NCBI GenBank assembly: GCA_000467715.1 | Contig: AJFK01000357.1 | Coordinates: 1 to 51,169 of the forward strand | Reading direction: 5' to 3' | DNA from: Hysterium pulicare CBS 123377 | Taxonomy: Eukaryota; Ascomycota; Dothideomycetes; Hysteriales; Hysteriaceae | DNA length: 51,169 nt | Part shown: positions 1 through 51,169 of the stretch, one piece after another | Numbering within the stretch: the stretch's first letter is position 1 | Layout of the letters: the number at the start of each line of letters is the position of its first letter | The notes under the pieces: model-generated | The model's database searches: none | Told to the model about the DNA's origin: nothing | The model's input: only the letters and a program-made list of their open reading frames with translations | Translations under genes and position numbers: made by a program

Positions 1-3000
1 CGGGGGTAATAGAAAGGCTTACCGCAAAAGGTACACGATCGGAAGTCACTATAAAATTGGAAATCACGAGCGGTTCGGGCCTTTTGAGGCGTCGAGGGTG
101 GGATGATGAGCACAGTAAGACGGGAACCATCGCGACGGGTTTTATTCTGGAAATGATGAAGTGAGCATTAAAGGAACGAAAGGTGTAGCGGGCTTACTGC
201 GCCACATTGTGGTTGTCCTGAACCTGGTATCGGGATCCTAAAAGCACCCTAAATAGAGAGCACAGTATGCAGAGTCCAGGGAAAGCCTGGAGTGATTATG
301 CTTTCTGCAATCATCCAGGTGACCACTTAGGAGGTTGTGCTGCTACGCGGTTAAAATGTGAGCGGCTAACGTCAACATGGTCCCGAAGGAGTGTTTTCGT
401 TCCGTTCGACCTATCAGAGGTGGCCTTGGAGTTCAGTATAGGTTGCATTTGTCGAGAAGGTGAAAGCGGAGCTCGGCGCTGACCACCATCAGAATAAAAT
501 ATGGGAGCAGCCGTCTGAAACCTAATGGAGGTGTATAAGTAAACAATAAATAAGAAGAGCACAGCTGACGGATAAGCATGCTGTGTTACCAAACACTCGG
601 CTCAAAATACGGTTGGGAATAAGACGATGACTTTGCAGAGATGATGATGTGAGCAACGCAAGAAAAGAGATGAATGACGAGGAGGGGAGAGCAAAAACCG
701 AATGCAAAAGGAGATGCAAGAAATGGGTGGTCACTGCAATCGTTCTTTCGAGCAATTCTACTGTGGTAGAGGGCTCGTTGACCGCAACTTCCATCATGGC
801 AGTAGGGTAGGAAATGAGCGACCGGATTGAGAAGGAGGGAGTGGCAATAGCTATTACTTTTGATCGTCGGACAGTGTTATCTCAAAGGCCAAATCTGCGA
901 CCTTTCCTACATAGGAATAAAGATGCAGTTTCCGTGTGGCTGTCGTTTCAGAGGATTGCCGCAAAGGCACCTGCCGCTTGTCTCGAGGCAAAAGGGACGG
1001 CTCGAGCATCCCCTAAAGCCGTTGTTGTGGAACATGCAGTTTTGTGGACAGCATGGTGATAAGCACGTGGGGATATCTGCTCGCATGGGCGCGTGCCCCG
1101 TCTATCGAACAGCGTGGGGGCAGAAGTGAGGTACTCCACAAGGGGCGTGTCCACATGATGAACGTCGGGAGCTTTGACCTCCAGAGAGCAGTAAATCTGG
1201 GTCTATCATATCTTTGCAACTTTGCTTTGACACGAGTCTGCATCACTCGTCTCGAAGGAATGTCATCGGCATGTCACTTGCCTGTTACAACGATAAGAGA
1301 TGCAGAATCCAACACAGCAAAAGGTCCGGCGTTGGGTTCGGTAGGATTCAGGATGGGAGCGCGGCGAGACCTCCGCATCCCCTGAGATTTGCACTGCAGG
1401 CGACCCAAAGCCTCCCCAAGCCTCGAGCTACGGTCCCGAGTCCACGAGAATGGCAACATTTGCTTTTTACCAACTAGGGAAATAGACGATGTAGGCGCCA
1501 GAAAACCACGCGACGCATCGAGCCTTGTGCCCCGAGTCTACGGCTTGGGAGACCCGAGAGCTTGCTCGGGTGCGTCAAGTATTGCTTTCCCCATTATTGA
1601 TTCGTATCGTGGAGTGGTCTATGATTTCAGCTACGCTATACTGAGTCGTGAAATGAGGAACAGCATCCAGGGTGGTGGTCAATCCTATGCGCGGAACGCG
1701 ATTCCAGTTCCCCCCGTTGCGCTAAGCAGCGCTCCGGACCCTTAGACGTTTCTGCTAAGCTGATTCGAGACCAGGGAAATCTTAAAAGTCGGAGGCTGGC
1801 ATCAGTTTCGGGACTCGGGGCAGAAACGGTTCGAAAGGCGGACGCCATCGGCAGATAGCACAGCGAGAAGGAAGGCAATATGCAATGCGGAAGAGGGGAT
1901 TCATGCCGACCACGAAGCCGTGGCTGAAACGCCTTCGACGTGATTGTTGGTGGGGAGCAAGGGCTGACTGGCATGGAGATTGGGCAGCAAAAGGAATCCT
2001 CGGCGTAACCACATGAATATAGTCTAAGATGTCTTTACGACACCAACCTGCTGTATGTTACAAGTGTGTTGAGACTAACAATTGGAAAGATAACTTCTCC
2101 GCTTCTTGCTACAAGGCTTTTCGAGAAACGAATCGATATGCAGAGCAAACACACAACAGCCGATGGCTTCGCAGCGTGTGGAGGGTGACAGCCACGCGAT
2201 TCGTGCAGCTGCGGAATCCCGCTCATTGTCCCGTTCCAAATTTGGTCTAAGCCCGCGCCAGGTCCAAACTGTCGGGCTCCTGACCTTCAGCCAAGTGTCC
2301 GGTGGTGTGGCACGTCTTACGCCGCCTTCGTGGGTAAACTCTCCAAGCTGGCTTTCCCCCCATGTCTGCTGTGTGCCCAAGTTTGTGGGGTGCACGCTGA
2401 TGGTCGCGACCAATCTCTCTATCGATGGGACGGTGCAAGCCTCTTCGTGTTTGGGACCTGCTCCGTATGGCCTGTCTTCCGAAATGACACTCCAGAAATG
2501 AAAAAGCATTCCGCTCGCTGTCCTCCATGCCATGGGATTGGGTTTGTTTGAGACCTTTCCGTTGCCAGCTGCGCAAACACCATCATTTTACGACGTTGAG
2601 TATGACACAATCTGACCTTTCGATACAAGATTATGTTACCGGACATACGGCAAGATACCTAGATGGGTAAAGTCGAGCTTCAGAGTCTACTTTCCTTAGG
2701 ATTGTCCGCCGCCAGTGCTGGTGCTTTGAATTCACTTCGCCGGCAAGAATCTGATTTGGGGCCTAAATATATAGTAGTGTAGTACCGTGTCGGAGCTGCC
2801 GTGTTTCCTTCAAGCTGCTAAGAATATAGCTCACCAAAGCAGTGAAATGTTGATAAGTTCACAGTGAACATTAACCTTGAGCTGACGGAATGCAACAGCT
2901 TTGTCCTAGTTCAGCAGCTCCATGAACACGATACGGAGCATAAGGTTCCACTAGGCGGTAGCGGAGTGCGCATTTTGATCGACTTCTGTACAACCGGCAA

Positions 3001-6000
3001 ACTACTATTATTTACTCGTCTCACCGCTCCCCATGCATCGCGAAATCGGCCGTTCCACAGCGGTGACGACGATCATAGCAGTTGCACATCCGGAGTCCCA
3101 GGACCTGTGCTGATCAACTTGGCGACATTTTGTGCGACCCTTTAACAGTGTGAGACATCAGCAAGGGAAGTATAGCAATAATACTTGATTGGACCCGGGT
3201 AGAATGGGAAGATGTAGTCAAACCATTCTCTGGGCGATCTGGGATCCGGGGAAGCTGAAGATACACCCGGTTCCCGTCAGCTATACTTCTTTCACCCTGA
3301 TCCTATCCACAACTTTCCAAAATAGGTGGTCATTTTCACCTAACCATCTAGAAGCGGCTATTGCATCCTCGTCGATAAGATCCTAACTTACGTACAAAGT
3401 ACGAGGTGACAGATGATCTGGAAGGTCTCCACGGACTGACAATCTGCTCATCTTCGACTCGCGTGCGTACTGTTGATGGTCGAGACATGAGAACGACCTC
3501 TGATAGTGTGGCGAGTTTGTAGGCGAGCCGGGTATTTGTGGGGTAGCGAGAGAAGAAGACTGAGCACGACAGACCTTCCGGAGCCGCGGACCGTGAAACG
3601 TCTGGAAAAGCTTGCCCTGGTCACAAGATATGGGTTTGGATTTGGCCAAGGAGTTTTTGGCCATACTTGGACGTAACCCGGTTCAGGCAATGCAAAGGAA
3701 TGTGAGAAAAGCCGATGCCTGTCCTATGTTTGCAAGAAAAGTTCGTATATACTCTTTCGGATCGAGGGAACCTGGAGGGTGGTAGCGATAGCCAGGTGCA
3801 AGAAGCAGGTTCTGTCGCAAGGCATAGTTGCCTGGCAATAACCGACATGAGTCTTGCGAGCTGTATGTACAACGCATGAAACAGGCTGTGCTTTGGTATA
3901 TCACGCCGCATACAGGATGTGGTTGCGTCGCACATGATTCTTGTACTGTGCAGTGGTTTGATGCAGGCTTTCAGATGACCTCGAGGGGTAGTAGTCTTTG
4001 TAAACGTTTAACGTAGCATTATTGGGCACAATTCTGTACCTCTCCAACCTGGAACAATAGCGACCTCGATGCTCGTGCGCAGCAACTCAAAAACAGCAAG
4101 TGCCCAAAATTGAAAGCTGGGGAAGGTTGTCTCATAGTCAAGAGAATTTACGTACTGGCTGTCCCTCGTGTCATGTACCCCCATGCGACGGACGTCGCCG
4201 CGAAATTTCACCAACAATCTCAATATCACACGGGCATCAGATTTCTACTGTTCTTTTGCTGGGAAGGAATGACCTGGAAAGTGGGTTATCGTGAAGCGCT
4301 TTCGAATCAACGACGCTTGAGAAGCAGCTGCAACAACGGTGGCCTTCCCAAACGAGCAAGTCACCAGAACGTGCGGAGGATTATCTGGGCCGCAAGGAAA
4401 AGTGGATTCAGGCATGTGACTGTTGTCAGTGCTGAGCGTTTCGCACTTAGGATAATGAGGCGGAATTCATATGGATGGATCGTCCAAAGACCGACACCAA
4501 CAATTAGGGACTACTATGAGGCTAGGGGGGCTCAAAGAGCAGCATAGGAATAACGAAACCACGGTCTCATAGATCGTAGGTCCAAGCATTCCTCCCAGGG
4601 TCCAGAATCCGAACATCAGCTTTTGCGAGAGTCAGGCACTGGGGCGAGGCGAACTCAAGCTCCTCCATCAGGCTAGACTGGCAGGGAATTGCCGGAAAAA
4701 GCGAAATGAGGAAAAGAAACGTCGCGCGGAGAGGCTGGATGAAGTCGCGCGACAGAGGGAGGATGGAGATCCTGGCCATCCTTCAGCGTATCAGCAGCAC
4801 GAAAGTGTCTGTAACAGTACGGCTGAGTCAGCGGTATCCATGAAAGCAGGCGGAGAATGCCTATAGGCCGTGGACCCCGGCTGGGGAGCGACAGGAGGCG
4901 CTCATGTGACTGGTGATGGGCAACGTGTGACGCTGCCACAATTGCTGCGGTGAACGAGCCTTGGTCAAGGTACAGGTGTGCAATATGGGATTGATGGGCT
5001 TCAGCTCAGCCGTGTTCAGCGTCTTCCATGTTCCCCGAGAGGAGCCAAGGATGGATAGTCTGAGTGACAGGTGAATGAGACTGCTCGCAAAGAAGGTTGT
5101 AACGCCGGGGGGCAACGAGTCAGCGTCTTCGTCGGGGCTTCTGGAAGAGCAACCTTCGTGCTGGCCAGCCCTCGTGATTTATTGCTCCCCACGCCGAGGC
5201 TGGCGCTGAGCCCCCAGGAAACCCCATGTGGTCCCGAAGCGGTCGCGGCAATTCGTTTGCAACAGAGCCCATTTTTGGTCAGGCTGAGCGCTCGCGCCGG
5301 ACGTCCATCACTCGCGCCCAATGGTGATGGCAGCATTCCAATTCCAAAAGCGACGGTGAGCAGAGTGTGAGAGTTGCGGTGCGGACGGCGGCATGGCGGA
5401 GAGAGGCGCGACGGCGTGCTTCATGCGTGGCTGTAAGAGGGTGGCATTAGATAGTGAATGACTGCTTGCTCTTGTCAGCGCAGAGTCGCGGTGTCTGCCA
5501 GTTAGTCCGGAGCTTTTCCGTCAACCCACAGGCCACGGCGCGAGGACTGGGTGGTCTGGGTACGGGGCGGGACTCGTGTGAAAGTAACGCATACCCCCCT
5601 GACCGTCCATCCCTTGCCCCTAGTCGCTGCAAACGCCTCCGTCCCACTCTCTCGGTACATCAGTCAAGCTTGGGGGTGGGCGCTGGGCGTGCTGTCTGAG
5701 TGTCTCTCCCACAGGCTTGCCGGATTTATTATCTGCCACCAACCCTGCTGCCATTTCCCGACAAAGGCCGTCACCAATTCCCAACCCACACCACCACAAT
5801 ACACGCCCAGGACCAACACGCCCAGCTCTCCTCCCCTACCCAGGCTGCCCTTCGAACAAATCCACGGGACGACAGAAGCGTTATCCTCCTTCCGACATCC
5901 TTATGATTCCTACAGTTGGTGCTTGATCTCAACCGCGGCTCCAGTTCCTTTTGCGGGCTGCTGTCGATCTGTTGACGCAATACCCTCAACAGTGACGAAA

Positions 6001-6062
6001 GCAGCATTTCCTTACCAATACGACCGTATTTACCTCCACGACGGCGCAAAGGCGTTGTCATA
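1..6062. other. Gene-poor stretch, no supported gene
   Basis: About 6 kb with only short overlapping open frames on both strands (longest about 170 codons). None shows a recognisable domain, a plausible splice-joined extension or a typical leader before its ATG. No transposase, reverse transcriptase, terminal repeat, tRNA or 5S rRNA signature was seen. The last 350 bases (about 5700-6060) are C/T- and C/A-rich and look like the promoter and 5' leader of the gene that starts at 6063. Confidence 0.55.
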
Positions 6063-7854
6063 ATGCCTTTACGATCGGAAATGCCCCTCGTAAAGGTCGA
6101 AGCTTCATCGTTTCATACCATAGAGACGCGCAATCCTGAAAACCTCTTTGGCCTCTGGTCTGGTGAGTCTTTTTTCTCCACGATTCACTTTCTTCGCGCT
6201 TTTCGACGTTGGCCACTAACAACATACAGTTTTCTCAAAATGTTCGCCTGCAATGGAGCAAGGACGGCGATATGAGAATATAATGTGGCGAGTGTGGGCG
6301 AAAGAAACCTTCTGTTGCGCTCCTGACCACACTTTCCTTCCGCAGTCGACATTCACTCGAAAACTGTCAGATGATCTTGACGTACCCTCACTATCCTCTA
6401 GCGTTGAATCCTCCGATTCATCAAAATCCGACAGCGCAGTCACCAGCACCACCTTCCGATCAAATTACTCTTCGCGACCCGACCTACGAAGACATGATTC
6501 CACAGAGAGCAGGAGTAGAGGCAAGGAAAAACACATTACACCAATTGATTTGGAGAAGGTCGTAAACTCGATCCAGGAAAAGAAGATACTTAAACCTCTC
6601 TCCCCGTTGCCCCCCCAACTCTCCCAGACACTACCCACGCGGCAGGCAAAGAGTTGCGAAGACACCACTCCTCGTCCGTCTTCACCACCACGAGCTCAAT
6701 TCGTTCCTGAATCCTCTACATCCACAGTGGCGACTGCACTCGGAAGTGAAAGTATGAGTCCGCCTGTCGGCTCCGACGTTAGCACGTCCACCGATCTCAG
6801 TTCGCACAGCATCGTTCGCGGCTTCGCTCCTGGTCGCATCTCCTCGTCGATACGTTCAAGTACTAACCTTCATGCCACTCCCACACCCATCCTCAAAGGC
6901 GCTACCCAATACACGAAGGCGGAGTCGAAAGAACAGCCTGGCAAGAAGAAGGCACCGATGTTCACTCTTGGTGGCTCGTCCGACGAAGGCGACAACAGCT
7001 CATTTGAGACGTCGATGTACCTGGCAAAGCGCAGCTCCCTATCTGACAATCTTAAGAAACCTGCATTCAACCGAAAGACCACATCCTTCAAAGACGAGGT
7101 GGTGACCAGGACCATTCACGATGCGGCCTTATCTGAAGAGAGTGATGGAGCAATCGAGAGCGAAAGTGAAGAAGATGACTCGGATGACAATGCCATTGAG
7201 GACGATGACTATGATGACGACGATGATCAATGGGAAGACGATGATAACAGTGGCCCGTCCAGTGTGACCGACAAGGAGCTTTTCCAACGAGTGGATTCAA
7301 GGGCAAATCTCACGTCTCATCGCTCCCTGCTCACATCCTTAATGCACGAGGGAGATCGCGCCCAGGCTCTACAGAATGCGGCTTCGCGCTCAACACCTGC
7401 CATGCGCAGATCCCGAACAACGTCTCCAAACGGACCATCCCTTGCCACTACTCCACAGGAGGATAGTGGCCTTATGATGCGCGCTACTCAATTGCCACGC
7501 TCAAAACCTATCATTATGACTACCTCTAATACACACCCTCCAGCATTGTCTCCTCGCACTACTCGTCGAAACATGCTCCAGACTGAATTGACTGAATCCC
7601 TTCGCAAGAACCTGCTTTGGGAACGCCAGCAAAAGAATGCCACCACGAATGCGGTGAATAAGCGACATCACAGTGCAGTCTCAATTCCCGCGCTTCGCCG
7701 GGCAATGACTACCAACGACATTAAAAGCCTTAACGTTTTCCCTCGCGAGGGCATGGGCAAGCCATCAGCATACCGTGACATGGCAAAAAATAACTCATCA
7801 TACAACGAATATTTTGACCAAGGCCTCCAGGAGTACCACCAGAAAGGATGGTAG
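6063..7854 (+). CDS. AreA-type GATA-like motif / DUF3295-like regulatory protein
   Basis: Two exons, 6063-6162 and 6230-7854, with a 67-nt intron (GTGAGT...CTAAC...ACAG), give 574 residues. Splicing recreates the N-terminal motif LWSVFSKCSPAMEQGRR followed by ENIMWRVWAKETFC (residues about 32-63). This motif is known from the N-terminus of the nitrogen regulator AreA and a wider fungal family (formerly DUF1752). The middle is Ser/Thr-rich. An acidic D/E tract follows at about 7128-7245 and leads into SSVTDKELFQRVDS. The C-terminus has RRNMLQTELTESLRKNLLWE and ends in a YxxGLxEYHxKGW motif, typical of DUF3295 proteins. No GATA zinc finger is present, so this is not AreA itself. A nuclear or signalling regulatory role is inferred from the family; the molecular function is unknown. 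The start at 6063 is the first ATG in frame with the conserved motif. Confidence 0.85.
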
Positions 7855-9550
7855 TCTTAACTGTTCATTTCATTCTCTTTCACATCATTTGTTTAAAGCG
7901 GCATTTGCGGGATGAGTCGTTTGGAGTTTCGGTTCTACATTTGCGCTGCGTGATCATTACGGGTAATGCTTTTTTGGTCCAAAATCTGTTGCTTTGATAC
8001 CACTTTCGGGCTTCATAGTTTGCCCACGAGGCTACGATTCTCTTACTTCATCTTCATATCATGGACGATGGGTGGCTTCTTCGTTTTCAAAGACACGTCA
8101 CCGGCTCGCGCTGGGTGGGAGGGGAGTCCCTTCATGTGCGTCGAGCATATTGTCTCGTCCACTGGTCTGTACTATTACCTGCACTGTACTTTTATGGGGC
8201 TTTTTTGGAGAAGCCGATATATACCCTGTATGGGCAGCGGACGTCTCGACCGTCTCAACGGCCCTCAGTCCAGCATTACCTCACATTAAGGTAGACGGTA
8301 ATAAGTTTAGTTACTTAATGAACAAAAGCATAGTTGGCAAGCAATTGGAGCTCACCTCGGAGACGATAGTGACCAGGAGTGACTATGCGCAGATGAGTGG
8401 ACCTCAGCATGGGACTAGGCCATTCTCTTTTCCTTGCTAGCCGTCACACTGTCTGTACCATCTGCCCCATCAGCGACAGCAGCATCCCCAACAGAATGCA
8501 GGCTTGATACGAAGGACAGGCACATGAGAACAACAGTCCTTTACCGCTCTTCTGAATCATCTCACAAAGTTGGATGCCCAGAGGCGCTTATGCACGTTGT
8601 GCTGTAGGTTAGCTGTGGGTTTGCTGCATGGCTGGCCGGCCCAATCGCGGATACTGCAATGACTGCCGGATTATGTGGTATAGCCAACGGACGACGCGAG
8701 GGCAGCATGATGGAGGTGCATCTGCCGTAAATGCTTGAATCACAGTGGCACAACGACTCCTGGCATTGCCATTATTGCTTTTACTTTGACCCGCATTTTG
8801 AAAAACAAGGGCAGCAATATCGTGCTTGGGCTGGCGATATACGTGACCACCAAAAAGCGACCGAGCACTTTTCCCTCGGGCCGGTGCCTGTAGCTTTGTT
8901 GTGCCTGAAGACGCCTGCTCCGCTGATAACCTGGGAAGAACGCGCCACAGAGAGCCGTACAGCCAGAGCACGACCGGGGCGCAAGTCACGATGCTGTTTC
9001 GAAGAGTGCCTCGTGAGAGTGGCATTTCCAGGGTCCATGGAGGGCCCGGAGCGTACGAAGTCGCGGCCGCGTCAAATTCAATGCATCGTGGAGATCCTTT
9101 TTGGGCGCTGCAGCTCTCGGTATTCAGCCTTATGAGTCAGGTTTGGGCAGCAGACCGGACGAGACCCTTTTTGGTGTTTCAGCGGTGTTTATTGTTGACG
9201 GCCGAAGACTGACTCTGTATACTGTGCTACTTTCTATTCGCAGCATACGCCCAGAGGCTGCGTCGTCGCACGGCATCATCGCAGCCTGCCTATCTGTAAT
9301 CGCTCCTCATCAGACGACAGCACCTTCGGCTCCTCCTCATCGTCGCGGCGCCACCATCTACCTGTGTATCTGCTGACGCCGGGAGACTCGCTTCTTGCCC
9401 ACGCCTGGAGTCGAGTGCCTTACCCCGGATTGCCCCAATTACCCCCATTGTTGCCCCAGCTTCCCGTCAACAGTCAGCGACTGTCTCGCGCATCGCCAAT
9501 CCCTCCATCGCCGCGTCCCATCATCTAAAAACAACATCCTATCAACCTCC
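7855..9550. other. Intergenic region and C-rich leader of the next gene
   Basis: No supported gene. Open frames are short and overlap on both strands. The last 170 bases (about 9380-9550) are C/T-rich and end in an A/C-rich stretch directly before the ATG at 9551, which is typical of an ascomycete 5' leader. Confidence 0.5.
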
Positions 9551-12500
9551 ATGGCCGACCAGGACCCCTTAGGCAACCGCAGCGCCGCCCCCTTCCGCGA
9601 CATGGTCGGTATGTTGATGTGATGAGCTGGCCGCTGGCTAGCCGCTGCATTGTGGTCATCTGCTCACCATCTCAGGACTCGCGACCTCTGAGTTGGCAGC
9701 TTCTCAGCCTCATCCACAAGGATCTCCGCCACAGCGCGGGAAGCGGAGGGCAAGATGTCGATATTTTGGCACAAGCTCCGGTAATGTTGCTGCCGCCTTC
9801 CACCCTGTGATCAAACTGTGATATCTCCATTTCTCGCTTTCCGTCACCTTATTCTCCGATGTCCCGTCCAGTCATTTGCCGCTTCACCCCTCCAAGGGGA
9901 CGCCTCGTGGGGGTCGTCTCACCTGCCAGCCTCAGTGTCACGATTATTACCTTGTTGTTGTTTCTTTTCTCACTATTTCTGTAGGCTGCAGATCCGGCGA
10001 CTCCTGTCCCTTCGTCCACGAGTTGTCATCTCGCGAGCAGACAACTACCGCCGTGCAGCAGCCTGCGCGTCGATCTCAGCCATCTCGACCAGCCCAGAGC
10101 TCCGCGGTCACGGATTTGGACTCTACCCTCCAGGGTATTAGTACTACTGGGGGCCAAACGCGCAGTATCAATACAACTCGCATCGTTCACCGTCCAATTC
10201 CGGAAGCTCAGCGCGCAGATCCTAGGGAGTATCAACTCTCGCAGCTGAGGCGGAGATTTTCTCCAAACGAGCATAACGAGGATGACTTGTCCACCCTGAG
10301 CTTCCATATGCGGCCCTCTGATCCAGACTTCCCATTTGATATGGAGGCGCTGCACTGCGTGCTTCGGGTTCCGTCTGACTATCCAAAAGGCGGTAAGCCA
10401 ACGTTAAAAGTAACAAATCCAAATATGGAAAGAGGTTATCAAATCAATATCGAGAGGGGGTTTGATATGATAGTAGCTATCGCTCCTTCCTCTACACTAC
10501 TAACCTATATGAATACCCTGGATAAGAAACTGGAGGGTCTCTTATCGTCACAGAAAGCGGACACTATTAAGATAGTGACTAATGCTCAGCGATCGAAGGG
10601 GACTGCATCCAGCACAAACGACCTCGTCGGCATTGACCAAAGGAAAGTTTCCTCCACCTCCGCACAGGTAGTAGAACCATCGTCAATGCCTCCTATTCTA
10701 CCAATAGTGCACACTTCGGAGCAGAAGGATCAAGCACGTTCAAGGCGCAATGCTGAAACCCAGCAACTTGAGGCAAGACTTGGGAGACTTCCTCTGTTCT
10801 CGAAATCACCGGATGGCATTTCCTACACAGTGCCAATTGAACCGCGGAAGAGAGTAGATCTGCCTACCGACCTCAAAGCCATTAAGACCATCAACCTCAT
10901 TGTACCCACCTTCTATAGTCTCGAACCTTGTCGGCTCGAACTTAAAGGGGCCGGGGGAGACGCAGCATCGTTTGTTGAAGAATCGTTTAAAGACCGAGTT
11001 CTCCAAAGTCCTCAAATGACTCTGCTCAATCACATTAACTATCTTTCGCAGAACATACATACAATGGCTATGCCGAAACAGAAACCAAAGCTCTCGCACG
11101 AGGCTAGTATGTTACCATTGGCGCCACATTACCCTTCGTCCAAAGCTCCCGCAGAAGCGGAGAGAGGTCAAGGCTTGTCCTCGTTGACTTCTCCTGAAGC
11201 AACAGGTCGTTCCCACGTCATTACAATTCCAAGACCGCCTGAATGGAGTGCTCCTGCTATTGATCATGGCGATTCGGACAGCTCGTCTGAAGACAGCGAT
11301 ATTCTGGACACAAACGACGAAGTACATGAACCAAGCACCTCCGATTCACTAGTAGTGTCTAGCCCGGAAAGGGGCATAGCTATCTCGTTTCCTCATCTTG
11401 AGCTTTACGGCATTGAACTTATAGAGCTTGCCATACTGAACATTACAGTCAAATGCGATCGCTGTAAGGATACAAAAGACATCTCCAATATTCAGAGCAA
11501 TGCCAATGCGACGCGATCAGAGTCTTGCAAGAAATGTGCCCATCCTCTAGGCATCGGTAATACACAAGTATTTGCGAATTGAAACTCATTAGCTAATGAG
11601 TAAAAGGCTACAGAATGAGCTTGATGCATGTCAATTCTGTGCGCGCTGGCTACTTGGATCTCGATGGCTGTACAATTGTTGACCTACTACCAAGGTAGAA
11701 AGACTCTTCATTGATGACTCGATGTACCATCGTCCTAACGTGGGCTGGAATAGCACCTTCGTTCCCACCTGTTCCCAATGTTCAACTCCATATCCAAGGA
11801 CAGGAGTTGTCTCCGTCAGGGGCGAGACGTCATTGACGTTCTGTAGAGAGTGTCATCGGAAGATGAGTAGGCGACCCGCCCTTGCGTCCGGCGTCCCAAC
11901 ACGGCTGTTGCATTCAAAGGTATCTCGCTAACAAAGTTGGATTAAGCTTTCCGCATCCCAGAGATTAAGTTTCTCCTGGTCAGCGCTAGTAACGGTGAGT
12001 CTCATGCTAAGCGTCGTGGTTGCAATGATGATGCATTGCCGTGTTATCATCATTACCCCAATATCACGAAGCTTATGTCTATTTCCCTAAAACAGTACGC
12101 GCAAGCCAAGGCCCTTTGCGAAAAAAGGTACGTAAGTCCAGCTAGCCATGGTGTTTATGCACGACTTTTACGATCTGCCGAAACCGGGTCCTTGCTATGA
12201 GGAGCTTGTTATTCCATCATGACTGATTTGACCATCAACCCAGCAACCAGAGAAACTCGGGATAGTTTCCGGGCAGGAACTGCCAAACCGCGGACGATGT
12301 AACCATTACAAGAAAAGCTACCGGTGGTTCAGGTCTGTCAAATCGTCTAGTCTGAATACCTGATAGTATGGTCTCACACGAGCATTTAGGTTCTCCTGCT
12401 GCGAGAAGGTCTTCGCATGCGATAGGTATAGTTGTGCCAATCTCATCTCCGCACTACCTAGATCAAAGGCAGTGGCTTCAGTTTCAGGAGCGGGTAGTTG

Positions 12501-13801
12501 ACATCTTGCGGCAATAGGTGCCACGATCAACGAGCGGACCACTCGATCGAGCATGCAAACAGAATGATTTGGTACGTTGCAGCCTTCTTTTGGTCACCGG
12601 GTGGGAGTCGAAATTTTACGACGTCACCTGGCTATAAATGGCGGGGAGGAGCTTCATCCCCGCATTCTTAGCACATCCCGGCACATTTGACGCCTCGAGA
12701 CGCTTGCTCCGCCCGTCACCCTTTGTTGTTTCGATCACATGCTGACATGCAATTTTCGCCTCATCAGTGGTTTCTGTACGTCTTCAATCATCCAAGATGC
12801 ACCTCGTCAGCTGAAAGCAGCAATTGACAAGTGAAACGCACAACAGGCTCCCGCGAACAGAATTATCGACCCAAAGACTGCGCGATTTGCCATGCGTGGC
12901 TTACGATTCGCCCGGGTAAAGGGTTCTGGGAAGGCGGTCAGGGTAAGTTTTGTTATGATTTTCTTTGGCATGCTGTTCCTTGCAAGCACATCAAAGCGCA
13001 TGGAAGAATTATGCGCATCGCCTGTCGGGCTGTTGTTGCTGGCCCGTCGTTGGCGGTCCGATCTCCCATTCTGGTCAGCAGAGCACCACGCGCATCTCTC
13101 AAAACCACATGGCCTTCCTCGCCCATCGTCCATGCCGGCGGACATGCTGCGGAGCGTGGCCCGCAAGGATTGTTCCTTGACGTGTTTCGTTCATGTCGGA
13201 GCGGCGCGTCATGAAGTCAATCTCCCCCTAGCCAGCCCTTGCGAAACACATTTCCCTTCTTCCCCGACGGTAGCGTAAACTCAATTCCCATCGCCCTTGA
13301 TCATAAGTGAGGCCTAAAACAGCGATGTTCTTCCGCCTCCGGGAATGCACGATTCAAGCGCGGTCAGCTGGCAATTGGTCGCATTCCTTTGCTCCGGATC
13401 GGCGCAAGCGGGCTTTCTGGATATTTTGGACCCACATTGAGCCTCCGTCGCCGATCACACACCGCCACAACGGTTACTCCCATACCCAAACACTCGTGGC
13501 GCTTTCGACAGGCCCGGAGTTTCCCTATTTCCAGTCGCACATGATGTCCAGAAAACCGTTATCTTGTCGTTATGAATGTGCATGACTGATCGTCGTTCTT
13601 ATGCAGGTACCAGAGATCCGACCAAAATGTCTAGAAAAGGTAAACCATCCCAACAACAAACCTCGCTGCCGAGTTAGACGCGTAATATCGAACATGACCT
13701 GTCACCTTGAAAATCTTTGTTGAAAGACCCTAATCTGACTGCATTTCTCATTAGACCCACGCAAATACAAGCGTAGACCTGGCACGAAACCAACCTCTTG
13801 A
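9551..13801 (+). CDS. CCCH / RWD-like / CHY zinc-finger protein (14 exons)
   Basis: Exons: 9551-9608, 9676-9780, 9985-11556, 11607-11694, 11754-11866, 11947-11994, 12096-12127, 12244-12332, 12390-12425, 12518-12571, 12768-12775, 12847-12942, 13607-13639, 13755-13801. They sum to 2379 nt, or 792 residues, and every junction keeps frame. In order: a CCCH finger (C47-x8-C56-x5-C62-x3-H66) spliced across exons 2 and 3; a possible RWD-like domain near residues 120-210 with a DYPKGGKP motif; a Ser-rich linker; paired-Cys zinc ribbons (CDRCKD, CKKC, CSQC, CREC); then a CHY finger from about residue 683 (GQELPNRGRCNHY, FSCCEKVFACDRCHD, CGFCSREQNYRPKDC, CAICHAW). The basic tail ends at TGA 13799-13801. 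CHY domains bind several Zn ions. Proteins such as Pirh2 pair CHY with RING, but no RING is seen here. A role in RNA binding (CCCH) or ubiquitin-type contacts (RWD) is inference. Oddities are an 8-nt microexon and a 664-nt intron. Confidence 0.85.
12768..12775 (+). other. 8-nt microexon of the CHY gene
   Basis: The exon is TGGTTTCT, flanked by AG (12766-12767) and GTACGT (12776 on). The upstream exon ends in TG and the downstream exon starts with GC. Joining all three gives TGT GGT TTC TGC, or Cys-Gly-Phe-Cys, exactly where the CHY family has CGxC before SREQNYRP. Leaving it out shifts the frame. Both zinc-ligand Cys codons are split by the two flanking introns. Confidence 0.7.
12943..13606 (+). 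other. Unusually long (664-nt) intron in the CHY gene
   Basis: It is bounded by GTAAGT and TTATGCAG, with a possible branch site (GACTGAT) about 20 nt before the acceptor. The flanking exons join cleanly (GGQ-G-TRDPTKMSRK). The other introns of this gene are 50-204 nt. A loose ATGATG...CTGA pair near 13540-13590 recalls C/D snoRNA boxes, but box C is imperfect and the spacing too short. No independent gene is claimed inside it. Confidence 0.6.
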
Positions 13802-16295
13802 GCAAAATAAGAACCTTCCCGAGCATGTGGGTACGGATGTCAGACATAGGGCATGGTACCTGAGCATTATCAAATATTTTCATCATCGAATGCGTATCCA
13901 ATCCACAATGTTTCTCCATAGGCCTTCCAGAATCGTTAATGCCAACTCCCGTGGTGGACATGATGAAAACCACGGTGCTCGAGAATTGGAGATTCATTGC
14001 GGCAGCTCCATCTTCTGGCCCACCATAAAAGACCGGATGACCATCCGCCTAACTTCAGGAAGAAAATACAGCATGTCTTTTACTCCGGCTGAACGCCGAG
14101 CCGTAATAATGCTAATCGTAAACTATCGTGCACAGCTCTTCTTATGGTCTTAGTTCTGTATTTAGAAGGCCTTATTTGCTAGATTTGCAAAGATTAATAC
14201 CCGATATAGCAATCATTAACCAATTGATCGGCAGCCGTTTTGTGCTCGGTGTTCAGCCGGAGTAAAAGAGATGCTGTATCTCGGGTTCGTGATCCACTTT
14301 TCTGCCCGGGCATGAAAACCAAACAAGTGATCATGGCTCTAACCCCACAATTTCCCTTAACAAGCTTTCCTGATCCCTCGGACGAATGCAACCGTCGCCC
14401 GAAAAGGGAGAATTGGATCCTGACATTGCTTCGAGCACTCTTTCACATGTGCCGAACGCCATCGAAAATTTGATAGTCGCCACTTTTATGTCTCACCTGC
14501 CTCCGCAATTTTTGCGCCGTCTCTGGTGGCTGTTGTCAAGTGAGCAGTTGGTGTCGGGTTGCTCCGGATGCAACGCCATATCCACTTTTTTCCGATTCAC
14601 ATGCTCGTGCGGTTCGGACAATCAAAGGCGTTTTCATGTGGAGATTTTCCGGGTACCTTCAACCGATGTTCTTCCGAGTAAGCTCACTTGAAGTCCAGAC
14701 AAGTCTTTTCAGCTTTCAATAACGCCAAGTCGTGGAACGCGTTTGCTACACGTATGTACGGCTGTGGCCCAGACCGTGAGTTTGCAATCTCAGTTCCTTG
14801 CTGACGGAATGCTGTTTTATTCCGAATCGGTACTTTTGATGCAGGTACCAGAGTAAACTCTGCGCAGACTTACTAATCACCATCCTGACACTCTTTTCCA
14901 CAAATCTTTCAACATTATTGGTAGTTCGAACTACGTACCATCCAATTAGAATCCTTCCAACACCCACAGAAAAACAACGGTTTCAAAACCCAGCTTGGCA
15001 GCTTTGCTTAAAATATCTCATACCAAGATTTTACAATTCAGCGTTTTTGTTTTCGATTGATTCTAAATGACAAGGTTGATTAGATTAAATATCAAAATAT
15101 CATATGCAGGGACTTGTTAGACATCGTTCGCGAGGCGAGGCGGATGTCAAGTCAGGTCAAGGTTTCTTTTTCGGTTAGCTTGGCTGGCCCTGCTGGGTTA
15201 GGATGTATACTTCCGGTGGATGAATTCTACTGAGAGCTCTTTTACTGAACTCCAATCCATGGCCTGAGGTATAGGTAGGTGTATAGATCAGGCCGAGTAC
15301 TTTATGTAAGTAATGTATTCTACGTTCGAGATTCCACTCGTCTTGGATCCTAGGTAGGTAGGTAGGCATTTGGAGACGTCGGTACCATGTAATCCATTTC
15401 TGCAAAGCCAACTTTACAGCATAACCCTCACATCTCTCTAGTTTCATTCAATTATCTTTCCATTTCCATCCCAGTATTCGTGAGACGTTGTTCTTTTAAT
15501 GCTAATCAAACAATCCTCTATTGAGGAGTTCTCAATTAACATGTTTTTCAAAAAGCTTTCCAAGGGGATGGTGGGCTTCGACAACCGTCCATCAACCCAA
15601 CTAACAACCCCTTTTCTCATTCTGGCTCATCTCACCCTCCGAACATATATCAGCACATTACTCTCACTCGTCCCATCCCATCACGAGATACCCACCTCTC
15701 TACATCCTCTTCCCCTTTCCCTTTCCCTTTTCCCAGACTTTCGTAGTCCTTGATTTCCTCTCCGCTTTGCACATTTCGATGTCTGCGGAGGGAAAAGGCT
15801 GGTGGAACCTAATTAATTCCCCTTTCCCTCATCATCAATCCCAACTCCCTGAGCGCAACGAGGATCTATTTTAGACACCAGGACGGGACTGCTGCCCTTG
15901 AGGGTTTCTATGCTAGTCATCAATACAACGCGAGGGCATTCCCCCCTTTTACGTTAATACTGATTGTATCAATATTTAAACCCATCAGCAAAACTGATGG
16001 ATCCCAGCATGACTAAAGCAATATATCTAACTTCAAACTTCTCATTTTCATTCGTTATCTACGTGCCCATTCCTGGTCTTCGGGTTCGGAATGGTGGCCT
16101 AATACATGTCTTATCGGCTCTTAAAGTGATACCACCCTCACATCAAGGCAGTGAAGCCTTGCAGCACCATACTACAACCCAGAAACTAACCTCAGGATCT
16201 CGAGTCACTCTCGGTCCTCCTAATATTTCCACCCCCATCCAGCTCGACCTATGTATGTGAGCCCCACGGGGACATATACACGGCAGGGACACAGC
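13802..16295. other. Intergenic, low-complexity patches only
   Basis: About 2.5 kb between the ends of two convergent genes with no supported coding region. It holds a (TAGG)4 microsatellite at 15351-15366 and a pyrimidine-rich, CCCTTT-repeating stretch at about 15590-15770. Several short AT-rich segments occur near 14150-15120. Confidence 0.5.
15351..15366. repeat. (TAGG)4 microsatellite
   Basis: Four perfect tandem copies of TAGG, with a looser GGTATAGGTAGG nearby at about 15267-15278. It lies in intergenic DNA and no function is suggested. Confidence 0.8.
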
Positions 16296-19200
16296 CTAGA
16301 AGTCATTTTCATCGCTTCCGGCGATAATGACATTGTTAACCTATCACGACATTAGCATCGATTCCTCGTCTTTGGTAGCACTCGCTAGAAAGCAAGGCGA
16401 AGAACAAAAATGTGCGCGAGGACCAAGGTAAGGAAATCCGGTCCGCTTTGCTCTCTTCTGCCCAGTAAGAAGGGCGGCGTAAGGAGGGCTGGAGCTGGGG
16501 TATTACAGAGGGCGAAATAGGAATATGCGAGATGCGAGATGCGAAGATGGGGAAGCGCTTTCCCCGAGCCCAAGTCGCCGGGAAGCAGAGAAAGTGTACA
16601 GGCACAGGGAAGACGGGGGACCGCGTATGCCGATTTTGGCGTATAGCGTGTGTCACCCTTGACTCCGCTCCAGTGTTCCGCTCCAGTGATAGAAACACAA
16701 TAGATGGCTGGGAGTACGAAGATAGGACAAACTGGGGGTGGTAGGGAAGCCACCACGATGGTACGAGATTCTGTGGGCAACGTGACACGCGCAGTGGAAG
16801 GAAAACCCGGGTTCAAACACAGCATGAAAGCTGTCAAGGTGGTGTAACGGCGTTCAGACAATCCCGCAGAAAGTGATTCTTGGAACGAGGAAACGTAGCA
16901 ATTGCTGGACAATGCGGAGACGAAAACGGAAATATGAAAGATGTGAGATGGGGATCCGTACCTTCAGCACCATTCTGCAAAGTTGCGTCGCCAGCAACAA
17001 TTGCTGCCGTTTCGAGATCAAAGGATCGATCACGAAATGCTCGCGCATATCTGTTCACCCATTCATTAGCACAATCATTTCCCGAAAATCAGACCCCATG
17101 ATCGATGACGCGCATATAGCGCACAAAACTACCAAATTCATCGATGGCGTTTTGTAGGACGAAAAAGAAAACATGCAAAAACGGTTCTTGGCCAAGCCAG
17201 TATGTGTAGGCGGGAAAGACGTGGGGGAACCGCCAACGAACTCCGATGGCGTTTGACTGGGGCATGCATGTATATGTGCACAGTAGAGCAAAGAGTCCAA
17301 CGCGTCGGTAATGCGCGTTCGATGACTGCGGTAAGCCGCAAGCGAGGACCCGCTATAGATAATGTCGAGGCTTTTTAGTGTGCATAAGAGAAGGGTGCAA
17401 TGATTCTCGAACAAGAGATCGGCATCGGAAATCGTGGGCTGGGAATAGGAAATCTATTGGATGGTAAAACTCACCGTTACTCCCGGTTTGCATACAATCA
17501 ACACCTAACCGAGTGTTCTTCTCTTTGACTTGTCGAGATTTGATAGCTGCTAGCGTCTCAATGGGACTGAGACCGGAATTCTCAGCAAGAGCCATAGGCA
17601 CGGCATCTAAAGCGTCCGCAAAGGCACGCATAGCGTATTGCTCAAGACCAGGGCTCTGCAGGGTTCTGTCAGGACTTGTCGATACTAAGCCGGTGCTGAT
17701 GGTCTATCTTACCTTGACTGCTGCATCTTCTACTGCAAGTGAGCATGCTATTTCAGCAGCACCACCCCCGTAGACTATGCGGTTATCTTTAACAAGATTT
17801 CGGACTACGCAGAGGGCATCGTGCAGTGAGCGTTTAGCTTCGTCAATGATCTGTATGAACTCTCGGATTAGAAGAGCACTTGACCAAGCCAGATGCAATA
17901 AGATACGCAACCCAAACTTATCACAGAGGTTGATCCGATGGGAATAAAGGGAAGATCACATACCATCTTGTTGCTTCCTCGAACGAATACAGTAACCGCC
18001 CGAGTGTTTGCACACTCCTCGATCACAAGCATCTTATCTCTCGTCGTTCCGAATGTCATCTCTCTTACTATACCAGCGGTGCCCAGCTTCTCTTCACTTA
18101 GGTCCTCGAAGCGCGGTACTATTCTTCCGTTCGTGGCGATAGCAATAAGCTCAATTTCGGGACCACCAACCCATCTTACAGCCGGTAATTTGTTGGTAAG
18201 GAGAAGATGGTTGGCCTCATCATCAAACCCCCATTGACATATCACAACGTTTGCTCCAGTAGCTTTGATTTGGTCAATCATTTCGGTGAACTTGCCGGAC
18301 TCATACTTCTGTAATCGCTTGAACTCCTCGACTGTCGTGATGTCCAGTTTATGCTTGGTCTTTGGTTTTGGTGGCTCGAAGGCACATGTGAGAATGGCCA
18401 GCTTGGCGTCACGCACTTCAGACGGCATCTGGGGGTGCGAAAAGTCCTTGTCTATTATGACTCCCTTCACCAGAAGCGTATCTTCTAGTGACCCCCCCAT
18501 CTTTCCGTCTACTTTGATCAGCTCGAAATCGACATCCTTTCGGTCCAGGTCCGCCACGGATAAGACAGCGTCGACTGCGATCTGTGCAAACTGGTCGTGT
18601 GCTTTGGAGACGATCTTGCTTCCCAGGCTGGTCTTAGCGACTTTGAAGAGGTTCTCCGTGTGCTCTTTCGTAAAAGGTATGGAGTCACTGATCTTATCGA
18701 GCTCCGCAACCGCTACCTCACAGGCTTCGTCGTAACCATCCGCTATCCTGATGGGATGAATACCCTTGTCGATAAGGTCCGCAGCTTGTTCGAGAAGTGC
18801 TCCAGCGAGCACAACGACACCTGTTGTGCCATCCCCTATTTCGTCATCCTGGGATCTGGAGAGCTCTACCAATAGCTTTGCGACGTGATTCGAGATTTCC
18901 ATCTGTGGTACCCATTAGAGATATTCAGGCGGAAAACACTTCCTGGTCATGCATACTTGCGATAGAATCGTAGCTCCATCATTTGTGACTGTGATGTCCC
19001 CGTCTGGTGATATCAGAATCTTGTCGAGACCCCGCGGCCCCTGCGTTGACTCGTCAGTTTCCGCCTCCCTTCCACATAGGCGAACATCATACCAGAGAAG
19101 TCTTGACAATATTTGCAACTGTTCTTGCAGCCAAAATATGTGACTTCACTGCCTCATTGCCATGTTGTCGTTTCTTCTTGCCTTGGCTAGATATCCAGTC

Positions 19201-19404
19201 AGCATCTCCAGAGCGCGGACCAAAGCTCCCTGCAATCCCTCGAGGTCACATACTCTCTGACAATGATAAACGGCCTTCCAGACTCATCCTTCATCACCTG
19301 GGCTATTTTTTCACTGGATCAGTTGTACGTTCCTAGGTGCGGGGCTCGAGAGTGCGCGGAAAGGATGAGGAAATACCGTTTGACATATCAAGTTCTACAG
19401 ACAT
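16296..19404 (-). CDS. CCT5: T-complex protein 1 subunit epsilon (CCT5)
   Basis: Nine exons on the minus strand: 19404-19377, 19302-19254, 19186-19093, 19040-18957, 18902-17964, 17850-17713, 17655-17475, 17050-16962 and 16340-16296. They total 1647 nt, or 548 residues, the normal CCT subunit length. The protein is one of eight subunits of the cytosolic TRiC/CCT ring that folds actin, tubulin and other proteins using ATP. Visible group II chaperonin motifs are GPRGLDKIL (58-66), NDGAT (77-81), [12 protein letters not shown] (from 108) and YGGGAAE (425-431). Epsilon-specific stretches include [20 protein letters not shown] and [19 protein letters not shown]. The C-terminal VNNVIIAGS lies alone in a 15-codon last exon beyond a 621-nt intron; another intron is 424 nt. 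Both long introns carry TGCTAATG just upstream of their acceptors. The second exon could instead start 5 nt later (CCCAG acceptor), but that breaks the frame unless the donor also moves; the chosen site gives SNAQVMKDE. Confidence 0.95.
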
Positions 19405-19884
19405 CGGATGTTAGCAAATTTATATATTGCAGCAATACTATGCAATTTCAAAGCTAGTTCAAGCTTTCTGGGTGCCTTGGATACATACGCATCGCCATCT
19501 TCTCGCTGAACCTCTCTGGGGATTCCAAACTCTCTTCGAAGGTTCTTCAATTGATCTGAAGGTAAAATAGAGACAAGACGGTTCAAGGTGGCAGTTGTGG
19601 TGGTATAAACGCGTGAAGGAATTATTGGTGATGTTGCGGCTCTTTAAAATTTCTGGAGAACGTGAATCTGCGCCAAGACCATCGCTCGTGTCTACGCGAC
19701 CCCTGCCTCCAACCTCATCATTTACCCACCACCACAATCACAAACAGCTTCATCCCACCTCACCACCAGCTCGCACCATTGCGCATTCTGTCAATTGACC
19801 TCAATACGTATCTCATCTATCACCAGAAGCTTTTACTTCGTCCATTACTTCACCTCACATCGCGCTCGGCGCTTAAAGTGAGAG
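19405..19884. promoter_or_regulatory. Shared divergent promoter region of CCT5 and the HP1 gene
   Basis: Only 480 nt separate the two start codons, which face apart. It must hold both core promoters unless they lie inside the genes. A GAAGGTTC element at 19538-19545 fits the GAAnnTTC core of a heat-shock element, which would suit a chaperonin gene, but one short match is weak. Part of this interval is an ATG-less open frame on the minus strand (about 19395-19635). Confidence 0.5.
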
Positions 19885-20874
19885 ATGCCTCCTCGTAAGT
19901 CCACCCCTCGTTCAGCTTAGAATTTGGGACAGCTTCACTGACAAAAATGGGTATATCAGCTCTTGTCGAAGACGAATCAGCATCAGAGGAAGAGATCCCA
20001 TTCCGCGAGAAGATTACGAAGGCGGACGAGGACGACGACGCAGAGGAAGACGAAGAAGCGGACGAAGAAGCGGACGAGTACGCGCCACTTCATTCACCTA
20101 AGGTCGCATCGCATTGACATTGCTGGTAGATACGTTGTAGAGAAGATCCTCAGCCATGCGTTCAATGAGGAGGTAAGGAGCTTCCTTGCCCAACCCTGGC
20201 GCAAACAACAGTTGACGCGGATTTAGGGCACTTGTCTATACGAGGTCAAGTGGCTGGGTTACGAGAAAAAGGCGGACAGAACGTGGGAGCCAGAATCTAA
20301 TCTGTAAGTCATAACTGTACACAAATGCACGAGTGAAACCGCATTCTAACGGATCCGCGCTCGCAGGGATGGTGCAGTCGACATTCTGAAAGAATACCAC
20401 GAGTCCATCGGCGGGCGTCCAGTCGCCGGAGAAGCCAAAACGAAGAAACGCGGCCGTCGGAAGACCAAAGGCGAAGAGGAGGAAGCAGCGACAACACCCG
20501 CCAGCTCCGCGAAAAAGGTGAAGACCGAGAAGGAATGGTCACCACCGCCCGGATCCTGGGAAAAAGACGTTGACTACATAGAGACGGTAGAAGAACAGGT
20601 GGATCATGTGACGGGCGAGAAGCAGCGCTTCGCATATGTGACATGGAACAACGGGAGAAAAACGAGCCACACTCTGGAACTCCTCTACAGGAAGTGTCCA
20701 CAGAAGATGCTGCAATACTACGAACAGCACCTGTAAGTTCTCCACATCCCTTCAACCTCTGAGAAGATCAAACCGAGTAACATTGCTTGTTTTACTGTCG
20801 TTTCTAGGGTCTTCAAAATCAGCGAGGACTTCAAAGATGTCAAGAGCGAGACTAACGGAGATGCCGACTACTAG
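19885..20874 (+). CDS. Heterochromatin protein 1 homologue (chromo + chromoshadow)
   Basis: Six exons (19885-19894, 19960-20077, 20130-20172, 20227-20303, 20367-20732, 20808-20874) give 226 residues. An acidic N-terminal tail (25-43) leads into a chromodomain (43-90) with the methyl-lysine aromatic cage residues in place: Y44 of EYVVEK, W66 and Y69 of VKWLGY, then TWEPESNL. A basic hinge (KKRGRRK, KKVK) follows. The chromoshadow domain (about 145-207) ends in CPQKMLQYYEQHLVF. HP1 proteins bind histone H3 methylated on lysine 9 and dimerise through the chromoshadow domain to build silent chromatin; Neurospora HPO and Aspergillus HepA are the fungal examples. The first exon has only ten coding bases. 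It diverges from CCT5 across a 480-nt spacer. Confidence 0.93.
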
Positions 20875-21859
20875 AATAATTAGGTACACATAAACGCTGT
20901 GTGCCGAGCAAGTCTCTTCACATACGGTATCTGGACTTCGACTCTTCAACCCGCTCCTGTCACGTGGTCATTCAAGCGTTCCCAGATCTATCCCTGTTGG
21001 TTTTTCTTCTTTGAATTCAGCTTCACTTTTCAAAAGGAATGGCGCAGGTGGTCTTTCCCGGCTACTTGATTCGAAATTCCCCACACATGTTGGTCCTTTC
21101 ATGGTCCCGCGGATTTGTACTTTACATCACCCTCTATAGCGGATTGAACTAGCCTGGTAATTACTGAAGGCAGATGTACTCATTGGGAGCTATCTTGGGC
21201 CTTTAGCCATTCCAACTCTGCTCATGGGGCCTCACCGGAATCTACGGATATTCCCTTCCATCTGCTGACTGATTGAATCAAGCTTTCAACTTATTTCCTT
21301 CGACACCACTCTCCTGAGATCTCGATTCATGAGTCTATGGGGGTCACCCCAGACCATGTCGAACGTCGAACGACTCAGGTAAACATCATCCTAGTTTCTT
21401 TGCCACTTATTTAACTTGGACCTCACAGCACTTAAAGGTAGGCGACACTTTCGGAATGAGTGATCATAGTTGTTGTGTTCATTGATGATGTAAACAATAA
21501 AGGCTTGGGTATCCAACGAAGCAAGCTACAATGCAATTTGCTTGCGCTACGCTTCATTAACTCTCGCTCATAGAAATGCAAACCCAGTTCGGACCCCGAT
21601 CAATCGTAGTCGTAGCCCAGCCCGTGATGCCAAACGCCGACCCGCTATGCCATGCCAATGGGAAAAAATAATCCGCAAGCCGAATGAAGACCAACCCCAT
21701 ATCGACATTGACTCTCCCCTGTTTTGTATGTATATTCATGAACTCATAACAATCCCCTTCCCTTTTCATCTCACCACATTCAAGTCCACATACCTATCCA
21801 CCACCTCCCATGAAGCACTACTCCGAAGCGTAGTATCCCAAGGCAAAGAGGCGATGTGT
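20875..21859. other. Intergenic, no gene seen
   Basis: This is the 3' region of the HP1 gene followed by the 3' side of the microprotein gene on the other strand. Open frames are short and show no recognisable product. Confidence 0.5.
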
Positions 21860-22003
21860 TTACACCTCCGTAACATCGCTAACACTGCTCGCGGCCCCGC
21901 CAACCGCCATCCGCGTTTGTAGGTAGTAGATTACGTATGCGATGAGAGCGATCAGGATGAAGAGGATCAGGATGATGAGGAAGATGACGATGTTGCGCTT
22001 CAT
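21860..22003 (-). CDS. Small single-pass membrane protein (47 residues)
   Basis: ATG at 22003 has a good context (GCAAACATGA) and reads to TAA at 21862-21860. The product starts MKRN, has a continuous hydrophobic helix of about 25 residues (IVIFLIILILFILIALIAYVIYYL), shown here only to mark its extent at residues 5-28, then a short tail rich in A, G, S and V. The charge pattern (K2, R3 before the helix) fits a tail-exposed single-pass protein. No family is recognised. The composition is too coherent for random sequence, and a 5'-leader-like C/T-rich stretch precedes it on the minus strand. It resembles in design, not clearly in sequence, the small membrane protein at 39549-39740. Confidence 0.6.
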   Translation of the reverse strand: MKRNIVIFLIILILFILIALIAYVIYYLQTRMAVGGAASSVSDVTEV

Positions 22004-23440
22004 GTTTGCGGGTGAGAGCTCTAAAGAAGAGAGGCTCGAGTGTGGTGTGTAACGGGTGTGGGAGTCGCTTGGTTGGTTGAATGCAAAGATTTGAGAGTCG
22101 GGGCAACGGTGAAGCTTCGAGCGAGAAGTGTTTGGAGAGTGCTTGGAGGGAGAGGATGTATCGTTGGAAGGTTGACTGTTTGTGGGATGTTTGGCTTGAC
22201 GGAGCGGAGCTTCGGCTTAAGAATGGATGGTGATGAAGATCTGGATGAATGTTAGTGAAGGACTCTTTCATAATTTCAGAAGCTGCACTCACCCTTAGCA
22301 ATCCCAGATTCAATATCTCAAACCGTAGTAATGTTTGGATGTTTGTTGTTGTTGTCGTTGTCAAATAATAGCTTGCCAACACAGCAAACTTGTCAAAGCT
22401 TCAGATCGGTCTCGTCTCGGCGCACGAACTCAAGTGATTTCTCGGTCCGAAGTAGTGATGGCAACACGAAGGTAGTTCAATCAGTGTCGCAGATATGCAG
22501 TGGAAGAGAAAGAATGGATTTGCAGCTCGGAAGGCTACTTTTGAAGGTGCAAGAAACGTGGGGTGGTTGGCATCATGGAGGGGTTGGCACTAAAAAATCC
22601 GTGTGGCTGGTGGCTGGGGAAAGTTGTGGCTGGGGCGGGAGATCGACAGGGGAACCAACCTCGATCATGGAACAACAAAGTCGACCCTGAAACGTTTGCA
22701 TACATCGTCATCGCAGCCAGAGCTCGAAATAATTGTGTCTTGTTTGTTGGGGCATCTCCAGTGGAGCTGCAACGAGTTCGGAGAGAGTTCAGACGGAAAT
22801 CCAGGCCTTTCCTTCTTTGAGCGAATTATTTTGTATTATCCCAAGCAGCATTCCGTACGACGTTTTCTTGCTATTAGAAGAATAGATACATCAAACCGGA
22901 ATAGGCAGACGTTTGTCTTGTCAAAATGTGAGACTCAGACTAAATCAGCTTTCCCCTTATTGTTTACTGTGTACGCTGGGCTCCGACCAAACAAGTCACT
23001 TTAGAATCTTCCACAAAAGAACTTAGAGGTTCATGTATAGGTGCGATGGAGAATATGTCCTTGCCAGCCAATGCTGAAATGATATATGATGGTCATGATA
23101 CCCTGGGATAATATTTCAAAGCTCTATCCACCACCGCAGGTAGGTACTTCAGACGGAGTGTATTACTGATTGCGCAGACTATAGTCCAGATCCAATGAAC
23201 CACTCTACAATGTAGGGAAATCCACATCAATGTACACTAAGATTTCTGTTTCTTTCTTGACCATATTTTCCTTTTACATGAAAAGCCACACTTGGCGCAG
23301 CTCATTTAAGCATCCACTCAACCAATCAGCTAAGCGCAAACATCCAAGCATTCACAACCTCGCAGGCACCAAAAACACATCTCCAAAAGTTCAGCCTGGA
23401 CTTCCGATCCACAGGTAACCTTACTCCAAGGACCAGCGGC
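22004..23440. other. Intergenic, between divergent genes
   Basis: It contains the presumed promoters of the microprotein (-) and of the pseudokinase gene (+). Open frames are short with no domain signature. The last 60 bases before 23441 are C/A-rich, as expected for a leader. Confidence 0.5.
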
Positions 23441-25108
23441 ATGGCCGAACTAACCTTCGCAACGCTCACTCTCCTAAAAGAAGTCTACCTCCTCTCTCGC
23501 TTCATCTCCCAAACAGCCAAATCAGCCGCCCACTCGACCACAGAGCGCTCGACGCTCCACAACGAACTCGAATACGAGCATCTCTACATCCGCAGCTTCG
23601 GCCTTCTGTTCTTCCAAAGCGAGGGCGTTTTCGTCCCGCATCAGGACCTCAACCAGGAGTGGTTGCGGAAGATAGGCTGGATCTTAGATGGACTTCGACT
23701 CGCCGAATGTGATTATGCTAAGTTGGCTGCGGAAAGGGATGGGCGGTATAGGAAGTTGAGTCCGTATCTCGCCAGTGGGCCGGCTGTTGATGATGAGCGG
23801 AAGGTCATTGATTTTGGTGCTTTTGATCATGAGGCACGGGAGATGGAGATCAGTGACCAGGTCCAAATATTGCAAGTCAGAGCCTCGCCGCCACAGCCGA
23901 CACCGACAAGTGCCAAGAAATCGATCTTCCCGGCCTTGGATTGGAGATGGGCTCTGTCTGAGAAGAAGCAGCTGCAACGTATTCTCGCAACATCTCGTGG
24001 CTGGACTGGGAAGCTTAAAGAGTTGGTACAGCTCACAATGGTCGTCAATCAGCGATATCACGTACCAGCAACAGCGTCGTTGCAAAGCCTTACTAAAAAT
24101 GATAATGCAATGTTTCTTGGGCTCTCGGCGCACGCACGAGTTCGTCAGAACATTGAAGCGGCTTCAACTACCACCGAGGATTTAGAGATCGAAAACGCCA
24201 TTTTGGAACTACCTAAACAGCGGACGACGCTAACACCAGGGATATTGCGAAGCAACTCTATTCAAAGCAACGTCCTCGTAGAAATAAAGAGTCTGCCCGA
24301 AGTTGTGTCTACTGAAGACGAAGAAAAAGTGCTCCATCTAGCGCAAATACTCAAATTATCTAGCGGAACGGATCTTTCTACGATTCCTTTGAAGGGTTAT
24401 TTACGGCTTCCACACGAGTCGTCCTATGCCTTCGTGTTCGAACATCCTCCAGGCACGACGGATGCACCTCCCGTGACGCTTTTTGACCTCCTCAGACGGC
24501 CTCAGTCTATCACTCCGGGTCTTTCGTTGAGATATCGCTTCCACATTGCCCAGAGCATTGCGAAGTCCCTGGCTGCCCTCCATGCCGATAATTGGGTACA
24601 TAAAAGTTTTCGTAGCCGCTCGATAGTTTTTTTCCGAGAACAAGGCGGGAGATTGATCTATGATAAGCCGTATCTAGTCAACTTTGAGTATTCCAGATCG
24701 AGTAACAGCGATACGAGTTGGACATTTGACGACGATTTGGAAAAGAATCTGTATCGTCACCCACAGAGGCAACGCCCGCCGCAGAAGTCATTCAACCAAA
24801 TTCACGACCTGTATGCACTTGGTGTTGTACTGCTGGAGATCGGGCTGTGGCGAACCATCTCGAGCGTCAAGGAGCAGGCTCAGTCGGTGATTGATCCGGA
24901 TATTGTTCTCGACCCAGAGACTTTGTCAGAGTTCTATGTGACTACGGCTGAAAGGGATCTGCCGCATACCATGGGTGACTCCTATGCTGCAGCAGTTGCA
25001 ACTTGCCTGAAAGGTGACTTTCCCGTGGCTATTGCAGAGGCTGCGTTCCCCCTCATTGTCTACGACTTGGTAATTCAAAAACTGGATGCGAAGAGCTTGC
25101 TTGAGTGA
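23441..25108 (+). CDS. Fungal pseudokinase with HeLo-like N-terminal region
   Basis: Uninterrupted single exon of 555 residues, ATG at 23441, TGA at 25106-25108. Residues 1-200 are helical and leucine-rich, begin MAELTFATLTLLKEVYLLSR and resemble the N-terminal regions of fungal HeLo/prion-inhibition proteins; that assignment is tentative. From about residue 275 a protein-kinase fold is visible: LVEIK with the beta-3 lysine K283, a FVFEHPPG hinge, ALHADNWVHKSFRSRSIVFF (HRD replaced by HKS, H387) and LVNFEYSR (DFG replaced by NFE, N414). These are followed by LYRHP and DLYALGVVLLEI. Loss of both catalytic aspartates points to a pseudokinase. Such proteins sit in accessory regions and are linked to fungal allorecognition and immunity-like signalling; the role here is inferred. 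It converges on its frameshifted paralogue, with 155 nt between the stops. Confidence 0.75.
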   Translation: MAELTFATLTLLKEVYLLSRFISQTAKSAAHSTTERSTLHNELEYEHLYIRSFGLLFFQSEGVFVPHQDLNQEWLRKIGWILDGLRLAECDYAKLAAERDGRYRKLSPYLASGPAVDDERKVIDFGAFDHEAREMEISDQVQILQVRASPPQPTPTSAKKSIFPALDWRWALSEKKQLQRILATSRGWTGKLKELVQLTMVVNQRYHVPATASLQSLTKNDNAMFLGLSAHARVRQNIEAASTTTEDLEIENAILELPKQRTTLTPGILRSNSIQSNVLVEIKSLPEVVSTEDEEKVLHLAQILKLSSGTDLSTIPLKGYLRLPHESSYAFVFEHPPGTTDAPPVTLFDLLRRPQSITPGLSLRYRFHIAQSIAKSLAALHADNWVHKSFRSRSIVFFREQGGRLIYDKPYLVNFEYSRSSNSDTSWTFDDDLEKNLYRHPQRQRPPQKSFNQIHDLYALGVVLLEIGLWRTISSVKEQAQSVIDPDIVLDPETLSEFYVTTAERDLPHTMGDSYAAAVATCLKGDFPVAIAEAAFPLIVYDLVIQKLDAKSLLE

Positions 25109-25263
25109 ACGCTTGATCCTATAGTAATAAGGAGGAATTCGTGCCCTTTGATGGCTCAAAATAAAATCAAGTAGTTTTGAATTGAATTCCATGTACCCCA
25201 AGTGATCAATGAGGATAGGGATCGAGTGACTGCGAATAAGGCGACCCGATAGGTGTGTAGAGA

Positions 25264-27196
25264 TCATATCGGGCGCTGCCTATAGCCCGTAATGAGATGG
25301 TTGAGCCTTCGAACAACCTTTCTGTAGAAGCCTGCTTGAAGAGTCGCAGCGTTGGCCGAGTTATTTTCATTTGCGCCTGGTTCCAGCCCAAAAGTTTCAG
25401 GTCCTTCTATACAGGCCTTAACAACCTCTGCATACACCGGACCTAAGGCATCAGAGACACCATCGAGATATTGAGGCTCACCGAGCAATCTCCCCCGCAC
25501 TTTTATGGTTGTGGAAGGTCGCGCATTCTTGAGGTCGGCTATACCTAAAATCCTATCGAGTGGCTTCCAACACGCGATTTCGATGAGCACGAGTCCGAGA
25601 CTGTACAGATCATATGTCTTTCTATAGTAATGGCTAGAAGAATCACTTTCGCGGTTGCTGGAACCCTGCACTCTTGGATGCCTATAAAGGTCGAAGTGTG
25701 GCTGCTCAGGAGGCTTTTCCGTCATAGCCTCATTCAGCGCCGGCCTAGAATAGTCAAAGCCAGAGACAAGTGGGTCCTGGAAATCGACTTGTCCTCGAGC
25801 GTCGCGAAAGAAGAGGATCGATTGGCTCCGAAATCCCTTATGTAGCCAATTGACGGCATGTAAGTAAAGCATGCAGGTGGAAATCGCCGAGGCAAGTTGC
25901 AGTCTGATTTTCACCGAAACTTCTGATTCCGACTTGAAGATGCCCAGAAGTGACACCGGTTCCAATGAGCCAACTCGCACATGGCTCGGCACTTCAAAAA
26001 ACTAATCCATAGCGACAGTGGGATTCCCCTTTGGGATCACAATCATCGAAATAACCAAGGCAATGGGGCACGCACAACTCCTTCGGTTTATTGCCATCAT
26101 TCAGCAAGACAGCAATCGACTCAATACGCTCGGTAATCTTAGGATCTGGGTCATTGTTGATCGTGAGAGGATCGTAGTTCTTCCATTCCACCCAAATAGG
26201 CCTCAGAGTACGATTCTCCATACGACAAAACCCTGGGGCTGGTTGGTCCCCTACGTCGTCGTCGTCGTCGTCATCATCCCGCAGAATGTTGATTTTCTTG
26301 CGAGCGAGCTGAATGTCTGGCCTCGAATGAGGTGCCTTGTTCCCCGTTATAGTGTCCAATTCCTTTAGCTGTTCCTCCCGGTTACTGTCCGTATCATACA
26401 TCATTGTATTAATCGCCTTAAATCGTGCAAATCTGGCCATATCTTTACCGTTCTTTAACCCTTGCTGATTTTCATCGGTTGATTGTTTCATGTTAGCGGG
26501 AAGAGGCCATATTCTGACAGAGCTCGGCTCTTCAGAGTCTGGAAGTCCGGCAGGCCAAACGGCATGAACCAGGTCCAGTATATCGTTAAAGGTCTCGCAC
26601 AATTGTAACAACTCAAAATTGGTTTCCTCATCCTTCTCAAGAAGAATTTCTAAAGTCGAGGCATCCAGAAGGTTCCTTAGATTGTCATTCTTTTCCGCTA
26701 AAGTGGCTATCGTACGTTCGAACCTCTGTGGCATGATTTTCCCGAGTTTTGGGTCAGTAGGTGCCGAATCCATTCGAGCCTCAGGTGACTGCACTATGAT
26801 ACTGGAAAGCATGGACTCCAGCAGCAAGCACGATATTGCTGGTAATTGACGGACTGAAGTTGTTTCGATCTCACATGAGCTATCCTCATGATTATGACTC
26901 TCCGGCCGAGCTTCTTGTTCGTTGAGGTAGTATTCGAAGGCTGTCTGCTGCTGAATGAGACTGTTCAAAATGGTCTTTTGACTCAACAGGACCTCCGGTG
27001 ATATTGGAGATGCTTGTCCGCCAGACAAACCAACGACAAAGCTCCAATTGAGGAGACGGAGCATTTCAAAATCAAGCCGTCTACGTAGAAAAGAACAGTG
27101 TTGCCATACATTAGGGTCCTTAGCAAAGGAGTCATAATCTGCATGAGTCAGCTCAAATCGATGTGCCTTGGGATAAAAGCATACTTCGCAGACAGT
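25264..27196 (-). pseudogene. Frameshifted HeLo-like pseudokinase paralogue
   Basis: Two minus-strand frames form one protein of about 640 residues. The upstream frame (from about 27196 to the TGA at 25996-25994) holds a helical region with LRRRLDFEMLRLLNWSFVVG. It goes on through an eight-Asp run (GTC repeat, 26254-26277) to WVEWK (beta-3 lysine) and YGLVF. The downstream frame resumes at once with EVPSHV and carries LHAVNWLHKGFRSQSILFF (HRD changed to HKG), VSGFDYSRP (DFG changed to GFD), LYRHP and DLYSLGLVLIEI, ending at 25264. The break falls in a run of six A on the plus strand (25996-26001), one base too long. No splice sites explain it and the downstream half has no ATG. The 5' end is unclear: the first ATG in frame (27064) lies inside conserved sequence, and homologous-looking sequence upstream continues in another frame. 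Decay or an assembly error are both possible. Confidence 0.7.
26254..26277. repeat. CGT trinucleotide run encoding poly-Asp
   Basis: Six CGT units followed by CAT CAT on the plus strand encode a run of eight aspartates on the minus strand, in the linker of the frameshifted pseudokinase. It is a likely slippage-prone site but keeps frame. Confidence 0.8.
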
Positions 27197-29082
27197 CTAC
27201 GAGAGACCTGTAAGTGAATAGGAAAGGAAAAAGTTGGCCAGATTGTATTTTGGGAATTGCAGCTATGTCAATGAAGGTCCTCTCCTCACTCGACTGTAGA
27301 GTTCCATGGATCATCGCTGCCGAGGAGTCTGAAGCAGACTCGGCATCCCGTGTCTGTACTTTAAGACTATTTGCAAGGAGCTGGGCCACATTATCCACAC
27401 TATCATCGTCCTCTTCTATAAGCTGTCAATATTAATTGAGAAAACGGCTGTATTGAGCGCACATACCGAGCTCATATTCACTGTCTTCCGTCTGATCTAG
27501 AGCGTCATCACTTGTCTGTGTAGAAGTTATCATCTTTTGCACTCTTAGCTCATCAATGCAGACGTCGCAAAAGAGAGCGTTGCGTGGATATCTCTTCCGT
27601 TTCGTGTCACCGGTTATTGAAATGACGATAGTTTCTGCCTGCGGCCTCAAGTCCGGTCTCCTTTGGATCATTGGTAGGATCCATGGTAGTGTGAGTGAAA
27701 CAGATTCATTTTCCTCTTTCGAGAGTTTGTCAATCCAGGAAACGATTTCAGCTTGGCTTTCGTGAAATATTCCGTCCCCACCAAGCCATTCATAAAGGTC
27801 TCGAAGTGTATATCCTGCGAGTACAGTGACAACCTCGAGGAAGAGACATCCTAAGGAATAGACATCAGATCTACGTCCCCTTGATTGACCGTGTGCTACT
27901 TCTGGAGCACAGTATCGTAAACTTCGCAGAGCCTGCGGTCCATTGGAAGTGCTCTTGGCGATCTCGCTAAAATCCAAGGCGATACCAAAGTCGGTGAATA
28001 GCAGAGAAGTCTGGGAGGGAGTTTTTTCAATAATACGTTCTGTGGCTTAACATCCTTATGTCTAACTGCCCTTCAAGGTCAGCAAAGTCGCTGCTTAAGA
28101 TGGGGAACATACTTTTGTGTCCGTGCATGAAAGCAAGCGCCGAGGAGAGACAACCGAAGCAATATCCGAAAATTTTGTCCTCATCGTCAAATTCAAATGG
28201 TGAGGGATTCTTCAGGAACTCATAGAGATCACACTCGGCGACTAGATGTAAAAGAAGGCCAAGGCAATACGGACTCTGATAAGCTCCTAAATACTCGACA
28301 ATGTGTTGATGGCCGCTGAGCTTCTGGAGGCTCCGAATTTCAGTTCGGAAGCTCTGTCGCATTCGTTCTTCCGCGGTAGGGGTCAGGCTGAAGGTCTTGT
28401 GGGCAACTACGTTTCCGGTCAAAACCATCTCAACACAGTCAACCCTGGCAAAGCCACCAAACCCCAGACATCTGATTGTACGAAAAGGAAGAATCTCATG
28501 GTCCTGATATTCAGCCCAATCATCCTTAAGACCACGCAGCTGTGCTCTGTACTGTGCCTTGAAAAAGGAGTTGATAGCGTGGCTGTCCTTAAGAACAGCC
28601 CGAAGTGTCGCAATGTCTAGGAAAAGATCTCGATCCGTAATCTTGTGCTCAAGGAAACTCGGAAGCAGGTCATGCCGTTTGATAAGATGGAGAATCAAAC
28701 AAATCCGGCTCATTTCCAGGAATTTATAAGACGGGGTCCATGCCGGCCTAGGTTCCTTATCGCACAATGCATTGTAGCACCGTTCTAACAGCAACGCCAC
28801 TTTAAGGTCCGTCTCTGTGTCAATAAAAGTCGTAGATTTGCTTTGGCTTTGCATGTAATCTACCGCAGGTAGGTCTTCATGCTTCGGAAATAATTGCCAC
28901 GGTACCGCTTCGACCAGCGGATGGAGCACTTGAGAGTTTCCCGAGATGCGTCCAGCCTCCCCCTTTTGAACTGATGAATTTTTCAGTAAGCTGGTTCTCC
29001 TTGTTGTGCTGGTCATAGAGCCGTTCATCCTCCGATGACGCGGGGAAAAGTCAGGCTGTGGAGCAGCCTCATCCGACTCCAT
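27153..29082 (-). pseudogene. Ser/Thr protein kinase with one frameshift
   Basis: Exons 29082-28113, 28065-27467 and 27415-27153, introns of 47 and 51 nt, about 610 residues. Unlike its neighbours this is an active-type kinase: glycine loop GFGGFARV (207-214), VAHK with K229, catalytic loop RHKDVKPQN (D328), TDFGIA, YCAPE and SDVYSLGCLFLE. Residues 1-200 are a Ser/Thr-rich tail and a helical region of unknown type. Between KPQNVLLK and LLFTDFG the frame slips by one base at a run of six T on the plus strand (28022-28027). One extra base would restore continuity, and no intron of workable size fits. The C-terminal part past the kinase is acidic (EEDDDSVDN) and then reads FTYRSLVDCLRSMLLSQ, which looks like the start of the next gene's HeLo-like region. 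The two may once have been one reading frame, or may overlap. Functional if the slip is an error; otherwise a recent pseudogene. Confidence 0.7.
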
Positions 29083-29477
29083 GCTGTTTTTGCAGAAGGG
29101 TCATATGTATCATGTAGGCCCTGTAGAATATCCTCGATCAGTTGTCGAGTGTATGAATCCGACAAACCGAGCCTAGAGTCGGGCGAAATCCATGCTGCTG
29201 CTCCCTAATGGAACCCATGGCGAACAGCAAGAGGCGGGGTGCAGAACTGTCAGCTGAAAGCTTGGAAAAAAGTAAGGGTGTGCTTGAGGGCGCAGCAGGC
29301 TTCCTCGAATGGTTTACAGGTCTGAGAAAGGTCACTGCAAGCTTTAGCGAGGGATGGGTCATTAATAAGCGGCCCGTGCACGTACAAGTACATATTCTAA
29401 TGACTTCCTGTCATCATGCCTTTCTCCTTCTCAGTACTCCGTACTCAAGCGTAATAGCCAAAGCATCTCACACTCGT

Positions 29478-31391
29478 TCACACAAGCACAACAAGCCTCT
29501 CCTCAAAAGCTTCCAAACGCTCCAAAACTCCATCCCCACCGTCATATATCCTCCCCTTCCCAATTCGACTAAACCTCTCTTCTCCCTCCCGCTCCAACAT
29601 CTTCACCACAATCCCTTCAAAACACCATCTCTCAAAACAAATAACAGGAATGATAAAGATCCGTTCCTGTCTCCCATAAAAGTCGGCTTCGCTATCAAAG
29701 AAGAAGCCAGCGTTATCATGCTGATATCCAATTTCTGGAGCGCTGAACTTAGGACACCTGATCCCGCTCGTCGTATCCCACGTCAGACGAATTAACTTTC
29801 CCTTCAATGTAAGTTGCGCGTACCGCAGTTGACCGAATATGTTGCCCGGGTCAACGAGATCTAGCTGGTAGTCGACCACGGAGGCAAGCAGCGATCGAGG
29901 ATGGCTATAGAGACCGTTATGCCGTGGGAAATGCTGGAAAACTTCAACCGCCGCGTCTGTGCTTGCCCAACTCCAGGATGGGGCCCGATAGGTGCTAGTG
30001 ACATCTGGTGGTGTAACTGGTACTGATTTTCTCGGTATACTCCACAGCAAACTATGCGGCAGTTCGTGGGCGAAGAAACCTGCGACGTATTCATCACTTC
30101 CAAATACAGCGGCCATATACTCTGCTAGGCCTGCAAAAGCTACAAACTTGTCTGTGTCGGTTTTCGTAAGTTGGCATCTTGTGTATTTTTGAATGAGCTC
30201 CTGCCAGTATATGGAGTTTTCCTGAGTAACCACACCAATCTTTGGTGGAAGCTGGAAAGGGGCTTTTGGGTATAGTTGGACTGGTATACCATCAGGAAAA
30301 GTTTCACATTCGTTCTGTGATTCGGTGCATTCCCAAAAGGCTTGCTTTGGTCCAAAGGTCAGCACGCGTGGAGAGAGGATCCGTTCCTGAAGAACCCATC
30401 CCCGCGATGCTAATGGGCTTGATTGATGACCTTGGTAATGTAAATTCTGAGGTACTAGAATATAAGGAACAGGCGCTGACTCGGATGATTCTGATGGTAG
30501 CTGGATGGTGTAAGGAAAGATATGTGTTGGATCTCGAGTCGTGAAACAGCTGTCCGATGCGCTCGGCGCGCGAGAGGAGGCAATGCATACAATACAGTTT
30601 GCATATATAACTCGCATTGAATTGGCATGACGGGCCCAGTCCTCTGCACTGCCTTCCCCTGATTGGATGATGCACAAGGAATCTATCCAAAGATACTTCA
30701 CTTGAAGCCACTTGCAGATTTGAATCGCATTCTGGAAGTTGGTTGGAAGATTTTTAGAAGGAATTCTTTCTTGCATCTCACCCATGCATTCTTTTTTGAG
30801 TGTTAGAAAAGTTGGATGTCGCCCCCAGCAATGGCTCAAGGCTGCGAATGGCTCATGCGGAGGATCATCGTCACATATGACGAGACGTGGCTCTTGTCCA
30901 GAGACATCTAGTAGTCTCGGAGGATGGAATCGAGGGTTTCGGTCAAGTTCACACTTGGAATGTTTCGTTAAGCATTTTTGAAGCCACGATAGAGCAAGTC
31001 GTCCAACTCTACCATCCGCTGTCATGGACGGCATGTTTTCATAATGATCATGTTGCGTGGACTCTAGATCATTCTGAACGATGGGCCAAAGTAGGAAATT
31101 ACAGTCAATGTTTATGGTGTTGAAATTACTGCCTGATATACAGACTGTAACACCAGAAAGCGACTGGGTTGAATCCGTGTAAAAATTCGACGTGAGCATC
31201 GGTCTTTTTAACAGAGTGTCATAGTCCACTCTAGGCTTGCTTAAGTAAGCGAATTCCTCCTTGACGATAATGCAAATGTAGCATCCACTTGCTGCTGCTG
31301 CGATGAGGTCTCCTAGAGAGTCATGGTGCGGCCTCGGATTGCCACTCCAGAGGCCGTTCTGAAACATATCTGTGCATGCCTTGCAAAGCAT
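29478..31391 (-). CDS. HET-domain (heterokaryon incompatibility) protein
   Basis: Single exon, 637 residues, intact. The N-terminus has the usual CxxC...HHDSLGDLIAAAASGCYIC pattern (3-40) seen before HET domains. The HET domain runs from about 180 to 330: FAALSHCWG (182-190), KYLWIDSLCIIQ (232-243) and MRVIYANC (259-266). The C-terminal part carries WVLQERILSPRVLTF, a common HET-protein motif, and PSWSWAS. HET domains trigger cell death when incompatible hyphae fuse, acting with partner signalling proteins; the domain is distantly TIR-like. Adjacent kinase-like genes on the same strand suggest a shared allorecognition or defence context, which is inference. The start at 31391 is the first ATG before the conserved Cys pair. 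Confidence 0.92.
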   Translation of the reverse strand: MLCKACTDMFQNGLWSGNPRPHHDSLGDLIAAAASGCYICIIVKEEFAYLSKPRVDYDTLLKRPMLTSNFYTDSTQSLSGVTVCISGSNFNTINIDCNFLLWPIVQNDLESTQHDHYENMPSMTADGRVGRLALSWLQKCLTKHSKCELDRNPRFHPPRLLDVSGQEPRLVICDDDPPHEPFAALSHCWGRHPTFLTLKKECMGEMQERIPSKNLPTNFQNAIQICKWLQVKYLWIDSLCIIQSGEGSAEDWARHANSMRVIYANCIVCIASSRAPSASDSCFTTRDPTHIFPYTIQLPSESSESAPVPYILVPQNLHYQGHQSSPLASRGWVLQERILSPRVLTFGPKQAFWECTESQNECETFPDGIPVQLYPKAPFQLPPKIGVVTQENSIYWQELIQKYTRCQLTKTDTDKFVAFAGLAEYMAAVFGSDEYVAGFFAHELPHSLLWSIPRKSVPVTPPDVTSTYRAPSWSWASTDAAVEVFQHFPRHNGLYSHPRSLLASVVDYQLDLVDPGNIFGQLRYAQLTLKGKLIRLTWDTTSGIRCPKFSAPEIGYQHDNAGFFFDSEADFYGRQERIFIIPVICFERWCFEGIVVKMLEREGEERFSRIGKGRIYDGGDGVLERLEAFEERLVVLV

Positions 31392-32361
31392 GCTTGCTTT
31401 TAGGGCAGGAAAACATTGATTATTTTAGTTAACTGGCTGCATCAGTCAGATGCTAGATATCGACACGGTAAAGACCATGAACAATGCCTAGTAGACGCCT
31501 GCAATATGTACGGTGGATAGAAAGAAATGTAGCATCTTTCCATTAGGAGTACGTTCGGGCGAGACTCAATGATATAGAAAGATTTGATGGTAATAGGCAG
31601 TACTAAAGCACCATTCACAAGGAGTAGGAAAGCAAACATTTGCCGGACCAGATATATGGAATTGATCACCTGCATGCCGGTTCACAATCACAGCCCGGCG
31701 CTTATTTGACGACACCGGACTGGCCATCATCCATCACCTCCATTTACACGGGAAGACACTTGAGCAGTCAGCCATTAAGAAAGGATCGCTTGCACTTGAT
31801 CCTACAACTCGTGTTTAAGGCCTGAGGAGCAGGCTGAAGCTGTTCATGTTGCTGTAGCCTAGCCTGAGGTGGCAGGGTCCGATTTCTCATCCTGGGAATG
31901 GGCTGCGTTGTGGACGATTGACCGCAAACATGAACAGACATGAAATGCGTTTCGTGGAACGAGAAGAAGCTTGTGGGCATTATATTGCGCAATGACGGAG
32001 AGTGGTGATCAATGGGAAATCAGTTCCAATGAGGTCGAAGACTAGAATACGCCAAGATTTCAGGACTTCCTAAAGGAGCAACCACGCAGAGGGAGTGTTC
32101 ATTACGGTCTCCAAACACAATTATTCTCGAAGACGGACGGTTCTAGTGCATATCTTCTAGGCACTCAGTTGAACCATGCAAGACATCGTATGCGTATTCA
32201 CTCATTCGACTCCTTTCCATACAATGAAATGCGCTCTTTTCAATCATGCCTCATATGCTCATCTATGCCATACAAATATAAGAACAACTCGTCCTTTTCT
32301 CAACCGATAACATTCAAATCTTAGCCTCTCCCTTACTTCCTCCTACCTTTTCTCTACCTAG
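31392..32361. other. Intergenic, no gene seen
   Basis: This is the promoter side of the HET gene and the 3' side of the MsrB gene. Open frames are below 80 codons and unlike known proteins. Confidence 0.5.
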
Positions 32362-33066
32362 TCACTTCTTCTCCGGCGAAAAATTAATGCTCACACTATT
32401 AACACAATGCCTCTCATCCTTCGGATTCCCAAACTTCTCCCCCTTGAAAATGTGTCCCAAATGCCCGCCACAATTCGCACACACAATCTCCGTCCTCGTC
32501 ATGAACAGAGACTTATCCGGCTTCTCCTTCACGGCTCCAGGAAGAGCGTCAAAGAATGCAGGCCACCCGCACCCTGAATTGAATTTGTGCTGGGCTTTGT
32601 ATAAGGGAGCGTCGCATGCGCCGCAGTTGTAGACGCCTTCTTTGGGATAGTGTTTGTCGTATTTGCCCGACCCCGCCATTTCTGTGCCTTTTTGACGGAT
32701 GACGCGGAATTGTTCTGTGGAGCCGGGCATGTCAGCAGCCATTCTGCAGGATACCAACACTGTTTGGGGTGATCTAAGGGACAGGGAGCAAAGTTGGACA
32801 GTATTGCGCTTACCAGGACTCAAAACCGTCTGCCATTCTCCCTCCGTCTTTTGAACTGGATAGTCGTCCGCCATTTTCTTGTTCGCCGAAGTTCCGAAAA
32901 CTGCGCCGTTGAAGAGGACGTTAGGCATAGAAGATCTTAAGCTTCCAACTGTAGGTAAGCTTCCTCTCTGGATAGATCCGAAGCGCGAGGTGGGATTGAA
33001 GCGGACTGTGGTGTTCGAGATGGTATAGAATGTTCGGATGAGAGTTGGGAAGGATGGAATACGCAT
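32362..33066 (-). CDS. Peptide methionine-R-sulfoxide reductase (MsrB)
   Basis: Two exons, 33066-32814 and 32714-32362, give 201 residues. MsrB reduces the R form of methionine sulfoxide in proteins with thioredoxin as reductant. Zinc-binding CxxC pairs are C115/C118 (CGACDAPL) and C163/C166 (CANCGGHLGH). The substrate motif GCGWP lies at 132-136, and the catalytic Cys188 is in RHCVNSVSINF. Residues 1-50 are rich in R, S, T and hydrophobics with no acids, as in a mitochondrial targeting peptide. Later ATGs (MPNVLF, MADDYP) could start a cytosolic form. The 99-nt intron (GTAAGC...CACAG, 32715-32813) is a multiple of three and has no stop, so the unspliced frame is open. Splicing joins LSP to EQFRVIRQKGTE, matching the family. 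Confidence 0.93.
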   Translation of the reverse strand: MRIPSFPTLIRTFYTISNTTVRFNPTSRFGSIQRGSLPTVGSLRSSMPNVLFNGAVFGTSANKKMADDYPVQKTEGEWQTVLSPGKRNTVQLCSLSLRSPQTVLVSCRMAADMPGSTEQFRVIRQKGTEMAGSGKYDKHYPKEGVYNCGACDAPLYKAQHKFNSGCGWPAFFDALPGAVKEKPDKSLFMTRTEIVCANCGGHLGHIFKGEKFGNPKDERHCVNSVSINFSPEKK

Positions 33067-33571
33067 AAGGTAGGGAAAGGTGGACGGGGTTTATATGTAC
33101 AGCTGAAGAGGGATGAATTGAAATTGTTTGAGGCACAGCGATGTTGGGATGGGTGATGTGGAATCGATTCGATGCAGCGCCACTTTGAGAGCTTCGCGAT
33201 TTGTCAGTTGCGTCATGAACCCCGCGCTAAAGTTCCTGGAATGTTGGCCAATCAGACGAGGGAGGATCTTTTGGAATTGTGAATTGTGAATTTCGAAGCA
33301 CATTATTTCTGTCCTGGGCTTGTAAGGCTCATTGGGAACATGGATTATGTGTAATTGTTTCCTCATCATGCTCTATTCTCCAAGGTCAATTTGCTGTAGA
33401 CGCTTCCAAACTCCTCCAGCGACGCATCGCCGTCTATTGCTGTACCAACATCTCTCTATCGCCACGGAGAATCTTGAAACGCCAACCTAAACGCCCTGTC
33501 GCTCATTAAAATAGATGGATATGAATCGTGTGCTATGCATAAATCATAATATGGCGCTTCTTAGGCGCTCG
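33067..33571. other. Short intergenic region upstream of MsrB
   Basis: About 500 nt between the MsrB start and the end of the transporter gene, both on the minus strand. It should hold the MsrB promoter. No further gene is seen. Confidence 0.5.
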
Positions 33572-35573
33572 TCAACCAACCCTTCGGACTTCCCCATCCT
33601 TACCTCTTACCTCCCCTTCCAAGAGAATCTCATGTCCATCTCCCTCCTTTACTAGTGTGGCCGCGCATGCCCCGATAACCGCTACACAAGCCATTGACCA
33701 CCAAGCTATCCCCACAATTCCAAGCTCTAGTCCCCTTCCAAAAAGCCATCCTCCCATAACTGGGCCGAACGTCCTGGTGAAAGAGGAGACGCTCTGCCCC
33801 AAGCCATGAACGGTGCCGAGGACGCTGGGGTGAGGGCAACAGTTGTTGATGAGGATGGCCGCTGCAGGTAAGGCAAAGGTTCGTGCAAACACTTGGATAG
33901 CTAGGATGATGGTTATTCCTATCCAAATAAATACACCAGAGACGCTAGCCGGTGGTTTCGTGGTTGACGGGATGAGGGATAGAAAGGGTGATAGCGCATA
34001 GGTGACTGGGAATAGCCACGTGAAGATGCGGTAGGAGCGCGCGGTTCCCAAGCGCCAGCTAAGGTGTGGATAGAGTAGCAGTTGGAGATTTATTCCAATG
34101 ACACCGAGGATGGCGAGCGCGAGACCGATCCGTGGCGGTGGGAGTGCTAGACCGCCGGTGAAATGGAAAGGGAGTTTTTGGACGTGGTGAGGAGGATGTG
34201 GGTGCTTAGGGTCGAAGCGTGGATTTGAAAGGTAAATGTACCAGAGACTGTTGAACGTCCCGACGTGCATGGCTAGAAGGCCGTGCGAAGTAAATGTCAA
34301 GAGGACATTGCGCGTCCAGATACGGCGGAAAGGGAGTTTCTGACGACGAATTGGTTTATCTGAGATACGTGTCTCGGGATGAGCGGACGTGGGGGTCTGT
34401 TGGAGCTCGAGGTCCATCGAGTTGCGGTCGTGAAAGAAATCGTCGGTTGGTAGAGAACTGTATTCGTGGGAGATATTTTGGCGTAATATCACTCTGCGGA
34501 TCCATTTGCCTATTCGTAGGCCGTAGTCCGGTTTGAGTTTGAGGTATTCGTGCGTCTCTTCTAGGAACAGGAAGACTCCCAGAGAGGAGGTTAGAAGGAA
34601 ACAAGCGCTCATAAGGTTTGGGAGTGCGTATGGGTATTTGATCATCCATTGTACTCCGTCCTTGCCTCCGAAGAAAGAACCAGCACCAAAGACGGACGGG
34701 TAGCTTCCTGCAGGATCAGCTAATAAACCACCTAGAGATCATGTTAGCGAGTGTTTATAAAGAGAAGCCTAGCGACCTACCAAGAATTGGGCCTATAATG
34801 ACTCCGATATTGAAGGTCATGGGCAGAATCAAAAAGGCTCTTGATTGGTACTTTTTCTCCTTGATGGTTTCCGAAATCATTGTTCGCATGACACCGATAT
34901 TACCATTCAACATGCCGCCCAAGCATCGAAAGAAGACCGCGGTGGCGAAATTTTTTGAAAAGCCAAATCCGAGAATTGAGAACATGGTGCCTAACAAGCC
35001 GAGCAACACTACTCTCTTTCTGCCACCCCATTCAGAGTCAGCAAATCTTCCCCACAGCATCGCCGTCAGAAATTGTGATGCCGGGAACGCAGACTGAATG
35101 ATGCCAGCTTGTGATGAAATCGTCGAGTCCGGAAGTTCAGGATTGAATGACTTCAGCTGGTAGTACAGGTATGAACCCAGCGATGTTTGTGTCAAAGGCT
35201 CAGAAAGCCTTGAGAGCATCAAGACGAGCAGTTGATCCTTTCGAGGAAGAGAACGCCATGATACAGGTTTTTCCTTCTTTGCTATAGGCGGTTGCTCATT
35301 CTCATCCACGTCAGTGAGAGCTGTAGCGGCTTGGAGATTGGTCTCCAGAAGGGGATGTTGGTCGTCTCGATCACCGTCATAGTAGGTGTCTTTACGCTTC
35401 TCTTCAATTGATACTCGAGAGGAAACTCCCAGATCACCGTCATTATTCTTGCTGAACAAGACAGTGTCCATGGAAGAAGCCTTTGAGCTACTCATGGATT
35501 TGGACAACTCAGAGCCCTCAGATGGCGCCGAAGGCCTTGCAAAGGTATTGCGTAATGCATTCTCAAATGGCAT
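33572..35573 (-). CDS. MFS transporter, ZIFL/YCR023C-like
   Basis: Exons 35573-34781 and 34731-33572, with a 49-nt intron (GTAGGT...CTCTAG), give 650 residues. A long Ser/Asp-rich cytosolic N-terminus (1-110) precedes the membrane part. Motif A is clear: GRFADSEWGGRKR after the second helix. FRCLGGMLNGNIGV follows in helix 4 and MISETIKEKKYQSRAF after it. These features are typical of the ZIF-like (ZIFL) MFS group that includes yeast YCR023C. The centre has a hydrophilic loop, and the second bundle runs from about residue 380. The substrate is unknown; plant ZIFL proteins move Zn chelators, organic acids or K+, but this cannot be transferred safely. It probably sits in the vacuolar or plasma membrane. 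The start is the first in-frame ATG. Confidence 0.88.
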
Positions 35574-36557
35574 CTGAGGTCGTTATTGAAAACAGGAGTA
35601 AATGATATCTGAGCAGAAGTCAAGTAGCAAAGCGTACAGGTAAATGCAAAGGTGTGAGTAGGTATTAATCAGTGAAGTGACTTATCAGTAAGAAGACAAG
35701 CGTAAGATCTGTGGGTATCTCTCGACAAGATAAAATGTTCTGCGATGCAGCAAAGACTCATCGGCCCGGTCATATCGAATCGATCATTGGTGTTTGTCTA
35801 CCGGGTTGATGCTTTTCACCTGCAGTGGTGCGAAGGAGTGCCGTTCCACCCGGCAGGAGGTGGGGAAGAACGCCACAACCAGAAGCTTTCGCCAACAGAT
35901 AGTCACCTTGGCGGTTCAAACACCAAGAAAGTATGACTGGAGCTCTCACAAGATTGAAGCCTACAGAGTGATGGACGTCAGATCTGGCGTTGAAACGTTG
36001 AACGCACGTTGAAGCGAGATAAATGAAAACTCTCCGCCCACCAGGTTCAGATCCAGGCCTGTGCGTTTTGACATGCCGACATCTCCGGGTCTGTTTCGGG
36101 CTAGACACTTTTGCAAGGGGTTTCTCAACACCCTTCCCGTCTCAATTGGAAATGATTTCTGCCTTGCATCCATGGCAGCCTGTCACACGAGCAACTTCCA
36201 TGGCAGCCATGCATACCCTACTGCTTGCTTTTCCAGCACCACCATGCTTTTGCCATGTGTGTGGCTAAGAAGGCATCCATTTTCTGGAATTGTTGAAACC
36301 GCATTTTCCGAAAGAGCAAGGTTTGCAAGCCGTGCCGATGATTTCATGAATTCGTAGCGGCATATCGAATTGTAGCGTCAAAGGTAGGCAGATACGCGGA
36401 TACATCCCAATCCCCTTGCATTCAGCGAGCTTCAAATTCGGATCTTAGTCGGTTACTTTACCACGATTTGTCGTTCGTATATTCTCATTTCATCTCAACA
36501 TGAATATATATATCTTGTTACAAAGCCTTGGACACTTCATCTCAACGAGATACCATC

Positions 36558-36626
36558 ATGGCCAAGGACGACTTGGCAAAGCTTAACCCAACTTATAAGG
36601 AGGGAAAGGAAGTAATCAGCGAGTAA
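36558..36626 (+). other. Possible 22-residue ORF or gene remnant
   Basis: ATG in the context CCATCATGGCC begins a 22-codon frame of protein-like composition (MAKDDLAKLNPTYKEGKE...) ending in TAA. The length is far too short to judge. It may be a remnant first exon, an upstream ORF or chance. No joined downstream exon could be found. Confidence 0.15.
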
Positions 36627-37100
36627 CTTATGCAGATTTATGGAATGATCTCTCGTATTGTATGCTTTGCGGATGAGGCTCAAAATGTGGATCAAGTTGG
36701 TAGCCCAAGATCATGGCTTGCAAGCGTCAGCCTTTCCTTCCCGTTCAAAACTAAACTTGTTCTATATATTGCTCCACAGGAAGGGTTTATCTGCCCACCT
36801 TTGAAGAACTCTGCATCCAACATATGTCTCAATAACCTGGTACTTACGAAAGGACCACTGACCAGCTCGACCACGGTTGCAGTGGACAGGATCGCCAAGG
36901 CCTAGATGTCATTCTCACCTTCCAATAAGCAATATCTAGATATCTAAAAGAGATCTGCCTTCAGCTTAGCCAGTAGAACTGATGCGTGGATGAGAAGGGA
37001 AATATCTACTTATGCTTCGTCTACAAAAAACGGAGATACTTGATGCCATTCGAAGCAAATTACGTTCGACACATGAAGAGGGCCACCATATCAACTTAAT

Positions 37101-37139
37101 CATAAGACAGACGAAATACGCTCATAAGACAGACGAAAT
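37101..37139. repeat. 17-nt direct repeat, 5-nt spacer
   Basis: CATAAGACAGACGAAAT occurs at 37101-37117 and again at 37123-37139, about 370 nt upstream of the DHA1-like transporter. It could be a local duplication or a paired binding site. Confidence 0.75.
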
Positions 37140-37426
37140 CTTGCGAAATATTGCATGGTGTCCCTCAAGTCGGCGGACTCGGAGACCGAACTCGCAACGC
37201 GCCATTCCCTCCGCTATCTCCATACCCAAACCTACGCAGCCATCCCTCAACATGCGCGGGACCGCCCGTTTCCCCATGCCGTTGGTTGCGCGAATAATGA
37301 CAAACCAGGCTGGCTCGCGCCTCCAGGTGCCGAATTCCGTGCTACAGTTCCCGGTAATATTTTTTATAATGCCGTCAAGGATATTTTTGAACTTCGACAT
37401 CAATCCTTTGTTTCGTTCTTTCATTT

Positions 37427-37460
37427 TTATCTATGATATTCTTATCTATGATATTCTTAT
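37427..37460. repeat. 15-nt AT-rich tandem repeat
   Basis: The unit TTATCTATGATATTC is present twice in perfect tandem with a four-base partial third copy. It ends 50 nt before the transporter ATG, so it lies in the leader or core promoter. The GATA and TATC cores inside it recall GATA-factor sites, which is only a suggestion. Confidence 0.75.
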
Positions 37461-37509
37461 TATTTGATATTTTTGTTCTGGAAAAGTAGCTGGCTTCAGA
37501 GGAAATTAA

Positions 37510-39147
37510 ATGTCAAGACTCACGTCTCCCGCTTCCTCGGTAGTTTCGAAGGAGGTGGAAGAGGGTTTACAACAGGAAGCAAAGGAGCAAGATCATGACG
37601 TCGAGAGGCAAACCCAACCGCAAGCACAACAAGACCTCGAAAAGCAACAAAAACAAGAATCAGAAGAGTATCTCGTGAGATTCGATCCCAACGGCGATCC
37701 TAGGAATCCAAAAGACTGGAAATTCGGCTACAAGTTCTTTGTCACGTTTCAATTATGCCTGTTAGCATTCGCCGCGAGTCTGGGATCGAGTATCACAGCG
37801 CCAGCCGAGAACGCGATTGCGAAGTATGCGGGTGTCAGCCATGAGGCTACTGTGTTAACTGTATCGTTATATATGTGAGCTCAATTCCCCCTTCCCGTCA
37901 ATTTCAAATTGAATTCGATACTGATAGTCATAAGTATTGGCTTCGCACTCGGTCCCCTCTGCTGGGGTCCAATCTCCGAAATCCATGGTCGCAAATTGAG
38001 TTTGCTCCCGGCCATGTTCTGTCTCGGTCTCTTCTCCATCGGCACCGCTGTAAGCAAGAATGCAGCTTCCATCTTCATAACGCGCTTCTTCGGTGGTGTT
38101 TTTGGCTCTGCGCCCGTAAGCAATGTCGCCGCTGCCCTGGGTGATATATGGCAACCTCGAGCTCGAGGCACCGCAATGGCGCTCTATGCCGTTATGGTTG
38201 TTGGAGGACCGACGTTCGGGCCAGTTATTGGGAGTAGTTTGGTGGTGAATGAGAAGCTGGGCTGGCGGTGGACGGAGTATATCGAGGCCATTGTGGTGTT
38301 TGTTGTTTTTGCACTGACGCTGTTGTGCCTTCCGGAACTCTATGCGCCTGTGATTTTGAAGAAGAAGGCTAAAGAAATGAGGAAGGAGACGGGGAATGAA
38401 GCGTACTTCCATCCTCACGAGAACTTAAAGTTGGACTTTAAGAGCGTGGTGACGAAACATTTTACTAGGCCGATAAACATGCTGGTTACAGAGCCAATGG
38501 TAACTTGTATAGCCATATACGCTTCCTTCGCTTATGGCCTCCTTTACCTTACCCTTGAGGTATTCCCCATCGTCTACGAGGAAGAACGAGGATACAAACC
38601 CGTCGTAGCCTCCCTCCCTTTTCTAGGCCTCTTCATCGGCATCTTAGCCGCTGTTGGCATTAACCTAGGCAACGAACCACATTACGCTCGGAGCTTAAAA
38701 GCCTCAAAGGGTCGACCTGTCCCTGAAGCTCGACTCCCTCCCATGATAGTAGGAAGCATACTGTTTCCTATCGGTCTATTCTGGTTCGGTTGGACAGCAA
38801 ACCCAAAATACCACTGGGCTGTTCCGACTGTAGCGACAGGCTTTATCGGCGGTGGCTTCAATCTCATTTTCCAGCAATGTATAAACTTTTTGGTGGATAC
38901 GTATGGCTTGTATGCGGCGAGTGCTACGTCTGCCAATACGTTTCTGAGGAGTTTCATGGCGGCGGGGTTGCCGTTGGCTGCTGGGCCTATGTTTCATAAT
39001 CTGGGAGTTGGGCCTGCGATGTCGATATTGGGAGGGATTGCTGTGGCTGCTATACCGGTGCCGTTGCTGTTTTTGAGGTATGGAGTGCAGTTGAGGAAGA
39101 GATCTAGGTTTGCGCCTATGCATGAGGACTGGGGAGATAACCAGTAG
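37510..39147 (+). CDS. MFS transporter, DHA1 (polyamine/drug) type
   Basis: Exons 37510-37874 and 37935-39147 with a 60-nt intron give 525 residues. The Glu/Gln-rich cytosolic N-terminus ends in DPNGDPRNPKDWKFGYKFF, the conserved NPxxW entry to helix 1 in fungal DHA1 proteins. Splicing gives SLYIIGFALGPLCWGPISE, followed by motif A as EIHGRKLSLL. GDIWQPRARGTAMALYAV and GPTFGPVIGSSLV give the antiporter motif C region. LPELYAPVILKKKAK marks the central loop and YGLLYLTLEVFPIVY helix 7. Members export drugs, polyamines or small metabolites in exchange for protons at the plasma membrane. The substrate cannot be told from sequence. No biosynthetic cluster is visible next to it. Confidence 0.92.
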
Positions 39148-39548
39148 GGTTTGATTGAAACGTCTTACCCTCCTCCTCAGATTAAGAGTGAAGATAATGT
39201 GCTTGAAGGAGAAATTCTCACGGACGAGAAAGCTCTTTCAAACCTGTCCCAGCGTCCGAAATGCCTGGGTATACCGCGCTGACCTTGCAATTGAGAGGTG
39301 TGCCCAGTGCTTGTTTAAACAACCTAGAGTCCGTCTTAAGCTTAGGTAATAGGGGTACTCTTCCTTACAATAAGCAGCTAGGTGAAAGGTAGCAGGCTGC
39401 AGTTGTGGTTGCGTTGGTGATGTTAAAGTTTTCACCGCCATTGACCAAAATCCAAAACACCAACTTCCCACCAAACCAACTCTCCGTGCCCAACCACTCA
39501 CAGACTACACACCTACTACGTACCTCCATCAAGACTACATCATCCAAA
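39148..39548. other. Intergenic, C/A-rich leader at its end
   Basis: 3' region of the transporter, then a presumed promoter. The last 100 bases (from about 39440) are C/A-rich and end in CCAAAATG at the small membrane protein. Confidence 0.5.
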
Positions 39549-39740
39549 ATGCTCTACAAATACACCATCATCGTCATCATCATCATCTTCCTGGCGATCA
39601 TTGCTGTCTGCTCTCTGCTGGGCTATTTTTGGATCCAATGGCTGAAAAAGAACCGACACGCCCTCATAACAACGACTACAACATCAGAAGGGACCCAGAG
39701 ACAGGGTATCCGGCTGGAACCTATCGCGAGAGCAGTCTAG
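39549..39740 (+). CDS. Small single-pass membrane protein (63 residues)
   Basis: ATG at 39549 in a good context (CATCCAAAATGC) after a C/A-rich leader, stop at 39738-39740. The product has MLYKY, one hydrophobic helix (residues about 6-30, mostly Ile), then WIQWLKKNRH and a Thr-rich basic tail. The positive residues after the helix suggest the C-terminus faces the cytosol. The frame is open further upstream to 39405, but that part is leader-like. No family is recognised. It could be a regulatory microprotein of a membrane complex, though nothing here shows a partner. Confidence 0.55.
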   Translation: MLYKYTIIVIIIIFLAIIAVCSLLGYFWIQWLKKNRHALITTTTTSEGTQRQGIRLEPIARAV

Positions 39741-40769
39741 AGGATAGAGAGAGATGGAGTCGTCTGGAGGAACACCCCTATTGGAGAGTTGAGAGAGAGT
39801 ATGTTGTTGTTTGCGGACAATGAGGTAAGAGACTCTTTACCCTTTATACAAACCCTTGCAAATGCGACTGCCTAGCTCAGTCTTCTTGTGCTTGTTCCAA
39901 TACTGACTTCAAAGGTTTAGACTCCACCTTCCTCGACTTGCGGACGACCCCAGTATCGACCTCTGCACCACGTCCAAAAAGCCTCCGACCAACATAATCC
40001 TGAGCACCCCTATCCCTTTTCTTGTTTTCTGTTTTGTGGTCTTGGTCTGTTGTTATATTGGTGAAGCTGTGTCACAGGGCTGTTTTCAAATGCAGGGGCT
40101 GTGAAGGGAACGGATTTGTTGCTGTGTTGATTTGAAAAAGGAAACCTTGGCTGTGGAAAATGAAATTCGAGACGGACATGAATGATTCAGTCTTGACAAT
40201 GATTGAAGTTATAGCAGACTAGGGGCTAATTGACGGGAGGTGGACTGTATGTTGACTTACTCATATCCCCTGCTGAAACCATTGCCACGGAGGATCGAGA
40301 TGATGATAGCAATGCATGCCAAATGACAGACAACAGCCTATGCAGGGCCTTCTCCTTATTGCATCGGATGAAGTCTCTTGTCGTGAATGTGACAGCGCAT
40401 CGGCTGCACTCTCGTCCACTGCGCTATGCCGTGGTGGAGGACAGCAAATGGCAAGCAGACAGTTCAGCACACGGAGCGGTAGATAGTGTGGGGAGTCGGG
40501 GGTGTTATGTGGCTCATTGGCCCTGCAGATGCAGCATGATAGCGCGCCCGAAAAGCCGGCCCTGAGGCTTGCTTTCGTGTACCAATCCCAGAGCTCTGCT
40601 GCTGCTGCCCCGCGAAAGCGTCAGGGCGTGCCTTCCTCGTGTCGACGCAACACCAACTTTTTCTCCATCATCATCCACCACACCGCACCCCCCTCAACGT
40701 TGATAAGTCTCAACAGCCACCCTCTGGCAACATAGCTCTGGGAGCTGGGTGTGCCAGAGATCTATCAAC
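39741..40769. other. Intergenic, promoter of the coiled-coil gene
   Basis: About 1 kb without a supported gene. The part from 40600 is C/A-rich and leads to the ATG at 40770. Confidence 0.5.
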
Positions 40770-43700
40770 ATGGCCGACGATACCTCTCACCTACCGCCCG
40801 TCGCCGAGGGCAGCGAAGCTACCCCTTCTGCAACCGCTGAAGCTTCACCACAGTCTTCAGCACCTCCAGCTACCACGTCCACACCGAAGAAGAAGATGGC
40901 TCCATCCACTTCTTCGGCTGCATCGAAGGCAGATCATGCACCTCCGCGACGTCCATTAGGTAGTTCGACAGTGACAACGAGTGCCGCTGCAAAGCGAGCA
41001 CCTGGTGCAACTCGACCCTCGACGACCACCACGAAACCTCTCACCTCTTCGGCAAGTCGCACATCTACAACAGGATCGAGTCTGAATAAGCCCCCTACAC
41101 GTCCTGCTCCAGGTACAACGGCCAGACGCACTGGGCTCGCATCCAGCAAGGCAGGTGCTTCGGACCATGAACACGATCTCTCTTCTCTCACCTCCGGAGA
41201 TGAGAACAAGAAACCTAGCACGCCTGCATCGGCTCGGAGGACAACAATGTCATCAACTGGAGCGACGAGATCTTCGCCTGGAAAACCTTCCGCTGCTGAG
41301 AGACGTTCGACTTTGGCTTCCTCAAGCACGTCGGTAGCACCAAAGAGACCTACGATGACGTCGCGGACAAGCACCGACACATCGATTCGAGGAGCAAACT
41401 CTCGAGCATCACTTGCATCCTCGACTCGATCGACGGCGACGCGCCCCACAACTTCAAGCAGGACTGCTGCACCCACTGCGGCGAAGACGACTTCAGGACA
41501 TGCCAAGAAACTGTCTGTGCCATCCGTCGCTAACGCTAAAGCTTCCAGTGCTGCGAGAACCGAGGAAGAGTATGTTGCTATGGCGTATATCTTTTGTCTG
41601 TTTGTTGAGGCGTAGCTAACTGAGCATCTACTAGACCGCCCGCTGTCGAGACTTCTCCTCGCAAGGACAAGGTTCACCTAAAAGAGAAAGCTGTATCCGA
41701 TGCCGAAGTCGATTTACGGAAAGCACCCTTTTCGCCCACAAAACTTGGATCTTCTCCCGCGAAAGAGGTAGCGAGGCCCGATACTGCTCCAACTAAACCC
41801 GTAACGGATGCTGAGTTGGAATCGAAGAGAACGAGCGTAGACATCATGCACGACTTTTTCAAAGAGACCAATGCTAGGGAGCAGTTGAAAGAGGAGCGGG
41901 ATGACCTTGCCAGAGAAGTCGAAAAGATTTCCAGTGAGAAGATCAAGCTCAAGAAGCAACTGGCCGATTTGCAAAGCGTTACGGATGACAAAGATAAATT
42001 GTTAGCTGAGATGCGAAGCTCCTCTGACACTTCTAAAGCAGAGCAAGCGTCTCTAGTCGGTCAATTGGAAACCAAGTTTGCAGCTGAAGCCAAAGATCTT
42101 CGCGAAGAGAAAGATAAGCTCGAGCAAAAACTCGCGGATGCCGAGGCCAAAAAGAAAGAAGTAAGTCATGCTGTTGTAGCAGAAGCGGAGCATGCTACTG
42201 AGCTTCAACAGGTGCTTGATCAATTGTCCGCGGAACTTGAGCAGAAAGATAAGGAATGGAGCAGCGAGAAGAAGGGTTATAAGCAAAAGCAGCTTGAACA
42301 CCAAAAGCTTATCGATGCGTTGAAGAAAGAGAAGGATGAGCTTACTATCAAAGTAGAAGAGGGCACCCAGTGGCAGCGAGTTATTGATGAGCTACAGAAT
42401 AAGCTTGCTCAGCTTGAGCAGACCCGTACCGACGAACTCCGCCAGAGGAATGAAAAGATCGAAGAATCGGCCCGCTTACATGAGAATATGAATGCCGATT
42501 TGACTGCGGCACGTCGGCAACACCAGGAGGCGCTCGAAGAAGCCACAAAAGCCCACGAAGCAAAGGCACTAGAGTCCTCACAGATCGTTAATAGCCTTCA
42601 GGACAAGATCGAGTCTTTGCATCAGGAGCACACCGACAAGCTCCGAGAGAGGGATGAGGCTATCGAGTCTCAAGCTCAAGCCCTTAAAGAATTGCGTGAG
42701 CAGACTGATGTCCTCCAAGGCCGTTCCGAGCAGGCCCTTGAAGATCTACAGAAGGAGCGCGAGGCGCATATCTCAAGCCTCAAGGAAAAGACTGAGGAGC
42801 TTCAACGAACTCACGACGAGGCACTCCAGGCTAAAGAATCTGAAGTCGCTGACCATCTCGAAGCCATCAACAGCCTCCAAGATAAAATACAATCCTTGCA
42901 GCAAGAAGGTACCGACGGAAATAAGGTCGTTGAAGAGATGCGTAAACAGGTCGAAGAATTGTCGCTATCCCATAGTGAAGCTATGAAACTCAAGACGGAA
43001 GAGAATGAAGAGCTTTTGAAACAGCTTCATGCGATGAATGACCAGTTGGCCTCCGACTCCGCCGAGTTCGAGAAGACGAAAGATGAGCATGAAGGTATGA
43101 GGAAGACGCTAGAGACCCTTGAACAGAGTACTCTGCAGCAGGAGCAGCAACACTCAGCCACCTTGTCTAAAGTCAAAGCCGACCTTGATGACATGAAGCA
43201 GAAGGCAGACGCTTTGAAGTCTGAGCTTGAAACTTTGCACGAGAAGCATCGTCAAGATTTACGCACTATTGGCGAGGACCATGATGCCGAGATCGAGTCC
43301 CTCCGAGCTAACCTAGAAGGTGATGCGAAACAACGTCTTGACGAATTGCAGTCCAAATACGACTCCCATCTTGAGGAGAAGAAGGAGATCAGCGAAAAGC
43401 ATGATGCCCTCTTGGCGGAGAAGTCTACTCTCATCAATACCCTCACCCAAGAGATCGAATCGTTAAGGGAAAAGTCGAATGAGACGTCCCAAAATCTTGA
43501 AGAAAGCTTGGAGAAGCATGAACAGCTGCTGGCTGAGAAGTCGACCGCTGAGGAAGCCCACGCTACTTCCACAAGACTTATTACCGATCTGCAAGCTAGA
43601 CACGACAGTCTTCTGGAGGAAAAGACCGCCGCGGAAGATGCCCACGCCGACGCCATTGCAGCTATCAAGGCAAATTCTGATGCTGCTTCTAAAGTCCTGA

Positions 43701-45965
43701 TTGACGAATGGCAGAACAAACATGCCGAGGCTCTTTCGGCGAGGACGGCTGCTGAGGAGGAATTTGCTAAAGACTTGGAGATTCTTCGTGGTGAGAAGGA
43801 TGCACTTTCGAAACAACTTAGCGAACTTGAGAAGACTCATGGCGATATACTTGCTCAGCATGCTTCGTCTTCGGAGAGCAACACAGGCGCTCTCGACAAG
43901 CTACGGGAGGAGCTCGAAGCCAAGACGAATGCTTTGGACAATCTCGAGAGCAAATATGCTACATTACTCAACGAGAATGTAACTGCATCCGAAACTCATA
44001 CCAGCGCTCTGGATAGCCTACGGGCGGAGCTCGAAACCAAAACGAATGATTTCAACAATCTTGAAAGCAAGTACACTGTATTAGTCGACGCGAATTCAAC
44101 CGAATCCGAAACTCATCTCGACGCTCTTGACAACCTCCAGGCCCAGCTCGAAGCCAAGACGACTGATTTGGCTGACCTCAAGAGCAAATATACCGCATTA
44201 GTCGACGAGAATGCTGCTAAGTTCGAAACAGATACTGGTGCTGTCGACGATCTGCGGTCGGAACTCAAGACCAAATCAAATGAATTGGAAAAGCTCCAGG
44301 AAGATTACTCGGCTCTTCAAGAGCAAATGGATCAGACGTCAAAGGATTACATGCAGGACCTTACGTCGTTGAAGGAAGAGCTGGAGTCGACACATAAAGC
44401 CCGTCTTGAGGAGTTGTCGGTTGAGCGAGAGGCGCTTGCGAACGAAAAGGCTACCGCTGATCAGGAGCATGCTGATGCCATTACCTATCTGACCGACTCT
44501 CTTAAAGGTGATCACGAGAAAGCGTTAGCAGAGCTTCAGTCGAAACATGACTCAGTTGTCGATAAGCTTGCCAAAATGGATCAGGAGCATGAGGATGCTA
44601 TTGCCCTCCTCAGGGAAGAACTCAAGGATGGCCACTCTAACGACTTGGTTAGCTTGAAGGCCCAACTTGACGAGGTGCAGAAGACACACACAGGGCTCCT
44701 AGAACAGAAGCAAGCAATGGAGCAAGCTCACGAAGAAGCGATATCCGAGCTCATGGAAGGAATGGCTTCGAGCCAGTCAGATGCACTTCAATCCCTTCAA
44801 AAGAAACACGACGCGCTTGTGGCTCAGATAACGGAGATGGAGACGAAGCATGCAGACGAGATTGAGATAGTGCGAACAGTACGAAACGACGACCACAATC
44901 GAGCACTCATAGAGTTGCATGAGAACCAAGCCGACCTGATTGAGAGAGTAAAAGCCGACTTGATTAGCGACCACCGCCAAGCAATCGTAGGATTGCATGA
45001 GAACCATGCCGATATGATCGAGAAAACAAAATCAGATTTGCTTCGCGACCACGGCCAAGCACTCGAAAAGTTGCGTGAGAAGCATTCTGCCGACCTTGCT
45101 GCTGTAAATGGAGATGTTGACAATTATTCGTCTCAACTTCGAGGTCTCGATGCTGCGAAGGAGGTTCTCTCTCAAGCCTGGCTTGCGGAGGTTCAGGATA
45201 TTCGGGGTCGATTGAGTAAGGAGGAGCTGCAGGATTCCATTCCAGAAGGTTTGACGAATCTGCCATTTGATGAAGAACGCAACTTCATATATAACCATGA
45301 CTCAGCAATAACGCCTCTTGCGCAGCTTGTTTACAATCTCATGGAGCAGATCCATCATCTTAGAATCGAGTTTGAAAGTGTTAAAGTCCAACGACAGCAA
45401 CTTCTAGACCAGATTAACGACCAAGACACCGCCATGGATGCTGCTCGAACGGAACTTCGTGAGGCTGAGGATAGAATCGAGGTTATGAAGACCGAAGTGG
45501 TGAAGAAGCATTTGGCGAAGGTCGAGCCGTTAGAGAAAGAAAATGGGCAACTCAAGGAGCAGGTCGAGCGTTTGCAGGCTATTCTCAATGCTGGCAATCG
45601 CGTCGCCCGCGCCGCTGCTATGGTCGGCGAACCCAGAGCTATCGACAGTGTCGCCGAGGGAGACGAAGAGGAGGGAGCTGAAGAGGAGGGAGCTGAGAAT
45701 GCGGAGGAAGGTCATGCCGCTGACATCGATGAGTTCTTGAAAGGTTCGTCCGAAAATGCAGGGCCTCCGCGCGAGGTTCTTGGAACTGTCAGCATTACCC
45801 AGCTATCATGAACACGAGTATATGCTAACAAGGTGGTAGCAGCTGGCGGCCATGCAGGAGTCCCTTAGGCAGCTTAGCGATCTGAACGACGATGCCCTAC
45901 TCGAAAGCTCCCGAACGGCAGCGAAGCTTGCATCAAATGCGGGTCTGAATGAGGATGTTGATTGA
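40770..45965 (+). CDS. Large coiled-coil protein with basic Ser/Thr-rich head
   Basis: Three exons, 40770-41569, 41635-45787 and 45840-45965, give 1692 residues. Residues 1-330 are Ala/Ser/Thr/Pro/Lys-rich and basic, disordered, like microtubule- or DNA-binding heads. From about 340 (VDIMHDFFKETNAREQLKEE) almost to the end the protein is heptad-patterned coiled coil rich in E, K, Q and L. Inside it lie four 39-residue repeats (43871-44338) and two to three 26-residue repeats (from 44894). The tail has an acidic patch (GDEEEGAEEEGAE), and the last exon adds QLAAMQESLRQLSDLNDDA. The last intron (52 nt) has a weak GTCAGC donor but a good TGCTAAC branch. Reading through it gives a stop at 45809-45811, so two C-termini are possible. 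Similar Pezizomycotina proteins are often labelled 'M protein repeat'. A cytoskeletal or septal scaffold is a guess. Confidence 0.85.
43871..44338 (+). repeat. Four 117-bp in-frame repeats in the coiled coil
   Basis: Copies start at 43871, 43988, 44105 and 44222, exactly 117 nt apart. Each encodes 39 residues with a pattern like SETHxxALDxLRAELExKT followed by NLESKYTxLVDEN. Divergence at the DNA level shows they are not recent, except for conserved cores. The 39-residue period is not a multiple of 7, so each copy shifts the heptad. Confidence 0.85.
44894..45075 (+). repeat. 78-bp in-frame repeats in the coiled coil
   Basis: Units start at 44894, 44972 and 45050 (78 nt apart; the third is partial). 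Each encodes about 26 residues around LHENxADxIExxKxDLxxDH. They are distinct from the 117-bp set about 560 nt upstream. Confidence 0.8.
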
Positions 45966-46771
45966 TGCGTGCTAGGCGGCTTTGGTGTTGTTGAGGGAGT
46001 GGATTTTTCTTGGCGCCATTTTCATTTCTTCTGCCTCAATTTGAAAATACCCTCCTCGTCGTCAAGTTGCAACACATACCCTCTACGAGCTTTTAATTGG
46101 CATTCCTTCTTTATGGGCTACTTTGCTTTTTGTATACTATACCCCTTTGCAGCACATTTCCAAATGGATGATAGGCCTCACGGCTCTGAGGACCCCGGTG
46201 AGGGTCTCAATAAACTACGATTGAGTCAAACCCAGCTCTCACTCACCTTGCGTTTCTGCACTATGTGTCTACTCTCACTACAAGCCAGGCTCAGTCTGAT
46301 TCGCAGTCCTTGTTCCCATCGCTCTGCATTCCCTTCAAGCACAGGCCATAGGTTAGAGGAGGTAGATTGATAGACTATGGACACCAGGTGATGTGAAGGC
46401 AATCGTACAAACATGTAATGCAAGCTAGCCCTCCCATATGAAGCTGACGAGAAGGACCTACCCACACCGCGCAGTTCTAGCAAATGCATGATTCGTCATC
46501 TAGACAGTCCTGAGATCCCACCGGCGGATGCCTGCCTACATGGGACCCATCCCTACCCTCTTGCTTTTACGGATTTGCCGCACGAACAACATAGAGTCCA
46601 GCTACTCCCCAAGCACGTACAGTATACAAGATGTTTGCTCACTCGGTTTGCAGCCGGGACCTTTCGTTTACCTACTCTGTCTATCTAGCCTAGTCTTATT
46701 TCCTGAATACTGGATTGCTACAGCCGAAATATGTATAGACAGAGCAGAAGACTATAGACAGGCATCGCAAC
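45966..46771. other. Intergenic between convergent genes
   Basis: 3' flanks of the coiled-coil gene (+) and the sugar transporter (-). No gene is seen. Confidence 0.5.
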
Positions 46772-48445
46772 TCAAACCTTCTCAAGATGCTGGACCGCGC
46801 CATCCTTCTCCTCGTTCCTCTTCTCTTCCTCCGCCATAGCCTTCGCATACTGCGCCTCCTCCTCAGCCGTCGCATGATAATAACGCACCGCAACCGCCTC
46901 GCCAAAAGCCGCATTAATATCCTCCAAACTCCTCTGCTTAGTCTCGGGAAACAAAAAGTACACATTCCACCAATGCAAGAAAGTCGGGATGATCAGCACC
47001 AAGAAGAACTTCCACTTAATCTTATCCAAGGCGATAGGACCAGCTACGAGCAGGATAATAGCGCCGATATAGAGCCCGACCATCCCGACAGCCATGCCTT
47101 GAGAACGGATATGTGTGGGAAAGATCTCGGCCAGATAGAGATATTGGCTTGCGTCAAGGAACGTGCTCCAGAAGAAGATGAACAGGAAGATGAAAAAGAC
47201 AGCCGCTTTCTGGCCTGCCGTATTCGACGTCCCGAGATATCTCGCTTGCATGGCTGCCTCAAAACAAAGCGTCATACACAAACCGGCCAAGCCAATAAGC
47301 ATGAACGTCCTCCGACCGATCCGATCGATGAAGAGAGCCGTGAATATATTACCCGGGAAGGAAAGCGTGACCCAGAGCGCGGAAAGAAGAAGAGGCATGA
47401 ACGTTGCCATTCCGAGGGATGCGTAGAGCAGGACGCCGTAATTTGCAATGATCAGTACGCCTGTGAACTGATTGCCGAGCATCAGGCTGAATCCCACATA
47501 CGCACGCCTTCGATTCGGAGCCGTCTTGAAGATTTCCCACGAAGTAGTTTTCGCCTGGATCTGCCGATCCAACTCAACCTGTTTCCTCATCTGGTAGAAT
47601 TCTTTGTTCGCTTGGATTTCGTGGGCGTCGCCTTGTCGGTGGTGTAAGCGTTTGAGAATGGAGCGCGCTTCTTCGGGTCGATCGACGGAGAGGAGCCAGC
47701 GTGGGGAAAAGGGAAGCCAGGGGGAGAAGGCGAGAAGCATGAGTGCGGGTACGGCTTGGAAAGAAAGGGGGAAACGCCAGGCGAAAGAGGAGGGGGAACC
47801 GGAGGCGGAGACAAAGTAGCAACCGAAACCTATCCAAGCAGACAGGGAGTAGCCCATTGCGAACATTATACCGTGCATAGAAACCTGGATTTCTGCCGTC
47901 AGCATACTGGGCGATAGGAAAGAGAAAAACTTGACCTGGGTAGCTTACCATAAAACCACGAGACTCCGGCGTCGACACCTCAGCTTGATACCTTTCTGAA
48001 CGTTAGAACAACTTAGAGAGGAGATAGGCTGTCAAACTTACATGGGAATGACAGTAATCAACATCCCCACACCCCAACCGGATATAAATCTAGCAACCAG
48101 GAACATAGCAACATCCACACTCCCCGCACACAACGCCGCGCCAATAATGGATATAAGACATCCCAATTGTATACTCCGCAGCCGACCATACTTCGACGCC
48201 GTCCACGATGTAAAGACCGCCGCAATGGCAGATCCGGCTGAGTTTACGCCATTGAAGGCGCCAATTAGCTGAGCGGTATGTGCGTACCCGGGTTCGTCTT
48301 GCGCTGCCATGTGTAGGTCCTTGTAGAAAGAGGGTTGGCCGATTGTGGAGGAGATGACTGACATGCCATAGCTGCAGCAGGTGGAGCCGAGAGCGGCTGC
48401 TATGACGACGATAAGGTTGAAAGAGTTGGGAATGAGTTTGCCCAT
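46772..48445 (-). CDS. MFS sugar transporter
   Basis: Exons 48445-48042, 47991-47949 (43 nt) and 47884-46772 give 519 residues, the usual length of fungal sugar porters. The small middle exon encodes YQAEVSTPESRGFM, the conserved YxxE...R-G segment after helix 4. Other signatures are ASKYGRLRSIQLG (motif A), PFSPRWLL, DRIGRRTFMLIG, LAEIFPTHIRSQGMAVG, and PETKQRSLEDIN after helix 12, matching the PETKG signature. It imports a sugar by proton symport at the plasma membrane; the fungal lactose/hexose group is the nearest in general look. The substrate is not predictable. The upstream region has two CreA-like motifs, suggesting carbon catabolite control. Confidence 0.93.
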
Positions 48446-48936
48446 TTTGGGGATATAAAACTGACTTCAAATGCTAACTTTTAGGAAAGAAGAAAGGAGA
48501 GAGATCAAAAACAAGACAGGAAGGAAAAGCTAAAGAGCTGATGGTGATAGCAGACGTAGCGCCGTATCCGATCTTATACTTAGACCGGCGATTAGACATT
48601 ATGGGCATCGGATACATCCTAACTCGAACACAGAGAGTCAGCATCAGAGTTCTGTGGTAAGGTGGGGATGGGATCGACGCCCAGATGCGGGGATATAACG
48701 GTGCCGATCTTAGGTCAGCAGGGTCTAGAGGCTAGACTCCTGACAGCATTCAACAACCTCTAACTCTTCCCTTTTCTTAGACAGCTGAAAGTAAGAAGAG
48801 GTACAGAAGAAAGACAGCTATGCTCTGATGGATGCGAACTGGATTTCAAGCGTATAACGGAGCGCAAATGGGATAGGGAAACAGCAGGGACATGCTACGA
48901 ACCTATTGGGGGCAGTTGAAGCATTCAGACATCTTC
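48446..48936. other. Upstream region of the sugar transporter
   Basis: About 490 nt of non-coding sequence. It includes GTGGGG at 48662-48667 and GCGGGG at 48687-48692. It also takes the 3' end of the acidic-protein gene, which is on the same strand. Confidence 0.5.
48662..48692 (+). promoter_or_regulatory. Two CreA-like SYGGRG motifs
   Basis: GTGGGG (48662-48667) and GCGGGG (48687-48692) both fit the SYGGRG consensus of the carbon catabolite repressor CreA/CRE1. They lie 25 nt apart, about 220 nt upstream of the sugar transporter ATG. Paired sites favour function, but six-base motifs occur often by chance. Confidence 0.3.
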
Positions 48937-49461
48937 CTACTCGGAAGAGCCTTCTGCAGGAATAGTGGTAGGTTGGCCCTCCACAGCCTGGGCTGTGGAT
49001 GGATCATTGTTGTCCTCATCCTCCTCCTCTCCTTCCCTCTCCTCCCTATCTCCCTCCTCCTGCTCTCCGGCCTCCTCTTCTCCAGCTTCTTCGCCTTCTC
49101 TCTCTTCTCTCTCTTCTTCCTCTTCTTCTCTCTCTTCCTCCTCATTTCCCCCCTCCTCTCCACCAGCCTCTTCACCTCCAGCTTCTTCCTCCTCCTCCCC
49201 CTCATCATCATAGTCCTCATCAATCTCCCCCGAAATGTCCCTCGCCGCCCTCTCAAACACCCTTGGCGGCGCATCCGTCCAATGCGGCCCGATATCCGTT
49301 TCCTCGGTGCCGGCTCGAGGAGGGGCGTGGCCGTTGGTAGGAGGAGGTGCGGACTGGGAGTCCTCTTCTTCCTGCGAGGCCGAGGACTGAGAGGCAAAGA
49401 GGGAGGAGCCACGCTCGCTGAAAGGGGATGGAGAGCGCGAGGGAGGGTCTCGGGCGGGCAT
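48937..49461 (-). CDS. Low-complexity acidic protein
   Basis: ATG at 49461 (MPARDPPSRSPSPFSERGSS) reads 174 residues to a stop at 48937. The first 60 residues are Ser/Pro-rich. A short more complex core (ETDIGPHWTDAPPRVFERAA, then RDISGEIDEDYDD) lies near the middle and is the only part likely to be conserved. The next 70 residues are almost entirely Glu and Gly with Arg. The Glu tract comes from a purine-rich GAG/GAA run (49019-49215), which also opens the other frames. The frame is open to about 49566 without an ATG. No family is recognised; a nuclear or chromatin-associated acidic protein is possible. It is divergent from the F-box gene. Confidence 0.55.
   Translation of the reverse strand: MPARDPPSRSPSPFSERGSSLFASQSSASQEEEDSQSAPPPTNGHAPPRAGTEETDIGPHWTDAPPRVFERAARDISGEIDEDYDDEGEEEEEAGGEEAGGEEGGNEEEEREEEEEEREEREGEEAGEEEAGEQEEGDREEREGEEEDEDNNDPSTAQAVEGQPTTIPAEGSSE
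49019..49215. repeat. Purine/pyrimidine-asymmetric GAG/GAA-type tract
   Basis: About 200 nt in which the plus strand is nearly all C and T (CTC, CTT and TCC units) and the minus strand nearly all G and A. It encodes the poly-Glu part of the acidic protein. Such tracts can form triplex DNA and vary in length between strains. Confidence 0.75.
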
Positions 49462-49827
49462 TCTGTTGGGCGAGGCGCTGGGGGTTCGGTGGAGGTGTGG
49501 ATGGGGTGGCGAGATGGGTTCTGCTGTTGGATGTCTGTTGTTTTGAGGTGGGTTCGCTGTTGGCAAGGTGCGAGAAGGGTCTTGAAGGTAAGCTGGTATA
49601 GGGTGAGGTGTGTATACAACTTAAAGAGAGGGTTTTGAGGTGAGTCTTGGCAAAATAAAAGGAGAGTGCAGGCACGTGAGCCAAGCCTGGTTACAGTGAA
49701 TGGTAAACCTACCTATTTCGACCACCTGCTAAGCGAGAGTTCACATACATCCGCTACGAGATCTGCTCTCGAATCCTTCCCTAGACACGCGGTATATTGA
49801 ACCTCAGTCCTATACAAGATACGAAGG
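49462..49827. other. Divergent promoter region, acidic protein and F-box gene
   Basis: 366 nt between two start codons facing apart. No extra gene is seen. Confidence 0.5.
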
Positions 49828-50703
49828 ATGCCGCCTCCTAACAAGTTTCTTCTATCCACAATCTGCGCCGCCGATACAGCGTGCAACGCCAGAGCTCTCA
49901 AGCTAATAGGCCACCGCGGTGCACCAGAGCCTTCCCCTTCTCCTGACACCCCAGAGATCGGTACTCATACACCTAAATCAGCCAAACCAGCCAAGGACAC
50001 CTCATCCCGCATCCTGCTCTCCCCTTTCTCTCGTAGCTGCGAAGCCTCCTCCCCCAACTCCGCCGCCTCAACAGTCGGAAACCTAGTCGAAATCATGGAC
50101 ATAATCTTCTCCTTCCTCCCCGTCATCGACATCCTGCGCCTCCGAGCCGTCTGCCGCCTCTGGGGACGCATGATAACCAGCTCTATAGTCGTGCAACGCG
50201 CCCTCTGGACCAAGCCCTCACGAAACATGCTTCCATTCGTCCAGGTCCCCTCGACTCCGCGCTACTTCGCCCAGGTCTTCAAGCAGGGCCGTCACGAGCT
50301 CGTTGGACCCCTTAGAAAGCCTGTCAATAAACCGCCTTTCTTACCGGTGTTTGTGGAGGTTCAGTGGCATCCGCTTATCCAGATCTTCACGCAGACGGCT
50401 TATTCGTGGCGGAGTGAGTCGATTTTGGCGATGCAGATGAAGGAGAGCGTGGTTAGGAGGTTGTTGGAGGCGCCGAGGGGACTGTGGGAGGATATGTTGG
50501 TTGCGCAGCCTCCTGTCGCCAATGTGAGGATTATCGGGGATCCGTGGATGGTGCTTGGGAGGGATGGGAAAAGGGGGATTACGATGGGGCAGTTGAGGGG
50601 GTTCTTGAGGCTGTGTATGCAGCCGGATGGACGCGGAGTGAGTAAGGCGGCGTTGAGGCTGGAGCAGTTGTTGACATTTGGGGCTATTACCTTTTCGACT
50701 TAG
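49828..50703 (+). CDS. F-box protein
   Basis: Single exon, 291 residues, ATG at 49828. A Ser/Pro-rich N-terminus (35-85) precedes an F-box at about 88-125: VEIMDIIFSFLPVIDILRLR, then AVCRLWGRMI. It is followed by SSIVVQRALW, the usual continuation in fungal F-box proteins. The rest (130-291) has no known repeat such as WD40 or LRR, so the substrate side is unassigned. F-box proteins bind Skp1 and bring targets to SCF ubiquitin ligases. Similar short proteins with F-box and an unknown C-terminal part are numerous in Pezizomycotina. Confidence 0.85.
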   Translation: MPPPNKFLLSTICAADTACNARALKLIGHRGAPEPSPSPDTPEIGTHTPKSAKPAKDTSSRILLSPFSRSCEASSPNSAASTVGNLVEIMDIIFSFLPVIDILRLRAVCRLWGRMITSSIVVQRALWTKPSRNMLPFVQVPSTPRYFAQVFKQGRHELVGPLRKPVNKPPFLPVFVEVQWHPLIQIFTQTAYSWRSESILAMQMKESVVRRLLEAPRGLWEDMLVAQPPVANVRIIGDPWMVLGRDGKRGITMGQLRGFLRLCMQPDGRGVSKAALRLEQLLTFGAITFST

Positions 50704-51169
50704 GAGGACGATGATGAGGTAGATGGATAGTGAGAGGGATGGGAGGGGTTCATCTTCTGCATGTCATGACATTTTGGAGGGTTATACAGGGTTCACATGT
50801 GCCGGAGGTTGAGAGGCTTCTTTGGCTTGCTGGTAACCTGGAGTTAAGGAGTCATGGAGGGGTTCGACTGTGCTGAGAGATGACACAGGGTTGGAGATCT
50901 TTATGTAGATTTATATGAAAGGAGTCTGGAGGCTCTCTGATATTACGTATGTGGTTGTAAGCGTCTAGTTAAATCTGAAACTAGAGATAGAGAGATGAAC
51001 GATAAGTAAGATTTATTAGAAACAAGAGTCTTGATAATATATATTTTTTTTTGCCTATAATGAAACGACCTTCATAAAAAGTACCCACAAATATATCACA
51101 CCCAGCCCATCCACCAGATCAAAGCCTCGCCTCCCCCCTCCCACTCCCCCTCTCCCCCTCAACAACAGC
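50704..51169. other. 3' flank, no gene seen
   Basis: G-rich then AT-rich sequence with a T9-like run near 51044-51053, and a C-rich end at the window edge. It may contain the poly(A) site of the F-box gene. Confidence 0.5.

Follow-up and report, generated by a model that had tools for sequence, protein, structure and literature searches.

Genes in the block

The sequence analysed here (the window) is contig AJFK01000357.1 of Hysterium pulicare CBS 123377 (assembly GCA_000467715.1) over its 51,169 nt, and the block of interest lies at positions 23441-31391. Pfam profile matches placed pseudokinase A, pseudokinase B, kinase C and HET protein D inside this block. The first-pass annotation, made from the sequence alone, had described four genes in 8 kb with three on the same strand; the domains of all four were recovered and B, C and D are indeed all on the minus strand, but B and C, taken there as separate genes, are probably one. 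The features are as follows.

23441..25108, plus strand: gene A, an intact ORF of 555 aa with a C-terminal DUF7580 pseudokinase (match 24446-25030)
25264..26001, minus strand: C-terminal part of B/C, the DUF7580 pseudokinase lobe (match 25300-25923, 34.7 bits)
25996..26001, minus strand: frame break 2, a six-base homopolymer splitting the B pseudokinase domain; the corresponding region of paralogue C339 has an open frame
26645..27232, minus strand: HeLo domain of B/C, containing intron 3 (Pfam and custom profile; end points approximate)
27139..27184, minus strand: intron 3 of B/C (GTATGC...CTGAC...CAG), within the HeLo domain
27416..27466, minus strand: intron 2 of B/C (GTATGT...TTGAC...TAG)
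27467..28021, minus strand: kinase activation segment (DFG) and C-lobe (Pkinase 34.0 bits; custom HMM 162-321)
28022..28027, minus strand: frame break 1, a six-base homopolymer with the HKD and DFG motifs in conflicting frames on either side
28022..28065, minus strand: catalytic-loop stretch IRHKDVKPQNVLL, matching custom HMM 147-162 in this frame only and ending at an A-run (minus strand) with the frame break
28066..28112, minus strand: intron 1 of B/C (GTATGT...CTGAC...CAG)
28113..29082, minus strand: exon 1 of C/B, an N-terminal region of about 190 aa and the kinase N-lobe (Pkinase 41.2 bits)
29478..31391, minus strand: gene D, an intact HET-domain protein of 637 aa (HET match 30384-30848)

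The HET match of gene D (PF06985) reached 89.4 bits over profile positions 1-146, above the curated cut-off, which confirms the annotated HET-domain protein in an intact ORF, and the DUF7580 match of gene A reached 41.9 bits (Pfam cut-off 27). No NLR domain was reported among the subset of window ORFs submitted to Pfam. The window also carries ordinary genes, for example those for a TCP-1 chaperonin and MsrB (SelR).

Kinase C and pseudokinase B as a probable single gene

Introns 2 and 3 (27466-27416 and 27184-27139) are canonical, and their removal leaves a single frame from the kinase C-lobe through the HeLo domain into the pseudokinase N-lobe. Because these two introns preserve the frame across the junction, B and C are most simply read as one minus-strand gene (B/C), probably encoding an active-type kinase followed by HeLo and then by a DUF7580 pseudokinase. 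Two adjacent genes, with kinase C ending at 27432 (intron 2 unspliced) and B starting at an ATG near 27314, are a possible but doubtful arrangement. An unspliced intron 2 would lead directly to a stop at 27434-27432, the ATG at 27314 is in the HeLo frame, and divergent two-gene pairs are known at C154 and C161 (here and below, such labels denote loci elsewhere in the same 37.2-Mb genome); against it stand the frame preserved by two canonical introns, an intergenic gap of only about 120 bases and the fusion found at C426. The HeLo domain would be internal, behind the kinase, in a fused B/C and N-terminal in the case of two genes.

HeLo-like N-termini had been annotated on both pseudokinases. 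This held for B, which in Pfam scored 27.4 bits with the exon alone and 25.7 bits as spliced peptide (cut-off 23.2; splicing gave no gain here), and 33.6 bits spliced or 29.8 bits unspliced against a HeLo profile built from the same genome, with shuffled sequences reaching 5.5 bits. It was not supported for A, for which the Pfam score was 12.7 bits, under the cut-off, the HeLo profile gave 1.9 bits compared with up to 7.8 bits for shuffled A sequences, and hhalign returned a probability of 0.9% over 29 columns. A HeLo identity was likewise considered for the N-terminus of the gene A paralogue C56, and the comparison failed as for A. AlphaFold predictions from the gene A sequence and the B exon sequence alone, with no alignment depth, had mean pLDDT values of 34.6 and 39.1, respectively, too low for interpretation, and a phmmer search of PDB with the B exon gave no match.

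Frame breaks in B/C

The active-type Ser/Thr kinase of the first-pass annotation is borne out by its motifs, HKDVKPQN and DFG, but not as a single reading frame, as the two motifs are in different frames with no intron room between them. Exon 1 covers positions 11-147 of the 323 of our custom accessory-kinase HMM, and positions 11-321 are present in kinase C as a whole, spread over three frames, so that HxD and DFG do not share one frame as they would in an active kinase. With the same profile, the catalytic loop and the DFG region were in one frame in 13 of 15 related kinases, and in the other two (C104 and C227) the frame changes across a gap wide enough for an intron.

The two apparent breaks represent either assembly error or recent breakage, and the window copy of B/C may be non-functional or wrongly assembled. 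It is conceivable, if on the unlikely side, that the gene was recently broken in this strain and that proteins are made from A and D only. An intron is impossible at either of the two breaks, the related kinases either do not change frame between catalytic loop and DFG or have intron room, and one HSP70 gene of the same assembly has an uninterrupted frame along 570 profile positions, which shows that frame errors do not pervade the assembly. On the other hand, open frames lie between the breaks, and the gene has just two homopolymers of at least six bases, each coinciding with a break; homopolymers are the usual site of sequencing errors. Some HSP70 matches also contain stops (C438) or are split (C556), possibly by introns. 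A programmed +1 shift at a T-run ahead of an in-frame TGA, for which prfB is an analogue, was given little weight.

The pseudokinase family and the related active kinases

In an alignment of the window pseudokinases A and B with their paralogues, the aspartates at the HRD and DFG positions were each absent from all eight rows. The VAIK-type lysine is perhaps retained in A (VEIK) and B (VEWK); at this place Lys was found in A, B, C154 and C161, and R, Q, R and H in C316, C339, C56 and C426, respectively. A profile built from eight pseudokinases of DUF7580 type, of which four carry HeLo, was searched against PDB and gave MLKL, LIMK1 and IRAK4 as best matches, with MLKL first at 5.4e-10. When the window rows were removed, GCN2 came first and MLKL second, 2 bits above IRAK4, and for gene A alone IRAK4 was first and MLKL last of 30. 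The C-terminal pseudokinases thus lack the HRD and DFG aspartates (8/8 rows) and are TKL-like by their PDB matches. The HeLo family profile (PF14479) found HET-s in PDB at 2.5e-29.

With a profile of six related active kinases (window kinase excluded), five PDB matches had E 1e-30 or better, and all were NEK7. The related, paired kinases are thus nearest to NEK7 and not to RIPK3, and a closest match to RIPK kinases was not found.

Related loci elsewhere in the genome

Combinations of the same domains recur in this genome. HeLo and DUF7580 occur in one ORF, both over cut-off, at C161, C316 and C339, and the ORF at C154 has a HeLo domain of 96.5 bits with a kinase-like/DUF7580 half under cut-off. 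C154 and C161 adjoin divergent active-type kinases as two-gene pairs, whereas C426 has an intact kinase and a DUF7580 pseudokinase in one ORF of 652 aa. A kinase lies within 4 kb at two of the five HeLo-pseudokinase loci (C154, C161, C307, C316 and C339). No kinase was seen in the examined flanks of C316 and C307, and no kinase domain was found at the neighbour of C339 in the 4.4 kb examined. By eye, this divergent neighbour of C339 carries an N-terminal region of the accessory-kinase type.

HET genes were also found with kinases. C259 has a kinase and a HET domain in one ORF of 1077 aa, and a HET gene lies 2.6 kb from the C426 kinase. The ORFs between the C426 fusion and this HET gene appear by eye to be short-chain dehydrogenase.

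Proximity of kinases, pseudokinases and HET genes

We counted 226 HET and 244 kinase candidates in the 37.2-Mb genome; PF00069 was scored for 121 of the latter and HET for 150 of the former, so both lists are incomplete. Pseudokinase loci are two match sets pooled. The set of 31 accessory kinases came from a search queried with the C426 kinase, itself a pair member, and was cut post hoc at E of about 1e-14. The distances (2, 4, 6 and 10 kb) were picked after the data were seen, and all four are reported. For the any-kinase and HET proximity counts, adjacent kinase matches within 700 bases and HETs within 500 bases were merged, kinase loci C277, C104 and C227 and HET loci C98 and C386 were added by hand, and the reported counts cover contigs other than that of the window. 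Control genes (n = 28) were pooled from MFS (9 scored of 514 candidates) and SDR (19 of 301).

Outside the window, an accessory (C426-like) kinase lay within 4 kb of 4 of 24 pseudokinase loci, compared with 0.19 expected (uniform-model P 4e-5). Without C426 the count was 3/23 against 0.18 (P 7e-4), and 1/23 within 2 kb (P 0.10). With HET genes as the yardstick, the accessory-kinase pairing of pseudokinase loci was modest (Fisher 0.14, 0.02, 0.03 and 0.01 at 2, 4, 6 and 10 kb). Any kinase was found within 6 kb at 7/24 pseudokinase loci, 6/151 HET genes and 1/28 control genes; 17 of the 24 pseudokinase loci had no kinase match within 6 kb. Inspection by eye of the seven pairs, apart from the C56 and C596 kinases, assigned the C347 kinase to another type.

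For HET genes, 4 of 31 accessory kinases had one within 4 kb, compared with 1.79 under the uniform expectation (P 0.10) and with none of 86 other kinases (Fisher 0.004), and pseudokinase loci showed no enrichment near HET genes (1/24 within 4 kb). The link of HET genes to kinase and pseudokinase loci is statistically weak.

These counts bear on the notion that chance alone brought members of expanded accessory families (HET, kinase and pseudokinase) together in the block, a notion that we consider rather unlikely. Such families are numerous and may occupy lineage-specific regions, so four neighbours need no common function. The 226 HET and 244 kinase candidates, the HET-kinase proximity that is not significant against the uniform expectation (4/31, P 0.10) and the ordinary genes in the rest of the window (TCP-1, MsrB) fit this notion, as does the clustering of HET genes with lineage-specific genes described for Neurospora in the available text of PMC10684091. 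Against it, kinases pair with pseudokinase loci more often than the uniform model predicts and more often than with HET or control genes, and kinase-pseudokinase and kinase-HET fusions occur (C426 and C259).

Interpretation

The first-pass annotation had proposed a module of sensing kinase, pseudokinase scaffolds and HET executor in a possible allorecognition island. Its kinase-pseudokinase part is supported by the recurrence of pairs in the same genome (4/24 compared with 0.19 expected) and by the one-ORF fusion at C426; the HET part is weaker (4/31, P 0.10). For the assignment of roles, with pseudokinases as scaffold and HET as executor, we found no evidence. Taken as a whole, that module seems improbable to us. 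The kinase-HET fusion at C259 and the greater closeness of accessory kinases than of other kinases to HET genes (4/31 and 0/86 within 4 kb) speak for it, but HET genes show no excess around pseudokinase loci (1/24 within 4 kb), and HeLo domains are themselves membrane-targeting death effectors according to the part of PMC12881547 available, so that a HET executor is not required. Since B/C has a HeLo domain of this type, HeLo is no less likely than HET to be the executor.

We tentatively favour, at a little short of an even chance, a fungal gene set of immune or cell-death type built on a kinase plus HeLo-pseudokinase unit, in which the kinase would switch the HeLo-pseudokinase effector by an MLKL-like logic. 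In functional genes of this type, an active kinase that is either fused or adjacent would phosphorylate or otherwise switch the DUF7580 pseudokinase, and the switched pseudokinase would free the HeLo four-helix domain for oligomerisation and attack on the plasma membrane. Pseudokinase A might be a partner or regulator, and HET protein D might give the locus a second output, for death or for signalling. It is possible, though we hold it with some doubt, that B/C combines active kinase, HeLo death domain and pseudokinase in one RIPK3-MLKL-like polypeptide and is one of several such combinations in this fungus, paired or fused, that would control membrane-attacking death via phosphorylation and not amyloid templating.

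Comparison with known systems

MLKL, the executioner of animal necroptosis, consists of a 4HB domain and a pseudokinase and acts with RIPK3. The loci described here resemble this system in that a four-helix-bundle homologue (HeLo) precedes a pseudokinase lacking the HRD and DFG aspartates, the eight-row pseudokinase profile has MLKL as its top PDB match, and several loci have an active kinase adjacent or fused. They differ in that the related active kinases are nearest to NEK7, in that the RIPK3-MLKL logic would here rely on a kinase other than a RIPK relative, in that MLKL is second once the window rows are removed, and in that HeLo is internal in a fused B/C.

The vic4 locus of Cryphonectria probably encodes a kinase. 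At vic1, vic6 and vic7 of this fungus, a HET gene is tightly linked to a second, different gene, as stated in the available part of PMC7849911; HET gene D is similarly close to different gene types, at what may be a candidate allorecognition locus. Fungal HeLo effectors are described, in the portion of the literature available, as triggered by amyloid signalling from NLRs, and in HET-S/NWD2 the activator gene lies next to the HeLo effector (PMC9815663, in part). The likeness lies in a HeLo effector with an adjacent gene and in the HET-s match of the HeLo profile (2.5e-29), but here a kinase is the neighbour, and the C-terminus of the HeLo protein is a pseudokinase instead of a prion-forming tail. 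Plant tandem kinase proteins are kinase-pseudokinase resistance proteins, for example Pm24 (PMC6997164, in part), and resemble C426 in having both domains in one chain, a likeness of architecture; they are from plants, and the window unit has HeLo between kinase and pseudokinase.

HeLo-like (HELL) domains on some fungal kinase and pseudokinase proteins are already in the literature, in a review (PMC12881547); the domain here is HeLo (PF14479), and the account of HELL proteins in the available text of that review mentions neither a further, active kinase as pair or fusion partner nor a HET neighbour. Our literature search found no account of recurrent HeLo-pseudokinase pairing or fusion with an active kinase. 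Broader work on fungal HeLo/4HB proteins is called for in the same text (PMC12881547). Should the kinase-HeLo-pseudokinase pairs prove to be true modules, fungi too would have 4HB-type death proteins under kinase control, and the intact pairs at C154, C161 and C426 make this idea directly testable.

Domain content of the block

Pfam placed all the domains of the four-gene kinase, pseudokinase and HET block, proposed in the first-pass annotation, within 23441-31391, as follows (genes B and C are also read here as one gene, C/B).

23441-25108, plus strand: gene A, DUF7580 pseudokinase (41.9 bits)
29082-25264, minus strand: gene C, protein kinase exons (41.2 and 34.0 bits), and gene B, HeLo domain (27.4 bits) and then, in a different frame, another DUF7580 pseudokinase (34.7 bits)
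28112-28066, 27466-27416 and 27184-27139, minus strand: introns 1, 2 and 3 of C/B, with canonical ends
29478-31391, minus strand: gene D, HET domain (89.4 bits)
Other open reading frames of the window: TCP-1 chaperonin, MsrB/SelR protein, MFS and sugar transporters, F-box protein

Outside the block, the frames given to Pfam were thus ordinary or had no match. The genome (37.2 Mb, 596 contigs) contains 226 HET candidates, 150 of them with a scored match, and so is probably that of a filamentous fungus.

HeLo-like N-termini had been claimed for both pseudokinases; a HeLo domain was recovered in B but not in A. Against a profile of six HeLo domains from the same genome, the B exon scored 29.8 bits, rising to 33.6 bits with intron 3 removed (top of 200 shuffles, 5.5); splicing did not raise the Pfam score (25.7 versus 27.4 bits), and the spliced match begins 13 profile positions earlier. 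Gene A failed with Pfam (12.7 bits), hhalign (probability 0.9%) and the own-genome profile (1.9 bits; shuffles reach 7.8). Thirty residues of A look like the final HeLo helix, a hint of such a domain that does not amount to passing a test.

In an alignment with paralogues from the same genome (named after their contigs), none of the eight pseudokinase rows has the catalytic HRD Asp, the loop having G, A, S or C after HK, or the DFG Asp, at a site occupied by GFE, GFD, GYE, NFE or RLN. Since both residues are missing, the A and B pseudokinases are probably kinase-dead. The VAIK-type Lys may be retained in A (VEIK) and in B, C154 and C161 (VEWK); the site is R, Q, R and H in C316, C339, C56 and C426, respectively.

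Structure of the probable C/B gene

Spliced C/B gives a single 635-residue frame running from the kinase DFG through C-lobe, linker and HeLo domain to the pseudokinase N-lobe. Possibly kinase C and HeLo-pseudokinase B are instead two genes, as a kinase stop (27434-27432) and an ATG (27314) would allow. The paralogue C426 sets a precedent for fusion, albeit without a HeLo match: a single ORF of 652 aa scores 135.7 bits for Pkinase and 37.2 bits for DUF7580. Use of an alternative acceptor of intron 1, CCACAG in the stretch 28035-28066, would skip the loop with the HKD motif; judged by eye, the DFG part would then follow the N-lobe of the kinase in frame.

In gene C, HxD and DFG were not found in one frame in the active-kinase test. 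The kinase matches a profile of nine related kinases at positions 11-321 of 323, spread over three frames (N-lobe, catalytic loop and DFG part); the first frame change is intron 1, and the second lies at a six-base A-run, too tight for an intron. The catalytic loop and DFG region share one frame in 13 of 15 related kinases (nine of the 15 being profile members themselves), and in the other two, C104 and C227, the frame changes across gaps wide enough for an intron. The B frame stops beside a six-base T-run, where the homologous stretch of C339 is open. These runs are the only homopolymers of at least six bases in C/B. C/B has thus either been broken recently or suffered misassembly at the two runs, and the copy in the window may no longer be intact. 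Genes A and D contain a seven-base and a six-base run, respectively, and are open regardless; one HSP70 gene of the assembly is open across 570 profile positions, and further HSP70 matches contain stops or are split, possibly by introns. The T-run (25996-26001) immediately precedes an in-frame TGA (TTT TGA), resembling a +1 slippery site, which we treated as coincidence.

Recurrence of the pairing

Pairing was counted outside the window, with expected values from a uniform model. The accessory kinases are 31 C426-like kinases, a set defined by C426 itself.

Table. Loci with a kinase nearby (within 2, 4, 6 and 10 kb)
Pseudokinase loci, any kinase: 3, 5, 7, 8 of 24
HET genes, any kinase: 3, 5, 6, 9 of 151
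Control genes, any kinase: 0, 0, 1, 1 of 28
Pseudokinase loci, accessory kinase: 2, 4, 4, 5 of 24 (expected 0.11, 0.19, 0.27, 0.43)
The same without C426: 1, 3, 3, 4 of 23 (expected 0.10, 0.18, 0.25, 0.40; P = 0.10, 7e-4, 0.002, 6e-4)

Compared with HET genes, the accessory-kinase pairing was modest (Fisher; P = 0.14, 0.02, 0.03, 0.01). Kinase/pseudokinase units recur in the genome, and the four close pairs are the following.

C154 and C161: active-type kinase with a HeLo-pseudokinase in divergent orientation
C426: kinase-pseudokinase fusion
C501: TPR-kinase adjoining a DUF7580-S8 protease protein

The wider seven pairs also include C347, whose kinase is apparently of another type, by eye, and C56 and C596, with kinases counted irrespective of type. 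C501 (1-8500), with a minus-strand fusion of DUF7580 pseudokinase and Peptidase_S8 (subtilase) and a plus-strand TPR-kinase, is a protease form of the same pairing. At C339, a gene (577-1392) divergent from the HeLo-pseudokinase carries, by eye, an accessory-kinase N-terminal region; the stretch inspected contained no kinase domain.

The link to HET genes is weak. Accessory kinases lie near HET genes in 3, 4, 4 and 5 of 31 cases at the same distances (expected 1.04, 1.79, 2.54 and 4.05; not significant), other kinases in 0, 0, 0 and 2 of 86, and pseudokinase loci are not enriched there (0, 1, 2 and 3 of 24). At C426 a kinase, a pseudokinase and a HET gene share a span of about 5 kb, with short-chain dehydrogenase-like ORFs (by eye) intervening, and C259 joins kinase and HET in one ORF (Pkinase 141.9, HET 79.6 bits). 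The latter (2632-5865, 1077 aa) also includes a ketoacyl-synthase N-terminal fragment (38.6 bits). On C104 (57000-63000), a kinase is followed by a Ras-like GTPase (by eye), with a divergent HET gene about 1.2 kb off. Of the signalling module first suggested, the kinase-pseudokinase part is supported (4 of 24 loci within 4 kb against 0.19 expected, and the C426 fusion), and the HET part is weaker (4 of 31 against 1.79); HET gene D could serve as a further effector or lie there by chance.

Relationship to known systems and proposed mechanism

The HeLo alignment matched HET-s structures at 2.5e-29. Among 177,635 PDB sequences, the profile of eight DUF7580-type rows, four with HeLo, matched MLKL best (5.4e-10), followed by LIMK1 (2.2e-8), IRAK4 (4.5e-8) and HET-s (2.2e-7); without the window rows and N-termini it gave GCN2 (2.0e-9, no passing stretch), MLKL (2.1e-9) and IRAK4 (9.5e-9). 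Gene A alone ranked IRAK4 first (0.0062) and MLKL 30th of 30 (0.82). The pseudokinase is thus of MLKL/IRAK/RAF type, though orthology with MLKL is not provable. A profile of six related active kinases was closest to NEK7, so the pair differs from RIPK3-MLKL in not being its orthologue.

The most likely mechanism runs from kinase to pseudokinase to HeLo: in a working form of this gene type, the active kinase, fused or adjacent, would switch the pseudokinase, which would free the HeLo domain to attack the membrane, and A and D would be partners of the kinase-HeLo-pseudokinase unit. The anatomy and its recurrence are observed; phosphorylation, attack on the membrane, the sequence of steps and a role, if any, in allorecognition are inferred.

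The searched literature (titles and abstract openings among the matches listed, with few subscription journals) yielded no kinase-HeLo-pseudokinase pairs or fusions and no mention of DUF7580; parts of PMC12881547, PMC10197012, PMC5485727, PMC7849911 and PMC9815663 were among the texts compared. The review PMC12881547 already mentions HeLo-like domains combined with kinases or pseudokinases. The recurrent pairing of kinases with HeLo-pseudokinases, together with the fusions, merits comparative study.
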